This document shows, piece by piece, positions 1-64,000 of a stretch of DNA of 64,000 bases; the first letter of the stretch is position 1; each line of letters starts with the position of its first letter. The notes beneath the pieces are model-generated. The model did no database searches. It was not told where the DNA came from and saw nothing but the letters and a program-made list of their open reading frames with translations. The position numbers and the translations under genes are program-made. Source of the stretch: Herbidospora yilanensis (GTDB lineage: Bacteria > Actinomycetota > Actinomycetes > Streptosporangiales > Streptosporangiaceae). Location of the stretch: positions 62,001 through 126,000 of the forward strand of contig NZ_BBXE01000018.1 of assembly GCF_001570565.1 (NCBI RefSeq), read 5' to 3'.

Positions 1-2
1 TG

Positions 3-2135
3 ACGCTGGTCGGGTCGCTGCCGTGGTTGCGGGCCACCGGGGTGCGGCTGACGCCCACGCCCGACCTGTCGACGTTCCTGATCTCGGCGGGGGTCGCGCT
101 CGCGTGCGCCGTCCTGCTGGCGCTGCCGGCGTGGCGGGGGGCGCGGCGGACGTACATAGAAGAACAGTCGGCCCGCGGGCGCGGCGAGAAGCAGGGCATC
201 GTCCAGCGCGCCGGGGGCGACCTGGTCCTGCTGGTCGTCGCAGCGCTCGCGGTCTGGCAGCTCCAGCGGTACGGCTCTCCGGTCACCTCCACGACGAGCG
301 GCGGTCTCGGCATCGACCCGCTGATCGTGACGGGACCGGCACTGGCCCTTCTGTGCGGGGGCATGCTGGGCCTGCGGCTCGTCCCGATCGTCTCGGGCAT
401 CGCCGAACGGTGGACGAGCCGCAGGTCCAGCCTCGCGCCGGCGCTGGGCGCCTGGCAGGTCAGCCGCCGCCCGCTGCGCTACTCGGGCCCCGTGCTGCTG
501 CTGACGATGGCCATCGCGATCGGCGTGGTGTCGATCGCGACGGCGGCGACCTGGCGGGGGTCCCAGGAGGACCAGGCACGCCACATCGCCGCCGCCGACC
601 TGCGGGTCGCCGGGCCCATCGCGGGCGCCGAACTCGGCACGCTCGGCCGGGCGGGCACCTACGCCGCGCTGCCCGGCGTCACCGGGATCAGCCCGGTCTA
701 CCGGGGCACGGTCGAACTCGGCGGCGACGACGCGGTGTTCCTGGCCGCCGACGCCGGACGCCTCGACGGGCTGCTGCACCTGCGCCCCGACCTGACCCCG
801 ATGACCGTGCCGGAGCTCGCGGGCGAGTTGTCCTCGGCCCGACCCGACCCGGCCTCGATCACGATCCCCGGCGAGCCCGGCGCCCTGACGCTCGGCACCC
901 GGCTCACCCTCGACGACCCGGCCCTCGCGGACGCCTACCGGAGCATCCCGCTGCGCCTGGTGGTCCGCGACCGTCTCGGCACCCGGACCGAGGTCTGGAC
1001 CGGCCTGCTCGCGCCCGACGGCCGCCACCACCGGGTCACGGCCGATCTGAAGGCGCTGGGCGGGCGCTCCGGCACGATCGCCTACCCGCTGACGCTTGAG
1101 GGCGTGCTGCTCGACGTGCCGATCCCGCCCGAGGGCAGCCCGATCACCCTGGCCGTCGACGCCGTCACCACCGACGCCGGGACCACGCTGGAGGCGCCCT
1201 CCTGGACGGTCGCCCAGCGCGGCAAGCAGAACCTCGACAAGCCCTCGGTCACGCCCGGCGGGTTCCTGACGCTGACGACCGGCCGGCCCGCCCCCCACCC
1301 GGCCGACGCGCCGTTCGAATGGGAGCACATCGCGCTGCTGCCCGGCCCGGCGGCCACGACCACGCTGCCGGTCGCGGTCACCGCCGACCTCGCCGCCAGC
1401 TCGAAGCTCGTGATCGGCAAGACCACGACCATGGCGATCGACGGCACGCCGACCCCGGTGACGCCCGTCGCCGTCCTGGACGCGATGCCCGGGACCGAGG
1501 GCGCGCAGCCGGCCGTGCTGGCCGACCTGGAGACCGTCCAGGCGCGGGACCTCGCGGGGGCGTACACCCCCCATTCCGCCACGGAGTGGTGGCTCGCCAC
1601 CGACGGCCCGCGGGCCGAGGCGGAGATGAGAAGGCACCTCGACTGGGACCAGACGATCGTGTCGCGGGCGGCGCTGACCCGCCAGCTCCAGGACGACCCG
1701 CTGGCCAGCGGCCTGCAGGGCGCGCTGATCCTGGGCTTCGCGGCGGCGCTGGTCTTCGCGGTGCTCGGCTTCCTCGTCAACGCGGCCGTCGCGGCCCGCG
1801 AACGCGCCACCGAGTTCGCGCTGCTGCGCGCGCTCGGGGTGAGCTTCAACCAGGTCTTCGGGCTGCTCGCCGTCGAGCAGACCTTCATCATCGGGTTGTC
1901 CCTGCTGGGCGGTACGGCTCTCGCCGTCGCCGTGGCCACCCTCGTCGTGCCGCACATCGTGCTCACCGGGCAGGCGACGGCCGTGACGCCCGGAGTGCTG
2001 CTGGACATCCCGTGGGGCGCGACGGCCGCCCTGCTCGCGGCGGTGGCGCTGTTGCTGTTCGCGGTGGTCGGGGGCCTGGCCCGCACGCTCCGCCGCCAGG
2101 GTCTCGGCCGCGCGCTGCGCATCGGGGAGGACTGA
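3..2135 (+). CDS. FtsX-like ABC transporter permease, 5' end outside window
   Basis: The frame is open to the left edge, so the N-terminus is missing; 710 in-frame codons are visible. The visible part starts inside an FtsX domain: membrane segments (for example LISAGVALACAVLLALP, GPALALLCGG, VLLLTMAIAIGVVSIATAA), then a large extracytoplasmic domain from about residue 185 to 565, then a final FtsX block of three helices ending in a basic tail (ARTLRRQGLGRALRIGED). The layout fits the MacB/LolC/YtrF class of permeases, which move lipids, peptides or envelope stress molecules by mechanotransmission. The TGA stop is directly followed by the GTG of the next permease, so the two are translationally coupled. 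Substrate unknown. Confidence 0.9.
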   Translation, partial: TLVGSLPWLRATGVRLTPTPDLSTFLISAGVALACAVLLALPAWRGARRTYIEEQSARGRGEKQGIVQRAGGDLVLLVVAALAVWQLQRYGSPVTSTTSGGLGIDPLIVTGPALALLCGGMLGLRLVPIVSGIAERWTSRRSSLAPALGAWQVSRRPLRYSGPVLLLTMAIAIGVVSIATAATWRGSQEDQARHIAAADLRVAGPIAGAELGTLGRAGTYAALPGVTGISPVYRGTVELGGDDAVFLAADAGRLDGLLHLRPDLTPMTVPELAGELSSARPDPASITIPGEPGALTLGTRLTLDDPALADAYRSIPLRLVVRDRLGTRTEVWTGLLAPDGRHHRVTADLKALGGRSGTIAYPLTLEGVLLDVPIPPEGSPITLAVDAVTTDAGTTLEAPSWTVAQRGKQNLDKPSVTPGGFLTLTTGRPAPHPADAPFEWEHIALLPGPAATTTLPVAVTADLAASSKLVIGKTTTMAIDGTPTPVTPVAVLDAMPGTEGAQPAVLADLETVQARDLAGAYTPHSATEWWLATDGPRAEAEMRRHLDWDQTIVSRAALTRQLQDDPLASGLQGALILGFAAALVFAVLGFLVNAAVAARERATEFALLRALGVSFNQVFGLLAVEQTFIIGLSLLGGTALAVAVATLVVPHIVLTGQATAVTPGVLLDIPWGATAALLAAVALLLFAVVGGLARTLRRQGLGRALRIGED

Positions 2136-4801
2136 GTGAACGTCTGGCAGCTCGTCAAGGTGCACCGGGCCACCGCCCTGGTGCTGGCGCTGCTGAGCCT
2201 CTCCGCGTCGCTGCTGCTGGCGGCGCTGCCCCGGGGCTATGAGCGGGCCTACGACGACGCCGTCCACGGCATGCTCGGCGACGTCTCCGCCCAGGTGACC
2301 GACCTCGGCGTGACCGGGCGGCCGATCGTGTCCGACGCGCTGCTCACCCACCCGGCCGACTTCCAGAGCCGGTACGAGGAGATCGCGAAGGGTCTGCCGC
2401 CGCGGGTGCGCGAGGTCGTCGTCCCGCTCGGGCAGGGCACCTCCCACTTCGGCGCCAAGACCACCGGCACCCCGGTCAACGACCGCATCGGCGGTTCCCG
2501 GCGGAACAACCAGTACGTCGACTTCGCCTGGTTGCCCGGCGCGGCCACCCGGGTGAAGTGGGTCAAGGGCGAAGCGCCGGGCGCGTCGTCGACGCTGGCC
2601 CGGGTGCCCGGCCGGCCCGAGCTGAAGGACCTGACGGTCATGGAGATCGGCCTCGTGGCCGAGGCCGTCGAGGAGATGGGCATCGACGTCGGCGCGACCC
2701 TGCTGCTCGGCAACAGCTACCCGGTCGTGGCCAAGGTCACCGGCCTCTACGAGATCGCCGACGCCGCCGACCCCTACTGGGAGCACAACGGCGAGGTCAC
2801 CCGGGTCGTCGAGCGCCCCATCCCCGGCTCGACCGAGAACGAGTGGCTGACCGCCGGGCTCATCAGCGACGACGGGCTCGCCAAGCTCGACGAGCGCCGC
2901 GAGGTCAGTTACTGGTGGGTCTACGGCGTCGACCGGACCCGCGTCGAGGCGGCCGCCGCCCCCGCGTTGATCACCGGGATCGGCGACTACCAGCGTTTCC
3001 TGGGCGACCTGTCGGGCGGCGGGGTGGGCAACCCGCTGGAACTCCGATTCGAGCTCTGGACCGGCCTCGGCCGGGTGCTGGGCGACTTCCTGGTCGTGTT
3101 GCGCACCGCCGAGACCCTGCTCTACCTGCTGCTGGGCGGGCTCGCGGTGGTGTCGCTCGGGGTGCTGGCGCTGGCCGTGCAACTGCTCACCGAGCGGATG
3201 CGCACGGGCTTGTCGCTGGTACGCGCCCGCGGCGCCTCCCTGGCGCAGGTGGTGCGGGCCGGGGTCGCGGTGGTCGCGCTCGCCGTGCTGCCCGCCGCGC
3301 TGGCCGGCTATGGCCTGTCGTATCTGGTGCCCGGCCCGTCGACGCCGCTCGCGCACGTCGTCCCGGTCGTGCTGACCCTGACGACGCTGCTGTTCGCGGC
3401 CGGCCGGCTCGCGCTGGCGCACCGGCGCCCCCTGAAGGACACCCGATCCGATCTCGTGTCGGCACGTCCGTCGCCCCGCCGCATCGCCCTGGAGTTCCTC
3501 GTGGTGCTGCTCGGCGTGGGCGGGGCCTACCTGCTGCGCACACGCGGGGTCGCGAGCGACGCGCAGGAACTCGGGGCCGACCCGTTCCTCGTCCTGGCGC
3601 CCGCCGGGCTGGCCCTGGCCGCCGGGATCCTGACGCTGCGGCTCTATCCGCTGCCGTTGAAGCTGGTCACGCGGCTGGCCGGACGGCGTCCCGGGGCGGT
3701 CCCGTTCCTCGGCCTCACGCTGGCCGCCCGGTCGCGCGGCGGGGCGGCGCTGCCGGTGCTGATCCTGCTGCCCGCGCTGGCCGTGTCGGTGTTCGGGGCG
3801 CTGGTGTCGGGCGCGATCGGCCACACCCAGAGCCGGGCCGCGTGGCGCGACGTCGGGGCGCCGGCCCGGATCGAGCGGGCCGCCGAGATCCCCGAGGACG
3901 TGGTGGCCAGGGTCGAGGCGCTGCCCGGGGTGACCTCGGTGGTGCGGGCGGGCAAGGGCAACGTGCAGGTCGGGATCAGCGGCCTGCGGGCCACGGTGCT
4001 CTCCATCGACCTGAAGGACTACCGCGACCTCGTCGCCGGCACGCCCCTGACGGTGCCCGACCCGCCGCGCGGGCTCGGGGTCCCGGCGCTGGTGTCGACG
4101 ACGCTGGTGCCGTACAAGGAGATCGAGCTCGGGTGGCACAACCGGATGACGATCCGCAACATGGGCCGGATCGACGAGCTGCCCGGACTGTCGTTCCCCG
4201 GCGAGAACCTGATCGTGATGCCGTTCGACGGGCCCAAGAGGGGCGGGCTCCGGACGTACACGAACATGCTGCTGGTCGACGGCGACGTCGACCGTGCCAC
4301 GCTGGAACGCACGGTGGGCCTGGCCGACGCCGAGATCGAGACCTACGCGACCGCGCTGGCCGACATCCGGAACACCCCGCTGACCGGTGCCATCACGGTC
4401 GCCTTCACCGTCGCCACCCTGGCCATGGGCGCCTACGCGCTGATCGCCGTGATCGTGGCGCTGGTGATCGGCGCCGCCGACCGCGCCAAGGCGCTGTCGT
4501 TCCTGCGTACGCTGGGCCTGTCCCAGCACCAGGCCCGCACGCTGACCGTGCTGGAGGTGGCCCCCCTGATCGTCCTGACCGCCGTGGCCGGCCTCGCGCT
4601 CGGCCTGGTGCTGCCCCTGGTCATCGGCCCCGGCCTCGACCTGTCGTCGTTCGCCGGCCTCACCGTCACCGACTTCCCGCTCACCTTCACCACACCCGCC
4701 CTGCTGGCGGCCGCCCTGACCGCCGTCTCACTCCTCGGCGCCTTCGCCCACGCGACCGCCGGCCGCCGCGTCACCACCGCACTCCGAGTGGGGGAATCCT
4801 C

Positions 4802-4805
<4 letters not shown>
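2136..4805 (+). CDS. FtsX-like ABC transporter permease
   Basis: 889 residues starting at GTG right after the stop of the upstream permease, with GGGGAGG as ribosome binding site. One N-terminal helix (LVLALLSLSASLLLAALP) is followed by a large extracytoplasmic domain, an FtsX helix block near residues 310-430, a second extracytoplasmic domain and a C-terminal FtsX block (VAFTVATLAMGAYALIAVI, VLTAVAGLALGLVLPLVIG). The duplicated FtsX layout is typical of actinobacterial MacB-like exporters. The stop overlaps the next start (ATGA), so it sits in one operon with the ATPase. Probably forms a heterodimeric permease with the upstream product; the substrate cannot be read. Confidence 0.92.
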
Positions 4806-5725
<920 letters not shown>

Positions 5726-5729
5726 CCAC

Positions 5730-5822
5730 TCCCCGCCCTGGAGGAGGGGGATTCCGGCCCTCACGGACCGGTACCGTGCCGCGTTTTCTCCCGGCCCTGA
5801 AGGACCGGGTTTCCTCACTGGA
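5730..5822 (+). repeat. Cluster of imperfect palindromes, possible IS200/IS605 right-end relic
   Basis: The 103-bp gap between the two ATPase genes holds three related hairpins. The first is near 5734-5750 (GCCCTGGAGGAGGGG). The second, 5755-5771, reads CGGCCCTCACGGACCGG; the third, 5792-5808, reads CGGCCCTGAAGGACCGG and is followed by TTTCCTCACTG. The last two are 17-bp imperfect repeats of each other, 37 bp apart. Hairpins of the GCCCTGAAGG kind, separated by a short spacer, are common at the right ends of actinobacterial IS200/IS605 elements. No tnpA or tnpB lies nearby, so this would be a solo end. It could equally be an attenuator between the operon genes. Confidence 0.4.
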
Positions 5823-5828
5823 GAAGTT

Positions 5829-6518
5829 TTGCTGAGCGAACCGCTTGTCGTGGTCGAAAACCTGCGGAAGGTCTACCCGCGCGGGGTCGAGGCGTTGCGT
5901 GGGGTGTCCTTCACCGCCTCCCCCGGCGAACTCATCGCCGTCCGCGGCCGGTCGGGGTCGGGGAAGACGACCCTGCTCAACCTGCTCGGAGGCCTGGACG
6001 CGCCCACCGAGGGCCGGGTCTTCGTCGACGGGAAGGAGGTCACGGCCCTTCCCGAGGCGGGCCTGCTGGAGCTGCGGCGCGACGTGATCGGGTTCGTGTT
6101 CCAGTCGTTCGGGCTGATCCCCGTGTTGTCCGCCGCGGAGAACGTGGGCGTGCCGATGCGGCTGAGCCGGACGGCGCCCAAGGAGCGGGACGAGCGGGTG
6201 AAGGCGCTGCTGGCGTTGGTCGGGCTGGAGCAGCATGCCAACCAGCGGCCTTATGAGCTTTCCGGCGGGCAGCAGCAGCGGGTGGCGATCGCGCGGTCTC
6301 TCGCGAACCGGCCGAAGTTGCTGATCGCGGACGAGCCCACGGGGCAGCTCGACTCGCAGACGGCCCGGCAGATCATGCAACTGCTGCGGGCGCTGGTGCG
6401 GAGCGAGGGGGTCACCGCGGTGGTGGCCACGCACGACCCGAGCCTGATCACGCTGGCCGACCGGGTGCTGGAGCTGCGGGACGGGGTCTTCCTGGAGGCG
6501 GAGACGTCGGCGGCCTGA
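5829..6518 (+). CDS. ABC transporter ATP-binding protein (LolD/MacB type)
   Basis: 229 residues from a TTG start preceded by GGAGAAG. Walker A GRSGSGKT at 40-47, signature LSGGQQQ at 144-150, Walker B LLIADE at 164-169 and the H-loop in VVATHDPS. The length is that of a plain LolD-type ATPase. It lies 103 bp after the first ATPase gene on the same strand. It could provide a second nucleotide-binding subunit for the two FtsX permeases, giving an asymmetric transporter; this pairing is inference. Confidence 0.9.
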   Translation: MLSEPLVVVENLRKVYPRGVEALRGVSFTASPGELIAVRGRSGSGKTTLLNLLGGLDAPTEGRVFVDGKEVTALPEAGLLELRRDVIGFVFQSFGLIPVLSAAENVGVPMRLSRTAPKERDERVKALLALVGLEQHANQRPYELSGGQQQRVAIARSLANRPKLLIADEPTGQLDSQTARQIMQLLRALVRSEGVTAVVATHDPSLITLADRVLELRDGVFLEAETSAA

Positions 6519-6567
6519 ACACCGCCGGCGCCTGGCCACATCGGTCCCGGCGTCCCGGGTAGGGCCG

Positions 6568-7056
6568 TCACTCGACCGTCGGCGATCCGGCGAGCCATGC
6601 GCCGATGAGCTGAATGTCGGCGTCTGTCATGCCGTCTTGGGGGCGCACCTGGTGGAGCAGGGCGGGGGCGGGGTGATGCCGGGCCACCCAGCGGCGGTCG
6701 ATGTCCGTCATTTCGTCATCCGCCCAGATGAAGGGACGGCCTGCGGCCCACTCCACCAGGTGGCGAGTCTTCCAGTGGAGTTCGCCCTGTTCGTCGGCGT
6801 CGGGCCAGTCGACGTAGGGCAGGTCGGGCAGGCCGAGGATCGGCACGATGACGTCGTTGGCCTGGGATGCCCAGGTGGTCGCCCAGACGAGTTCGCAGCG
6901 CAACGCCGCGAGCTTGGGACCGAGCGCCGGGTCGACGCGGGCGAGCAACGGGTTCTCCCGTGACGAAGCGTGGGAGTTACGGGTGGGGTGGTGCCCGCCG
7001 AAGGGGATGACCGGGCCGTCGACGTCCAGGAACAGAATCGGAAGATCGCCGGGCAT
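6568..7056 (-). CDS. HAD-like protein (HAD domain of Swiss Army Knife RNA repair type)
   Basis: 162 residues. The N-terminal ILFLDVDGP at 7-15 is a HAD motif I (DxDG), TTW near residue 60 is in the motif II region, and WADDEMTD near residue 111 supplies the acidic motif IV. The overall pattern resembles the small stand-alone HAD domains first described in Swiss Army Knife RNA repair proteins. Expected chemistry is phosphoryl hydrolysis; substrate unknown. It lies downstream of holA on the same strand, converging with the ABC operon. Family assignment is from memory of the motif layout. Confidence 0.75.
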   Translation of the reverse strand: MPGDLPILFLDVDGPVIPFGGHHPTRNSHASSRENPLLARVDPALGPKLAALRCELVWATTWASQANDVIVPILGLPDLPYVDWPDADEQGELHWKTRHLVEWAAGRPFIWADDEMTDIDRRWVARHHPAPALLHQVRPQDGMTDADIQLIGAWLAGSPTVE

Positions 7057-7118
7057 TGGCAGAGCATAAGCGGCATCCGGCCGGAGGCCGCCGTTTCGGG
7101 CGAGTCGGCGCAGAGGGG

Positions 7119-8105
7119 TCAGCGGCCGTTTCGGCTGCGGACGATGGTCTGGACGGTGTTCTCCAGGGCGTAGGCCGCGTCGGTGCCGCCGCCCTTGACC
7201 TGTTCGTCGGCCGTCGCCACCGCCTGGATCGCGCGGGACAGGCCCTCGGGCCCCCAGCCGTTGAGCTGGCGGCGGGCGTTGCGGATCTTCCAGGGGGGCA
7301 TGCCCAGCCGCCCGGCGAGCTGGTTCTCATTGGCGTTGCGCGGCGCGCCCGACACCTTGGCGAGGCTGCGCAGGCCGCCCGCCAGGGCGCTGACGATCAG
7401 GACGGGGGCCACGCCGGTCGACAGGGCCCAGCGGAGCTGCTCCAGGGCTTCGGCGAGTTTGCCCTCGACCGCCATGTCGGCCACGTTGAAGCCGCTCACC
7501 TCGGCCCGGCCCCGGTGGTAGCGGGCCACGGCGGCCTCGCCGACCGTCTTCTCCTGGGTGTCGAACGCGAGCTGGCTGCAGGCCGCCGCCAGCTCGCGCA
7601 GGTCGCTCCCGACGGCGTCGAGCAGGGCGTGGGCGGCGGCGGGCGCGATCGTACGGCCGAGACCGCGGAACTCGTTGCGGATGAAGTCGATGCGTTCGCC
7701 CGCTTTGGTGAGCTTGGCGACCGTGACCACCTGCGCGCCGGCCTTCTTCACCCCGTCGACCAGCGCCTTGCCCTTCACCCCGCCCGGGTGGACGAGCACG
7801 AGGGTCACGTCGTCGGACGGATGCGCGGCGTACTTCACCGTCTCGGTGACGACGTCTTTCGTCAGGTCCTGGGCGTTGCGCACCACCACGACCGACCGGT
7901 CGCCGAACAGCGAGGGCGACATCAGCCGGGTCAGCTCGCCGGGCTCGACCTTCCCCCCGACGAGGTCGTGGACCTCGGCGGTGGGCTCCTCGGCGCGTAC
8001 GGACGAGACCACCGACGCGACCGCCCGGTCGGCGAGCAGTTCCTCGTCACCCGACACGAGCGTCACCGGCGCGGCGTTCCCCATCCCGGCAGCATGCCAC
8101 ATCAC
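7119..8105 (-). CDS. holA: DNA polymerase III subunit delta
   Basis: Up to 328 residues. The clamp-loader delta subunit opens the beta clamp and hands it to DNA in the replisome. The sequence shows the delta pattern: VTLVSGDEELLADRAVASVV near the N-terminus, an AAA-like domain without a working Walker A, and the C-terminal helical collar with the LAGRLGMPPWKIRNARRQLNGW segment. The first ATG (8105) overlaps the stop of comEC; the ATG at 8084 (MGNAAPVTL) is an equally good start and closer to the usual family length. Position after comEC is the standard actinobacterial arrangement comEA-comEC-holA. Confidence 0.92.
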   Translation of the reverse strand: MMWHAAGMGNAAPVTLVSGDEELLADRAVASVVSSVRAEEPTAEVHDLVGGKVEPGELTRLMSPSLFGDRSVVVVRNAQDLTKDVVTETVKYAAHPSDDVTLVLVHPGGVKGKALVDGVKKAGAQVVTVAKLTKAGERIDFIRNEFRGLGRTIAPAAAHALLDAVGSDLRELAAACSQLAFDTQEKTVGEAAVARYHRGRAEVSGFNVADMAVEGKLAEALEQLRWALSTGVAPVLIVSALAGGLRSLAKVSGAPRNANENQLAGRLGMPPWKIRNARRQLNGWGPEGLSRAIQAVATADEQVKGGGTDAAYALENTVQTIVRSRNGR

Positions 8106-10453
8106 GGCCCCCGCGCGACCACGGCCGGCGTGCCCTCCCTGGTCACGACCGCGATGTCGCCCTGGACGTCGGTGCGGTGGATGCGCGCGCCGAGCATGGT
8201 CAGCGTGGCGAGGGTCGAGTCGGCCGGGTGGCCGTAGTCGTTCCCGGCGCCCACGCTGATCAGGGCCAGCCGGGAGCGCGCGGCGGCCAGGAAGGCGGGG
8301 TCCTGCCGGGCGCTCCCGTGGTGGGGGACCTTGAGGATGTCGGCCGGCGGGATCGTGCGTACGAGAGCGGACTCCGCCTCGGTCTCCAGGTCACCGGCGA
8401 GCAGCGCGGAGAGGCCCGGCCACTTGGCGTGCAGCACCACACTGGCGTTGTTCAGCACCGACCCTTCCCCGGCGCCCTTGGAGGGCGCGTCGGGCGCGGG
8501 CGCGACGACGGTGAGGACGAGATCGCCGAACCTCCAGGTGGTGCCGGGCGTGACGACCCATTCGGGGATGCGGCGCGCGGCCAGTTCGGGACTGACGACC
8601 CGCTTCGGGCTGACCACGACCGCGCCCACCCGCCGATCCCGTAACACCCCGGTGAGCCCGCCGGTGTGGTCGGCGTGCGGATGGGTGAGCACGAGCAGCG
8701 GCACCGCGTCGACGCCGAGACGGTCGAGGCAGGCGTCGACGAGATCAGGTTCGGGCCCGGTGTCGACGACGATCCCCGCCCCGTCTCCGGCGCGCAGCAC
8801 GATCGCGTCACCCTGCCCGACGTCGCACATCACCATGAGCCACCCGCTGGGCGGCCAACCGGACACCACCGGCCCCGCCACGAGCGTCGCGACCAGCACC
8901 CCGCCCGCGACGGCGAGACTGACGCGCCTGGCCCCCCGATGCCAGAGGGCGATCCCCACCGGTACGAGCAGCGCCACCCCCACCAGGCCGCCGGGCCACC
9001 CGATGGTCGCCGCCGGTACGTCGGCCGCCCGGTCCGCGACCAGGACGATCCACCCGACGGCCAGCCCGGCCGGGCGGGTGACCAACTGGGCGAGGTCCAT
9101 GCTGATCGGCGCCGTGAGCGCGGCGACGAACCCGATGATCGTGGCCGGCGCGACGGCAGGCCCGGCCAGCAGGTTGGCGGGGATGGCGACGAGCCCGATC
9201 TCCCCCGACATGAGCACGAGGATCGGCGTGACCGCGACCTGCGCCGCCGCCGGCACCGCGATCGCCTCGGCGCACCAGAGGGGCATCCTGCGAGCCATGC
9301 GATCCCGCCAGTACGGGGCCAGCAGGATGATGCCGGCGGTGGCGGAGACCGAGAGGGCGAACCCGTACTCCCTGGCCAGACCCGGGTTGAACAACAGCAA
9401 CAGCAGAACGGCCACCGACAGGGCCGACACGCCGTCCTTCTGCCGGCCGGCGCCGAGGGCGAGCGCGGCGACCGTGCCCATGACGAGGGCCCGCAGCACA
9501 CTCGGCGAGAATCGGGCGACGAACGCGAACGCCACCATGGCGACCACGACGAGCACGGCCCGCCAGACGAGCGTCAGCCCCACGGCCCGGCCCAGGAGCA
9601 GGACGGCGCCGCCCATGATCGCGAGGTTGGCCCCGCTCACCGCCGTGAGGTGGGAGAGCCCGGCGGTCTTGAAGTCGGCCTTGACGTCTTCACCGAGGTT
9701 GGTGACGTCGCCGACGACCAGACCGGGGAGGAGCCCGCGTTCGGCCGAGCCCAGGACGGAACTGGCCTCTCTCAGCCCCGCTCTCACGGCGCCCGCGATG
9801 CCGTGGGACGTCGATGGCGAGGCCAGGACGACCGGGTCGCCCCGGGCCATGAAGACGGCAGCGAGGAGTTGTCCCGGTTCCGCTACGCCGAGACGGCCGG
9901 AGACTCTGACATGGTGGCTGGGGAGGAGGGCGGGCCAGTTCTCGCCCCGGGCGAAGACGAGCACGGGGGCGTCGAGCCTCAACCGGTCCACGGCGACCAC
10001 GCGGGCCTCGACGAAGACGAGGTCGCCTTTGACTCTTGGGTCGGCCGAGATGACGAGTTCGGCCGAGACGGTGGCGTTCCTCTTCGCCATCTCCGCCAGC
10101 GGGCCCGAGGTGACGCCGTGGACTTTGACGCCGACCACTGCCGAGACGGCGCATCCCGCGATGGCGACCGCGACGAGGATCCGTCTTCTCGACAGGGCGA
10201 CCAGACCGAAGAGTCCGGCGGCGAGGAAGGAGGCCCAGGCGGGGAGACCGATGAGGATGAGCGCGGCGAGCCAGGCCGCCACGGCCGGGACGACGAGTTC
10301 GACGGAGTGACCTTGCCAGACGTTGGCGGGCGGGGTGAGGAGCTCGTCGTCTCTTGGGCGTTTGGGGCGGTAGCGGTCGGTCCGTTGCCGGATTCGCGCT
10401 TTGAGCCTGTCACCCAGTGGGAGGGTGCTGCGCGGGTGCAACCGGCTGCTCAT
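8102..10453 (-). CDS. comEC: ComEC/Rec2 family competence membrane protein
   Basis: 783 residues. ComEC forms the channel that carries single-stranded DNA across the membrane during transformation. Order of domains: hydrophobic N-terminus and DUF4131-like region (residues about 50-220), a competence domain of many helices (about 230-510, beginning GLLPGLVVGD and SHLTAVSGANL), and a C-terminal metallo-beta-lactamase domain with GQGDAIVLR and the metal motif HPHADH at about 592-597. It lies between comEA and holA on the same strand. Transformation has rarely been shown in this group, so the biological role here is open. Confidence 0.94.
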   Translation of the reverse strand: MSSRLHPRSTLPLGDRLKARIRQRTDRYRPKRPRDDELLTPPANVWQGHSVELVVPAVAAWLAALILIGLPAWASFLAAGLFGLVALSRRRILVAVAIAGCAVSAVVGVKVHGVTSGPLAEMAKRNATVSAELVISADPRVKGDLVFVEARVVAVDRLRLDAPVLVFARGENWPALLPSHHVRVSGRLGVAEPGQLLAAVFMARGDPVVLASPSTSHGIAGAVRAGLREASSVLGSAERGLLPGLVVGDVTNLGEDVKADFKTAGLSHLTAVSGANLAIMGGAVLLLGRAVGLTLVWRAVLVVVAMVAFAFVARFSPSVLRALVMGTVAALALGAGRQKDGVSALSVAVLLLLLFNPGLAREYGFALSVSATAGIILLAPYWRDRMARRMPLWCAEAIAVPAAAQVAVTPILVLMSGEIGLVAIPANLLAGPAVAPATIIGFVAALTAPISMDLAQLVTRPAGLAVGWIVLVADRAADVPAATIGWPGGLVGVALLVPVGIALWHRGARRVSLAVAGGVLVATLVAGPVVSGWPPSGWLMVMCDVGQGDAIVLRAGDGAGIVVDTGPEPDLVDACLDRLGVDAVPLLVLTHPHADHTGGLTGVLRDRRVGAVVVSPKRVVSPELAARRIPEWVVTPGTTWRFGDLVLTVVAPAPDAPSKGAGEGSVLNNASVVLHAKWPGLSALLAGDLETEAESALVRTIPPADILKVPHHGSARQDPAFLAAARSRLALISVGAGNDYGHPADSTLATLTMLGARIHRTDVQGDIAVVTREGTPAVVARGP

Positions 10454-10614
10454 ATGACGCTGACTTCCTGGGCTACGGGAGTGGGATGGGCTGGAACCGC
10501 CTTCTTGGCAGAACCGATCGCCGGTCGAGATGGCTGCAGGTCCGGTGTGGAATCGACCTCTCGCCAGTGCCGGCCGTCACCCCCAACCGGCTACGGGTCC
10601 AGCACGAGATGGGC

Positions 10615-10635
10615 CGACGTCTTGCATGGACGTCG
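10615..10635. terminator. Inverted repeat between comEA and comEC
   Basis: Arms CGACGTC and GACGTCG are perfect over 7 bp with a 7-bp spacer (TTGCATG). The element lies 59 bp past the comEA stop and about 160 bp before the comEC start in the 240-bp gap between them. It may be a weak actinobacterial terminator without a T-run, or an operator for comEC. Nothing else was recognised in this gap. Confidence 0.35.
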
Positions 10636-10693
10636 ATCTCAACCCCTCACCCGTTCGTGTCGGGCGCTTGTCGGTCGTACGGGAAATTGCTCG

Positions 10694-12160
10694 TCACAGC
10701 GTGACCTGGTCTTTCAGGTCGGCGAACTTGGCCTCGCCGATGCCCTCGACCTCGCGTAGCTGCTCGATGCTCTGGAATCCCCCGTTGGTGTCGCGGTATT
10801 CGACGATCCGCTGCGCCAGCACCTCTCCCACACCGGGTAACCGGTCGAGCTGGTCGACGGTCGCCGTGTTGAGGCTGACCACACCCGACTCCGTGACCCC
10901 GGGCGGCGGTGCCGCCACCCCGGGTTCGCCCACCGCGATCTGCTCGCCGTCGATCACCCGGCGGGCGAGGTTGAGCCCTCCCGGTTGGGCGCCCTGTCTC
11001 AGCCCGCCCGCTGCCATGATCGCGTCGACCACGCGCGACCCCAGCGGCAGCGCGATCACCCCAGGACGTTTGACCTTGCCCGACACGTAGACCGTCACCT
11101 CGGCGACGGCGGCCGACTGCGCTGGACTGGGCGCGACGGACGACCCGGCCACCGGGGTCGGCGGCGCCAGCGGTTCCTCCCGTGGACGCGTCCAGATCGC
11201 GATGGCCACGGCGACCAGCGCCGCCACGACCCCCACCACGATCAGCCCCTTGATGCCCCGGCGCCCCGGGTCGAGCGGACCGTCGAGGTCGTCGGCCAGT
11301 TCGTCCTCATCGAGAAGCGGCCACCTCGGCAATGGCGGCGCCTTCCCGAACGAGGGCGGCACGCCACCGGGTGAAAGGGCAGCACCGGCCTGGGGATCAG
11401 ACTCGGCCAGGTAAGGATCACGACCTCGGGGACGTGCCGGCATTGTCGATCGGGACTCGGACTGCACCGGATACTTCGGTTGAGAATCCCCGATCCGGTC
11501 GGCGGGAGCACCAAAGGGCTGATCGTGGTCAGACCCTCTCGCCGATCGGGAACCCGAATGCACCGGCCCCGACTGACCAGCCCCGAACGAAAGAGAATCG
11601 CCGACGTGGTCGGGCGGACCGCCACGAGAGGGAGACGCACGGCCGTGCACATCAGGCCGGTAAGGATCGACCCCTCTCGTCGACCGGGAATCCGAATGCC
11701 CAGGATCCATCGGCCCCGACTGACCAACCCCGAACGAAAGAGAATCACCGACCTGGTTGGACGGACCGCCACGAGAGGAAGACGCACGGCCGTGCACATC
11801 AGGCCGGTAAGGATCGACCGCTCTCGTCGGCCGGGAATCCGAATGCCCAGGATCCATCGGCCCCGACCGATCAACCCCGAACGAAGGGGAATCGCCGATC
11901 TGGTCGGGCGGAGCACCGAAAGCCGACGAAGCCGCACCGTCCTGATAATCGGATGGCGGCTCGACCTGATAGGGATCACGCCCTCTGTGACCTACCTGCC
12001 TCGTCGGACGGGAACCCGACCGCGCCGGATACACCGGTTGAGGCTGGACGGCGCCGAACGATGGCGGCGGCCGATCGACGATCTGATTGAGACGCGCCTG
12101 CGCCACGGCTTGGTGACTTTCCCGCTCCCTGCTACGCACCCGGAGAAGGTAAAGCCTCAC
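10694..12160 (-). CDS. comEA: ComEA-like helix-hairpin-helix DNA-binding protein with repeat-rich N-terminus
   Basis: About 488 residues from the GTG at 12160 (an alternative GTG is at 12139; the open frame reaches a TTG at 12280, but that stretch does not look coding and contains a palindrome). ComEA binds incoming double-stranded DNA at the cell surface. Visible parts: a low-complexity N-terminal half with a 49-residue tandem repeat (roughly residues 85-207), one membrane helix at about 300-320 (GLIVVGVVAALVAVAIAIW), an SLBB-like domain (VTVYVSGKVKRPGVIALP) and a C-terminal double HhH (LNTATVDQLDRLPGVG, then LREVEGIG). Most ComEA proteins have a much shorter N-terminal cytoplasmic segment, so the long repeat region is unusual. 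Confidence 0.88.
   Translation of the reverse strand: MRLYLLRVRSRERESHQAVAQARLNQIVDRPPPSFGAVQPQPVYPARSGSRPTRQVGHRGRDPYQVEPPSDYQDGAASSAFGAPPDQIGDSPSFGVDRSGPMDPGHSDSRPTRAVDPYRPDVHGRASSSRGGPSNQVGDSLSFGVGQSGPMDPGHSDSRSTRGVDPYRPDVHGRASPSRGGPPDHVGDSLSFGAGQSGPVHSGSRSARGSDHDQPFGAPADRIGDSQPKYPVQSESRSTMPARPRGRDPYLAESDPQAGAALSPGGVPPSFGKAPPLPRWPLLDEDELADDLDGPLDPGRRGIKGLIVVGVVAALVAVAIAIWTRPREEPLAPPTPVAGSSVAPSPAQSAAVAEVTVYVSGKVKRPGVIALPLGSRVVDAIMAAGGLRQGAQPGGLNLARRVIDGEQIAVGEPGVAAPPPGVTESGVVSLNTATVDQLDRLPGVGEVLAQRIVEYRDTNGGFQSIEQLREVEGIGEAKFADLKDQVTL
11540..11905 (-). repeat. Tandem 147-bp repeat inside comEA
   Basis: Near-identical DNA blocks recur at exact 147-bp spacing: the GAACGAA block starts at 11585, 11732 and 11879, and the CACGGCCGTGCACATCAGG block occurs at 147-bp spacing too. 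The period equals 49 codons, so the frame is kept. The encoded unit contains PMDPGHSDSR, DPYRPDVHGRA and GDSLSFGVGQSG. Copies differ at a few positions, and a partial degenerate copy flanks them on the 11540 side. Confidence 0.85.
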
Positions 12161-12414
12161 CTGATGATCCCGCCGACCCGGAATTCGATTCTGTGGATAA
12201 CCCACAGAGAACAGAAGCCGGAATCCATGGCAATCCAGACTTTGCGCCCCGGTTTTCCCCACCTGTGATTCCACACCCAAATCACCTCAGCCCCCGGCGG
12301 GCCCCGACACGGCGACCGAACGCCCGCTCAACCGGAGCTCACGACGACGGCACCACCTTCGCGACGCATCCCACGGCCGCAGACCGGGTGCGTCCGGGAT
12401 CAGGCCATCGGGTT
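12161..12414. other. Intergenic region between comEA and the cysteine hydrolase
   Basis: No convincing gene. It contains the DnaA-box-like palindrome at 12191-12207 and otherwise nothing recognised up to the promoter-like element that starts at 12415. Confidence 0.5.
12191..12207. promoter_or_regulatory. Palindrome containing a consensus DnaA box
   Basis: CTGTGG and CCACAG arms flank a 5-bp spacer. Positions 12192-12200 read TGTGGATAA, the reverse complement of the consensus DnaA box TTATCCACA. It lies 31 bp upstream of the preferred comEA GTG. A single box does not make an origin; a regulatory role or chance are both possible. Confidence 0.4.
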
Positions 12415-12437
12415 TTGTCGGTGCCCCGTCCTAGTGT
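12415..12437 (+). promoter_or_regulatory. RecA-NDp (PafBC-type) promoter before the isochorismatase-like gene
   Basis: TTGTCGGT, nine bases, then TAGTGT. This matches the LexA-independent DNA-damage promoter pattern known from mycobacterial recA P1 (TTGTCAGT, nine bases, TAGTGT), including spacing and the full -10. The predicted transcript starts near 12444, leaving a leader of about 95 nt before the ATG at 12539. Confidence 0.6.
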
Positions 12438-12538
12438 GGACGCGCACCAAAGCCGACGGCGAAAGCCCTGGCCAGACGCCGCCGGCCCACCCCTACCGTG
12501 TGCACGTCACCGTTCACACGGAGCACCAGGAGATCCCC

Positions 12539-13090
12539 ATGACGACCCTGCCCAACCGCCCGAACACCGCCCTGCTCGTCATCGACGTCCAGAACGGAGT
12601 GGTCGAGGGCGCACTCCGCCGCGACGAGGTGGTCGCCAACATCAACACGCTGATCGGCAAGGCCCGCGCGGAGAAGGTCCCGGTCGTCTGGGTCCAGCAC
12701 TCGGACGACGGCCTCGAATACGGCAGCGACGACTGGCAGTACGTCCCCGAGCTGACCCGGGAAGACCCCGAGCCCCTGGTCCACAAGCTCTACGGCGACT
12801 CCTTCGAGGACACCGACCTCGACACCGTCCTCGCCGAACGCGGCGTGGGCCGCCTGATCGTCACGGGCGCCCAGACCGACGCCTGCATCCGCTCGACCCT
12901 CCACGGCGCTCTTACCCGTGGCTACGACGTCACCCTCGTCGGCGACGCCCACACGACCGAAGACCTCACCGCCTACGGCGCCCCTCCGGTCGACCAGGTC
13001 ATCGCCCACACGAACCTCTACTGGAAGTTCCAGACCGCCCCGGGCCGCGAAGCCGGCGTCGTCGACACCAGCGACGTCACCTTCGCGTAG
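12539..13090 (+). CDS. Isochorismatase-family cysteine hydrolase
   Basis: 183 residues from an ATG with AGGAG seven bases upstream; the frame stays open further 5' but that part does not resemble the family. The triad is visible: D16 in LLVIDVQNG, K83 in VHKLYGDSFE, and the nucleophile C116 in TGAQTDACIRST with the cis-peptide just before it. Family members hydrolyse isochorismate, nicotinamide, N-carbamoyl compounds and other amides. The substrate cannot be told from the sequence, and no siderophore or nicotinamide genes are nearby. A damage-type promoter stands upstream. Confidence 0.9.
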   Translation: MTTLPNRPNTALLVIDVQNGVVEGALRRDEVVANINTLIGKARAEKVPVVWVQHSDDGLEYGSDDWQYVPELTREDPEPLVHKLYGDSFEDTDLDTVLAERGVGRLIVTGAQTDACIRSTLHGALTRGYDVTLVGDAHTTEDLTAYGAPPVDQVIAHTNLYWKFQTAPGREAGVVDTSDVTFA

Positions 13091-13173
13091 ACAGCGGAGA
13101 ACCGCCCGGCGCAGAGGGATGGTCGGAGCGCCCCTCCCCAAGGTGACGCGGCCATGCCAACGGAATCCGAAGG

Positions 13174-13308
13174 TCACTTGGGGTGCTCCCAGCACACGAC
13201 GACGGGGTCCGGCCCCGGTTCTTCGCGCATGAGACAGAGCAGGTGGGCCGGGCCTGTGCCGTAGCGACACCCGGTGAGTGAATCTCGCCGAGAAACAGGT
13301 CCGCCCAC
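13174..13308 (-). CDS. Possible small protein, 44 residues
   Basis: An open frame ends in YGTGPAHLLCLMREEPGPD followed by VVVCWEHPK. The start is uncertain (GTG at 13308 or further upstream up to 13374) and no clear ribosome binding site is seen. It is the only candidate in the 296-bp gap between the hydrolase and DegV. The composition (Cys, Trp, His near the end) does not look like random antisense sequence, but I do not recognise it. Confidence 0.25.
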   Translation of the reverse strand: MGGPVSRRDSLTGCRYGTGPAHLLCLMREEPGPDPVVVCWEHPK

Positions 13309-13386
13309 GGATCTGGGAGAGAGGACGCCCTTCGATCCGAAGGCGGGCCTCGATGCCGTCACAGCCTTCACCACCGCGAAGACGGT

Positions 13387-14226
13387 TCAAGCCGGCGAAA
13401 CCGTAACCCCCACCACCCCGGGCCCCGTGTGCGCCCCGATGGCCGCCCCGATCTCCCCCACCCAAACCGCCGCCACCTTGGGCACCCGCCCCCGCAACCG
13501 CTCCACCAGCCCCCCGGCCCGTTCAGCGGCCCCCAGGTGCTGCACCCCCAGGTTCACGACCTCGTCCCCCGCCGCCACCACAGCCAGATCCTCCAACCGG
13601 GAAAGCGCCCGAGAAGCAGTCCGCACCTTCTCCAGCACCGACACGGCCCCACCGCTGACATGCAGGAGAGGCTTCACGGCAAGGGCGCTCCCCAACAGCC
13701 CGGCGGCGACCCCGATCCGCCCGCTCTTCCGCAGATGTTCCAACGTGTCCACGTAAAAGAAGGAGAAGGTCCCCCCGGCACACCGCCGAGCTGCCGCAGC
13801 AACAGAGGAAAGCGGCTCCCCGAGAGCGGAGGAGACCCCGGCCGCGAGAACGGCGAAACCCAGCCCCATCCCCACCGACCGGCTGTCGACGACCTCGACG
13901 GGCACGGAGGCCGACTGGGCGGCGAACCGAGCCGCCTCCACCGTCCCGGACATCGTGCCCGACAGGTGCACCGACACCACCCCGGTGGCCCCGCCGGCCG
14001 CGGCGGCCTCGTAGACGCTCAGAAGTCGCTCGGGAGAGGGCCTGGACGTCGTCACCGCCGACGACACCCGGAGCGCCGCGGACACGGCCTCAGCGGAGGT
14101 CGGGGATCCGTCCAGGAACTCGCGGTCGCCGACGACCACGGTCACCGGTACCACGGTGATCCCGTACCGCGACGCCTCGCCGGGAGGCAGGTAGGCGGTC
14201 GAGTCGGTGACGACGGCGACCGTCAT
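13387..14226 (-). CDS. DegV family fatty-acid-binding protein
   Basis: 279 residues. Begins VAVVTDSTAYLP, the hallmark DegV N-terminus; contains the lipid-head loop TSRPSPERLLSVYE and VSVHLSGTMSGT. In Firmicutes the related FakB proteins hold a fatty acid for phosphorylation by FakA; DegV domains alone act as fatty-acid carriers. The ATG follows the hutI stop with no gap, so the two genes are co-transcribed. No FakA-type DAK kinase lies in this window. Confidence 0.92.
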   Translation of the reverse strand: MTVAVVTDSTAYLPPGEASRYGITVVPVTVVVGDREFLDGSPTSAEAVSAALRVSSAVTTSRPSPERLLSVYEAAAAGGATGVVSVHLSGTMSGTVEAARFAAQSASVPVEVVDSRSVGMGLGFAVLAAGVSSALGEPLSSVAAAARRCAGGTFSFFYVDTLEHLRKSGRIGVAAGLLGSALAVKPLLHVSGGAVSVLEKVRTASRALSRLEDLAVVAAGDEVVNLGVQHLGAAERAGGLVERLRGRVPKVAAVWVGEIGAAIGAHTGPGVVGVTVSPA

Positions 14227-15435
14227 CTACTGCACGGGCGTGCCGCCGCGCCAGACGCGGCGGGGCTTCAGGCCGAAGGCCCAGGCGAAGGCGCCTTCGT
14301 GGTCGGCGTCCCATTGAACGATGTCGGCCAGGCGGCCGGGGGCGAGGATGCCGCGGTCGGGGGCGCCGAGGACCTGGGCGCCGCCCAGGGTGGCGGCGCG
14401 GAGGGCGTCGCCGACGCTCATGCCGAAGGCGGCCACGGCCAGGCTGATGACCAGGGACATCGAGGTGATGCCGCAGTGGCCGGGGTTGTGGTCGCTGCCG
14501 AGGGCGACGGGCACGTGCTGCGACAGCAGGCGGCGGACCGGGGGCAACGAGCCCTGCTGGAGGGCGGTGCCGGGGCAGACGACGGCGGGCACGCCGTAGC
14601 GGGCCATCAGCGCGATGTCCTCGTCGGTCACGTGGTGGAGCAGGTCGGCCGACGCGCAGCCCATCTCGGCCGCGAGTTGCACCGCGCCGCGCTTGGCGTA
14701 GGCGCCGGCGTGGACGCGGGGCAGCAGGCCGACGTTACGGCCGGAGGCCAGCACCCAGCGGGCCTCCTCGGTGGAGAAGTGCCCGTCGTCGCAGTAGACG
14801 TCGACCGAGTCGGCGCCGGCCGCCGCGGCGTCGGCGCACCAGGCGGCGACGGCCTCGACGTAGTCGCGCTGGCGGCCGAAGTATTCCGGCGGGACCACGT
14901 GGGCGGCCATGAAGGTCACGTGGACGCGCGGCATCATCGGTTCCTTCTCCAGTTCGCGGAGAAGGCGCACGTCGGCGAGTTCGCCGTCGCGCGTCAGGTG
15001 GTAGCCCGTCTTCGCCTCGACGGTCGTGGTGCCGCTGAGGAGCCATTCGCGCAGGCGTTCGCGGACGCCGTTGCACAACGTCCAGGGGTCGGTGCCGCGC
15101 GTCACGGTGACGGTGGAGCCGATGCCGCCGCCCGCGGCGGTGATGGCGGAGGCGGTCGAGCCGCCCGAGCGCATCGCCAGTTCGGCGTAGCGGTTGCCGG
15201 CGTACACCGGGTGGGTGTGGGCGTCGATGAGACCGGGGGTCACCAGGGCCCCGCCCAGGTTCTCCACGTGGTCGACGTCGGTGATGTCGTCGACGACGCC
15301 GGGGACCGACTGCGGCAGGTCGGCCGCGCGGCCGACCCAGGCGATGCGGTCGTTGTGGACGAGAATCGAGGCGTTGCTGCAGACATCGTGGCCGGTCCAG
15401 AGGCGGCCGATGTTCGTGAGCAGCCTAACGGTCAT
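14227..15435 (-). CDS. hutI: Imidazolonepropionase
   Basis: 402 residues from ATG 15435 with GGTGGTGG upstream. Enzyme of histidine breakdown: opens the imidazolone ring of 4-imidazolone-5-propanoate to N-formimino-glutamate. Amidohydrolase motifs: DAHTHPVYAG (H73, H75), FMAAHVVPPEY, VYCDDGHFSTEEA and ALGSDHNPGHC carry the metal and catalytic residues. Neither hutU nor hutH nor hutF is in the window, so this gene stands apart from other hut functions, coupled only to degV. Confidence 0.93.
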   Translation of the reverse strand: MTVRLLTNIGRLWTGHDVCSNASILVHNDRIAWVGRAADLPQSVPGVVDDITDVDHVENLGGALVTPGLIDAHTHPVYAGNRYAELAMRSGGSTASAITAAGGGIGSTVTVTRGTDPWTLCNGVRERLREWLLSGTTTVEAKTGYHLTRDGELADVRLLRELEKEPMMPRVHVTFMAAHVVPPEYFGRQRDYVEAVAAWCADAAAAGADSVDVYCDDGHFSTEEARWVLASGRNVGLLPRVHAGAYAKRGAVQLAAEMGCASADLLHHVTDEDIALMARYGVPAVVCPGTALQQGSLPPVRRLLSQHVPVALGSDHNPGHCGITSMSLVISLAVAAFGMSVGDALRAATLGGAQVLGAPDRGILAPGRLADIVQWDADHEGAFAWAFGLKPRRVWRGGTPVQ

Positions 15436-15753
15436 CCGACCACCACCAATGAGGACGCCAATGTCGTCACCACCGGTGGACCCGCCGGGTCCGCTCCGTG
15501 TCCGGACGTCATTGGGGGGTCTCCTGCTCTCATCGCGCACCGGGTTGTGCGATGGACCGATCGCCGGGGATCGCCTCGGCGATTTCAGTCCAGTTACGTT
15601 ATTTCACAGGTCGCCTCGCTGTACAGGGTTATTGAGAAGAACGCCGGTTCGCCTCCTGGGCATCCGGTTGGCCCGCCCTGCTCTCCTGTCACGCCCGAGC
15701 CCATTCCCCCAGGTTGGGCCCGGTAAAGCGCGCGTCCCCCACGCGTAACGGCA
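15436..15753. other. Intergenic region upstream of hutI
   Basis: No gene is supported. Small open frames on both strands lack ribosome binding sites and family likeness. It probably holds the hutI-degV promoter, but no clear -35/-10 pair was read. Confidence 0.4.
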
Positions 15754-15776
15754 CTCACGGCGAAATTCGCCGTGAG
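15754..15776 (-). terminator. Perfect hairpin downstream of hflX
   Basis: Arms CTCACGGCGAA and TTCGCCGTGAG are complementary over 11 bp with a single central base. It lies 77 bp past the hflX stop in the hflX direction. There is no T-run, which is usual for actinobacterial terminators. An operator function cannot be excluded because the element is nearly a continuous palindrome. Confidence 0.5.
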
Positions 15777-15852
15777 GTTCGCCATATCGTACCAACGGCG
15801 AAGCATGCTAGCCACCGCCGCTTTCCTGCCGCTTTACGGAAAAGGTGGAGAA

Positions 15853-17250
15853 TTAGACGGTTTCCACCGGCTTGGCCACCTTGTCCAGCTCGTAGTGCAG
15901 GGTCGACGGAACCCGCGCGTGCAGGATCGTGCCGTCGCCGGTGTGGTCGACCGACAGCACCTCGCCCTCCTTGTGGGCCCGCGCGACCAGGTCGCCCCGG
16001 TCGTAGGGGATCAGCACGTGGACCTCGTGGTCGAGGTGGGGCAGCTCCTGCTCGATCAGGTCCATCAGCTCGGAGATGCCCTGGCCGGTGCGGGCGCTGA
16101 CCACGATGCTGTGGCGCTCGCGCATCGTCAGCCGGTCGATGACCTCGCGGGCCGCAGCGTCGGCCTTGTTGATCACGACGATCTCGGGGATGTCGCGGGC
16201 GCCCTCGATCTCGCCGAAGACCTCGCGGACGGCGGCGAGCTGCGACTCGGGGTCGGGGTGGGAACCGTCGACCACGTGGAGGATCAGGTCGGCGTCGCCG
16301 ACCTCCTCCAGGGTCGAGCGGAACGCCTCGACGAGCTGGTGGGGCAGGTGGCGCACGAAACCCACCGTGTCGGCCAGGGTGAACAGGCGGCCTTCGGGGG
16401 TGCGCGCGCGGCGTACCGTCGGGTCGAGGGTGGCGAACAGGGCGTCCTCGACCAGCACGCCCGCGCCGGTGAGGCGGTTCAGCAGCGACGACTTGCCGGC
16501 GTTGGTGTAGCCGGCGATCGCCACGGCGGGGACCTCGCGGCGGCGGCGCGAGTGGCGCTTGGTGTCGCGGGCGGTCGACATCTCCTTGATCTGGCGGCGG
16601 AGTTTGGCCATGCGCTCGCGGATGCGGCGGCGGTCGAGCTCGATCTTCGTCTCACCGGGGCCGCGGCCGCCGATGCCGACGCCGCCGGCCGCCCGTCCGC
16701 CGACCTGGCGGGACAGGTTGCCACCCCAGCCGCGCAGGCGCGGCAGCAGGTAGGAGAGCTGGGCCAGTTCGACCTGGGCCTTGCCCTCGCGGCTCTTGGC
16801 GTGCTGGGCGAAGATGTCGAGGATCAGGGCGGTGCGGTCGATGACCTTGACCTTCACCACCTCTTCGAGCTGACGGAGCTGGCCGGGGGTCAGCTCACCG
16901 TCGCAGATCACCGTGTCGGCGCCGGTCGAGGCGACGATGTCGCGCAGCTCGACCGCCTTGCCCGAACCGATGTAGGTGGCCGGGTCGGGCCGGTCGCGCC
17001 GCTGGATCAGTCCTTCGAGGACCTCGGAGCCCGCCGTCTCGGCCAGCAGCTTCAGTTCCTGGAGGGAGTTCTCGGCGTCGAAGGAGGTGCCGCTGGTCCA
17101 CACCCCGATCAGGACGACCCTCTCAAGGCGGAGCTGCCGGTATTCGACTTCGGTGACATCTTCGAGCTCCGTCGAAAGACCCGCGACCCGCCGTAGCGCC
17201 TGACGCTCTTCGAGTTCGTAATCGCCGATGTCTTCTGGCTCGTTAGGCAT
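15853..17250 (-). CDS. hflX: GTPase HflX
   Basis: 465 residues from the ATG at 17250, which has AGGAGA ten bases upstream; an ATG at 17259 is too close to it. HflX splits stalled or damaged ribosomes. The N-terminal HflX domain shows TYIGSGKAVELRDI, followed by the glycine-rich linker GGRAAGGVGIGGRGPGETK. G motifs follow: G1 GYTNAGKSS (near residue 245), G3 DTVGF and G4 NKAD. The gene belongs to the conserved miaB-miaA-dapF-hflX block of actinobacteria, here split by inserted genes. Confidence 0.96.
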   Translation of the reverse strand: MPNEPEDIGDYELEERQALRRVAGLSTELEDVTEVEYRQLRLERVVLIGVWTSGTSFDAENSLQELKLLAETAGSEVLEGLIQRRDRPDPATYIGSGKAVELRDIVASTGADTVICDGELTPGQLRQLEEVVKVKVIDRTALILDIFAQHAKSREGKAQVELAQLSYLLPRLRGWGGNLSRQVGGRAAGGVGIGGRGPGETKIELDRRRIRERMAKLRRQIKEMSTARDTKRHSRRRREVPAVAIAGYTNAGKSSLLNRLTGAGVLVEDALFATLDPTVRRARTPEGRLFTLADTVGFVRHLPHQLVEAFRSTLEEVGDADLILHVVDGSHPDPESQLAAVREVFGEIEGARDIPEIVVINKADAAAREVIDRLTMRERHSIVVSARTGQGISELMDLIEQELPHLDHEVHVLIPYDRGDLVARAHKEGEVLSVDHTGDGTILHARVPSTLHYELDKVAKPVETV

Positions 17251-17334
17251 ATACGTCATTTCTCCTGACAACAATGCGACACCACCGTGTCTTCCCATCG
17301 ATGGTGGCACGACACGGGAATCCCGCGCATCACG

Positions 17335-20300
17335 TTAAGCCCCCAGCTCAGTGGCGTAGCGGTCGAGCAGGGCGCGGCTGCGCCCGGTCAGGTGCGGCAG
17401 GCCGAGGCGGGAGTGGACGTCGAGCGCGGCGGCGGCGTGGTCGGCGGCCAGGTCCGGGCGGCCGGTGGCGGCGGCGAGTTCGGCCAGCACCAGGTGCATC
17501 GAGCCCCAGCAGGTCACCGAGCTGCCCATCACGACGAACTGGCCGGCGAAGGGGGCGAGCTCGGCGTACTTGGCGGCCGGGTCGGGCACGCCGATGCGGG
17601 CCGCGACCAGGCCCCAGCCCCGGGTGATGAAGTCGTGGCTCCAGTCGAGGGGGGTGTAGCCGCTCCAGCGTTCGGCCAGCCGCCGGGCCTCCTCGATCCG
17701 GCCGGCGTCGATCGCGGCCAGCACGGCGGCGGTGCGCAGGGAGGCGTGCACCGGCTCGTGGGCCATCGCGATCAGTTCGTCGGCCAGGTCTCCGGCGCGG
17801 CCCTCGGCCTCCTTGGCGACGTACCGGGCGAGGACCCGGCAGTCGTCGAGGCCCCACATGGTGGTCGCGCCCAGGAGGCGGGCGGTGTCGGCCTCGTAGT
17901 AGCGCAGGGACTCCTCGAAGCGGCCGGCCAGGGCGGCGCCGGTCGACTCGGCCACCCAGACCATGGCGGCCAGGTCGGGGCGGTGGACCTCGCTGAGCAG
18001 GCGGCGGCAGCGGCCGAGGTCGGCGTGCCAGGCGGGCAGGTCGCCGAGTTGCAGGGTGACGACCATGCGCATGATGCGGGCGACCAGTTCGGTCGACTTG
18101 GGCAGGCCGGGCAGCGCCAGCATCTCGTCGCACCAGGCCGCGCGCCGGGTCAGTCCGTCTTCGGTCCAGAAGGCGCTCAGGGCGTTGTTGAGCGTCTGGG
18201 CCAGCAGGCCGGGGTCGCCGAGGCGGCGGGCGATCTCGACGGCCTCCAGCGCGTGGGCGCGGCCCTCCAGGACCCTCGGGCCGTAGTGGAGTTCCAGGCT
18301 GAGGGTGCCGAGGAGCGCGGCCCGCTGGTAGTCCTCCAGCGGGCCCGCGAGCAGGTCTTCGAGCCGGGCGACCATGCGGTCGTCGACGACGCCGTAGAAG
18401 CGCCAGTTCCAGACGGTGACGCCGCCGTAGACCATGGCGGCCTCGGCCATGGCGTTGCGGTCGCCGAGGGTCTCGGCCAGCTCGATGGCCTCCTCCAGCA
18501 CGGCGTGGGCGCCCGCGACGTCGCCGGTGGCCCGCTGGGCGCGGCCGAGCTCGGTGAGCAGTTCGACCCGTTTGGCGGGGTCGGCGGCTCCGTGGGCGGC
18601 CAGCGCCCGCTTGTAGAGCTCGACGGCCTCGTCGTAGGCGCGCTGGGCGCAGGCCCTGCGGGCGGCGCGGGCGGCGTACTCGACGGCCCTTCTGGCGCCG
18701 CCGACACGGGCGGCCATGGCGAAGTGGTGGGCCAGCACCGGCAGGCGGGCGGTGACGTCGCCGCCGGGCAGCGACTCCATCGCCTCGCCGACCTTGAGGT
18801 GGAGGCGCGCTCTGGCGAGCCGGGGCAGGCCGGAGTAGAGCGCGTCGCAGACCAGGACGTGGCTGAAGCGGTAGTCGAACCCGTCGGACTCGGCCAGCAG
18901 GCCGACGGCGACGGCCGGTTCGAGGTCGGACATGACCACTTCCGCGGGCTCTCCGGCGGCGACCGACAACACGTCGAGCGACACGTCGCGGCCCAGGGCC
19001 GAGGCGACCTGGAGCAGGTCGCGGGTGCGGTCGGGCAGCCGGGCGACGCGGCGGCCGATGACCTCGCGCACGCCGTCGGGCACCTCGCTCAGGCCGTGTT
19101 CGCTGTCGGCCAGGCGCAGGAGCTCGCCCAGGTAGAAGGGGTTGCCGCCGGTCCGCTGGTGGAGGGTCTCGGCAAGGGCGGGGTCGTCGCGGCCGAGGAA
19201 GGCGGCGACGTCGGCCAGGCCGAAGGGCGGCAGCGGCAGCCGTTCGGTGCCGGGTTCGCGGGCCAGCCCGGCCAGGGTGCCGCTGAGCTGCTCGGGTTCC
19301 CGGCCGGGCTCGGGACGCAGGGTCGCCACGATGAGCACCGACCGGTGGTGCACCTGCCCGGCGGCGAAGCTCAGCAGCCGGAGCGAGGCGATGTCGGCGG
19401 CGTGCAGGTCGTCGAGGACGACCACCGTCGGCCCGCCCGCCGCGAACGCGGCGAACACGGTGTCGTGGAGGTCGTAGAGCGCCGCGCCCGGGTCGGCGGT
19501 CGGCCCGGCGACGTCGCCCGAGAGCAGCGCGGCCGCCTCCCGGCCGGCCTCGCCCAGCTCGCGGACCGCCTGCAGCCACGGCCAGAACGCGGGCGCGGTG
19601 TCGCCTTCGGAGCAGCGGCCCCAGACCACCCGCAGGCCGAGCGCGCGGGCCTCCTCGCCGGCGGTCCGGGCGAACAGCGTCTTGCCGATTCCGGCCTCGC
19701 CGGTGACCAGCACGATCCCGCCCCGGCCGCGCCGGGCCTCCATCACCCGCTCGGCCATCCGGGCGAGCTGCGGGCCGCGCGCGATCAGCCGGGGCGCGGC
19801 GGGGACGGGCGCGGCGACGGCGACCGGGGTCTCGGGCGCGGGGCCGGGCAGGTCGGCCGACTGCTCGAAGACGGCCTTCTCGATGCGCCGCAGTTCGGGG
19901 CCGGGCTCCAGGCCGAGTTCGTCGGCCAGCAGGGCGCGCACCCGCCGGAGGGCGCCCAGCGCGTCGGCCTGCCGGCCGGACCGGTAGAGGGCCAGGGTCA
20001 GCAGGCCCCACATCCGTTCCCGGTAGGGGTGGGCGCGGACCAGCCGTTCGAGGTCGGCCACGCACGAGGCGGCGTCGCCCAGCGCGAGCCGGGCTTCGAA
20101 CCGGTCTTCGGAGGCCGAGGCGTGCAGCTCGGTGAGCCGGGCGGCGACGGGGCCGGCGAAGGCGTAGTCGGCGAACTCGGCGAGCGGCTCGCCCCGCCAG
20201 GTGTCGAGCGCGTTGTCGAGGGCCTCCAGCGCGCCCGGGTGGTCGCCCCTGACCAGCATGCGGCGGCCGTCGTCGGCCAGCCGGGCGAACCGGGCCAGGT

Positions 20301-20619
20301 CGACCTGGCCGGGCGGCACCGCCAGCAGGTAGCCGGGTTCCCGCGTCACCAGCACCTTGGGCGGCGTGCGCGGCGCGCGGCCCGGTTCCAGGGCCCGGCG
20401 CAGGTGGGAGATGTAGGCCTGCAACGTTCCCGTCGCGCTGGAGGGCGCCTCGTCGGCCCACAACTCGTCGATGAGCCGGTCGAGCGGCACGATGTGCCCG
20501 GCCTCCAGCGCCAGCAGCGCCAGGACGGCCCGCTGCTTGGGCGGCCCCAGGTCGAGGGGCCCGCCGTCTCCCGGCCGGACCTCCAGCGGCCCGAACAGGC
20601 GAAAGAACAGCGGCTCCAC
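17335..20619 (-). CDS. SARP/AfsR-type transcriptional regulator with BTAD and AAA ATPase domains
   Basis: 1094 residues from a GTG with an excellent AAGGAGAACC upstream. Residues 1-97 form a winged OmpR-like DNA-binding domain (FFRLFGPLEV, KQRAVLALLALEAG). BTAD follows to about 245 (VDLARFARLADDGRRML, LELGLEPGPELR). An ATPase has Walker A VTGEAGIGKT near 308 and Walker B VVVLDDLHAAD near 401. The last 450 residues are TPR-like helical repeats. Regulators of this build activate antibiotic or cell-specific metabolic genes by binding heptamer direct repeats. It diverges from an FAD oxidoreductase, and three such heptamers lie between them, so that gene is the likely target. Confidence 0.92.
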   Translation of the reverse strand: MEPLFFRLFGPLEVRPGDGGPLDLGPPKQRAVLALLALEAGHIVPLDRLIDELWADEAPSSATGTLQAYISHLRRALEPGRAPRTPPKVLVTREPGYLLAVPPGQVDLARFARLADDGRRMLVRGDHPGALEALDNALDTWRGEPLAEFADYAFAGPVAARLTELHASASEDRFEARLALGDAASCVADLERLVRAHPYRERMWGLLTLALYRSGRQADALGALRRVRALLADELGLEPGPELRRIEKAVFEQSADLPGPAPETPVAVAAPVPAAPRLIARGPQLARMAERVMEARRGRGGIVLVTGEAGIGKTLFARTAGEEARALGLRVVWGRCSEGDTAPAFWPWLQAVRELGEAGREAAALLSGDVAGPTADPGAALYDLHDTVFAAFAAGGPTVVVLDDLHAADIASLRLLSFAAGQVHHRSVLIVATLRPEPGREPEQLSGTLAGLAREPGTERLPLPPFGLADVAAFLGRDDPALAETLHQRTGGNPFYLGELLRLADSEHGLSEVPDGVREVIGRRVARLPDRTRDLLQVASALGRDVSLDVLSVAAGEPAEVVMSDLEPAVAVGLLAESDGFDYRFSHVLVCDALYSGLPRLARARLHLKVGEAMESLPGGDVTARLPVLAHHFAMAARVGGARRAVEYAARAARRACAQRAYDEAVELYKRALAAHGAADPAKRVELLTELGRAQRATGDVAGAHAVLEEAIELAETLGDRNAMAEAAMVYGGVTVWNWRFYGVVDDRMVARLEDLLAGPLEDYQRAALLGTLSLELHYGPRVLEGRAHALEAVEIARRLGDPGLLAQTLNNALSAFWTEDGLTRRAAWCDEMLALPGLPKSTELVARIMRMVVTLQLGDLPAWHADLGRCRRLLSEVHRPDLAAMVWVAESTGAALAGRFEESLRYYEADTARLLGATTMWGLDDCRVLARYVAKEAEGRAGDLADELIAMAHEPVHASLRTAAVLAAIDAGRIEEARRLAERWSGYTPLDWSHDFITRGWGLVAARIGVPDPAAKYAELAPFAGQFVVMGSSVTCWGSMHLVLAELAAATGRPDLAADHAAAALDVHSRLGLPHLTGRSRALLDRYATELGA

Positions 20620-20669
20620 GGTTCTCCTTGCGTCGATCGACGCCAACACTACGACCCGCTCCGCCCCCC

Positions 20670-20698
20670 TTCAAAGCGGCTTCAAGTCACGTTCCAAC
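20670..20698 (+). promoter_or_regulatory. Predicted SARP operator: three heptamers at 11-bp spacing
   Basis: TTCAAAG (20670), TTCAAGT (20681) and TTCCAAC (20692) start exactly 11 bp apart, one helical turn. A weaker fourth copy, CTCAAAC, is at 20715. SARP regulators bind such repeats just upstream of the -10 box; AATTCG near 20707 is in the right place. The site lies between the divergent SARP gene and the FAD oxidoreductase gene. Confidence 0.7.
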
Positions 20699-20761
20699 TG
20701 CACGCCAATTCGGCCTCAAACGGCCCGATCGATCCTCGACCCAGACGAACGAGGAGGAATC

Positions 20762-22108
20762 ATGATCAACGACTTGCGGCAGGTGGTCCGCGGCCGTGTG
20801 CTGGCCGCCGGTGACGAGGGGTTCGACCAGGCCCGCGAGCCATGGGACGGCGCGGTGGACCAGCGTGTACTGGCGGTCGTGGAGGCCGAGGACGCCGCCG
20901 ACGTGGCGGCCGTGGTCCGGCACGCGAGCCGGTACGGCCTGTCGGTCGCCACCCAGCCCAACGGCCACGCGCCGTCGGCCGGGTTCGAGGGGGCGATCCT
21001 GCTGCGCACCTCCCGGATGCGCGCGGTGCACGTGCGTCCCGAGGAGCGGGTGGCCCGGGTGGAGGCCGGCGCGTCGTGGCAGGAGGTGCTGACCGCCGCC
21101 GCCAAGCACGGCCTGACCGGCCTGGCCGGCAGCACCGGCGCGGTGAGCGTGACCGGGTTCGTGCTCGGCGGCGGGCTGAGCTGGTTCGGCCGCAAGCACG
21201 GCTTCGCCGCGGACGCCGTGGTGGCCTTCGAGGTGGTGAACGCCCAGGGCGAGCACCGGCGGGTGACCGCGGGCGCCGACCCCGACCTGTTCTGGGCGCT
21301 GCGCGGGGGCGGCGGCGACTACGCGATCGTCACCGCCGTCGAGATCGGCCTGTTCCCGGCCCCCGAGCTGTTCGGCGGCCGGATCATGTGGCCCGCCGCC
21401 CGCGCCGCCGAGGTGCTGGCCGCCTTCCGCGAGGTCACCGGCGCCGCCCCCGACGAGCTGACCGTGTGGTTCAGCCTGCTGCAGTTCCCGCCGTTCCCCG
21501 AGCTGCCCGAGCCGCTGCGCGGCCTGTCGGCGGTCTGCCTCGACGCCACCTATCTGGGCGGCGAGGAGAAGGCCCGCGAGCTGCTGGCCCGCTTCGACAC
21601 GATCCCCGGCGCGGTCATGGACACCCGGGGGACGATGCCGGTCGACCGGCTCGCCGAGATCTGCATGGAGCCGACCGACCCCAGCCCCGCGCTGCTCACC
21701 TCACACCTGCTGACCGACCTCGACGACCGGGCCGCCGCCACGCTGCTGGCCGCGACCGGCCCCGGCACGGTCGCCCCGCTCACCTTCGTGACGATCCGCC
21801 ACCTCGGCGGCGCCCTGGCGGTGGAGCGTCCGGACGGGGGCGCCTGTGGCCACCTGACGGAGAAGTACCAGGTCCACGCCGCCGGCATGCTGCCCTGGCC
21901 GGAGCTGGCCGGGCCGATCAGGGAACGGCAGGCCTCGATCGCGCGGGCGCTGGCGCCCTGCACGTCGGACCGCAAGGTGTTCACCTTCCTCGGCCACGAC
22001 GAACCGGCCGACGCGGCGTTCCCCGCCGAGACGTTCGCCCGCCTGCGCCGGATCAAGTCCCGGCGCGACCCCCTGGGGACGTTCCGCTCGAACCACCCCG
22101 TGCGTTAG
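20762..22108 (+). CDS. FAD-binding oxidoreductase of the BBE-like (PCMH) family
   Basis: 448 residues from an ATG with GAGGAGG upstream. The PCMH FAD domain covers residues about 35-205, with PNGHAP holding H69, the residue that carries FAD through the 8-alpha position in this family, and GSTGAVSVTGFVLGGGLSWFG. The cysteine that makes the second covalent FAD link in bicovalent members is absent (Ser/Thr/Ala stand there), so a single link is expected. The C-terminus ends DPLGTFRSNHPV, the usual BBE tail. Members oxidise sugars, alkaloids and polyketide intermediates. The likely regulator is the divergent SARP gene. Its stop overlaps that of the convergent lipoprotein gene. Confidence 0.9.
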   Translation: MINDLRQVVRGRVLAAGDEGFDQAREPWDGAVDQRVLAVVEAEDAADVAAVVRHASRYGLSVATQPNGHAPSAGFEGAILLRTSRMRAVHVRPEERVARVEAGASWQEVLTAAAKHGLTGLAGSTGAVSVTGFVLGGGLSWFGRKHGFAADAVVAFEVVNAQGEHRRVTAGADPDLFWALRGGGGDYAIVTAVEIGLFPAPELFGGRIMWPAARAAEVLAAFREVTGAAPDELTVWFSLLQFPPFPELPEPLRGLSAVCLDATYLGGEEKARELLARFDTIPGAVMDTRGTMPVDRLAEICMEPTDPSPALLTSHLLTDLDDRAAATLLAATGPGTVAPLTFVTIRHLGGALAVERPDGGACGHLTEKYQVHAAGMLPWPELAGPIRERQASIARALAPCTSDRKVFTFLGHDEPADAAFPAETFARLRRIKSRRDPLGTFRSNHPVR

Positions 22109-22785
22109 AGCTTGAGGACCTTGCTGTCGCCCGAGCCCGACTGGATGACGATCTTCTTGGGGGCGGCCGGGTCGTTGGCCACTTCGAGGGTCTGCTCGCC
22201 CGAGCCGGTGTGGAGGGTGGCGTGGTAGGTGCCGCCGGGCACCCACGCGATGCCGTCGCCCGAACCGGTCTCGATGGTGACCGAGTCGGGGGCGGCGCCG
22301 AACTTCGCCTCGACGCTGCCCGAACCGGCCTCGGCGACGAAGGTCTTGGCGAGCAGGTCGCTGGCGTCGACCTCGCCGGAGCCGGTCGAGACGTCGACCG
22401 GGCCGCTGAGGGAGCGCAGCGTGATCTCGCCGGAACCGGTGTCGACCTTGACGCTCAGGCCCTTGGGCACCTGCACGTCGTAGTCGATCGAGCAGTCTCC
22501 GCACTTGTAGGCGAGAGTGAGGATGCCGTCGCCGAGCTCGTGGCCGTCGGTCGGCTTGTCGCCCCGGTAGTGGAGGGTCTCGGTCACCGCGATGCCGGTG
22601 CGGGCCGACTCGGTGACGACCACGTCGCCCGACCCGCTCTGGATGCGCAGGGCCGTGACGGCGTCGGTGACGTCGTACTTCTCGACCGCCTCGCTGCGGA
22701 GGCCGAAGTCGAGGTCGAGATCGCCGCAGGCGGTCAGGACCAGCGCGGATCCGGCCAGCAGGCCCGCGGCCGCGATGCTCTTCAT
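22105..22785 (-). CDS. DUF4097-like beta-strand repeat lipoprotein
   Basis: 226 residues from the ATG at 22785 (GAGGG seven bases upstream; ATG 22791 is too close). A signal peptide ends in a lipobox, SALVLTAC. The rest is a chain of short beta strands with the recurring motif TGSGE or SGSGD, as in the DUF4097/DUF2807 beta-helix group (putative adhesins). Membrane-anchored outside the cell. DUF4097 proteins often sit near sensing or envelope genes; nothing specific is visible here. Convergent with the FAD oxidoreductase, with stop codons overlapping. Confidence 0.85.
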   Translation of the reverse strand: MKSIAAAGLLAGSALVLTACGDLDLDFGLRSEAVEKYDVTDAVTALRIQSGSGDVVVTESARTGIAVTETLHYRGDKPTDGHELGDGILTLAYKCGDCSIDYDVQVPKGLSVKVDTGSGEITLRSLSGPVDVSTGSGEVDASDLLAKTFVAEAGSGSVEAKFGAAPDSVTIETGSGDGIAWVPGGTYHATLHTGSGEQTLEVANDPAAPKKIVIQSGSGDSKVLKL

Positions 22786-22880
22786 TCTCATGCCCTCAGT
22801 CTGCGAGCCCGGGGCCCGCCCTCCCATCGGGGATGGCCCCCAGGGCTCCCTGAGAGGACCCTCAGGAACGCCCTCTGATA

Positions 22881-22920
22881 ATCTTCCATTGGACAGAAGA
22901 TGATTTCCACATCATGGAAA
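22881..22920 (+). promoter_or_regulatory. IclR-type operator before the malate synthase operon
   Basis: TTTCCACATCATGGAAA at 22904-22920 has perfect 6-bp arms around a 5-bp spacer and resembles the TGGAAA/TTTCCA half-sites of IclR-family operators. A second dyad, ATCTTC and GAAGAT nine bases apart, covers 22881-22901. The main palindrome ends ten bases before the ATG at 22930. A -10-like GATAAT is at 22877-22882, so a bound repressor would block the early transcript. The IclR gene at the end of the operon is the obvious candidate. Confidence 0.6.
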
Positions 22921-22929
22921 GAGTGGGCG

Positions 22930-24515
<1,586 letters not shown>

Positions 24516-24519
<4 letters not shown>

Positions 24520-25934
24520 CGGTGTTCGACCGGCTCGAAGCGGTCTTTCCGCCTGACCGGGTCATCACCGACCCGGTCCGGCTGCGCACCTACGAGTGCG
24601 ACGGCCTCACCTACCATCGCGCGACCCCGATGGTCGTGGTCCTGCCGGAGACCGCGGAAGAGGTCGCGGCGGTGGTGCGGGCGTGCGCCGAGTTCGGCGT
24701 GCCGTTCGTGGCGCGCGGCTCGGGCACGGGCCTGTCCGGCGGGGCGCTGCCGCGCTCCGACGGGGTCCTCATCGTGACGTCGCGGATGCGGCGCATCCTC
24801 TCGGTCGACCTTGACCGGCGGCAGGCCGTCGTGGAGCCCGGGGTCACCAACCTGGCGATCACCGAGGCGGTCCGCGACCGGGGCTACTACTACGCGCCCG
24901 ACCCCTCCAGCCAGCAGATCTGCTCGATCGGCGGCAACGTGGCCGAGAACTCGGGCGGGGCCCACTGCCTCAAATACGGGTTCACCGTGAACCACGTACA
25001 GGCCCTGGAGATCGTCACCCCCGACGGCGAGATCGTCGAGATCTCCGAAGACGACTTCGGCTACGACCTGCTCGGCGCGTTCGTGGGGTCGGAGGGCACG
25101 CTCGGCATCGCCACCAAGATCACGGTCCGGTTGATGCGCGCGCCCGAATCGGTGACCACCCTGCTGGCCGCGTTCGAGACCATCGAGGCGGGCGGCCAGG
25201 CGGTGTCGTCGATCGTCGGCGCGGGCATCCTGCCGGCCGCGATCGAGATGATGGACGCCCTCGCGATTGAGGCCGCCGAAGCGGCCGTGGCCTGCGGCTA
25301 TCCGGCCGACGCGGGAGCGGTGCTGATCGTCGAGCTCGACGGGCCCGCGCCCGAGGTCGAGTCGCAACTCGCCGAGGTGATCGCCATCTGCGTGGCGACC
25401 GGCTCGTTCGAGCAGCGGGTGGCCGCCTCGGCCGACGAGCGGGCCAAGATCTGGAAGGGCCGCAAGTCGGCCTTCGCCGCGGTCGGCCGGATCAGCCCCG
25501 CCTACATCGTCCAGGACGGCGTGGTCCCGAGGACCTGCCTCGGCGAGGTGCTGGCCGGGATCGACGCGCTGCAGGACGAGTTCGGCATCCGGGTCGCCAA
25601 CGTCTTCCACGCCGGCGACGGCAACCTCCACCCGCTGGTGCTGTTCGACGACACCGCGCCCGGCGAGGGAGAGCGCGCCGAGGTGGTCAGCGGCCGGATC
25701 CTCGACCTGTGCATCCTGCACGGCGGCTCGATCACCGGCGAACACGGCGTGGGCGTCGACAAGGCCCGCTACATGCCCCGGATGTTCACCGACGCCGACC
25801 TCGACACCATGCAACGGGTGCGCTGCGCCTTCGACCCCGGCGGCCGGTCGAACCCGGGCAAGGTGTTCCCGACGCCGCGCCTGTGCGGCGAGGTGCCCCG
25901 CGTCCGCAAAGGCTCACCCGGGGAGATCTTCTGA
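24516..25934 (+). CDS. glcD: Glycolate oxidase subunit GlcD (FAD-linked)
   Basis: 472 residues; the GTG start overlaps the aceB stop. An FAD-binding PCMH domain ([37 protein letters not shown]) is followed by the FAD-linked oxidase C-terminal domain with the HAGDGNLHP metal/substrate motif and [12 protein letters not shown]. GlcD is the catalytic subunit that oxidises glycolate to glyoxylate with GlcE and GlcF. D-lactate dehydrogenase activity is possible in this family, but the aceB link favours glycolate. Confidence 0.94.
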
Positions 25935-27046
25935 TGCTCGGCCACACGAGGGTGACGATCCGCGACGGCGGCCCCGCCGACGCGGTGGGCGGGGTGGTCC
26001 CCCGGTGGGTCGCGCTGCCCGAGAGCGTCGAGGAGATCTCGGTCGTGCTGGGCGCCTGCGCCGACGCCGGCCTGGCGGTGACCCCGGCCGGGGCGCGCAC
26101 CAAGCTCGGCTGGGCGGCCCCGCCCGAACGCGTCGACGTGCTGCTCGACCTGTCGGCCATGCACGAGGTGCTCGAACACGTGGCGGGCGACCTGGTGGTC
26201 CGCGTCCAGGCGGGCATCCCGCTGGCCCGGCTGGCCGAGGTGCTGGCCGGCGCCGGGCAGGAGCTGGCGCTCGACGTGCCCTTCCCCGAGGCGACCATCG
26301 GCGGCACCCTGGCCGCCCCGTCGCCGGGCCCGCGCGCCTACCGCTACGGCAACGCCCGCGACCTGCTGATCGGCGTGACGGTCGTGCTGGCCGACGGCAC
26401 GATCGCGCGGGCCGGCGGCAAGGTCGTGAAGAACGTCGCCGGCTACGACCTCGGCAAGTTGTTCACCGGCTCCTACGGCACCCTGGGCGTGATCGCCGAG
26501 GCGACGTTCCGGCTCCATCCGCTGCCCGCCGACCGCCGCTGGCTCACCTTCGAGTGCGAGGGCTGGGAGGACGCCGGGGCGCTGCTGCGGTCCCAGCTCG
26601 AACCGAGCGCCGTCGAGATCGACCACCCGGCCGAGGGCCTGTCGATGGTGGCCGCCCTGTTCGAGGGCTCGGCGGCCCGAGACCGCGCCGAAGCCGCCCG
26701 CGAGGTGCTCGGCGGCGGGGAACTGCGCGCCGACCCGCCGTCGTGGTGGGGCCGCCCGCCGGGCTCGCCGCTGGCGTCGCTGCGCTGCCGCGTGGCGCCC
26801 CACGTGCCCGAGGGCGTGTCGGTGCGCGGCTCGCTCGCCACCGGCGTCTACCTCGCCTCGGGCGCGACCGACCTCGACGCGTGGCGTTCGCGGCTGCCCG
26901 GCGACGCCCGCCTCGTGGGCCTGGCCGGCGAGTTCACCGGCGACCGGTGGGGCCCGATCCCGTCGCTGCCGCTGACGCGGCGGGTCAAGGAGCGTTTCGA
27001 CCCCGACCGGCGCATGTCGCCCGGCCGGCTCGCGGGAGGCGTGTGA
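25934..27046 (+). CDS. glcE: Glycolate oxidase subunit GlcE (FAD-binding)
   Basis: 370 residues; ATG shares one base with the glcD stop (TGATG). It carries a PCMH-type FAD domain (VTPAGARTKLGWAAPPERVDVLLDLS; TIGGTLAAPSPGPRAYRYGNARDLLIG) and a short C-terminal domain without the GlcD catalytic HAGDGN motif. This fits GlcE, the second flavin subunit of the membrane-associated glycolate oxidase. Two bases separate it from glcF. Confidence 0.92.
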   Translation: MLGHTRVTIRDGGPADAVGGVVPRWVALPESVEEISVVLGACADAGLAVTPAGARTKLGWAAPPERVDVLLDLSAMHEVLEHVAGDLVVRVQAGIPLARLAEVLAGAGQELALDVPFPEATIGGTLAAPSPGPRAYRYGNARDLLIGVTVVLADGTIARAGGKVVKNVAGYDLGKLFTGSYGTLGVIAEATFRLHPLPADRRWLTFECEGWEDAGALLRSQLEPSAVEIDHPAEGLSMVAALFEGSAARDRAEAAREVLGGGELRADPPSWWGRPPGSPLASLRCRVAPHVPEGVSVRGSLATGVYLASGATDLDAWRSRLPGDARLVGLAGEFTGDRWGPIPSLPLTRRVKERFDPDRRMSPGRLAGGV

Positions 27047-27047
27047 C

Positions 27048-28274
27048 ATGGACCCAGAGCTGATCAAAGACTGCGTGCACTGCGGCTTCTGCCTGCCGAC
27101 GTGCCCGACCTACGTGTTGTGGGGCGAGGAGATGGACTCCCCCCGCGGCCGCATCCACCTGATGGCCCAGCACAACGAGGGCGTCGAGATGTCGCCCGAG
27201 ATGGCCGGCCACTTCGACGCGTGCCTGGGCTGCATGGCGTGCGTGACGGCGTGCCCTTCGGGGGTCCAGTACGACCGGCTCATCGAGCACACCCGCCCCG
27301 TCGTCGAGCGGGAGCACACCCGCGAGCCCCGTGACCGGGCGGTCCGGGCGCTGGTGTTCGCCCTGTTCCCCTATCCCCGGCGGCTGCGGCTGGTCAAGCC
27401 GTTCACCCGGCTCAACCGGCGGCTGGCGCCGTTCCTGGAGCGGGTGCATCCGACCCTCGGGGCGCTGGCCGAGCTCACGCCGCCCCGGTCGCGCACCAGG
27501 CCGCTGCCCGCGCTCGTCCGGGCGCGGGGGCGGCGGCGGGCCCGGGTGGGGTTGCTGACCGGGTGCGTGCAGGGGGCGTTCTTCCCCGACGTGAACCGGG
27601 CGACGGCGCGGGTGCTCGCGCTCGAAGGTTGCGACGTGGTCATCCCGCGAGGTCAGGGATGCTGCGGGGCGCTGTCCCTGCATTCCGGGTACGACGCCCG
27701 CAGGTTCGCGAAGAAGACCATCGAGACCTTCGAGAAGGCCGGCGTCGGCACCGTCGTGGTCAACGCCGCCGGGTGCGGGTCGTCGATGAAGGACTACGCC
27801 GACGTGCTGGCCGACGACCCCGACTGGCGGCTCCGGGCCTCCCGGCTGAAGGTGCGCGACCTGGCCGAATATCTGGTGGAACTGGGCCCGGTCGCCGAAC
27901 GCCACCCGCTGCCGATGACCGTGGCCTACCACGACGCCTGCCACCTCGCCCACGCGCAGGGGGTGCGCGCCCAGCCGAGGGAGCTGCTCGGCGAGATCCC
28001 GGACCTGAAGGTGCGGGAGATCTCCGAGTCGGCCATCTGCTGCGGGTCGGCCGGCACCTACAACCTCTTCCAGCCCGCCCCCGCCCGGGAGCTCGGGGAA
28101 CGGAAGGCGGCCCGGGTGGAGGAGACCGGCGCCGACCTGCTCGTCTCGGCCAACCCCGGCTGCACCATGCAGATCACCACCGCCATGCGGCGGCTCGGCC
28201 GCCCGCCCATCCCCGTCGCCCACACCGCCCAGGTCCTCGACGCGTCCCTGCGGGGGCTGGGGACGGTGCGGTGA
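27048..28274 (+). CDS. glcF: Glycolate oxidase iron-sulfur subunit GlcF
   Basis: 408 residues. Two 4Fe-4S ferredoxin motifs: C9-x2-C12-x2-C15-x3-C19-P and CLGCMACVTACP further on. Two CCG (DUF3400-like) domains follow, with QGCCGALSLHSG and the later AICCGSAGTYNLFQP. GlcF passes electrons from the flavin subunits to the quinone pool. The final codons overlap the GTG of the IclR regulator. Confidence 0.94.
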   Translation: MDPELIKDCVHCGFCLPTCPTYVLWGEEMDSPRGRIHLMAQHNEGVEMSPEMAGHFDACLGCMACVTACPSGVQYDRLIEHTRPVVEREHTREPRDRAVRALVFALFPYPRRLRLVKPFTRLNRRLAPFLERVHPTLGALAELTPPRSRTRPLPALVRARGRRRARVGLLTGCVQGAFFPDVNRATARVLALEGCDVVIPRGQGCCGALSLHSGYDARRFAKKTIETFEKAGVGTVVVNAAGCGSSMKDYADVLADDPDWRLRASRLKVRDLAEYLVELGPVAERHPLPMTVAYHDACHLAHAQGVRAQPRELLGEIPDLKVREISESAICCGSAGTYNLFQPAPARELGERKAARVEETGADLLVSANPGCTMQITTAMRRLGRPPIPVAHTAQVLDASLRGLGTVR

Positions 28275-29011
28275 GCGTCCAGTCGGTCGAGCGCGCGCTC
28301 GACGTGCTCGAAGCCCTGGCCGACCACGGCGGCGAGGCGGGCCTGTCGGAGATCGCCGCCCGGACCGGCCTGCCCTACGGCACCATCCACCGCCTGCTCC
28401 AGACGCTCCTCCTGCGCGGGTACGTCCGGCAGGAGTCCGACCGGCGTTACGCGCTCGGCGGCGCCCTGGTCCGGATCGGCGGCGCGGCCGAACGGCTGGT
28501 GGGTTCGTGGGCCGAGCCCTACCTGGCGAAGATGGTGGAACTGTCCGGCGAGACGGCCAACATGGCCGTCCTGGAGGGCGACTTCGTGGTGTACGTCGCC
28601 CAGGTCCCCTCGCCCCGGCGGTTGCGGATGTTCGCCGAGGTCGGCCGCCGGGTGCTGCCCCACAGCACCGCCGTCGGCAAGGTCCTGCTGGCCGACCACC
28701 CGAACGCGGCGGCGGTGTTCGAGCGGACCGGCCTCCCCCGGCGCACCGACCGGACCATCACCAGCGTCGGCGCCCTGATGACCGAGTTGTCGCTGGTGGC
28801 CGACCGGGGCTACGCCATGGACCTCGGCGAGGAGGAGTCCGGGGTCCACTGCCTGGCGGTCCCGGTGGCCGACGGCTCCCGGGTGGTGGCGGCCATGTCG
28901 GTGTCGGGCCCGGCCGAGCGCATCTCCGCCCTCGACCGCGACGAACTGGCCCGGGGCCTGCGGAAGATCGCCGACGACTTCGGCGCGGAGGTCTTCGGCG
29001 TCCGGGGCTAA
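28271..29011 (+). CDS. IclR family transcriptional regulator
   Basis: 246 residues from GTG overlapping the glcF stop. The N-terminal winged HTH is SVQSVERALDVLEALADH, then LSEIAARTGLPYGTIHRLLQTL; the C-terminal IclR effector domain follows (GRRVLPHSTAVGKVLLA, ESGVHCLAVPVADG). IclR proteins near glyoxylate genes often sense glyoxylate or pyruvate. Being the last gene of the operon, it most likely controls the operon promoter through the palindrome at 22904-22920. Confidence 0.93.
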   Translation: MSVQSVERALDVLEALADHGGEAGLSEIAARTGLPYGTIHRLLQTLLLRGYVRQESDRRYALGGALVRIGGAAERLVGSWAEPYLAKMVELSGETANMAVLEGDFVVYVAQVPSPRRLRMFAEVGRRVLPHSTAVGKVLLADHPNAAAVFERTGLPRRTDRTITSVGALMTELSLVADRGYAMDLGEEESGVHCLAVPVADGSRVVAAMSVSGPAERISALDRDELARGLRKIADDFGAEVFGVRG

Positions 29012-29020
29012 ATTGTGGGC

Positions 29021-29233
29021 ATGTGCCGAAGCATCAAGACCCTGCGCCCGCCGTTCGCCGACAACGTGACCGACAACGACATCGAGGCCGCGGCGCTCCA
29101 GTACGTCCGCAAGATCAGCGGATTCCGCGCCCCCGCCGCGCACAACGCGGCGGCCTTCGACGAGGCGGTCGCGGAGATCACCGCCGCGAGCGCGAAACTG
29201 CTCGCGGCGCTGGAGGTCCGGGGCGCGAAGTGA
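29021..29233 (+). CDS. DUF2277 family protein
   Basis: 70 residues starting MCRSIKTLRPPFA, the highly conserved N-terminus of DUF2277, and continuing with AALQYVRKISGFRAP. Function of the family is unknown. It starts 10 bp after the IclR gene on the same strand and may be read from the same transcript. Confidence 0.9.
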   Translation: MCRSIKTLRPPFADNVTDNDIEAAALQYVRKISGFRAPAAHNAAAFDEAVAEITAASAKLLAALEVRGAK

Positions 29234-29257
29234 TCAGGAGCCCACTCAGGAGCCCGG

Positions 29258-30016
29258 TCAGGCACACTGCGTCAGCATGATGTCCTTGTCGGCCGTGGTG
29301 ACCGGCAGGTCATACTTCAGCGCCACCTGGGCGAACCTGACCACATAGGAGCAGCGGATCTTCCGCACCGGCGGTAACCACGCCGCCGGCCCGGAGTCGC
29401 TCTTCGAGGAGTTGGTCGAGCCGTCGACCGGGAGCAGGTTGAGCGGGTCGTTGGCCAGCCGCTTGCGCTCGGCCTCGCTCCACCGCGAGGAGCCCATCTG
29501 CCAGCTGTACGACAGCGGGATCACGTGGTCGATCTGCACCTCGGCCGCGTCCTCCTTGTGCCAGTCGATGGTCTTGCCCGTGTAGGGGTCGTCGAGGGTC
29601 ATCGAGACGACCACGCAGTCGGAGCCGCCGCGGAACTCGACGTCCTCCCCGTCGCGCTGGAGGAGGTCGTTGCGGGTGTCGCAGCCGTTGCGGGCGAGGG
29701 GGATGCCGTCGGCGTTGTCGGCCCAGGCGTAGCCGAAGTCGTCCCGGTCGTAGCCGGTCTTCGGGCCGCGTCCCTTGGTGTCGACCTTCTCGATGAGCTC
29801 CAGGGCCTCCTTGCGATCGGCCTCCGACGTGATCGCCGCCAGACCGGGCTTGGTGCCTTCGGGGTTGTCGAGCGGGTTGGTCCCCGACGACGACCCCCCG
29901 CCTCCCGAGTCGCCGGGCGGCCCGGCCGCCTCGATCGCGCCGCAGCCCGACACGAGTAGTCCCGCCAGCACGAACCCGGCGCCAAGTCTGCGCAGCACCG
30001 CCCACCCCCAGGTCAT
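29258..30016 (-). CDS. Secreted HNH-type (DUF1524/GmrSD-like) nuclease lipoprotein
   Basis: 252 residues from ATG 30016 with GGCAGGGA upstream. A signal peptide ends in a lipobox (VLAGLLVSGCG), followed by a Gly/Ser linker. The nuclease core contains VQIDHVIPLSYSWQMG, with the DHxxPL metal motif, and NDPLNLLPVDGSTNSSKSD, matching the DUF1524 His-Me finger fold. The C-terminal CSYVVRFAQVALKYDLPV is typical of the actinobacterial secreted group. Expected to cut nucleic acid outside the cell, for nutrition or defence. Confidence 0.88.
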   Translation of the reverse strand: MTWGWAVLRRLGAGFVLAGLLVSGCGAIEAAGPPGDSGGGGSSSGTNPLDNPEGTKPGLAAITSEADRKEALELIEKVDTKGRGPKTGYDRDDFGYAWADNADGIPLARNGCDTRNDLLQRDGEDVEFRGGSDCVVVSMTLDDPYTGKTIDWHKEDAAEVQIDHVIPLSYSWQMGSSRWSEAERKRLANDPLNLLPVDGSTNSSKSDSGPAAWLPPVRKIRCSYVVRFAQVALKYDLPVTTADKDIMLTQCA

Positions 30017-30070
30017 GAAATTCCCTGCCCAGGTATAGCAAATGCCCAAATTTCCGGCTTTAAGAAGCCG

Positions 30071-30832
30071 TCAGGTGATCAGGATTCCGCCGTCCACCGG
30101 AAGCACCGCCCCGGTCACGTACGATCCGGCGGCCGAGGCCAGGAAGATGGCCGCGCAGACCAACTCCTCGGCCTCCCCCACCCGCCCGGCGGGCACCCGC
30201 AGGGCCAGCGCCTTCTCCAGGTAGCCCTCGGGGTACTGCGAGGTCATCTCGGAGGCGAAGAACCCCGGCTCCAGGCAGTTGACGCGGATGCCCCGGCGCC
30301 CCGTCCACTGCTGCGCGAGATCCCTGGTCAACCCGGTCAGCGCCGCCTTGGACGCCGAGTAGGCCGCCTGCGGCAACCCTCCGGTCGTCTCGCCCAGGAT
30401 GCTCCCGATGTTCACGATCGAGGAGCCGGGACGCATCACCCGGGCGCAGGCCTGGGCCATGTGGAAGGCCCCGTTGAGGTTGACGTCGACGACCGCGCGG
30501 AACTCCTCGGCGGTCTCCCTGAGGGCGGGCACGGCGGTCCCGACCCCCGCGTTGTTGATCAGGATGTCGACCCCGCCCAGCTCGGCGACGGCCGCGGAGA
30601 CCAGGGCGGCGCAGTCGTCGGGTGAGGTCACGTCGGTGGCCACGGCGACACAACGGCGGCCGGTCTCCTCGACCAGCCGCCGTGTCTCCTCCAGCCGTTC
30701 GGCCCGCCGCGCGCCGATGGCGACGTCGGCTCCGGCCTCGGCCAGGCCCCGGGCGAAGGCCACGCCCAGGCCCGACGAGGCCCCCGTGACGACCGCGACC
30801 TTCCCGTCAAGACGAAATCGTTCGAGAATCAC
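30071..30832 (-). CDS. SDR family oxidoreductase
   Basis: 253 residues from GTG 30832 (a TTG at 30853 is also in frame). Cofactor loop TGASSGLG near residue 15; NNAGVG; catalytic Ser in NIGSILGE; Tyr-x3-Lys in AYSASKAAL; C-terminal LPVDGGILI. This is the FabG-like classical SDR type, likely NAD(P)-dependent; the substrate cannot be assigned. It follows the TPR protein gene by 24 bp on the same strand and is probably in one transcript with it. Confidence 0.9.
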   Translation of the reverse strand: MILERFRLDGKVAVVTGASSGLGVAFARGLAEAGADVAIGARRAERLEETRRLVEETGRRCVAVATDVTSPDDCAALVSAAVAELGGVDILINNAGVGTAVPALRETAEEFRAVVDVNLNGAFHMAQACARVMRPGSSIVNIGSILGETTGGLPQAAYSASKAALTGLTRDLAQQWTGRRGIRVNCLEPGFFASEMTSQYPEGYLEKALALRVPAGRVGEAEELVCAAIFLASAAGSYVTGAVLPVDGGILIT

Positions 30833-30856
30833 GGCGCCACGATACCGAACCAAGTT

Positions 30857-33142
30857 CTAGAGGCCGTACTCCTTCACGATGTGCTCGTGGCGCTCGGCCT
30901 CTACACCGACCTCGCGGGCCAGGTCGAGCCAGGCCAGCGGGTGGACCCACGTCTCGGTCACGTCGTCGAGGACGGCGTCGAGCTCGGTCGGGCTCGCGTC
31001 GGGCGGGAGCGCGATCCAGCCGAACACGCCCGGGAGCTGCTCGCCGGTGCCGGGGTGGGTGACCGTGTAGTTCTTGTCGGAGTAGACCCACATCGGCCAG
31101 CCGCGCTCGGCCATCAGCTCGTCGAACTCCGACCACTCCTCGTCGGTCGGGGCGGCGCCGTCGAAGAACCAGCTCGTGTAGCCGCCCGGACGGAGCATCG
31201 TGACCCCGGCGAACGGGATGACGAAGTTCTCCTTCTCCTCTTCGGACTCGGGCACCGGCTCCAGCGGGCGCGGGTCGATGACGACGATGTCGCCGGCGTT
31301 GTATTCCATGCCGCGCGGCTGCGGGATGGCCAGCCGGGCGGTGGCGGGGCCGGTGCGGACCGCGAGGACCTCGCGCTGGCTGCCGTCGGGCGCGGGGAGG
31401 ATGGCGCGGATGAGGTGCCACTCCTCCTCGATCGGGCCCTCGGGCGACTGGATCGGCATGCCGAGCCTGGCCGCGCCCTTGCGGACCGTCACCCAGTCTT
31501 CGGCGGCCGTCGCCAGCACGATCACGCGCCAGATGTCTTCTTCCTCGCCCTCGACGTCGCCGTCGATGATCGGGCGGAGGATCTCGGCGGCGCGGGTGTT
31601 GTCGCCGAGCTGCTGCACGGCGCCCGACCACAGGCGCAGCGATTCGAGACCGGCGCCGCCCTTGGCGGCCTTCTCGGCCTCGTCGGCCGTCTCCTCCCAG
31701 CGCTCGCGCGCCCGGTGGAGGCGGGCCAGCGCCAGGTGGGAGGCGGGCGCCTTGAGGCGGCCCGCGAGGTCGTGGACACGTTCGTCCTGCCCCGCCTCGA
31801 TGAGGAGGCCGGTCAGGTAGCCGATGTCTTCGGGGTCGGCCTGCGCCGGGTCGCCCTGGACGGCGGCCATCTGCCAGTAGACGTCGGCGCCGGTGGGCGC
31901 GTAGCCCAGGAAGCCGAGGGTGGTCGTGTGGCGGCGGGTCGCTTCGAGGTCTTTGCCCGACAGGGGCCACAACCAGCCGACCCAGCGCTCGGGGTCGGCG
32001 GTGCGGCCGTCGGCGGCGTCGAAGTAGGCGACCAGCTCTGCCTCGGGGCCGGGCGGCGGCAGCTCGACGGCGGCGTCGCACTCGGCGCGCAGCGCGGCGA
32101 TCTGCTCGGCGACGCCCTCGGCCGACTTCAGCTCGCGCGAGGCGGCCTCGGCCAGGTCGGCGAGCAGCCGGGCCTGCCAGACGCCCTGCCGCCGCAGCGC
32201 CAGCCGCGCGCCGGTGAACGCCAGGTCGACGCGGGCCCGCGGGGAGCCCATGGTCTCGAAGTAGCTCATCCACTGCCGGACGATCCGGCCGAGCTGCCAG
32301 GAGTTCTGGATGGCGTCCTGCTCCGACAACCGGTGGACGACCTGGGCCCACTCGACCCAGTCGCGCGGGTGCTCGCCGACGACGTCGAGGTCGGGCAGCG
32401 ACTCGACGGCGTGCTGGACCTGGCCGAGCTCGACCAGGATGCGGGAGTGCAGGATGCCCTCGCGCCGGACCTTGGCGACCGGGTCGTCGGGCTTGAAGCC
32501 GTTGGCCGCGTGGAGCGCCTCCAGCGCGTCCTGCGCGCGGCCGGTGGCCAGCAGCGCCCGCGCCGACATGGCGGCGAGCTCCCAGGAGGCCTCGCGCCCG
32601 GCGCCGCGCAGCCGCTCGACGGCGGCCTCGGCGTAGGCGACGGCCTCGGCGGGCTTGCCCGCGTCGAGCAGGGCCAGCACGTATTGGGTGGTGAGCCCGG
32701 AGAAGGCCAGCGAGTCGGGCCCCACGGTCTGCAGCGCGCGGCCCAGCGAGCCGAGCCGCTCGTCGGCGTAGCCGGGCCCGTCGGTGTTGGCCTGGGCGAT
32801 CGCCAGCACCTCGACGGCCCCCGAGGCCGCCGGGCAGTCGGCGACGTCGCCGCGGGCGGCGAAGCTGACGAGCTCACGCGCGTCGTCGATGGCCACGGAG
32901 CCGTTCGCGCGGTCGCCGACCCGGCCGATCAGATGCCAGTAACGGGCGAACAGTTCGAGCCAGGGCTGCTCCATGCCCTCGGCCTGCTGCGCGATCGCCG
33001 GAGCCACGACGTCGAGCTGGCCGTAGCGGCCTTCGAGGGCCTGCGCGGGAACGTCGCCCAGCGCCATCGCCAGCCCGACATTTCCCGCCTCGTGCAGTTG
33101 CCGCTGGGTGCCGCCGACCCACGACCAGATGTCCACGTCCAT
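30857..33142 (-). CDS. Large TPR-like protein of unknown function
   Basis: 761 residues, no signal peptide, no membrane helix. Residues 1-540 are alpha-helical repeats of TPR character (for example ALLDAGKPAEAVAYAEAAVERLRGAG; ALLATGRAQDALEALHAANG). The last 200 residues are different: acidic, Trp-rich and without repeats (SEFDELMAERGWPMWVYSDKNYTVTHPGTGEQLPG). I do not recognise this C-terminal part. TPR arrays usually mediate protein contacts, so a scaffold or regulatory role is likely. Confidence 0.8.
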   Translation of the reverse strand: MDVDIWSWVGGTQRQLHEAGNVGLAMALGDVPAQALEGRYGQLDVVAPAIAQQAEGMEQPWLELFARYWHLIGRVGDRANGSVAIDDARELVSFAARGDVADCPAASGAVEVLAIAQANTDGPGYADERLGSLGRALQTVGPDSLAFSGLTTQYVLALLDAGKPAEAVAYAEAAVERLRGAGREASWELAAMSARALLATGRAQDALEALHAANGFKPDDPVAKVRREGILHSRILVELGQVQHAVESLPDLDVVGEHPRDWVEWAQVVHRLSEQDAIQNSWQLGRIVRQWMSYFETMGSPRARVDLAFTGARLALRRQGVWQARLLADLAEAASRELKSAEGVAEQIAALRAECDAAVELPPPGPEAELVAYFDAADGRTADPERWVGWLWPLSGKDLEATRRHTTTLGFLGYAPTGADVYWQMAAVQGDPAQADPEDIGYLTGLLIEAGQDERVHDLAGRLKAPASHLALARLHRARERWEETADEAEKAAKGGAGLESLRLWSGAVQQLGDNTRAAEILRPIIDGDVEGEEEDIWRVIVLATAAEDWVTVRKGAARLGMPIQSPEGPIEEEWHLIRAILPAPDGSQREVLAVRTGPATARLAIPQPRGMEYNAGDIVVIDPRPLEPVPESEEEKENFVIPFAGVTMLRPGGYTSWFFDGAAPTDEEWSEFDELMAERGWPMWVYSDKNYTVTHPGTGEQLPGVFGWIALPPDASPTELDAVLDDVTETWVHPLAWLDLAREVGVEAERHEHIVKEYGL

Positions 33143-33200
33143 GGGCAGCCAGTCTGCCAGGTCACCAGGGCTGCCCCAAACGTCCGCACGGCTGGGCGCG

Positions 33201-33935
33201 CTAATTCACCGCGGCTTGTGCCTCGCCCAGCAGTTCCCCCAGCTCGGCCGCCTCACCATCGGTGAGCACGTCATATGCGGGCGCGACCAGCGCGTCGGTC
33301 AGTTCCTCGGCGTGCGCCCGCTTCGCCAGGTCCTCTTCCGCGGGTACGGGATAGGGCTCCGGCCACGACAGAAACCTGGCGACCTCGGAAGTGCTCCGAT
33401 AGGCGAGCGGCGCGCCGGACTCGTCGCTGCCGACGATGGTGGCCATGAGGGGGTCGAGCCGCGCGGCGGCGACCGCGACGGCGTGCATGCCGCCCCGGTG
33501 CTCCCTCGCCACCTGGAGCGCGTGGGCGGCGCGGCCGGGGCCGTCGCCGGGGAGCGGCAGCGCGCGCCAGCCGGCGAACAGCGGCGCCGCCGCCGGGGAG
33601 GCCGCCGCGGTGGCCTTCGTGAGCAGGTCGGCGAGTCGTCCCGCCCCGCCGAAGTCGAGGTTGCGGCGGCCCCAGTCGGCGCACGCGCCGGCGAACAGGG
33701 TGGCGGCCTTCTCGGCGGGCAGCGACCGCCCGCCCTCCCACGTCGTGCGGACGAAGCCCGGCTCGAAGAACGGCGCGGCGGCCAGGACCACATCGGGGTG
33801 GACCTCCCCGAGGACGCCGCAGCGGCCCCGGAAGTACATCTCCCACCGGCCGAGCCCGTGCTCGTCGCAGAGGGCCTTGACCTCGCGGGAGATCATGAAT
33901 CTGCCCCCGAGCGCCCCGATCGCCTTCTTGTACAT
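33201..33935 (-). CDS. SCO6745-like protein of unknown function
   Basis: 244 residues from ATG 33935 with a perfect AGGAGG. It resembles the actinobacterial SCO6745 group: MYKKAIGALGGRFM, EVKALCDEHGLGRWEMYFRGRCGVLGEV and FVRTTWEGGR are the recognisable segments. No catalytic motif is apparent; the first block looks like a small helical DNA-binding or dimerisation fold. Family name is from memory of the pattern. Stands between the TPR gene and dapF on the same strand. Confidence 0.7.
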   Translation of the reverse strand: MYKKAIGALGGRFMISREVKALCDEHGLGRWEMYFRGRCGVLGEVHPDVVLAAAPFFEPGFVRTTWEGGRSLPAEKAATLFAGACADWGRRNLDFGGAGRLADLLTKATAAASPAAAPLFAGWRALPLPGDGPGRAAHALQVAREHRGGMHAVAVAAARLDPLMATIVGSDESGAPLAYRSTSEVARFLSWPEPYPVPAEEDLAKRAHAEELTDALVAPAYDVLTDGEAAELGELLGEAQAAVN

Positions 33936-33999
33936 GTCCGCCTCCTGGGTCTGCACAGCGCACCCAGCATGGAAGACAGAACAATATTCGGCAACCCGT

Positions 34000-34806
34000 T
34001 CAGCCGTGGTAGTCGCCCTCGGCCACCAGTTCGGCCGGCCCGGCCAGGTAGCTGGTCCGCCCGTCGAGGGTGATCGTCAGGGTCCCGCCGAGCACTCGTA
34101 CGGACCAGACCCCCTCGTCCTCACCCGCGGCATGGGCCGCCGCCACCGCCGTGGCCACCGCGCCGGTGCCGCAGGAGCGGGTCTCGCCGGAGCCGCGTTC
34201 GTAGACGCGCATCGAGACCGAGTGGTCGCCGATCGGGTTGATCAACTCGATGTTGACCCCGTCGGGGAAGGCGTGGCGGTCGAAGGACGGCTGGGCCGAG
34301 AGGTCGAGCTCGGTGACCGGATCGGTGATCACGCAGGCCAGGTGGGGGTTGCCCACGTTGACGCGCAGGCCTCGGTATTCGCGCCCGTTCAGGACGGTCC
34401 GGCTCTCGCCCGACACGACCGGCCGGCCCATGTCGACGCGCACGTCGCCCGAGGCGCCCAGGCGCACCCGCCGGACCCCGGCCCGGGTCGCCACGCCGAA
34501 CTCGCCCGGCTCGGCCAGACCGGCGTCGACCAGGTAGCGCGCGAACACCCGCACCCCGTTGCCGCACATCTCGGCGAGGCTGCCGTCGGCGTTGCGGTAG
34601 TCCATGAACCATTCGGCCTCGGGGGCCTGGGACTCCACCTCGGGGACCAACTTGGTCGGGACCACGTGGAGGACGCCGTCGCCGCCGATTCCGGCCCGGC
34701 GGTCGCAGATCCGGGCCACGAGCGGCGCGGGCAGGTCGAGACGCCCCTCCGGGTCGGGAAGCAGGACGAAATCGTTCTCGGTCCCATGACCCTTCACGAA
34801 GCGCAT
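34000..34806 (-). CDS. dapF: Diaminopimelate epimerase
   Basis: 268 residues. Converts LL- to meso-diaminopimelate for lysine and peptidoglycan. The two catalytic cysteines are visible in MCGNGVR and SCGTGAVA. The N-terminus KGHGTENDFVLLPD is the usual substrate loop. The start overlaps the 3' end of miaA, so the two are coupled, as in other actinobacteria. Confidence 0.96.
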   Translation of the reverse strand: MRFVKGHGTENDFVLLPDPEGRLDLPAPLVARICDRRAGIGGDGVLHVVPTKLVPEVESQAPEAEWFMDYRNADGSLAEMCGNGVRVFARYLVDAGLAEPGEFGVATRAGVRRVRLGASGDVRVDMGRPVVSGESRTVLNGREYRGLRVNVGNPHLACVITDPVTELDLSAQPSFDRHAFPDGVNIELINPIGDHSVSMRVYERGSGETRSCGTGAVATAVAAAHAAGEDEGVWSVRVLGGTLTITLDGRTSYLAGPAELVAEGDYHG

Positions 34807-35699
34807 GAGACAACCTTAATCGCTTGAGCAGGGAGGTCCGGGGCGTCGTAGGGCAGCCAGACCACCCGGGGATCGCGGCGGAACCACGACTCCTGGCGGC
34901 GCGCGAAGCGCCTGGTGGCCCTGACCGTCTCGTCGAGGGCCTGTTCCTCGGTCCACTCGCCGTCGAGGTATTTGATCACCTGGGCGTATCCGAGGGCCCG
35001 CGACGCCGTCACGCCCATGCCCGCCTCGTGCAGTTTCCGCGTCTCTTCCACGAAACCGGCCGCCCACATGCGGTGAACCCGGGCCTCGATGCGCTCGTCG
35101 AGCACCGGGCGGGGGATGCTCAGCCCGATCTGCGCCGATCGGTAGACCGACTCGTAGGACGGCATGGTGGCCGAGAACGGCCGCCCGGACAACTCGATGA
35201 CCTCCAGTGCGCGCACCACCCGCCGCCCGTTGCTGGGCAGGATCGCGGCGGCGGCCACCGGGTCTTCGGCCTTGAGGCGGGCGTAGAGGGGCGCGACGCC
35301 CCTCTCGGCCAGTTCGGCTTCGAGCCTGGCCCGGATCACGCTGTCGGTGCCGGGGAACTCCAGGTCGTCGAGGATCGCCCGGACGTACAGGCCCGAACCT
35401 CCGACGATCACCGGGGTGACGCCCCTGGCCAGCAGCCCGTCGATCAGGGGACGGGCGATCCGCTGGTATTCGGCCACGCTCGCGGTCTGGTCGACGGCCC
35501 AGATGTCGAACAAATGGTGGATGACACCTTTTCGTTCGGGGATGGTCAATTTGGCTGTGCCGATGTCCATTCCTCGGTAAAGCTGCATGGAGTCGGCGTT
35601 CACCGCCTCGCCCCCGAGACGGATCGCCAATTCCACGGCAAGGTCGGACTTTCCGGCCGCCGTGGGCCCCACGACGGCGATGACTGGTAGCTGCCCCAC
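34794..35699 (-). CDS. miaA: tRNA dimethylallyltransferase
   Basis: 301 residues from the GTG at 35699 (VGQLPVIAVVGPTAAGKS). Adds a dimethylallyl group to A37 of tRNAs reading UNN codons; MiaB then adds the methylthio group. P-loop GPTAAGKS at 11-18, then VNADSMQLYRGMDIGTAK and GGSGLYVRAILDD. The open frame extends upstream to 36026, but that part is antisense to two small plus-strand genes and is not family sequence. Overlaps dapF by 13 bp. Confidence 0.95.
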   Translation of the reverse strand: MGQLPVIAVVGPTAAGKSDLAVELAIRLGGEAVNADSMQLYRGMDIGTAKLTIPERKGVIHHLFDIWAVDQTASVAEYQRIARPLIDGLLARGVTPVIVGGSGLYVRAILDDLEFPGTDSVIRARLEAELAERGVAPLYARLKAEDPVAAAAILPSNGRRVVRALEVIELSGRPFSATMPSYESVYRSAQIGLSIPRPVLDERIEARVHRMWAAGFVEETRKLHEAGMGVTASRALGYAQVIKYLDGEWTEEQALDETVRATRRFARRQESWFRRDPRVVWLPYDAPDLPAQAIKVVSCAS

Positions 35700-35775
35700 A
35701 CCATCCAGTGTCCCAAGCCCCCGGGTAAGAATGGGACGAGTGGCGCCCGTCAGCGTCACGATCGGGGGATACGAC

Positions 35776-35967
35776 ATGTCCATGTTCGACAAGGCCAAGG
35801 ACAAGCTCGGCGAACACTCCGACAAGGTGGAGGACGCCGCCAAGAAGGGCGTCGACAAGGTCTCCGAGACCGCCCGCCACAAGACCGGCGGCCGCCACGA
35901 CGACAAGATCGACAAGGTCGCCGACAAGGCCAAGGACGCGGCCGACAAGATCGACGGCAAGCAGTAG
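35776..35967 (+). CDS. MT0933-type (Rv0909-like) antitoxin family small protein
   Basis: 63 residues, very Lys/Asp-rich and helical: MSMFDKAKDKLGEHSDKVED, ending KDAADKIDGKQ. GGGGGA precedes the ATG. It matches the MT0933 antitoxin family, whose founder pairs with an SRPBCC-type toxin. No toxin candidate is adjacent. A close relative starts 11 bp downstream. The family is also compatible with a stress-response or CsbD-like role. Confidence 0.8.
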   Translation: MSMFDKAKDKLGEHSDKVEDAAKKGVDKVSETARHKTGGRHDDKIDKVADKAKDAADKIDGKQ

Positions 35968-35978
35968 GGGGAACTCCG

Positions 35979-36242
35979 ATGTCGTTCTTCGACAAGGTCA
36001 AGGACATGTTCGGCGGACACCATCACACCCAGTCCGCCCCGACGACTCCTCGACCCCAGCGCATGCCCGGCACCGAGCAGGACGGCTTCCGCGACAAGGT
36101 GGAGGATTCCGTGAAGAGCGGCATCGACTCCGCCGCCCGGAAGGCCGACGAGATGACCAAGGGCAAGTACCGCGACAAGATCAACCGCACGGCCGGCTCA
36201 GCCAGGAACGCCGCCGACAAGATCGACGGCAAGCAGGACTAG
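35979..36242 (+). CDS. Second MT0933-type small protein
   Basis: 87 residues from an ATG with GGGGAA upstream. MSFFDKVKDMFGG and the ending NAADKIDGKQ repeat the pattern of the preceding gene; a His/Pro-rich insert (HHHTQSAPTTPRPQ) separates the halves. The two genes are tandem paralogues in one operon. The partner toxin, if any, must be encoded elsewhere. Confidence 0.78.
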   Translation: MSFFDKVKDMFGGHHHTQSAPTTPRPQRMPGTEQDGFRDKVEDSVKSGIDSAARKADEMTKGKYRDKINRTAGSARNAADKIDGKQD

Positions 36243-36254
36243 GCTCCTCCGTCC

Positions 36255-36285
36255 CGCCCGCCTCTCGTTCTCGCGGAGGCGGGCG
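36255..36285. terminator. Bidirectional hairpin terminator
   Basis: Arms CGCCCGCCTC and GAGGCGGGCG pair over 10 bp around an 11-base loop. It lies between the convergent MT0933-type operon and ogt, placed to end both. Confidence 0.6.
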
Positions 36286-36290
36286 CGGCC

Positions 36291-36329
36291 GGTCAGAACG
36301 CGGCTGGTCAGAACCCCTCTGATCAGAAC
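36291..36329. repeat. Three GGTCAGAAC copies at 15-bp spacing at the end of ogt
   Basis: GGTCAGAAC at 36291 and 36306, GATCAGAAC at 36321. The third copy includes the ogt stop codon (minus-strand TGA), and the others repeat it downstream. This looks like tandem duplication of the gene's last 15 bp. Confidence 0.6.
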
Positions 36330-36835
36330 AGGGTCGGCGGCAGGTGACCTTCCATGGTCAGCAGCCGGCGCTTCGACTCGACGCCCGCCCCGCCGGAGAA
36401 CCCGCCCAGCCCGCCGCCCGCCACGACCCGGTGGCACGGCACGATGATCGGGATCGGGTTGCTCCCCATGATCGATCCGATGGCCCGCGCCGGGATGCCC
36501 GTCTCACGGGCCAGGTCGCCGTAGGTCACCGCCCGCCCGTAGGGCACGCTCTCGAACAGCAGGCCCAGCACCCGGCGCTGCGTCGTGGACGTCAGCCGCC
36601 AGTCGAGAGGCACCGTGAACTCGGTCAGTTCTCCGGCGAAGTAGGCCGCGAGCTGACGGCCGACCTCGGCGGTCTCGGGCTCGCCCGCGTCGTCGGGGAA
36701 CGGGCGCATCCGCTCACGGACGCGCGCACGGAACTCCGGACCGTCGTCGAACGAGGTGGCCACCACCCCGACGGAGGTCACGGCCGCCACGACAAGCCCG
36801 ACATCGGTCGGCACCGACACGAAACCCAGCCCCAT
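36323..36835 (-). CDS. ogt: Methylated-DNA--protein-cysteine methyltransferase
   Basis: 170 residues. Suicide repair of O6-alkylguanine and O4-alkylthymine. The acceptor C134 sits in [11 protein letters not shown]; the recognition helix precedes it ([24 protein letters not shown]). There is no Ada N-terminal zinc domain, so this is the Ogt type. A RecA-NDp-like promoter is placed so that the transcript would begin at or within a base or two of the ATG, predicting leaderless, damage-induced expression. Confidence 0.94.
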
Positions 36836-36842
36836 TCACCCG

Positions 36843-36864
36843 ACCATAGCCCCCGCCACCGACA
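36843..36864 (-). promoter_or_regulatory. RecA-NDp (PafBC-type) promoter of ogt
   Basis: On the minus strand: TGTCGGT (36864-36858), nine bases, TATGGT (36848-36843). Both the element and the spacing fit the PafBC-dependent damage promoter, and the -10 has the TAnnnT form. Transcription should start about 36836, next to the ogt ATG at 36835. Confidence 0.6.
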
Positions 36865-36889
36865 CGACCGGACCTCCTACCATGAGGCG

Positions 36890-37831
36890 ATGTCCAACCG
36901 TGAGCTGATCGTCCTCGGCACGTCGAGTGCCGTGCCGACGCGGTCGCGCAACCACAACGGCTACTTCCTCCGCTGGGACGACCAGGGCTTCCTCTTCGAC
37001 CCGGGCGAGGGCACCCAGCGGCAGATGCGGTTGGCCGGGGTCAGCGCCCACGACGTCACGACGATCTGCGTCACCCACTTCCACGGCGACCACTGCCTGG
37101 GCCTGCCGGGGGTGATCCAGCGCATCGCGCGCGACGGCGTGCGCCACGAGGTGCGGGCCGTCTATCCGGCGAGCGGCGAGGACTACTGGCTGCGGCTCCG
37201 CCACGCCACCGCCTTCGCCGACACCTCGGTCGTCACGCCGTGCCCCGTCGAGGGCGAGGTCACGACCCTGCCGTTCGCGGGGCTCACGCTGACCGCCCGG
37301 CGGTTGTCCCACCCGGTCGACGCCTACGGCTACCGGCTCGACGAGCCGCCGGGCCGCCGGATGATCGCCGCCGAACTCGCCCGCCACGGCATCGGCGGCG
37401 CGCAGGTGGGCGAACTCCAGCGGGAGGGCCGCCTGGGCCCGGTCACCCTGGAGCAGGTCAGCGAACCGCGCCGGGGCCAGAGCATGGCGTTCGTCATGGA
37501 CACCCGGCTGTGCGACGGCGTCCACGCCCTGGCCGAGGGCGTCGACCTGCTGGTGGTCGAGTCGACGTTCCTGACGCCGGAGTCGGCCCTCGCCCGCGAC
37601 TACGGGCACCTCACCGCCGCCCAGGCCGGGCAGGTCGCCGCGGCGGCGGGCGTGCGGAAGCTGGTGCTGACCCACTTCTCCGAACGCTACGGCCGCGACG
37701 ACGAACTCCGCTTCGCCGAGGAGGCCGCGAAGGCCTATTCGGGCGACATCGTGGTGGCCCGCGACCTCCTGCGCGTGCCGGTGCCCAGACGCCGCGGTCA
37801 GGACTCGGGAGCCGACGCCGCCGTGACGTAG
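36890..37831 (+). CDS. rnz: Ribonuclease Z (MBL fold)
   Basis: 313 residues. The N-terminus [25 protein letters not shown] and the HFHGDH motif at 63-68 are typical of RNase Z; later metal ligands are in [12 protein letters not shown] and THFSERYG. The enzyme trims tRNA 3' ends. The ATG at 36890 is preceded by GAGG. The gene is divergent from ogt and overlaps the convergent LigB-like gene by 34 bp. Confidence 0.9.
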
Positions 37832-38460
37832 TAGGCCACCCCGTAGGGCGCGTCGGAATAGAGCGGCACGAAGGGCCAGGCGGGCAGGGTCTGGAAGGCC
37901 GCCCTTCCCGCCGCCCACATCTCGGCCGCCTCGCCGGGGTCGAGCGCGGCGGTCCGGCCCGCCACGAGGGCCGCCTCCAGCCGCCGCGAGTAGGCCGCCG
38001 CGCCGGGGTGCAGATAGCCGGGCGACTTCTCGGTCAGCCGGGCCGAGCCGTCGCCCATGACCAGCAACGCCACCCGCGGGGCCAGCGCCGCCACCCGTTC
38101 GCCGACGGCGCGGCAGCCCTCGGGAGGGGTGCCGTGGCGGAGGGTTTCGAGATGGAGCGGCACGTCGGAGGAGGCCAGCAACCACCGCCCGATCGTGAGC
38201 GACAGCGGCAGAACCGGCGTCCCGCTCCCGACGGTCACATCCGCGCCCCAGGGCCTCAGCGTGCCGGCGGCGGACGGCGGATAGACGCGCCCGACGTCGG
38301 CGCCACCGACGACCGCGATCAGGTCGGGTGCGGCGGAGCGCAGCACCGCCACGGCCTCCGCGCAGGCGGCCCGGAGGGGATCGAGCTCCCCCGCGGCCTC
38401 CCCGGCGAGGGAGGGAACGATCAGCGGTGGATTCGGGCACACGGCAGCGGCGACGAGCAC
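37798..38460 (-). CDS. Class III extradiol dioxygenase B-like domain protein
   Basis: 220 residues. [20 protein letters not shown] is the conserved start of a LigB-like group found in the miaB-miaA interval of actinobacteria. [20 protein letters not shown] and [21 protein letters not shown] are further conserved parts. The fold is that of LigB-type ring-cleavage enzymes and of AMMECR1-linked Memo proteins, but no ring-cleavage pathway genes are near. Function unknown; the constant placement suggests a tRNA- or wall-related role, which is inference. Confidence 0.82.
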
Positions 38461-38538
38461 CGCCTCAGCGTATCCACCGCTGATCCGTCCAGCGTCCCCC
38501 CATCAGCCCCGGCCTGGTGTCCGCTCGCGACACCGCGT

Positions 38539-39048
38539 TTAGTACCCGCCGATCGGCTCGCCAGGCTCGATCGCGCCCGCGTCGCCGCTGCGGTCGATGG
38601 CATCCGGGTCGTCCTGCGCCGACTGGGTCGGCTTCGCGGCCGGCTTCCCGGTGGGCTCGGCCGCGGGCTTGTTCTGCCCGCTGTTCCCGCCGCTTCCCTG
38701 CTCGGTCCGGCCCGGCGCGTCGCCGGAGGCGACGGCGGTGTCGTCCTGGACGTCCTCCTGCACCGCGGGCGCCTCGCCGTCTTCGGCCACGACGTCGTCC
38801 GGCGGCGACTCGGCCTCGGGGCCTTCGGCCACGTCGGGGTCGGCCGGGTCGGCGTCGGCGGCGGGAGGCGCGGCCGTGGTCGCCGCGGGGGCGGGGGCCG
38901 GAGGGGTCGGGTCGCCGTTGAGGGCGAGGCCGACGCCGGCTCCGCCGACGACCGCCACCAGCACGCCGGCGACGATCGCGATCGTCTTGGTGTTGCCGCC
39001 TGATCGTGCGCGGCCCGGCGGAGGTGCCTTTCGCGCGGATCGGTTCAT
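38539..39048 (-). CDS. Membrane-anchored acidic, Ala/Pro-rich protein
   Basis: 169 residues from ATG 39048 (GGAG eight bases upstream). A short basic cytoplasmic N-terminus (MNRSARKAPPPGRARSGG) leads to one helix (TIAIVAGVLVAVVGGAGVGLAL) and then a low-complexity Asp/Glu/Pro/Ala tail without domains. It is probably a cell-surface or cell-wall-spanning stalk. I do not recognise a family. Confidence 0.7.
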   Translation of the reverse strand: MNRSARKAPPPGRARSGGNTKTIAIVAGVLVAVVGGAGVGLALNGDPTPPAPAPAATTAAPPAADADPADPDVAEGPEAESPPDDVVAEDGEAPAVQEDVQDDTAVASGDAPGRTEQGSGGNSGQNKPAAEPTGKPAAKPTQSAQDDPDAIDRSGDAGAIEPGEPIGGY

Positions 39049-39138
39049 GAGGGTGACTCCAGCTGCTTGGGTTGAGGGTCCCAGCAGCCTAACGACAAAC
39101 CCGAAATCTAGGCCCATAAATGCCGATTTAGGTACAAA

Positions 39139-39783
39139 TCAGCGGTAGCCGAAGTCCTGCGTCCACCACGGCCCGTCGACGCCCTGCTTCAGGCCCACCC
39201 CGATGGCCTCCAGGTCGCAGTTGACGATGTTGGCCCGGTGGCCGGGGCTGTCGAGCCACGCCTGCACGACCTGCCTGGGGGTGGTCTGACCTCGGGCGAT
39301 GTTCTCGGCGGCCGGGTAGTCGTAGCCGGCCGCCTCGATGCGGTCCCACGGCGAGCGGCCGTCGAGGGAGTCGTGGCTGAAGTAGTCGCGGGCGGCCATG
39401 TCGGCCGAGTGGAGCCGGGCCGCCCGGCGGAGCCGTTCGTCGATCCGCAACGGCTCGCACCCCTCGGCGCGGCGCGCGACATTGGTCAGCCGGACCACCT
39501 CGTCTTCGGCCGCCTTCAGCGGGTTCGACGGCGCGGTGGCGGCGACCGGGGCGGCCCCGGCGCGTTCCCTGGTCGTCTTACGGGCCGGCCTGTTGGTCTT
39601 CACCCGGACCGTCGGCTTCTGCCTCGGCGGCTTCGGGGTGGCCTCGGGGCTCGGCACCGTGTAGGAGTCGACCGGCACGGGGGGCTCACTGGCCAGGTCG
39701 AACGCCCCGGTCTGCCCGCTCCCGCAGGCGGTCAGGAGCGCGGGCACCAGAAAAAGCCAGCCACGCTGCCGGAACGAGGGCAT
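39139..39783 (-). CDS. CAP (SCP/PR1) domain lipoprotein
   Basis: 214 residues. Signal peptide with lipobox ALLTACG, then a Pro/Lys/Arg-rich linker, then a CAP domain from about residue 88: VRLTNVARRAEGCEPL, HSADMAARDYFSHDSLDG, AAENIARGQ, WLDSPGHRANIVNCDLEAIGVG. The CAP His/Glu cavity residues are kept. Bacterial CAP proteins are extracellular; sterol, lipid or protein targets are known only for eukaryotic ones. Palindromes precede the start. Confidence 0.88.
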   Translation of the reverse strand: MPSFRQRGWLFLVPALLTACGSGQTGAFDLASEPPVPVDSYTVPSPEATPKPPRQKPTVRVKTNRPARKTTRERAGAAPVAATAPSNPLKAAEDEVVRLTNVARRAEGCEPLRIDERLRRAARLHSADMAARDYFSHDSLDGRSPWDRIEAAGYDYPAAENIARGQTTPRQVVQAWLDSPGHRANIVNCDLEAIGVGLKQGVDGPWWTQDFGYR

Positions 39784-39795
39784 CCGGGACCTTCC

Positions 39796-39822
39796 TGTGT
39801 CACTCAGCGAACGGGTGACACA
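39796..39822. promoter_or_regulatory. Inverted repeat before the CAP lipoprotein gene
   Basis: TGTGTCAC and GTGACACA pair over 8 bp across an 11-bp spacer, ending 12 bp before the start codon at 39783 and touching the AGGAAGG ribosome binding site region. It could be an operator or a leader hairpin that hides the ribosome binding site. Confidence 0.4.
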
Positions 39823-39851
39823 CTAATCCCAGTAACGAATTCGCCGCTCGC

Positions 39852-39870
39852 GAATCACGAAAGAATCACG
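39852..39870. promoter_or_regulatory. Direct repeat GAATCACG, 11-bp spacing
   Basis: GAATCACG occurs at 39852-39859 and 39863-39870, one helical turn apart, in the miaB-CAP gap. The layout suggests a regulator that binds one face of the DNA. Confidence 0.35.
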
Positions 39871-39960
39871 ACATCTCGCCTCGTGTCGCCGCAGGTGACA
39901 AAAGCCGACTTTCCGTCACGGCTCCGCCCACCCGGCCGCTCCCGGCACGGGGACCGACGG

Positions 39961-41442
39961 CTAGGAGACCTCGCACCCCGAGACGACCGGCAGCGGTGCC
40001 GGCCGCCCGATCGTGGGCATGCCCAGGTCGACCCCCTTGGCGGCGGCGGGACGCCCCTGGCGGGCCTCCCAAGCGTCGCCCGACCGTGTGCGCCGGACGC
40101 CGACGACCTTGTCGGCCACCAGGTGGTGGGGGGCCGCGTAGGTCACCTCGGCGGTGACGACGTCGCCGGGGCGTGCGTCGGCCCAGGCCACGTGGACCAG
40201 CCGGTTGTCGGGCGCGCGGCCCGACAACCGCCGGGTGGCGTCGTCCTTACGGCCCTCGCCCTCGGCGATCAGCACCTCGACGACCCGCCCGGTCTGCTTC
40301 CTGTTCTCGGCCCAGGCGATCTCCTCCTGGACCTCGATGAGCCGGTCGTACCGCTCGCGGACGACCTCCTTCGGCACCTGGTCGGGCATGGTCGCGGCCG
40401 GGGTGCCGGGGCGGATCGAGTACTGGAAGGTGAAGGCGTTGGCGAACCGCGACTCCCGCACCACGTCGAGCGTGGCCTGGAAGTCGTCTTCGGTCTCGCC
40501 GGGGAAGCCGACGATGATGTCGGTCGAGATGGCGGCGTCGGGCATCGCGGCGCGGACCCGGGAGATGATCCCGAGGTACTTCTCGGCCCGGTAGGAGCGG
40601 CGCATCGCCTTCAGCACCCGGTCGGACCCCGACTGCAGCGGCATGTGGAGCTGGTGCATCACGTTGGGGGTCTCGGCCATGGCGGCGATCACGTCGTCGG
40701 TGAAGGCGGCGGGGTGGGGCGAGGTGAACCTGACCCGCTCCAGCCCCTCGACCTCGCCGCAGGCGCGCAGCAGCTTGCCGAAGGCGAGCCGGTCGCCGAA
40801 CTCGACGCCGTAGGTGTTCACGTTCTGCCCGAGGAGGGTGACCTCCATGACGCCCTGCTCGACCAGGGCCCTGATCTCGCCCAGGATGTCGCCGGGACGG
40901 CGGTCCTTCTCCTTGCCGCGCAGGGCGGGCACGATGCAGAACGTGCAGGTGTTGTTGCAGCCCACCGAGATGGCGACCCACGCGGCGTAGGCCGACTCGC
41001 GCTTGGTCGGGAGGGTCGACGGGAAGACCGACAGCGACTCCTCCAGCTCGACCTGCGACTCCTGCGCGATGCGGGCGCGTTCGAGCAGGACCGGCAGGGA
41101 GCCGATGTTGTGGGTGCCGAAGACCACGTCGACCCACGGCGCGCGGCGCACGATCTCGCCCTGGTCCTTCTGGGCCAGGCAGCCGCCGACGGCGATCTGC
41201 ATGCCCTCGCGGGCGGCCTTGATCGGGCGCAGGTGGCCGAGGTTGCCGTAGAGGCGGTTGTCGGCGTTCTCGCGCACGGCGCAGGTGTTGAACACGACCA
41301 CGTCGGGGGTGTCACCCTCGGGCGCGCGCACGTAGCCGGCGTCTTCGAGCAGGCCGGAGAGGCGCTCGGAGTCGTGGACGTTCATCTGGCACCCGTAGGT
41401 CCGTACCTCGTACGTGCGGGTGCTCTCCTCTGTCGCAGTCAT
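39961..41442 (-). CDS. miaB: tRNA-2-methylthio-N6-dimethylallyladenosine synthase
   Basis: 493 residues from ATG 41442. Adds the methylthio group to i6A37 made by MiaA. N-terminal UPF0004 domain with cluster cysteines in [14 protein letters not shown] and GGCLAQ; radical-SAM motif CNNTCTFC; C-terminal TRAM domain. The open frame continues upstream into the antisense of the histidine kinase gene and should be ignored. Confidence 0.96.
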
Positions 41443-41483
41443 CTCAATCCACAAGCGTAGGCGCTCCGGCGAGCCCGAAAAGC

Positions 41484-41500
41484 CCGGGACAATGTCCCGG
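41484..41500 (+). promoter_or_regulatory. Perfect palindrome before the histidine kinase gene
   Basis: CCGGGACAATGTCCCGG: 8-bp arms around one base, 35 bp upstream of the ATG at 41536. A -10-like TATATC is at 41520-41525, which would give a leaderless or nearly leaderless transcript. A close copy (CGGGA, six bases, TCCCG) lies at 44721-44738. Likely the binding site of the adjacent response regulator. Confidence 0.55.
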
Positions 41501-41535
41501 TTGTCCGGGCATCGCCGTCTATATCCTGACGTGCG

Positions 41536-43437
41536 ATGACAACAAGATGGGCCGTCGGCGTGACCGGGCTCGCGGCCGGGGCCGTGGCGCTCGTCCTCGG
41601 GCTGGTCAACGGGCTCGGCGTGGTCGCGCTCAGTCATCTGCTGTACGCCGCCGCCGGCGTGCTGATCGGCACGATCATCCTGGTGAACCGGCCGGGGAAC
41701 GCCGTGGGCACGCTCCTGCTGACCGCCGGGCTCTCGTTCACGGCCCTCGACTTCTTCGGGCAGCTCGCGCTCTGGCGGCCGGAGTTGTACCTGCTGGCCT
41801 GGCCGCAGAACTTCCTGTGGGTGCCGGCCAACCTGGCGATGGGCGCGATCCCCTACTGCTTCCCCGACCGGCGGCTGCCCGCGCCGAGGCTGGTCGTCCC
41901 GGCCGTGGCGCTGGCCGCGCTGCCCTGCGCGTTCGCGCCGGGGGCCAACCAGCAGCTCGGCTACGGGATCGCGATGCCCAACCCCCTCGGGATCGACGCG
42001 CTGGCCGGCGTCGCGGCGTTCATGGAGCCCGCGATCACCGGGGTCGCGGCCCTGCTGTTCCTGTTCGGCGCCGCCGATTTCGCCCGGAGGGCCCGGCGCG
42101 TCGAGCGGGCCCAGGTCCAGTGGCTCGTGTACGCCGTCTCGGTCGCCGGCGTGGTCGTCGTGCTCCGGCTGGCCGCCGGGCTGACCGACGACCTGCCCGG
42201 CGTGATGTGGCCCCTCGACAGCGGCTTCTGGGAGGTCGCCGGGACGGCCGCGATCACCCTCGTGCTGGCCGCCATCGGCATCGCGATCGTGCGGCACGGC
42301 CTGTTCGACATCGAGCTGGTCATCAACCGCACGGTCGTCTACGCCGTCCTCACCGCGTTCGTGACCGGCGGTTACGTCGCGGTCGTCGGCTACCTCGGCG
42401 CGGTCTTCCAGAGCACGGGCCTGCCGCTCTCCGTGGCCGCCGCCGCCGTGGTCGCCGTCGTCTTCGCGCCGCTCAGGGCCCGCGTCCAGCGCGCCGTCAA
42501 CGTGCTCATGTACGGCCGCCGCGACGACCCCTACGCCGCCCTCGCCCACCTGGGCCGCAGCCTGGAGGCCCGGCCGGACGCCCGCGCGGCGGCCGAGTCG
42601 GTGGCCGAGGCGCTGAAACTCCCCCACGCCGCGGTCGAGCCGCCCGGTCACGCCGGAGATCCCGGCCTGGTGCGGTTGCCGCTGACGTACAAGAACGAGC
42701 TCGTCGGACACCTGGCCCTCGCGCCGCGCCCGGGGCAGAAGGGGTTCGGCGCCCGCGACCTGCGGCTGCTGCGGGACCTGGCCCGGCAGATGGGCTCGGT
42801 CGTGCACGCCGAACGGCTGGCCGCCGACCTGCGGGCCTCGCGCGAACGCCTGGTGGTGGCCCGCGAGGAGGAGCGGCGGCGGCTCAGGAGGGACCTGCAC
42901 GACGGGCTCGGGCCGACGCTGGCCGCGCTGACGATGCGGGCCGAGGCGGTGCAGGACCTGGTCGACGACCCGAGGGCGCAGGACCTGCTGGAGGAGATGA
43001 TCGGCGCGGCCCAGGCGGCCACCGCCGACGTGCGGGCCCTCATCGACGGGCTGCGCCCGCCCGCGCTCGACTCCCTCGGCCTCCTCGGCGCGCTGCGGGC
43101 CCATGTGGCGGGACTGCCCGGGGAGCCGCGGGTAGGTCTCGATCTGCCTGTCGAACTGCCCGAACTGTCGGCGGCCACCGAGGTGGCGGCTTACCATATC
43201 GCTGTCGAGGCGATCAACAACGCCCGCCGCCACTCAGGCGCGGACACCGTCACGCTCCGGCTCGTGCCCTGGAAGAACCTGCTGGTCGAAGTCGTCGACG
43301 ACGGCCGCGGGGCCGAGGGGCCACCGGGCATCGGCCTTACTTCTCTGCGCGAACGGGCCGTCGAACTGGGCGGCTCCTTCGCGGTCATCACCGCGCGCGG
43401 CACCACCGTCCGCGCGCAGTTGCCGATGGGAGCCTGA
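41536..43437 (+). CDS. Sensor histidine kinase (HisKA_3 / NarL-type)
   Basis: 633 residues. About eight to ten membrane helices in residues 1-320 ([20 protein letters not shown] onward). A poorly conserved GAF-like region follows, then the HisKA_3 dimerisation helix with the phospho-acceptor H in [10 protein letters not shown] near residue 454, and an HATPase domain with EAINNARRH and [21 protein letters not shown]. Partner is the response regulator that starts one base after its stop. The membrane sensor part is of a type common in actinobacteria; the ligand is unknown. Confidence 0.93.
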
Positions 43438-43438
43438 A

Positions 43439-44074
43439 TTGGACCCGATCCGCGTCCTGCTCGTCGACGACCACCCCGCGTTCCGGGCGGGCCTGTCGGC
43501 GCTGCTCAAGCCGGTCCGTGAGGTCGTGATCGCCGACGAGGCGTCCACCGGCGAGCAGGCCCTGGCGCTCGCCGGCGGGGTGCAGCCCGACGTGGTGCTG
43601 ATGGACCTCGCCATGCCCGGCATGGGCGGGGTGGCCGCGACCGAGCGGCTGGTGCGCGACCACCCGCACATCCGGGTGCTGGTGCTGAGCATGGCCGACG
43701 ACGACGACTCGGTCTTCGCCGCCCTGCGGGCCGGAGCCCGGGGATATGTGCTGAAAGGGGCCAGGAAGGCCGAGCTGGTGCGGTCGATCGTGGCGGTGCA
43801 CGGCGGCGAGGCGATCTTCGGGCCGGCCATCGCGTCGCGGCTGACCGGCTACTTCACCGGTCTGGCCCGACGTGAGCAGGGCTTCCCCGAGCTGACCGCC
43901 CGGGAGCGGGAGATCCTGACCCTGATGGCCGGTCATCTGACCAATCCGGTGATCGCCGAGCGGCTCGGGCTGAGCGGCAAGACGATCCGCAACCACGTGT
44001 CGAGCATCTTCGCCAAGCTGCACGTCGCCGACCGCGCCGAAGCGATCACGCGGGCTCGTGAGTCGGGGTTCTGA
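43439..44074 (+). CDS. LuxR/NarL-family response regulator
   Basis: 211 residues from a TTG start one base after the kinase stop. Receiver domain with D11/D12, phospho-acceptor D56 (VVLMDLAMPG) and K106; C-terminal LuxR HTH ELTAREREILTLMAGHLTNPVIAERLGLSGKTIRNHVSSIFAKL. It is phosphorylated by the upstream kinase. The 3' end overlaps the convergent membrane-protein gene by 29 bp. Candidate target sites are 41484-41500 and 44721-44738. Confidence 0.95.
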   Translation: MDPIRVLLVDDHPAFRAGLSALLKPVREVVIADEASTGEQALALAGGVQPDVVLMDLAMPGMGGVAATERLVRDHPHIRVLVLSMADDDDSVFAALRAGARGYVLKGARKAELVRSIVAVHGGEAIFGPAIASRLTGYFTGLARREQGFPELTAREREILTLMAGHLTNPVIAERLGLSGKTIRNHVSSIFAKLHVADRAEAITRARESGF

Positions 44075-44675
44075 GCAGGATCCGGGCCATCCATCCCAGT
44101 GCGGCCAGCTCCAGCAGCGCGCCGATCGACTGGACGGCGGGCGAGGCGCCCGCCACCGCGAACGGCACCGCGATGCCGGCGACCACCGCCGCCGGCACCC
44201 ACCAGGGGGCGACCTTCTTGACCGCGAGCCCGACGAGCAGGACCAGCGTGCCGACATGGGTGAAGAAGCCGGGGAACAACATGCCGAACAGGAAACCGGG
44301 CAGCTCGCCGGCCGTCGCGATGACCTTCTCGGCCGTCTCGGCGGGCACGGTCTGGGCCAGCGCCAGGTCGTAGAAGTCGGTCGTGAACAGGGTGCACGCC
44401 GCCGCCGCGCCGAACAGGCCCAGCGTCAGGCCCGTGTTGGCCAGGCCCCTGGACCGGGGGTAGAGGAGCGCGGCCAGGCCGAAGAACGCGGGGATCATCG
44501 CGAGGGTGGCGTACAGGAACAGCAGGCCGCTGACCTGCACCTGGCCGGGCATGGCGGCGAAGACGGCCGGATCGTGCTCCTGGCCGGGCGGCGAGGTGAG
44601 GAAGGCGGCGAACAGCAGGACGGGCCAGGCGACCAGCGCGCCTGCGGCGACGAGGCGCCGGTAGTTATCGGTCAT
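44046..44675 (-). CDS. Six-helix membrane protein of unknown function
   Basis: 209 residues from ATG 44675 with GAGGG close upstream. Six hydrophobic helices (LVAAGALVAWPVLLFAAFL through IGALLELAALGWMARIL). The layout resembles DUF4386-type proteins but I am not sure of the family. It converges on and overlaps the response regulator, and its upstream region carries a copy of the palindrome found before the kinase, suggesting control by that system. Confidence 0.75.
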   Translation of the reverse strand: MTDNYRRLVAAGALVAWPVLLFAAFLTSPPGQEHDPAVFAAMPGQVQVSGLLFLYATLAMIPAFFGLAALLYPRSRGLANTGLTLGLFGAAAACTLFTTDFYDLALAQTVPAETAEKVIATAGELPGFLFGMLFPGFFTHVGTLVLLVGLAVKKVAPWWVPAAVVAGIAVPFAVAGASPAVQSIGALLELAALGWMARILLRTPTHEPA

Positions 44676-44720
44676 GCCCTCAGCAAACCGACGACCTGCC
44701 CCAAATCTCATGAGTCAGAC

Positions 44721-44738
44721 TCGGGAAAAATGTCCCGA
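44721..44738. promoter_or_regulatory. Palindrome shared with the kinase promoter, between the membrane protein and gluA
   Basis: TCGGGA, six bases (AAAATG), TCCCGA; the inner part CGGGA-AAAATG-TCCCG is nearly the same as CGGGA-CAATG-TCCCG at 41485-41499. It is followed by another CGGGA half-site at 44744-44748. It lies 45 bp before the membrane-protein start and 87 bp before the gluA ATG. Confidence 0.5.
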
Positions 44739-44825
44739 CCAGCCGGGATGACCAGGACAGTCGTGATGTGATCGGTATAACTCCGCTGCTGACTTGGAGA
44801 TATAGCCCCCTTTACGTTGACTCCC

Positions 44826-45581
44826 ATGACAGAAGCCGTCGGATCGACTTCTCTCGTCAGACTTGAGAACGTCAACAAGCACTTCGGCACCCTGCACGTG
44901 CTGAAGGACATCGACCTCGACATCGCGCGGGGCGAGGTCGTGGTCGCCATCGGCCCCTCCGGGGCCGGCAAGTCGACCCTCTGCCGGGTGATCAACCGGC
45001 TGGAGACGATCGACTCGGGCACCATCACCTTCGACGGCAAGAGCCTGGCCGTCGAGGGCCGCGCGCTGGCCCAGCTCCGCTCCGAGGTCGGCATGGTGTT
45101 CCAGTCGTTCAACCTCTTCGCCCACAAGACGATCCTCGAGAACGTCACCCTCGGGCCGATCAGGGTCCGCAAGATCGCGCGCGACCAGGCCGAGAAGCGC
45201 GGCATGGAGCTCCTGGAGCGGGTCGGCATCGCCTCGCAGGCGGAGAAGTACCCCGCCCAGCTCTCCGGCGGCCAGCAGCAGCGTGTGGCCATCGCCCGCG
45301 CCCTGGCCATGGACCCGAAGATGATCCTCTTCGACGAGCCCACCTCCGCGCTCGACCCCGAGATGGTCCAGGAGGTGCTCGACGTCATGATCTCGCTGGC
45401 CAGAGACGGCATGACCATGCTCGTCGTCACCCACGAGATGGGCTTCGCCCGCCGGGCCGCCAACCGGGTGGTCTTCATGGCCGACGGCGCCGTCGTCGAG
45501 CAGAACACCCCCGACGAATTCTTCACGAATCCGGGCACCGACCGTGCCCGCGATTTCCTCAGCAAGATCCTCACACACTGA
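44826..45581 (+). CDS. gluA: Glutamate ABC transporter ATP-binding protein
   Basis: 251 residues from ATG 44826 (a TTG nine bases upstream is also in frame). Walker A GPSGAGKST at 43-51, signature LSGGQQQRVA, Walker B MILFDEPT. It is close to the polar amino-acid importer ATPases GlnQ/GluA. No strong ribosome binding site is seen; a TATAGC box at 44801-44806 would give a leader of about 13 nt. First gene of a gluABCD operon that sits in this chromosomal position in other actinobacteria. Confidence 0.93.
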   Translation: MTEAVGSTSLVRLENVNKHFGTLHVLKDIDLDIARGEVVVAIGPSGAGKSTLCRVINRLETIDSGTITFDGKSLAVEGRALAQLRSEVGMVFQSFNLFAHKTILENVTLGPIRVRKIARDQAEKRGMELLERVGIASQAEKYPAQLSGGQQQRVAIARALAMDPKMILFDEPTSALDPEMVQEVLDVMISLARDGMTMLVVTHEMGFARRAANRVVFMADGAVVEQNTPDEFFTNPGTDRARDFLSKILTH

Positions 45582-45592
45582 AGGTGGCTGTC

Positions 45593-46402
45593 ATGCGTGT
45601 CCGTCGAATTGGTGCCCTCCTGATGACCGCCGCCGCGCTGGCGGCGTCCGTGACCGCGTGCAGCGGTGGCGACGACAAGTTCGTCATCGGCGTGAAGTTC
45701 GACCAGCCGGGTCTCGGCCTGAAGCAGACCGACGGTTCGGTGAAGGGTTTCGACGTCGACGTCGCCGCCTACATCGCCAAGGAACTCGGCTACACCCCTG
45801 AGCAGATCGAGTGGAAGGAGACCGTGTCGGCCAACCGCGAGCCCTTCATCCAGCAGGGCCAGGTCGACATGGTGGTGGCGACCTACTCGATCACCGACAA
45901 GCGCAAGGAGGTCATCTCCTTCGCCGGTCCCTATCTGATCACCGGTCAGGACATCCTGACCCGCGCCGACGACACCACGATCACCGGCCAGGACAGCCTG
46001 CAGACCAAGAAGGTCTGCGGCGCCCAGGGCTCCAGCTCCCCGGCCCGCCTGATCGAGAAGTTCGGCGAGGCCTGGAAGGGCCAGTACCTGACCGAGCAGC
46101 AGGGCTACGGCGCCTGCCTGCCGCTGCTGGAGCAGGGCCAGGTCGACGCGATCTCCACCGACGCCACCATCCTGGCCGGCTTCGCCGCCCAGAGCCCCGG
46201 CAAGTTCCGCCTCGTCGGGCAGGTCTTCTCCGAGGAGAAGTACGGCGTCGGCCTCAAGAAGGACGACAAGGAGACCCGCGACAAGGTCAACGCGGCCATC
46301 GAGAAGATGTTCTCCGACGGCTCGTGGAAGAAGGCCGTGGACGCGAACTTCGGCGAGTTCGCCCCCAACTTCGCGACCCCGCCGGCCCTGGAGAAGTACT
46401 GA
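45593..46402 (+). CDS. gluB: Glutamate-binding lipoprotein
   Basis: 269 residues from ATG 45593 (GGTGG upstream). Signal peptide and lipobox ASVTACSGG. Type-II amino-acid binding fold: KFVIGVKFDQPGLGLKQTDG, GFDVDVAAYIAKELGY, and VATYSITDKRKEVISFAGPY, whose arginine usually holds the ligand alpha-carboxylate. It delivers glutamate to GluCD. A strong hairpin follows before gluC. Confidence 0.94.
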   Translation: MRVRRIGALLMTAAALAASVTACSGGDDKFVIGVKFDQPGLGLKQTDGSVKGFDVDVAAYIAKELGYTPEQIEWKETVSANREPFIQQGQVDMVVATYSITDKRKEVISFAGPYLITGQDILTRADDTTITGQDSLQTKKVCGAQGSSSPARLIEKFGEAWKGQYLTEQQGYGACLPLLEQGQVDAISTDATILAGFAAQSPGKFRLVGQVFSEEKYGVGLKKDDKETRDKVNAAIEKMFSDGSWKKAVDANFGEFAPNFATPPALEKY

Positions 46403-46415
46403 TCTGACCGGCTCC

Positions 46416-46439
46416 CGGCCCTCCCCCAGGGGAGGGCCG
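46416..46439 (+). terminator. Hairpin between gluB and gluC
   Basis: Arms CGGCCCTCCCC and GGGGAGGGCCG pair over up to 11 bp around CA, followed by TTCTC. Placed 14 bp after the gluB stop and 20 bp before gluC. Likely a partial terminator or mRNA-stabilising structure that lets the binding protein be made in excess over the permeases. Confidence 0.65.
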
Positions 46440-46459
46440 TTCTCATGGGGAGGTAGGGC

Positions 46460-47128
46460 GTGGGCGCCCTCGTCGAAGAGTTCCCGGTCATCCTGGGCGC
46501 GTTCTGGCTGACCATACGGCTCACGCTGGCCAGCGCCGCGGCGGCGCTGGTGCTGGGCACCGTCCTGGCCGCCATGCGGGTCAGCCCGTTCGGCGTGCTG
46601 CGCGGGGTGGCCACGGTGTACGTCAACACGCTGCGGAACACGCCGCTGACCCTGGTGATCGTGTTCTGCGGGCTCGGCCTCGGGCTGGTGCTCGACGTGT
46701 CGTTCTCCGAGTCGCTGTCGACCAACTACCTGTGGTTGTCGATCATCGGGCTGTCGGCGTACACGGCCGCGTTCGTCTGCGAGGCGATCAGGTCGGGCAT
46801 CAACACCGTGCCCGTCGGGCAGGCCGAAGCGGCGCGGGCGCTCGGGCTGACGTTCACCCAGAACCTGCGGTTCATCGTGTTGCCGCAGGCGTTCCGGGCG
46901 ATCATCGCGCCGCTCGGCAGCCTGCTGATCGCACTGACGAAGAACACCACGGTCGCCGCCGCGATCGGCGTGGCCGAGGCGTCGCTGACGATGAAGTCGC
47001 TGTTCGAGCGGCACCAGGACTCGGTGGTCGCGATCTTCTTCGGGTTCGCGCTGGCCTTCCTCGTGCTCACCCTCCCCACCGGCCTGTTCTTCGGCTGGCT
47101 GTCCCGACGGCTGAAGGTGGTCCGATGA
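46460..47128 (+). CDS. gluC: Glutamate ABC transporter permease
   Basis: 222 residues from GTG with GGGGAGGTAGGG upstream. HisM/GlnP-type membrane protein: FWLTIRLTLASAAAALVLGTVLA, NTLRNTPLTLVIVFCGLGLGL, and the ATPase contact loop EAARALGLTFTQNLRFIVLPQAFRAIIAPLG split across the EAA motif. The stop overlaps the gluD start (ATGA). Confidence 0.94.
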   Translation: MGALVEEFPVILGAFWLTIRLTLASAAAALVLGTVLAAMRVSPFGVLRGVATVYVNTLRNTPLTLVIVFCGLGLGLVLDVSFSESLSTNYLWLSIIGLSAYTAAFVCEAIRSGINTVPVGQAEAARALGLTFTQNLRFIVLPQAFRAIIAPLGSLLIALTKNTTVAAAIGVAEASLTMKSLFERHQDSVVAIFFGFALAFLVLTLPTGLFFGWLSRRLKVVR

Positions 47129-47979
47129 GCACCGTCCTGTACGACACCCCCGGCCCGCGCGGCATCCTGCGCAACCGGATCCTGACGTTCGTCTTCGCCG
47201 CCGCGCTGCTGGCCGGGCTCTACTTCGCCTACCTGAAGTTCGACGAGAAGGGCCAGTTCGACCCGGCCCTGTGGGAGCCGTTCCTCCAGGGCGACGTGTG
47301 GGTGAACCTGATCATCCCGGGCCTGCTGAACACCCTGTCGGCCGCCGCCGTGGCCGCGCTGATCGCGGTGCCGTTCGGGTTCGTGTTCGGCATCGCCCGG
47401 TTGTCGGAGCACAAGTGGATCAGGGTGCCCGCCGGGGCGGTCGTGGAGTTCTTCCGCGCCATCCCGCTGCTCATCATGATCTTCTTCGCCCAGTACGGCG
47501 GCTCGGCCGTGCTCGGGCTCACCGTGACCTCCTTCACTGCCGTCGTGTTCGGGCTGGTGCTCTACAACGGCTCGGTGCTGGCCGAGATCGTCCGGGCCGG
47601 GATCCAGTCGCTGCCGCGCGGCCAGACCGAGGCCGCGCTGGCCGTCGGGCTGCGCAAGGGGCAGGTCATGCGGCTGATCCTGCTGCCGCAGGCGGTGACC
47701 GCGATGATGCCGGCCATCGTCAGCCAGCTCATCGTGCTGCTCAAGGACACCGCGCTCGGGTTCATCGTGGCGTTCGAGGACCTGCTGAACGCGGGCGCCC
47801 GCATCCTGCCCGCCAACTTCCGCAACCTGATCCCGGCGGTGATCGTCGTCGCGATCATCTACATCATCATCAACGTCCTGGTCGGGCTGCTCGCCAACTG
47901 GCTGGAACGCCGCTCCCGCCGCAGCCGCAAGACCACGGTCAAGCCCGTCGAGGCCCCCCAGTCGGTCGGCGTTGGGTAG
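47125..47979 (+). CDS. gluD: Glutamate ABC transporter permease
   Basis: 284 residues; ATG overlaps the gluC stop. An extra N-terminal helix (LTFVFAAALLAGLYFAYLKF) precedes the permease core, as in GluD. The EAA loop reads TEAALAVGLRKGQVMRLILLPQAVTAMMP. The C-terminus is basic (ERRSRRSRKTTVK). Forms the heterodimeric channel with GluC. Confidence 0.94.
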   Translation: MSTVLYDTPGPRGILRNRILTFVFAAALLAGLYFAYLKFDEKGQFDPALWEPFLQGDVWVNLIIPGLLNTLSAAAVAALIAVPFGFVFGIARLSEHKWIRVPAGAVVEFFRAIPLLIMIFFAQYGGSAVLGLTVTSFTAVVFGLVLYNGSVLAEIVRAGIQSLPRGQTEAALAVGLRKGQVMRLILLPQAVTAMMPAIVSQLIVLLKDTALGFIVAFEDLLNAGARILPANFRNLIPAVIVVAIIYIIINVLVGLLANWLERRSRRSRKTTVKPVEAPQSVGVG

Positions 47980-47987
47980 GCCTTTAC

Positions 47988-48767
47988 GTGTCGGTTCGCC
48001 GAGATCGGCGATCAAGATCTGATCCTGATCGGGTGTGGCGCGTCGTCTCCGCGGGTATCGCGGCCCTCTCGATCGCGGCCGGGCTCACGGGCTGTTCGGG
48101 CACCGGCCTCCTGATCGGCGTCCGTGCGGGCCAGCCCGGCCTGGCCGAGACGCTGCCCGGCGGCGGCTGGTCCGGTTTCGACATCGCCGTGGCCCATTAC
48201 GTGGCCCGGCAGCTCGGCTACCGCAAGGACCAGATCCGGTACACCACCGACCTCGACTCGGCCGACCTGGTGATGGGGCCGGCGCGGGAGCCGTACGTCG
48301 GCCCCTACCTGGTCGCGGCCAAAGACATCCTGGTCCGGGCCCGCGACCGCGACCGGTCGCTGAAGGAGCTGGCCGGGGGGCTCGTGTGCGGCACCCGGGC
48401 CGACACCCTGGGCCTGGCCGGCCGGTTCGGCGCCGAATGGCGGGCCGCCCACCTGGCCGAGGCCAACGTGCCCGCGGCGTGCGGGCCGCTGCTGGCCGAC
48501 CGGCGCACCGACGCCATCATCGCCGACGCGCCCGTGCTGGCCGGCCTCTCGGCCCAGTACCCCGGCCGGTTCCGGCTGGTCGGACGGCCTCTCGCGCAGG
48601 AACGGTACGGGATCGGCCTGTCGGAGCGGACCGAGTCGTGGCGCGACGAGATCGAGGACGCGCTGCGCCAGATGTACGACGACGGTTCGTGGCACCGGGC
48701 CGTCATCGACTACCTGGGCGAGCTCGCCACCCAATACGAGATGCCGCCGGCCCTGGAAAAGCGCTAA
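47988..48767 (+). CDS. Diverged GluB-like substrate-binding lipoprotein
   Basis: 259 residues from GTG 47988, eight bases after gluD with GGTAGG seven bases upstream (a GTG at 48033 is an alternative). Lipobox IAAGLTGCSG. It aligns with GluB along the whole length (GQPGLAETLPGGGWSGFDIAVAHYVARQLGY; FRLVGRPLAQERYGIGLSER; the end YEMPPALEKR matches GluB FATPPALEKY). The segment around the GluB ligand arginine is about 20 residues shorter (SADLVMGPAREPYVGPYLV). The ligand pocket is therefore remodelled: different ligand, or a regulatory non-transporting role. Confidence 0.85.
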   Translation: MSVRRDRRSRSDPDRVWRVVSAGIAALSIAAGLTGCSGTGLLIGVRAGQPGLAETLPGGGWSGFDIAVAHYVARQLGYRKDQIRYTTDLDSADLVMGPAREPYVGPYLVAAKDILVRARDRDRSLKELAGGLVCGTRADTLGLAGRFGAEWRAAHLAEANVPAACGPLLADRRTDAIIADAPVLAGLSAQYPGRFRLVGRPLAQERYGIGLSERTESWRDEIEDALRQMYDDGSWHRAVIDYLGELATQYEMPPALEKR

Positions 48768-48808
48768 CCACGCGACAGCGTCAGCCGGGTTCCGGCAGGA
48801 TGCCGTCC

Positions 48809-50620
48809 ATGCTCCCCGAGCGCACGCCGTTGCCGTACGCCGCCCGCATATCCACCGCCGACGTGGCCCGGTCGGGCCTCAACCTCGGCTTCCCGACCGT
48901 GATCGGCGACGAGGTGTGGTGGGAGGAAGACCGGCCCGCCCAGAACGGCCGCCGGACCATCGTCCACCGCGCCGCCGACGGACGGCGGCGCGAGATCCTG
49001 CCCGCGCCCTGGGACGCGCGCACGCGGGTGCACGAATACGGCGGACGGTCCTATGTCGTCATCCCCGAACTCGGGGTCGTCTTCGCCGAACACTCCGACC
49101 AGCGGCTCTACCTCGTCTCCGACGGAACACCGCGAGCGGTCACCGACGAGGGCGACTGCCGTTACGCCGACCTCTCCTGGGCGCACGGGCGGATATTCGG
49201 CGTACAGGAACGCCACCACGACGACGGAAAGGTGGAGCGCGCCGTCGTGGCCGTCTCGCTCGACGGGTCGGTCTCGGTCATCGCGTCGGGGTCGGACTTC
49301 TACGCCTCCCCCGCGGTCTCCCCCGACGGGGAACACGTGGCCTACATCTGCTGGAACCACCCCCGCATGCCGTGGGTGGGCACCGAGTTGCGGATCACCC
49401 GCATCGACGACGGCTCGTCGTGGACGGTCAAGGGCGGGCAGGCCGAGTCGGTGCTCGCGCCGGCGTGGAAGGACGACCGCAACCTCTACCTGGTGTCCGA
49501 CTGGTCGGGCTGGTGGAACATCTACCAGATCGGCATGTTCGGCACCTCGCCCCGCGCCCTCTACCCCGCCGAGGAGGAGTTCGCGGGCCCGCTGTGGCAA
49601 CTCGGCGGACGGCCCTACGTGGTGCTCGGCGGCGACCGGCTCGGCGTGCTCCACGGGCAGGGCAACCTGCGGCTGGGGGTGCTCGACGTCGAGTCGGGCG
49701 TGCTGACCGACCTCGACGTGCCCTACGACGGCTTCCACCCGGAACTGTCGGCCGACGGCCGGACGCTGGTCGGCCTCGGCTACGGCTGGGACGTGCCCCG
49801 CTCGGTCGTCCGCGTCGACACGGTGACCGGCCGGGTCGAGGGCCTGCGCCGCGACATCGCCGAACTGCCCGACGTGGCCTGCCTCCCCCGCCCCTCGGAG
49901 GTGCTGATCGACCACCGGGTGCCCGCCTACCTCTACGCCCCGCTCGACGCGACCGGGCCGTCCCCGTTCGTGGTGTTCGCCCACGGCGGCCCCACCGCCC
50001 ACGTGACGACGGAGCTCAGCCTGGCACGGGCCTTCTTCACCACACGCGGCATCGGCGTGCTCGACGTGAACTACGGCGGCTCCACCGGCTACGGGCGCGC
50101 CTACCGCGAGAAACTGCGCGGCCGGTGGGGCGCGGTCGACGTCGACGACGTGATCGCCGCCGCCGAATGGCTCGCCTTCTCGGGCCACGCCGACCCCGAC
50201 CGCATCGCGATCCGCGGCGGCAGCGCCGGAGGCTGGACGGTCCTGGCGGCCTGCGCGGCCTCCGGCGTGTTCACCGGGGGCGTGTCGATCGCCGGCGTCA
50301 CCTCGCTCGGCCCGCTGCTGGAGGCCACCCACGACTTCGAGTCCCGGTACGCCGACTGGCTCGCCGGCCCCGACGGCCGGCGCCGCGAGCCGCTGGCCCG
50401 GGTCGGCGAGATCGACTGCCCCGTCCTGCTGCTGCAGGGGCAGAACGACCCGGTCGTGCCGCCGTCACAGGCCGAGACCTTCGTCGCGGCGCTCGCCGCC
50501 CGGGGTGTGCCATGTACCTACCTCGCCTTCGAGGGCGAGGCCCACGGGTTCCGCCGCATCGAGACCAAGACCGCCGCCCTCGCCGCCGAGCTCTCGTTCT
50601 ACCTGCAGATATTCGGCTAG
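48809..50620 (+). CDS. S9 family prolyl-oligopeptidase-like peptidase
   Basis: 603 residues from ATG 48809 (AGGA nine bases upstream). The N-terminal beta-propeller covers about 1-350 (YASPAVSPDGEHVAYICWNHPRMPW; VSDWSGWWNIYQIG). The C-terminal alpha/beta hydrolase has the nucleophile Ser in RGGSAGGWT (near 471), Asp in QNDPVVPPSQ and His in EGEAHGFRR. No signal peptide, so cytoplasmic: an acylaminoacyl- or dipeptidyl-peptidase. Its stop lies 12 bp from that of the convergent CqsA-like gene. Confidence 0.93.
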   Translation: MLPERTPLPYAARISTADVARSGLNLGFPTVIGDEVWWEEDRPAQNGRRTIVHRAADGRRREILPAPWDARTRVHEYGGRSYVVIPELGVVFAEHSDQRLYLVSDGTPRAVTDEGDCRYADLSWAHGRIFGVQERHHDDGKVERAVVAVSLDGSVSVIASGSDFYASPAVSPDGEHVAYICWNHPRMPWVGTELRITRIDDGSSWTVKGGQAESVLAPAWKDDRNLYLVSDWSGWWNIYQIGMFGTSPRALYPAEEEFAGPLWQLGGRPYVVLGGDRLGVLHGQGNLRLGVLDVESGVLTDLDVPYDGFHPELSADGRTLVGLGYGWDVPRSVVRVDTVTGRVEGLRRDIAELPDVACLPRPSEVLIDHRVPAYLYAPLDATGPSPFVVFAHGGPTAHVTTELSLARAFFTTRGIGVLDVNYGGSTGYGRAYREKLRGRWGAVDVDDVIAAAEWLAFSGHADPDRIAIRGGSAGGWTVLAACAASGVFTGGVSIAGVTSLGPLLEATHDFESRYADWLAGPDGRRREPLARVGEIDCPVLLLQGQNDPVVPPSQAETFVAALAARGVPCTYLAFEGEAHGFRRIETKTAALAAELSFYLQIFG

Positions 50621-50631
50621 CGGCCCGATGA

Positions 50632-51798
50632 TCAACGCCAGCGATCCCGCACGGACTCGCAGGCCGCGATGATCCGGTCGACGTCGTCGTCGCCGAGCCC
50701 CGCGTGCAGCGACAGCCTGACCAGCGCCCGGTCCCGGGGCGTCGCCGGCGGCGCGAACACCGCACCGAACACGCCGTGCTCCTCCAGCAGTTCGCGGACC
50801 TCGATGGTGGCCCACTCCGTCCCGGTCTGGAGCGCCACGATCTGGCTCACCGAGCCCTCCAGGTCGAAGCCGAGGGCCGCGACCTCGTCGCGCACCCACT
50901 CCGACACCTGGTGGAGCCGGTCGCGCCGCCACTCGTCGGCCCGCACGGCCTCCAGCGTCGCCGACAGGCCCGCCACGTCGTGCGCCGGCAGCGCCGAGGA
51001 GAACACCGCGGGGAAGGACTCCAGCCGGAAGTAGGGGACGAAGGCCGGGTCGGTGGCCGTGACGAACCCGGCCCGCCCGGCGAAGGCCTTGGAGAGGCTG
51101 GCGATCCGGAAGTGCACCCGGTGGGCCAGGCCGAGCTCGACGACCATTCCGGCGCCCAGCGGACCGGTCGTGCCGAGCGAGTGGGACTCGTCGACCACGA
51201 GCACGCACCCGGTCTCCTCGGCCAGGTCGCACATCTCCCTGAGGGGGCAGTGGCTCCCGTTCGTGCTGTAGAGGGCGTCGACCGCGATCACCCCGGGGCC
51301 GTGGCGGTCGGTCCGCGACCGCAGGTGGCCCAGGTCGTTGTGGCGGAACACGTGCAGCGGCGCGCCCGCCAGCCGCGCCCCGGCGGCGAGGGACATGTGG
51401 GCGATCTGGTCGACGTACACGGGGGTGTGCGCGTCGCTGATCGCCTGCAGGAGGCCGAGGTTCGCGTCCCATCCCGACTGGCACAACACCCCGGCGGGCG
51501 CGTGCATGTGGGCGGCCAGATCCCGTTCCAGGACGAGCTGGGGGTGGTCGCCGTGGACGTACACCCCCGACGCGAGTGTGCCGAGGCCGTCGGCCAGGCT
51601 GTCGGCGATGCTCTTGGCGACCCGATCGTCACCGGCCAGGGCCAGGTAGTCGTTGCTGTTGACCAGGACGTCACCCGCCTCCGGCGACCGTCCGAAGAAG
51701 AGTTCCCGGCCACCCCACTCCCCGGCCACCCTGGCCTCGTGGAACCGTTCGACCCGGGCCCGGACACGAGCGGCGGCGGGCGGGGAAGACGTGGTCAT
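50632..51798 (-). CDS. CqsA-like PLP-dependent alpha-aminoketone synthase
   Basis: 388 residues from ATG 51798. Fold-type I PLP enzyme of the alpha-oxoamine synthase family (relatives: BioF, Kbl, SPT). K237 in IASLSKAFAGRAG is the PLP lysine; D203 and H206 are in VVDESHSLGT. It resembles Vibrio CqsA far more than BioF: NSNDYLALA, LCQSGWDANLGLLQ, VYVDQIAHMSLAAGARLAGA, DRHGPGVIAVDALYST, LVVDESHSLGTTGPLGAGMV, ELLEEHGVFGAVFAPPAT, and the length is almost the same as CqsA (389). CqsA joins an acyl-CoA with S-adenosylmethionine to make the CAI-1 precursor. No bio genes or CqsS-type sensor are adjacent. Product unknown; the family call is firm, the signalling role is inference. Confidence 0.85.
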   Translation of the reverse strand: MTTSSPPAAARVRARVERFHEARVAGEWGGRELFFGRSPEAGDVLVNSNDYLALAGDDRVAKSIADSLADGLGTLASGVYVHGDHPQLVLERDLAAHMHAPAGVLCQSGWDANLGLLQAISDAHTPVYVDQIAHMSLAAGARLAGAPLHVFRHNDLGHLRSRTDRHGPGVIAVDALYSTNGSHCPLREMCDLAEETGCVLVVDESHSLGTTGPLGAGMVVELGLAHRVHFRIASLSKAFAGRAGFVTATDPAFVPYFRLESFPAVFSSALPAHDVAGLSATLEAVRADEWRRDRLHQVSEWVRDEVAALGFDLEGSVSQIVALQTGTEWATIEVRELLEEHGVFGAVFAPPATPRDRALVRLSLHAGLGDDDVDRIIAACESVRDRWR

Positions 51799-52266
51799 CG
51801 CACCAAGCTTTCTCTGAGCCGTAAAGTGATCTTTCAACAACACAGAGTGATACAACGCGACGGGTATCGAATGCCACCCGGAACGGGTCAAGATCGCCCC
51901 AGCAAGCGCGCCAGGCCTTCACGATCAGCGAGGTCACCGTGCCGGGTGGCTCATCATCGGCACGTGCGAGTTGTCGATCTCGACGATGAGGCCCCCGGCC
52001 ATGAGTGGTATCAGCCCGCTCATCGTCGGCCGGACGACTGAGGCGGCGAATCATGTGGTCTTCGTAGTCTTCCGGAGCCGGTCACGGCCACTCGGCTGGA
52101 TGGGTGGGCGAAGCCGTAATGGAAGAAAAGCCTTTCACCGGCGACGGCGAGAACGACGAGCGGCCGACGACCACAACGGCGAGTGGTTCTTCTCAGGCCG
52201 ACCGAGCCGACCTTACGACTCGCCCCCGGGCTCACTGGCGTGTGCTCGGCCGCACGCGGGGACGGG
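51799..52266. other. Long intergenic region between rny and the CqsA-like gene
   Basis: 468 bp without a supported gene. The part nearest the CqsA-like gene is less GC-rich than the surroundings and should contain its promoter; AGTGAT is repeated at 51825 and 51846, 21 bp or two helical turns apart. Small open frames here lack ribosome binding sites. No terminator was recognised after rny. Confidence 0.5.
51825..51851 (-). promoter_or_regulatory. Direct repeat AGTGAT in the CqsA-like gene leader
   Basis: Two AGTGAT copies start at 51825 and 51846, each followed after a few bases by CAAC. They lie 27-53 bp upstream of the ATG at 51798. The two-turn spacing suggests binding by a dimeric regulator, though six bases can recur by chance. 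Confidence 0.3.
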
Positions 52267-53907
52267 TCAGCGGGCGAACTCCGTCGCTCTCGACTCCCTG
52301 ACGACCGTGATGCGGATCTGGCCCGGGTAGGTCAGTTCCTCCTCGACCTGCTTGGCCACGTCACGGGCGATGACCTGGGCCTGGATGTCATCGACGTTGT
52401 CGGGCCGGACCATCACGCGGATCTCGCGGCCCGCCTGCATGGCGAAGACCTTCTCCACGCCCTCGTGCCCCTGGGCGATCTCCTCCAGGCGCTCCAGGCG
52501 CTTCACGTAGGCCTCCAGGCTCTCCCGCCGCGCCCCCGGGCGGCTGCCGCTGATCGCGTCGGCGGCCTGGGTGAGAACCGCTTCGACGGTACGCACCTCG
52601 ACCTCGTTGTGGTGGGCCTCGATGGCGTGGACGACGTCGTCGTGCTCGCCGTAGCGGCGGGCGATCTCGGCGCCGATCAGGGCATGGCTGCCCTCGACCT
52701 CGTGGGTGAGGGCCTTGCCGATGTCGTGGAGCAGCGCGCAGCGCTTGACGAGGTCGCGGTCGAGGCGCAGCTCGGAGGCCATGATGCCGGCGATGTGGGC
52801 CGACTCGATGAGGTGCTTGAGCACGTTCTGGCCGTAGGAGGTGCGGTAGCGCAACTGCCCGAGGAGGGTGATCAGCTCGGGGTGCATCTCGGTGATGCCG
52901 AGTTCGACGAGGGCGTCCTCACCGGCACGTACACACAGATCCCGGACCTCGGCGCGGCTGCGCTCGTAGGCCTCCTCGATGCGCTGCGGGTGGATGCGCC
53001 CGTCGAGGACCAGCTTCTCGAGTGTCAGCCGCGCGGTCTCGCGGCGCACCGGATCGAAACACGACAGCAGCACCGCCTCGGGGGTGTCGTCGATGATCAG
53101 GTTCACGCCGGTCGTCGACTCGAAGGCCCGGATGTTGCGGCCCTCGCGCCCGATGATGCGCCCCTTCATCTCGTCACCGGGCAGGTGCAGCACACTGACG
53201 ACCGACTCGGCCGTCTGCTCGGTGGCGACCCGCTGCACCGCCAGCGTCACGATCTTGCAAGCCCGCTTCTCGCCCTCCTTGCGGGCATCGCTCTCGATCT
53301 CGCGGACGATCAGCGCCGCCTCGCGCTTCGCCTGGTTCTCGATCTCCTTGACGAGCTCGCCCTTGGCCTGGTCGGCGGTCAGCCCGGCCAGCCGTTCGAG
53401 GATCTCCCGCCGCTGCTCCCCCAGCTTCTCGAGCTCGGCCCGCCGGTCGGCCAGGTCGGTCTCGCTCTCGGCCAGCCTCCCGGCCCGTTCGAGGTGCGCG
53501 CGCCCCTCTTCGTCGAGCCGCCGCTCCCGCTCCGCCAGCCGGCTTTCCCGCCGTTCGAGGTCGGCGCGCAGTTCCTTCAGCTCGTTCTTCAGGACGCGCG
53601 ACTCCTCCTCGACCTCCCGCCGCATCAGCGCCGCCCCTTCGACGAGCGCCTCGGACTTCCGGATGATCTCCCCGGCGTCGTTCTCGGCCTTGTCGCGGAT
53701 CTCCGCCGCCTCTTCGCGCGCCCTCTCCAGCTCCTTCTCCCGGAGGCTCTCGCTGAGCTCCAAGCGGATCTGGTCAAGCTGCTCCTGACTCGGACCGAGC
53801 TCTTTCGGGGCGGTACGCCGCAGCAAAATGATCAGGAGGGCCGCAATCGCCGCGAAGGCAAGCAGCAGCACCGCCACTGCCAGCACGATCACGATCGTCA
53901 TGTCCAT
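52267..53907 (-). CDS. rny: Ribonuclease Y
   Basis: 546 residues from ATG 53907 (AGGGG nine bases upstream; in-frame starts at 53913 and 53901 also exist). Endoribonuclease that starts mRNA decay at the membrane. One N-terminal helix (IVIVLAVAVLLLAFAAIAALLIILL), a long charged coiled coil to about residue 200, a KH domain (GDEMKGRIIGREGRNIRAFESTTGV) and an HD domain with the metal pair in LLHDIGKA near 390. Full family length with intact motifs. Confidence 0.95.
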   Translation of the reverse strand: MDMTIVIVLAVAVLLLAFAAIAALLIILLRRTAPKELGPSQEQLDQIRLELSESLREKELERAREEAAEIRDKAENDAGEIIRKSEALVEGAALMRREVEEESRVLKNELKELRADLERRESRLAERERRLDEEGRAHLERAGRLAESETDLADRRAELEKLGEQRREILERLAGLTADQAKGELVKEIENQAKREAALIVREIESDARKEGEKRACKIVTLAVQRVATEQTAESVVSVLHLPGDEMKGRIIGREGRNIRAFESTTGVNLIIDDTPEAVLLSCFDPVRRETARLTLEKLVLDGRIHPQRIEEAYERSRAEVRDLCVRAGEDALVELGITEMHPELITLLGQLRYRTSYGQNVLKHLIESAHIAGIMASELRLDRDLVKRCALLHDIGKALTHEVEGSHALIGAEIARRYGEHDDVVHAIEAHHNEVEVRTVEAVLTQAADAISGSRPGARRESLEAYVKRLERLEEIAQGHEGVEKVFAMQAGREIRVMVRPDNVDDIQAQVIARDVAKQVEEELTYPGQIRITVVRESRATEFAR

Positions 53908-53966
53908 GCGCACCCACCCCTTCTAGCGTCAAGCCGACAAGGGGTCACCAGCACAGCACGAAGAGA

Positions 53967-54014
53967 CCTGGTGGCACCACCAGGGCATATATTCGTACCC
54001 CGAAACGATCGGGG
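53967..54014 (-). promoter_or_regulatory. Two hairpins in the rny upstream region
   Basis: CCTGGTGGCACCACCAGG at 53967-53984 is a perfect 8-bp-arm hairpin. CCCCGA and TCGGGG five bases apart form a second at 53998-54014. They lie 60-107 bp before the rny start. Structured leaders allow RNase genes to control their own mRNA in other systems, but they may instead end transcription from upstream. Confidence 0.35.
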
Positions 54015-54074
54015 CCGTGGTTCACCGTTATGGCAATCCGCGCTGCGCGGAGTAACTCCTCACTGCGGTCGAGG

Positions 54075-54290
54075 TTAAGCGTCATTCGGGTAACGAGCAA
54101 GCAAAGACGCGGCAGGTGGCGAGTTTTTCTCGATCATCATTTCCCGGTTTCCGGACGAGCCGGACGGGGCACCCGATGACAGACCGGGTTTGATCCATTT
54201 CGCTACGTCATGGGCGATGCGCGCCAGATGCCGCGAAGACGGCGTTACGACGAGGGCCCAGATGCGGCCAAGAAATGCGATCAGGATCAT
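54075..54290 (-). CDS. Possible small basic protein, 71 residues
   Basis: Open frame from ATG 54290 reading MILIAFLGRIWALVVTPSSR, then a helical basic stretch (HLARIAHDVAKWIKPG). No clear ribosome binding site, and GC at the third codon position is lower than in the neighbouring genes. The hydrophobic start followed by basic residues resembles small actinobacterial membrane-edge proteins, but I do not recognise it. It could be non-coding. Confidence 0.25.
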   Translation of the reverse strand: MILIAFLGRIWALVVTPSSRHLARIAHDVAKWIKPGLSSGAPSGSSGNREMMIEKNSPPAASLLARYPNDA

Positions 54291-54506
54291 TTCAGCACGG
54301 GGGCGGTCATAATCGGCGTCAAGACACGCGGAGACCGGATGACCCCAGACACCCCTAACGGGACGACCCGGACCCGGGCCGGCCATGGCGCGACACGGGC
54401 CTGAACTCGGCAGGGCGAGCGGATGGGTCTGCCGGGAAGTGAGGACCTCGCGGAGCGACCCGCCGAGACGGTCACAGAGAATACGGGGGGCCGTCCGCCG
54501 GGACCG

Positions 54507-55817
54507 TCACAGAGAATCGAGGTAGCCGCCCTCCTCGGACGTCTCCTCCCCCTCGGCCTCCAGGGCCTCCCTGACGATCCGGAACGCCAGCCCCGCCGGA
54601 TATCCCTTTCGCGCCAGCATGCCGACGAGCTTGCGGGTCCGGGCGCGTGGATCGGCGCCCCTGGTCGAGCCCAGCTTCCGGGCCACGAGCCGCCGGGCCG
54701 TCTCGACCTCCTCGTCGGGATCGAGCCGCTCGACGGCCTCCTTGACCATCTCCTCCTCGACCCCGCGATGCCGCAACTCCTGAGCCAGCGCCCGCCGCGC
54801 GAGCCCCCGCCCGTGGTGACGCGAGCTCACCCACATGGCGGCGAACGCCTGGTCGTCGATCAGCCCGACCTCGGAGAACCGTTCGAGGACACGTTCGGCC
54901 ACCTCGGCGGGGATCTCCCGCTTCAGCAGGGCCTCGGCGAGCTGGGCGCGTGTCCGGGGGGCGAGGGTCAGCAGGCGCAGGCAGATCCCCCGCGCCCGCG
55001 CTTCGGGATCGGAACTCTGCTCCTCGGAGAACGGCCCCCGCCGCTTCGACGGACCACCGGAACCGCCACCGACGCCGTCACTGCCGAAGAGCCCGTCACC
55101 CTCATCGGGGTCGCCGCCATTCGAGTCATCGCGGCGCGAAGCGCGCCGTCCCGCCCTGCCGGTCTTCGGCCGACGCCCACGTCTGCCCCGCCCGGCGGGT
55201 TCCTCATCCGGCAGACCGCCCCAGTCGAGCGGATTCGGGCGATCATCCGCTGCCGCGCCGTCGCCCCCGTCACCACCGGGGAACAGATCCGCGTGACGCG
55301 GCCCATCGGACGCCTGGCCCACCGCCCCCCAGACATCGGCATCAGAAGACGCGCGAGACGACCCTCCGGACAGGCCGCCGGCATGGCGGGGCCCGGAGAC
55401 CGTGTCATCGCCGGACGCCGATCCCGCGTCGTCAGACGGCCGGTCGGATCGTGCACGCTCCCGCTCATCGGGAGAGTCACGACGGCCGGGGACCCACATG
55501 TTTCGCCCGTCGGAAGCCGAGCCGACCGACCCGAGGGCCGAGGCGCCGGCCCCATCCCCGATCAACGGGCCCGAGTGCTCGCCCGGGTCGTCGTCGAACG
55601 CGGCGCCCGGCCATGCCTCGCCGCCGTCGCGTACCGTCTCCGGGTCGATCTCCGACCATGCCGGGCCGCCCGAGGTCCACTCGGAGCGCGAATCCGGGAA
55701 GCCCCATCCCGGGGGGTCGGACTCGCGCTCGTCGGCCCATCGGTCGTCGTCATGCGGCCACCCGGGGCGGCCCCAGGCGCCCCGGTCGTCGTCGTGCCAG
55801 GAGTCGGAAGGTCGCAC
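54507..55817 (-). CDS. recX: Regulatory protein RecX with long acidic N-terminal extension
   Basis: 436 residues. The RecX domain is the last 160 residues: ARGICLRLLTLAPRTRAQLAEALLKREIPAEVAERVLERFSEVGLIDDQAFA, then RRALAQELRHRGVEEEM and RKLVGMLARKGYPAGLAFRIVREAL. The first 275 residues are low-complexity, rich in Asp, Gly, Ser, Pro and Trp, with a basic patch (RGRRGRRPKTGRAGRRASRR). RecX proteins are normally about 150-260 residues, so the extension is unusual. RecX inhibits RecA filaments. It starts 8 bp after recA and is co-transcribed with it. Confidence 0.9.
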   Translation of the reverse strand: MRPSDSWHDDDRGAWGRPGWPHDDDRWADERESDPPGWGFPDSRSEWTSGGPAWSEIDPETVRDGGEAWPGAAFDDDPGEHSGPLIGDGAGASALGSVGSASDGRNMWVPGRRDSPDERERARSDRPSDDAGSASGDDTVSGPRHAGGLSGGSSRASSDADVWGAVGQASDGPRHADLFPGGDGGDGAAADDRPNPLDWGGLPDEEPAGRGRRGRRPKTGRAGRRASRRDDSNGGDPDEGDGLFGSDGVGGGSGGPSKRRGPFSEEQSSDPEARARGICLRLLTLAPRTRAQLAEALLKREIPAEVAERVLERFSEVGLIDDQAFAAMWVSSRHHGRGLARRALAQELRHRGVEEEMVKEAVERLDPDEEVETARRLVARKLGSTRGADPRARTRKLVGMLARKGYPAGLAFRIVREALEAEGEETSEEGGYLDSL

Positions 55818-55825
55818 CGGATCGG

Positions 55826-56923
<1,098 letters not shown>

Positions 56924-56967
56924 TGGGGTGCCCCCTGTGAGGGTCGTGGGTTGTTCCGGTCAACGGA

Positions 56968-56989
56968 ACGCTATGGGGTGCCACTGACA
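56968..56989 (-). promoter_or_regulatory. RecA-NDp (PafBC-type) promoter of recA
   Basis: On the minus strand TGTCAGT (56989-56983), nine bases, TAGCGT (56973-56968). It matches the mycobacterial recA P1 pattern TGTCAGT, nine bases, TAGTGT. The start site would be near 56961, inside the dyad GTTCCG/CGGAAC at 56953-56969, leaving a leader of about 38 nt. Confidence 0.75.
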
Positions 56990-57031
56990 TTTTCTGGAGA
57001 CGCTGCCTCCAGGGCGGCAGCACAAATATAG

Positions 57032-57047
57032 CCGAACGACTGTTCGA
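57032..57047 (-). promoter_or_regulatory. LexA (SOS) box upstream of recA
   Basis: CCGAACGACTGTTCGA contains GAAC, four bases, GTTC, the actinobacterial SOS box, and differs from the TCGAACnnnnGTTCGA form at one base. It lies 109 bp upstream of the recA start, further out than the RecA-NDp promoter, the same two-promoter arrangement as in mycobacteria. A wider dyad CGAAC/GTTCG spans 57056-57074. Confidence 0.75.
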
Positions 57048-57208
57048 CCACACCTCGAACGGGCCATCGGTTCGGGAAAGGGAACCCATCCGGAAGGTCA
57101 CATTCCCGGGCATTGTGATCAGGGTGTTGCCATGCCGTTGACCTGCGGCGATCCTGGAGGAGACGGGCGAATCAGCCAGACCAGAACCGCGAGTGAGAAG
57201 GCGGCGCC

Positions 57209-57472
57209 GTGTCGACCGAAAACGAACGCCGTACTCTCCTTGAGGCGCTCGCCGAACGGCTTCCGGGGCGAGGGCTCCAGGGGCGGATGCTCGGCGGGGG
57301 CGAGCCCGTGTTGTGGATCTGGCATCCCCGTACGAACCGGCAGACGATCGTCTTCGCCACGCAGTCGGCCGGGGGGTGGTTGTTCCTCTGGTCGCCCGAC
57401 GGGCAGGAAGACGCCGCCGATCCCGACGTGGCCGCCGACACCCTCGGGAAACTCCTCTCTCAGGCCGCTTGA
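57209..57472 (+). CDS. Small hypothetical protein, 87 residues
   Basis: GTG start with GAGAAGG upstream. MSTENERRTLLEALAERLPG, then EPVLWIWHPRTNRQTIVFATQSAGGWLFLWSPDG: a compact alpha/beta protein with several Trp. Similar small proteins occur near recA in actinobacteria, but I cannot name a family. Divergent from recA. Confidence 0.7.
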   Translation: MSTENERRTLLEALAERLPGRGLQGRMLGGGEPVLWIWHPRTNRQTIVFATQSAGGWLFLWSPDGQEDAADPDVAADTLGKLLSQAA

Positions 57473-57537
57473 CACTCCTTCTCCACAAATGTGTGGCACC
57501 CTGATCCGTTGAGCCCCACGCGGTGAGGAGACGACAC

Positions 57538-58290
57538 ATGGGCGCACTGGAGGCGAAGGCGGCTCTGGTGACGGGTGGGTCGCGGGGGATCGGGCGGGCT
57601 GTCGTACAGAAACTGGCCCGTGAAGGCGCTCATGTGGTCTTCAGCTTCAACGAGAACCGTTCGGCGGCCGACGAGGTCGTCGCGCAGGTGGCCCGGTTCG
57701 GCGGCACCGCCCACGCCGTGCGGGCCGACATGGGCTGCCCCGACGACGTGAAACTCCTCTTCGAGCAGGCGGTACGCCGGCTGGGCGCCCTCGACATCCT
57801 TGTCAACAACGCGGCGATCAACCCGATCCGGCGCATCATCGACGCCACCCCCGACGACTTCGACCGCGTGATGGGCGTGAACGCGAAGGGGCCGTTCCTG
57901 GCGATTCAGGCGGCGGCCCGCATTCTGCGCGCGGGCGGGCGGATCGTGAACATCTCGTCGTTCGGCACCCGCGCGCCCGCCGAGGGGCTGTCGCTCTATC
58001 TGGCCAGCAAGGCGGCGCTGGAGCTGCTGACCGCCGTGGCGGCCCGGGAGCTGGGCGCGCGCGGGATCACCGTCAACGCCGTCTCGCCCGGGGTGACCGA
58101 CACCGAGCTGATGCGCGAGTCGTCGGGGGCGAGCGCCGACGACACGTTCGACGGGATCACCGCCAAGACCGCCCTGCGGCGGCTGGGCGAGCCGGCCGAC
58201 ATCGCCAACGTGGTGGCGTTCCTGGCCGGGCCCGACTCACAGTGGATCACCGGGCAGAACCTGAGGGCGACCGGCGGCCTGATCGTCTGA
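57538..58290 (+). CDS. SDR family oxidoreductase
   Basis: 250 residues from ATG 57538 with GAGGAGA upstream. Cofactor loop TGGSRGIG near residue 14, NNAAIN, Ser in VNISSFG, Tyr-x3-Lys in LYLASKAAL, and the C-terminal GQNLRATGGLIV. Classical FabG-like SDR; substrate unassigned. Ends against a bidirectional terminator shared with the RCC1 gene. Confidence 0.91.
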   Translation: MGALEAKAALVTGGSRGIGRAVVQKLAREGAHVVFSFNENRSAADEVVAQVARFGGTAHAVRADMGCPDDVKLLFEQAVRRLGALDILVNNAAINPIRRIIDATPDDFDRVMGVNAKGPFLAIQAAARILRAGGRIVNISSFGTRAPAEGLSLYLASKAALELLTAVAARELGARGITVNAVSPGVTDTELMRESSGASADDTFDGITAKTALRRLGEPADIANVVAFLAGPDSQWITGQNLRATGGLIV

Positions 58291-58328
58291 CGACGGGTGC
58301 GGCGGTCTCAGGCGATGAGACGAGGAGA

Positions 58329-58361
58329 GCGGCCCGGCCGTTGGCTGTTCTGCCGGGCCGC
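58329..58361. terminator. Bidirectional hairpin terminator
   Basis: Arms GCGGCCCGGC and GCCGGGCCGC pair over 10 bp around a 13-base loop, midway between the convergent SDR and RCC1 genes. Confidence 0.65.
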
Positions 58362-58375
58362 CCTCCCCACAGGCG

Positions 58376-59506
58376 TCAGGCGATCAGGACGAACGCCGTC
58401 AGCGGGCCGGCGGTGATCTCCCGTGCCCCCGTCATGCCGGGCACCTCGAACGGCGTGTCACGGTCGAACGGCGCGCCGCACGCGCCCAGCATGCAGAAGC
58501 TCCGGCTGCCCCACGAGTAGACCTTGCCCCCTTGGACGACGTAGCTGGAGTCCCTGCTTGCCGCGATGCGGGTGACGCCGCCGACGTGGGGGGCCAGCTC
58601 CGGCTGGAGCCTGTAGGCGACACCCGAGACGCCGAGCTGGAGGTTGGCGTTCGAGCCCCACGTCACGACGAACCCGCTGCCGCCCATGGCCATGCTGTGC
58701 GAGCCTCCGGCGGCCACGGCGGTCAGGCCGTACAGGTTGCCCAGGACCTTGGTGGGCTGGGGACGCCTGGTCGTGGTGCCGTCGCCCAGCTGGCCCTTGC
58801 TGTTGTCGCCCCACGCGAACAGTTCGTTCGTGCCGCCCGACAGGGCCAGGGTGTGGGTCTCCCCCGCCGACAGCGTGGAGATCTGGCCCAGCGAGATCAC
58901 CCGGGGTGCGTGGCGCTCGATGGTGGTGCCGTCGCCGAGCTGGCCGTAGTAGTTGTCTCCCCAGGCGTAGGTGTTGCCGTTGGCTCCGATGGCGAAGGCG
59001 TGCATGCTGGAGGCGTAGATCTTCGTGGTCTGCGGGACGCCCACCGGCACCGGCGTGAGGCGCTGGTCGAGGTCGCCGACGCCGAGCTGGCCGAAGTCGT
59101 TCGTCCCCCATGCGTGGACGGTCCCGTCTGATTTCAGCGCCAGGCCGAAGCTGCGCCCCGCGGCCACGTCGACGACGCCGGTCAGGCCCGGCACCTGCTC
59201 CGGGTTGACGATGTCGCGGGTCCCCGTGGCGGTGATGTAATCGCCCCAGTGCCACACCCGGCCGAGCGTGTCGCGGGCGACCGTGTACGCCAGGCCCGGC
59301 GCGACCTCGGCGTACTGGTGACCGTTGACCACCGTGAGCGGATCATGGCCGCCGACGGGCCCCGTGAACCCGCCGCCGAGCTCGCCGTGGAAGTTCGAGC
59401 CCCACGCCTTGGCCAGTGGAGCGAAGGCGCCGGCCGGTGCCGGCACCGCCGCCGCCAGTAACGTGATCACGACCGTGAGCACGGTCAGCGCACGTGTGTG
59501 CCTCAT
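58376..59506 (-). CDS. Secreted RCC1-repeat protein
   Basis: 376 residues. Sec signal peptide (VLTVVITLLAAAVPAPAGAFA) followed by about seven RCC1 blades. Typical repeats: HAWGTNDFGQLGVGD, YAWGDNYYGQLGDGTT, FAWGDNSKGQLGDGTTTRR, VVTWGSNANLQLG. A single seven-bladed propeller is expected outside the cell. RCC1 proteins bind proteins or carbohydrates; no enzymatic domain is present. Blades near the C-terminus are more diverged (SWGSRSFCMLGACG). Confidence 0.9.
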   Translation of the reverse strand: MRHTRALTVLTVVITLLAAAVPAPAGAFAPLAKAWGSNFHGELGGGFTGPVGGHDPLTVVNGHQYAEVAPGLAYTVARDTLGRVWHWGDYITATGTRDIVNPEQVPGLTGVVDVAAGRSFGLALKSDGTVHAWGTNDFGQLGVGDLDQRLTPVPVGVPQTTKIYASSMHAFAIGANGNTYAWGDNYYGQLGDGTTIERHAPRVISLGQISTLSAGETHTLALSGGTNELFAWGDNSKGQLGDGTTTRRPQPTKVLGNLYGLTAVAAGGSHSMAMGGSGFVVTWGSNANLQLGVSGVAYRLQPELAPHVGGVTRIAASRDSSYVVQGGKVYSWGSRSFCMLGACGAPFDRDTPFEVPGMTGAREITAGPLTAFVLIA

Positions 59507-59641
59507 GGTTCTGCCCCCTTGTCTGAATGGATTTCCAGGGAAACCCGGGAGCGGCGCCCGAGACGAGGTCCACTGCCGGCGTGTGCTCGCCGAAGGAGTG
59601 GCCCAATGGGTGTGAGGGGGTTCGCGCGGTGTCTCTCCCGG

Positions 59642-59836
59642 TCAGCGGAGGCGGGGGTCGACGTCGACGACCTGGCAGACCGCTTGCCAGACCTGCTTGG
59701 CCGCGAACCCGTCGGCCAGGGCCTGTTCGACCGTCCGGCCGCCGAGTCCTGCGATCACGTAGTCCTTCGCCCAGGACTCGGCGTACGTCTCGCCGAAATG
59801 GCGGGACATGCGGTTCCAGAATTCCGTGAGTCGCAT
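59642..59836 (-). CDS. DUF3046 family protein
   Basis: 64 residues: MRLTEFWNRMSRHFGETYAE, then SWAKDYVIAGLGGRTVEQALADG and VWQAVCQVVDVDP, the complete DUF3046 pattern. Function unknown; the gene is a standard neighbour of recA in actinobacteria. It starts 32 bp after the VOC gene on the same strand. Confidence 0.92.
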   Translation of the reverse strand: MRLTEFWNRMSRHFGETYAESWAKDYVIAGLGGRTVEQALADGFAAKQVWQAVCQVVDVDPRLR

Positions 59837-59867
59837 GGCCCCCAGTATGGCCGTGCCGCGCGGGTGG

Positions 59868-60365
59868 TCAGAGCACGCGGGAGCCGTACATCTCGCCGAG
59901 GGGGTCGGCGAGGAGCTCCAGCCGGGCTCCGTCGGGGTCGGAGAAGTAGATGGAGGCGCCGCTCTCCATGACGTAGGGCACCCCGGCGGCCTCCAGCTTG
60001 CCGCGCAGGCGCTCCCACACGACGGGGTCGACGGAGATGGCGATGTGGTGGAGGCCGCCGAGCACCTCTTTGTAGGGGCCGAGGTCGAGGCCGGGGAAGT
60101 CGAAGAAGGCCAGCAGGTTGCCGTTGCCGATGTCGAAGAAGAAGTGGTTGGAGCCCTTGTAGTCGCGGTTCTCGAAGATCTCGGTGAGCGGGAACTCCAG
60201 AAGGCCCTGGTAGAATTCGATCGTGCGTTCGACATCGGATGACAGCAGGGCGAAGTGGTGGAGGCCGCGCGCACTGCTCGGGGGCCGGCGCTCGTTCAGA
60301 TGGCGTTCTTTTATGGAGGCACGGGTGGCTTCGATGGCCTCGTAGTCGATGTCCATGGTTCTCAT
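59868..60365 (-). CDS. VOC family (glyoxalase/dioxygenase fold) protein
   Basis: 165 residues. LHHFALLSSDVERTIEFYQGLLEFPLTEI and LHHIAISVDPVVWERLRGKLEAAGVPY are the two beta-alpha-beta-beta-beta modules; His and Glu ligands (LHHFAL, LHHIAI, RLELLADP) could hold a metal. Substrate unknown. The N-terminal 35 residues are an extra helix. Divergent from lhr. Confidence 0.88.
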   Translation of the reverse strand: MRTMDIDYEAIEATRASIKERHLNERRPPSSARGLHHFALLSSDVERTIEFYQGLLEFPLTEIFENRDYKGSNHFFFDIGNGNLLAFFDFPGLDLGPYKEVLGGLHHIAISVDPVVWERLRGKLEAAGVPYVMESGASIYFSDPDGARLELLADPLGEMYGSRVL

Positions 60366-60412
60366 GATTGTCGCTTTACCCGCAGATCAACCACATCAGG
60401 TCCGGCCAGTAC

Positions 60413-60434
60413 TGTCGGTGGCCGGAGGCATGAT
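60413..60434 (+). promoter_or_regulatory. Possible RecA-NDp (PafBC-type) promoter of lhr
   Basis: TGTCGGT at 60413-60419, nine bases, CATGAT at 60429-60434. The upstream element and spacing are right; the -10 has C instead of T at its first position. Transcription would start near 60441, about 15 bases before the lhr ATG. Confidence 0.4.
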
Positions 60435-60455
60435 GTGCGGAGGAGGTGGAGGAGC

Positions 60456-63400
60456 ATGGTGAAAGGCGCGCTGAGCAGGTTCGGAACGGTCACGCGCGAG
60501 TGGTTCACCGGCGCCTTCGCCGAGCCGACCGCCGCCCAGGAGGGCGCCTGGAACTCCATCGCCGACGGCGACAACACGCTGGTGGTGGCGCCGACCGGCT
60601 CGGGCAAGACGCTGGCGGCGTTCCTGTGGTCGATCGACCGGCTGGCCACCCGGGAAGATCCCGAGCGGAAGTGCCGGGTGATCTACGTGTCGCCTTTGAA
60701 GGCGCTGGCGGTCGACGTCGAACGCAACCTGCGGGCGCCGCTGACCGGGGTGCGGCAGACGGCCCGGCGCACGGGGGTGACCGTGCCGGAGATCTCGGTG
60801 GCGATCCGGTCGGGCGACACCCCGGCCGAGGAGCGGCGGCGGTTCGCGTCCAAGCCCTCCGACATCCTGATCACCACGCCGGAGTCGCTGTTCCTGCTGC
60901 TCACCTCGCAGGCGCGGGAGGCGTTGCGCGGGGTCGAGACGGTGATCGTCGACGAGGTCCACGCGGTGGCGGGCACCAAGCGGGGCGCCCATCTGGCGCT
61001 CACCCTCGAACGGCTCGACGCCCTGCTGCCGAAGCCCGCGCAGCGGATCGGGTTGTCGGCGACCGTGCGGCCGGTCTCGGAGGTGGCGGCGTTCCTCGGG
61101 GGCACACGGCCGGCGACGGTGGTGCAGCCGCCGTCCGAGAAGCAGATCGAGATCGACGTGGTCGTCCCGGTCGAAGACATGGCCGAGATCACCTCGCGCG
61201 ACGAGGGCGAGCCCAACCGGCGCAGCATCTGGCCCCACGTGGAGGAGCATCTTCTCGATCTGATCGAGGCCCACCGGTCGACGATCGTCTTCGCCAACTC
61301 GCGGCGGCTGTCGGAGCGTCTGTGCAGCCGTCTCAACGAGCTCGCATATGAGAGGAGCACGTCCGAGCCGATGCCCCCGGGGGTGCCGGCCGAGGTGATG
61401 GCGCAGGCGGGGGCGTCCAAGGGGGCGGTTCCCGAGGTCGTGCGGGCCCATCACGGGTCGGTGTCGAAAGAGGAGCGGTCGCAGATCGAGGAGGCGCTGA
61501 AGTCGGGGCGGCTGCCGGCCGTCGTGGCGACCTCCAGCCTGGAGCTCGGCATCGACATGGGGTCGGTCGACCTGGTCGCGTGCGTGGAGGCGCCGCCCAG
61601 TGTGGCCAGCGGGCTGCAGCGGGTCGGGCGGGCGGGCCACCAGGTGGGGGCAGTCTCACGTGGGGTGATCTTCCCGAAATACCGTGGCGACCTCGTGCAG
61701 ACGGCCGTGGTGGCCGAGCGGATGAAGAGCGGCCAGATCGAGGAGATGCGTTATCCGCGCAACGCGCTCGACGTGCTGGCGCAGCAGATCGTCGCGATGA
61801 CCGCGCTCGACGAGTGGACCGTCGACGAGCTGGAGACCGTGGTCCGCCGGGCCGCGCCCTATGCCACGCTGCCGAGGTCGGCGCTGGAGGCCACGCTCGA
61901 CATGCTGGCCGGGCGCTATCCGAGCGAGGAGTTCGCCGAACTGCGTCCCCGCCTGGTGTGGGACCGGGTGACCGGCACGCTGCGCGGCCGTCCGGGGGCC
62001 CAGCGGCTCGCCGTCACCAACGGCGGCACCATCCCCGACCGGGGCCTGTTCGGCGTGTTCCTCGTAGGCGAGAAGGCGTCCCGGGTCGGGGAGCTCGACG
62101 AGGAGATGGTGTACGAATCCCGCGTCGGCGACGTCTTCGTCCTGGGCGCCACCTCCTGGCGGATCGAAGACATCACGGCCGACCGGGTGCTGGTCTCCCC
62201 CGCACCCGGCCTGCCGGGCAAGTTGCCGTTCTGGAAGGGCGACCCCCAGGGCCGTCCGGCCGAGCTGGGCCGGGCGATCGGCGCGTTCGTCCGGGAGCTG
62301 GCCGGGGCCGGGCCGGCCGCCGCCGACCGCGTCCGCGAGGCCGGGCTCGACGAGTTCGCGACCGGGAACCTCATCGGCTATCTGGCGGAGCAGCGGGAGG
62401 CGACGGGATACGTGCCCGACGACCGCACGCTGCTGGTCGAACGGTTCCACGACGAACTGGGCGACTGGCGGGTGATCATCCACTCCCCCTTCGGCGCGCG
62501 GGTGCACGCGCCCTGGGCGCTGGCCATCGGGCGGCGGCTGCGGGAGCGCTACGGGATCGACGTGCAGGCCGTCCACTCCGACGACGGGATCATCCTGCGT
62601 GTCCCCGACACCCTCGACGAGGCGCCGAGCGACGTCGCGGCGTTCGACCCGGAGGAGATCGAGCAGATCGTCACCGAGGAGCTCGGCGGATCGGCCCTGT
62701 TCGCGGCCCGGTTCCGCGAATGCGCCGGGCGGTCGTTGTTGCTTCCGCGCCGCACCCCCGGGCGGCGCAGCCCTCTGTGGCAGCAGCGGCAGCGGTCGGC
62801 GTCGCTGCTGGGCGTGGCGGCCAAGTACGCCGGCTTCCCGGTCGTGCTCGAGACGATGCGCGAGTGCCTGCAAGACGTGTTCGACGTGCCCGGCCTGGTG
62901 CGGCTGATGCGCGACATCTCGGCGCGGCGGATCCGGGTGGTCGAGGTGGAGACCCGGCAGGCGTCGCCGTTCGCGGCGTCGCTGCTGTTCAACTACATCG
63001 GCGAGTTCATGTACGAGGGCGACGCCCCCCTCGCCGAGCGCCGGGCCCAGGCTCTGGCGCTCGACACCTCCCTGCTGGCCGAGCTGCTCGGGCAGGCCGA
63101 CCTGCGGGAGCTCCTCGATCCCGACGTGATCGCCGAGACCGAGCGCGAGCTGGCCCGGCTCGACCGCCCGCTGCGCGACACCGAAGACCTGGCCGACCTG
63201 CTCCGGTCCCACGGGCCGCTGCTCGCCGAAGACGTCGCCATCCGCGAAGGCGATCCCGGCTGGCTGGCCGAGCTGGAGCGGTCGCGGCGGGCGATCCAGG
63301 TGCGGGTCGCGGGCGTGCCGCAGTGGGCGGCGATCGAAGACGCCTGGCGGCTGCGCGACGCGCTCGGCGCGCCGCTGCCGGTGGGGGTGCCGCTGGAGTT

Positions 63401-64000
63401 CCTCGACGCGCCCGAGACGTCCGCCCGGCCCGATCCGCTGGGCGATCTGCTGTCCCGGCACGCCCGCACCCGCGGGCCGTTCCCGGCCTCGACGGCCGCC
63501 GCCCGGTTCGGGGTGGGGATCGCGGTGGTGTGCGACGCGCTGGCCCGGCTGGCGGCGTCCGGCCGGGTGGTGCCGGGCGAGTTCCGGCCCGGCGGACGGG
63601 GCGAGGAGTGGTGCGACGCCGGGGTGCTGCGGCTGCTGCGGCGGCGGTCGCTGGCCCGGCTGCGCAAGGAGGTCGAGCCGGTGCCGCCCGAGGCGCTGGC
63701 GATGTTCCTGCCCCGGTGGCACGGGATCACGGCCTACGAACCGCCGGGGGGCGCTTCCGGCGATGGGCGCCTCACGCGGTCCGGAGGCCGCCCCGAGCCG
63801 GGGTCGGCCGCCTCCCACCGCGCGATGGATTCGCTGGTCGCCGCCGTCGAGCGGTTGCAGGGGGCGGCCGTTCCGGCCTCGGCGCTGGAGACGCTGGTGC
63901 TGCCGGGGCGGGTGCCCGGATACTCGCCGTCGCTGCTCGACGAGCTGACCTCGTCGGGCGAGGTGCTCTGGGTGGGGCAGGGGGCGCTGCCGGGGGGCGA
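60456..64000 (+). CDS. lhr: ATP-dependent helicase Lhr, 3' end outside window
   Basis: 1181 codons visible of an expected 1500 or so; no stop before the right edge. ATG with AGGTGGAGG upstream. SF2 helicase motifs: Walker A APTGSGKT at 45-52, DEVH box (VIVDEVHAV), SAT (IGLSATVRP), and motif VI QRVGRAGH. The Lhr winged-helix and Lhr-core regions follow. Mycobacterial Lhr is a 3'-to-5' translocase induced by DNA damage. The C-terminal Lhr-CTD region lies beyond the window. Confidence 0.95.
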   Translation, partial: MVKGALSRFGTVTREWFTGAFAEPTAAQEGAWNSIADGDNTLVVAPTGSGKTLAAFLWSIDRLATREDPERKCRVIYVSPLKALAVDVERNLRAPLTGVRQTARRTGVTVPEISVAIRSGDTPAEERRRFASKPSDILITTPESLFLLLTSQAREALRGVETVIVDEVHAVAGTKRGAHLALTLERLDALLPKPAQRIGLSATVRPVSEVAAFLGGTRPATVVQPPSEKQIEIDVVVPVEDMAEITSRDEGEPNRRSIWPHVEEHLLDLIEAHRSTIVFANSRRLSERLCSRLNELAYERSTSEPMPPGVPAEVMAQAGASKGAVPEVVRAHHGSVSKEERSQIEEALKSGRLPAVVATSSLELGIDMGSVDLVACVEAPPSVASGLQRVGRAGHQVGAVSRGVIFPKYRGDLVQTAVVAERMKSGQIEEMRYPRNALDVLAQQIVAMTALDEWTVDELETVVRRAAPYATLPRSALEATLDMLAGRYPSEEFAELRPRLVWDRVTGTLRGRPGAQRLAVTNGGTIPDRGLFGVFLVGEKASRVGELDEEMVYESRVGDVFVLGATSWRIEDITADRVLVSPAPGLPGKLPFWKGDPQGRPAELGRAIGAFVRELAGAGPAAADRVREAGLDEFATGNLIGYLAEQREATGYVPDDRTLLVERFHDELGDWRVIIHSPFGARVHAPWALAIGRRLRERYGIDVQAVHSDDGIILRVPDTLDEAPSDVAAFDPEEIEQIVTEELGGSALFAARFRECAGRSLLLPRRTPGRRSPLWQQRQRSASLLGVAAKYAGFPVVLETMRECLQDVFDVPGLVRLMRDISARRIRVVEVETRQASPFAASLLFNYIGEFMYEGDAPLAERRAQALALDTSLLAELLGQADLRELLDPDVIAETERELARLDRPLRDTEDLADLLRSHGPLLAEDVAIREGDPGWLAELERSRRAIQVRVAGVPQWAAIEDAWRLRDALGAPLPVGVPLEFLDAPETSARPDPLGDLLSRHARTRGPFPASTAAARFGVGIAVVCDALARLAASGRVVPGEFRPGGRGEEWCDAGVLRLLRRRSLARLRKEVEPVPPEALAMFLPRWHGITAYEPPGGASGDGRLTRSGGRPEPGSAASHRAMDSLVAAVERLQGAAVPASALETLVLPGRVPGYSPSLLDELTSSGEVLWVGQGALPGG

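Follow-up and report, generated by a model that had tools for sequence, protein, structure and literature searches.

A CqsA-clade alpha-oxoamine synthase gene in Herbidospora yilanensis and its EF-hand-paired relatives in other actinobacterial loci

The characterised CqsA, LqsA and JqsA systems consist of a synthase and a linked sensor kinase and come from Gram-negative bacteria, as set out in the accessible part of Hornung et al. 2013 (PMC3566124). The same part describes synthase and sensor as invariably adjacent, with a figure that covers Gram-negative bacteria. For Janthinobacterium, the literature excerpts at hand report that deletion of jqsA strongly lowers violacein. Outside these systems, the accessible text of PMC7567580 counts 362 CqsA homologues in CPR genomes, 51 of them next to a CqsS-type sensor. 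Most are thus without an adjacent sensor, which counts against ‘always adjacent’ as a rule, at least on that portion of the source.

For actinobacteria, the words hydroxyketone, CqsA and CAI-1 do not occur in the main text of a 2016 quorum-sensing review (PMC4748050), and the accessible parts of PMC4821796, PMC3376566, PMC3285556, PMC7567580, PMC4748050, PMC3566124 and PMC10491745 describe no actinobacterial CqsA. Nothing was found in the literature searched on a Herbidospora autoinducer, a Nocardia LqsA or CqsA, or an Actinomadura autoinducer synthase. NCBI’s family model probably names such actinobacterial proteins in its annotation.

The gene studied here, cqsA1, lies in a stretch of 64,000 nucleotides of Herbidospora yilanensis (the window). 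The reading that we favour, and consider fairly probable, is that cqsA1 encodes a PLP-dependent alpha-oxoamine synthase of the CqsA/LqsA/JqsA clade, that its reaction and substrates would be those proposed by homology, and that the window copy belongs to a subclade without EF-hand pairing.

Identity of the cqsA1 protein and its surroundings

The features discussed are as follows; gene starts, and the labels of many neighbours, were obtained with a simple gene caller and by reading the sequences.

44826 to 48767, plus strand: glutamate-type ABC transporter genes (ATPase, two binding proteins, two permeases), context only; synteny in five Herbidospora
48809 to 50620, plus strand: S9 prolyl oligopeptidase gene, convergent; Pfam Peptidase_S9 and synteny
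50632 to 51798, minus strand: cqsA1, CqsA-clade alpha-oxoamine synthase, 388 aa; NF005526 score, tree, conserved start
51088 to 51090, minus strand: codon of Lys237, the PLP lysine; alignment to V. cholerae CqsA Lys236
51547 to 51585, minus strand: codons 72-84, active-site loop segment; kept in the window, shortened in five other Herbidospora orthologues
51906 to 51989, minus strand: 3' remnant of an alpha/beta-hydrolase gene; blastn and alignment
52267 to 53907, minus strand: rny (RNase Y), the upstream neighbour; Pfam RNase_Y_N, KH and HD, synteny in five loci

The original prediction had claimed a protein of 388 residues without giving its strand. The frame (50632-51798) is confirmed and lies on the minus strand, and the sequence upstream of its ATG, at 51798, is conserved in four of the five other Herbidospora. 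The NCBIfam model NF005526 (alpha-hydroxyketone-type quorum-sensing autoinducer synthase) scores 458.5 bits on the protein (cut-off 428, E 1.5e-137), and all 11 further models listed for it fall below their own cut-offs, among them TIGR00858 bioF with 221.4 bits against 426.45. A PDB search returns chains of V. cholerae CqsA as the top relatives (299 bits), the next family being serine palmitoyltransferase (131 bits). A likeness to CqsA through the whole chain had been predicted, and indeed all four quoted motifs are present and the PDB alignment spans residues 18-382. The NF005526 and PDB scores rule out a chance match. The predicted structure of the protein (mean pLDDT 60, from 14 sequences) was too poor for use.

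A tree of alpha-oxoamine synthases, as the original prediction had proposed, bears out the family assignment; a place inside BioF or Kbl, which that prediction had named as a refutation, is not obtained. In a 69-protein tree, 57 CqsA-like rows are split by a 100/100 branch from 12 reference enzymes (BioF, Kbl, ALAS, other relatives and the genome’s own bioF-like protein), which places the cqsA1 protein outside BioF, Kbl and ALAS in a set of rows without LqsA, JqsA or typical serine palmitoyltransferases. The same division of CqsA from BioF, Kbl and ALAS is obtained at 100/100 in a 48-row tree, and a quick 109-row tree agrees. The trees were built without L012, the fragment L019 and the duplicate loci L026-L030. 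The dividing branch measures 0.87 changes per column, and the programs gave long-branch warnings for the 69-, 109- and 48-row trees.

Model scores and trees together rule out a BioF or Kbl identity. More broadly, the common fold family and the 221 bits to TIGR00858 bioF might suggest that cqsA1 encodes a primary-metabolism enzyme: a BioF, a Kbl, a serine palmitoyltransferase or an ALAS. We regard this as highly improbable: the models of all these enzymes score under their own cut-offs, the 100/100 split separates the protein from BioF, Kbl and ALAS, and the genome has a separate bioF-like gene. This other gene scores 376 bits, itself under the TIGR00858 cut-off, and lies on another contig, two genes from a gene read from its sequence as bioD-like. 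The predicted lack of biotin genes near cqsA1 is thus correct; the gene is neither in a biotin locus nor the genome’s sole BioF-type gene. We hold the identity of the protein as a CqsA-clade synthase with high confidence.

At the residue level, the alignment shows that the cqsA1 protein retains His134, Asp203, His206, Lys237 and Arg361; His134, Asp203, His206 and Arg361 presumably have catalytic roles. Lys237, named as the PLP lysine in the original prediction, does align with the PLP lysine of V. cholerae CqsA, Lys236 (accessible part of PMC3376566). Seven columns are at least 95% fixed across 56 CqsA rows (a count made without L048) and absent from the 12 references; they include Ser234, Arg242 and Ala243 of the window protein. 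In V. cholerae CqsA numbering, all 12 references have Thr233 and Gly242, whereas nearly all CqsA rows have Ser and Ala, and Arg241 is found in CqsA rows and in none of the references. In a larger set of 97 clade rows, position 233 is Gly in five, L048 included. The claim that BioF and Kbl lack most of the CqsA sequence blocks therefore stands for these seven columns, which are CqsA-specific relative to the 12 references, and fails for the many catalytic positions that both sides have in common.

The acyl pocket is less telling. The available part of PMC3285556 gives the V. cholerae pocket as H30, V32, F79, F257, I263, F264, C346, P348 and A349. Three of these nine positions are identical in the cqsA1 protein (Phe264, Pro348, Ala349), Ile263 is conservatively replaced by Val, and H30, V32, F79, F257 and C346 differ. 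P348 occurs in all 12 references, and F264 and A349 in some of them. Since the three identities occur outside the CqsA clade, they say little, and the pocket does not decide for or against the Vibrio substrates. The acyl group used by the cqsA1 protein may, judging from these residues, differ from that of Vibrio.

By homology, PLP would be bound on Lys237 and an aldimine would form with the amino substrate (SAM in Vibrio CqsA). The substrate’s alpha-carbon would then be added to a fatty acyl-CoA, followed by decarboxylation, and an alpha-aminoketone or enaminone would be released, which can become an alpha-hydroxyketone. We have moderate confidence that the cqsA1 protein would carry out this SAM-plus-acyl-CoA reaction; a signalling role of its product is possible.

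As predicted, cqsA1 adjoins rny, identified by Pfam. On its other side, the end of the convergent S9 peptidase gene lies 11 bp from the end of cqsA1, and the context of cqsA1 is common to five Herbidospora loci. Both binding proteins of the transporter further along match a Nocardia SBP_bac_3 protein, the other transporter labels coming from sequence reading. The long upstream region in the original prediction is present and is accounted for by the remnant of the hydrolase gene. In the other five Herbidospora this gene is intact between rny and cqsA and encodes 263-267 aa with an N-terminus that reads as a signal peptide, Pfam giving Abhydrolase_6 for the L007 copy. Compared with L006, the matches of the window jump from the pre-hydrolase spacer to the last part of the hydrolase, with ~730 bp missing; thus the long upstream region of cqsA1 is a deletion relic. 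The relic and its upstream spacer together occupy window positions 51906-52183.

Relatives in actinobacteria and the pairing with EF-hand genes

The genome (7.85 Mb, 67 contigs) carries a second CqsA-type gene at C16:261205-262356, whose product is 51% identical to that of cqsA1 and scores 447 bits, over the NF005526 cut-off. The description ‘stand-alone’ is therefore right for cqsA1 itself and wrong for the genome. Within the genus, six of seven genomes match, three of them with both copies. At E<=1e-90 the family yields matches in 17 of its 250 genomes, 11 of which score over the cut-off, and in two of its 68 genera. With E<=1e-85 as the limit, 41 of the 65 genomes of genus g273 match, 20 of them over the cut-off (40 of the 41 matches were read, G663 being left out). 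In Nocardia, 39 of 150 genomes match and 22 exceed the cut-off. A class-wide sample of 394 genomes and 137 genera gave matches in six genomes and three genera, with five over the cut-off, and a phylum sample of 396, queried with the cqsA1 protein at E<=1e-80, the window genome only.

The genus g273 loci (L038-L048, L051-L074) have a divergent LPG_synthase_TM-type gene beside CqsA in 29 of 35 cases and a convergent MPAB_Lcp_cat-type gene in 21 of 35, labels for which one gene of each was tested with Pfam. We judged these pairings to be plain synteny within a genus and not a functional link.

The majority of actinobacterial rows form one branch (99/96 in the 69-row tree, 99/99 in the 48-row tree). 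In the 48-row tree, one side of it unites the window group with Nocardia (98/97), and the other unites the second Herbidospora copy with genus g273 (100/98). Outside it in the same tree fall L042, L052, L121 and L118, the first three being linked to a gene that reads as acyl carrier protein (ACP) and forming a separate branch (100/99). These three loci look like a small biosynthetic cluster.

The second copy of the window genome lies one base downstream of a same-strand gene whose product is an EF-hand protein of 180 aa (L021:9167-10916; own gene calls and Pfam), and its orthologues in G396 and G397 have the same arrangement. In another family, CqsA and a related EF-hand gene are transcribed divergently, 213 bp apart in G1139 and 241 bp apart in G1029. 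An EF-hand gene also lies 182 bp before the second CqsA copy of Nocardia transvalensis (G692); all three distances come from HMM bounds. The EF-hand-linked loci beyond Herbidospora are L119, L120 and L118/L142. Altogether, an EF-hand gene lies within 250 bp of CqsA in at least six of 92 distinct actinobacterial loci (the 97 clade rows less five proteobacterial ones), a lower bound because the flanks read differ, from ~0.2 kb to at least 10 kb per side. There is no EF-hand gene in the 64-kb window.

Four representatives of the EF-hand partners are 31-54% identical to each other. A profile built from them matches the calerythrin-type PDB entries 3aka (E 3.4e-24) and 1nya (E 5e-22); the partners differ from these calerythrin-type bacterial EF-hand proteins in adjoining a CqsA-type gene. 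Because the four are among the six neighbours, their top scores arise by construction, and it is their position and the number of other matches per genome that count. The profile has two matches in each of the window genome (G000), G396, G397 and G692, 12 in G1139 and one in G1029, and the other EF-hand matches per genome number 0 to 11 across ten genomes. G398 and G401, Herbidospora without the second copy, have a weak match only.

We compared four EF-linked neighbourhoods (L021, L122, L123, L142) and one ACP-linked neighbourhood (L124). Besides CqsA, only the EF-hand gene is common to all four EF-linked loci or to more than two of the five neighbourhoods, with the exception of a short-chain dehydrogenase-like gene (label by reading) that links three of them pairwise, L122 with L123 and L123 with L124. 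Two other neighbour matches join single pairs of the five.

The six EF-linked rows occupy three places in the tree: the Herbidospora second copy with g273, G1139 with G1029 (100/99), and G692 with the ACP-linked rows (98/98). A single clade of EF-linked rows was rejected (p-AU 6.07e-5), in an AU test that was not blind, the group having been picked after the linkage was seen. Since such genes are so few among what we estimate to be several thousand genes, chance adjacency in three lineages is unlikely. We take the CqsA/EF-hand pairing, on this comparative analysis, to be a putative functional unit; it is probably older than its losses, and it may be ancestral, have been gained more than once, or have moved between lineages. 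No such pairing was found in the literature searched.

Sensor search, selection and rival readings

The original prediction had placed the receptor elsewhere and suggested a search for CqsS/LqsS-like sensors; none was found in the window genome. The sensor profile was made of three sensor domains from Vibrio and Cupriavidus. The Cupriavidus sensor kinase adjoins its CqsA gene and aligns with Vibrio CqsS over both the sensor and the kinase parts. The profile finds its own Vibrio and Cupriavidus sources and, at 2.3e-33, a Tistrella sensor that is not part of it. With this three-row profile, no CqsS-type sensor domain is detected in the window genome at E<=1, nor, at E<=0.005, in 24 actinobacterial genomes (one of them without CqsA), where the best E is 0.0057. 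Weak matches (E 0.0057 to 0.59) occur in G687, G689, G396 and G399. A CqsS homologue in the window genome was likewise rejected from the 36 matches to the Cupriavidus sensor, all of which begin at residue 193 or later and cover the kinase part only.

Close to the synthase genes, there is no sensor domain in the 64-kb window, nor in the flanking DNA read at the actinobacterial loci, from ~0.2 kb at contig ends to at least 10 kb per side. On the Tistrella plasmid NC_017958.1 (L092), a CqsS-type sensor domain is found at 323652-324134, ~34 kb from the CqsA gene; linkage is thus not always immediate in proteobacteria either. A CqsA/CqsS system was therefore tested for in the window genome and not found, and any receptor must either belong to a different class or have diverged beyond the reach of these searches.

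Pairwise dN/dS of cqsA1 between the window and its five orthologues is 0.28-0.39, and over all 15 pairs 0.18-0.44 with a median of 0.342. The second copy gives 0.17-0.19 (three pairs). Medians of seven neighbour genes lie at 0.038-0.221 and that of an eighth at 0.328; among these neighbours, the hydrolase was compared in five genomes only. These values describe a protein that is constrained but fast-changing, and relative to the neighbours they fit relaxed constraint. The active-site loop kept in the window is shorter in the other five Herbidospora orthologues, by 8, 11, 11, 11 and 13 residues. Across the clade, the segment around pocket residue 79 has fewer than 24 residues in 23 of 97 rows, compared with 30 in V. 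cholerae. As the window copy nests with the orthologue that lost 8 residues (100/99, both trees), several separate losses are the simplest account. In V. cholerae numbering, His133 is missing in 6 of the 97 clade rows and His205 in two. The PLP lysine is missing in eight, replaced by Thr in five, Gly in two and Arg in one; seven of the eight are Nocardia. The eight rows are L013, L014, L020, L100, L106, L113, L114 and L161, apparently pseudo-enzymes kept as open frames. The window’s own subclade thus looks to be eroding in parts, although the window copy itself looks intact.

How far such erosion reaches bears on whether cqsA1 is a working enzyme at all. It might be a redundant, decaying gene or encode a non-catalytic protein, a state that some of its nearest relatives seem to have reached. 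The loop losses in the five orthologues point this way, as do the clade rows lacking Lys236 (8/97), His133 (6/97) or His205 (2/97), the dN/dS of cqsA1, high beside its neighbours, and the upstream hydrolase gene, deleted in the window genome alone of six. The window copy, however, retains the loop and the catalytic residues compared, its frame is open and its dN/dS is well under 1, and we think decay rather unlikely. A working enzyme might still serve to make a secondary-metabolite precursor rather than a signal. At L042, L052 and L121 the CqsA-like gene shares its strand with neighbours that read as acyl carrier protein and ketosynthase genes, and at one of these loci an Aminotran_3 gene is adjacent as well; moreover, the 24 genomes have no CqsS-type sensor. 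Those ACP-linked rows, however, are a separate branch (100/99), and neither the window copy nor its syntenic orthologues are flanked by biosynthetic genes; we find a precursor role for the window gene somewhat unlikely.

If the product is a true quorum signal, its receptor could be unlike CqsS, for instance a membrane adenylate cyclase or an amino-acid-binding lipoprotein. The window genome has four class III adenylate cyclases, one of which has ~8 hydropathy helices, although these were counted by a simple scan only. A mycobacterial cyclase with a CqsS anchor is reported to be ligand-regulated in the accessible part of PMC4821796. In five Nocardia (G687, G818, G836, G797, G751) an SBP_bac_3-matching gene follows CqsA directly on the same strand at 6-200 bp (Pfam for G687); the loci are L011:9215-10417, L101:2861-4078, L111, L113 and L114. 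This gene may encode a receptor, or it may stand there by chance. In G797 and G751, two of these Nocardia, however, both the PLP lysine and His205 are missing from the CqsA protein, and no candidate is linked to the window copy apart from binding proteins that are encoded on the opposite strand and belong to a complete transporter. We consider a true quorum signal read by a receptor of this sort improbable on balance.

A more novel reading, which we put forward as speculative and of low probability, is an actinomycete calcium-coupled alpha-aminoketone module. It would comprise a CqsA-type synthase and a calerythrin-like EF-hand partner. The partner would either act as a Ca2+ sensor that controls the enzyme or hold the hydrophobic product until Ca2+ triggers its release, and the resulting signal would be read without CqsS. 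The pairing would be old and would survive at the second Herbidospora copy, in one Nocardia and in another family; the window gene would be an offshoot whose partner has been lost.

Comparison with known systems

With BioF, Kbl and ALAS, the cqsA1 protein has in common the alpha-oxoamine synthase fold and most catalytic positions, and it differs in standing on the other side of the 100/100 branch. Vibrio CqsA (CAI-1 synthase, PDB 2wk8) is closer: fold family, PLP lysine, catalytic histidines, aspartate and arginine are common to both, and both belong to the same clade. Identity to the Vibrio plasmid copies is ~41%, with three of nine pocket residues identical. Vibrio has a CqsS gene, whereas the window genome has none beside cqsA1 and none detectable genome-wide.

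LqsA of Legionella and JqsA of Janthinobacterium are the same kind of synthase, a likeness drawn from the accessible parts of the papers rather than from sequence; there they are linked to sensor and regulator genes, unlike cqsA1. The CPR/DPANN homologues of PMC7567580, likened by description, are likewise sequence homologues outside the characterised systems, and the accessible part of that paper has no EF-hand pairing.

A branch of actinobacterial synthases without a detectable sensor means that alpha-aminoketones are read in some other way or that this chemistry serves a purpose other than signalling, and the EF-hand pairing offers a concrete, testable partner for the synthase. The actinobacterial proteins are thus set apart from the characterised CqsA systems by having no detectable CqsS-type sensor, by a window subclade that looks eroding, and by the pairing with an EF-hand gene at some loci.
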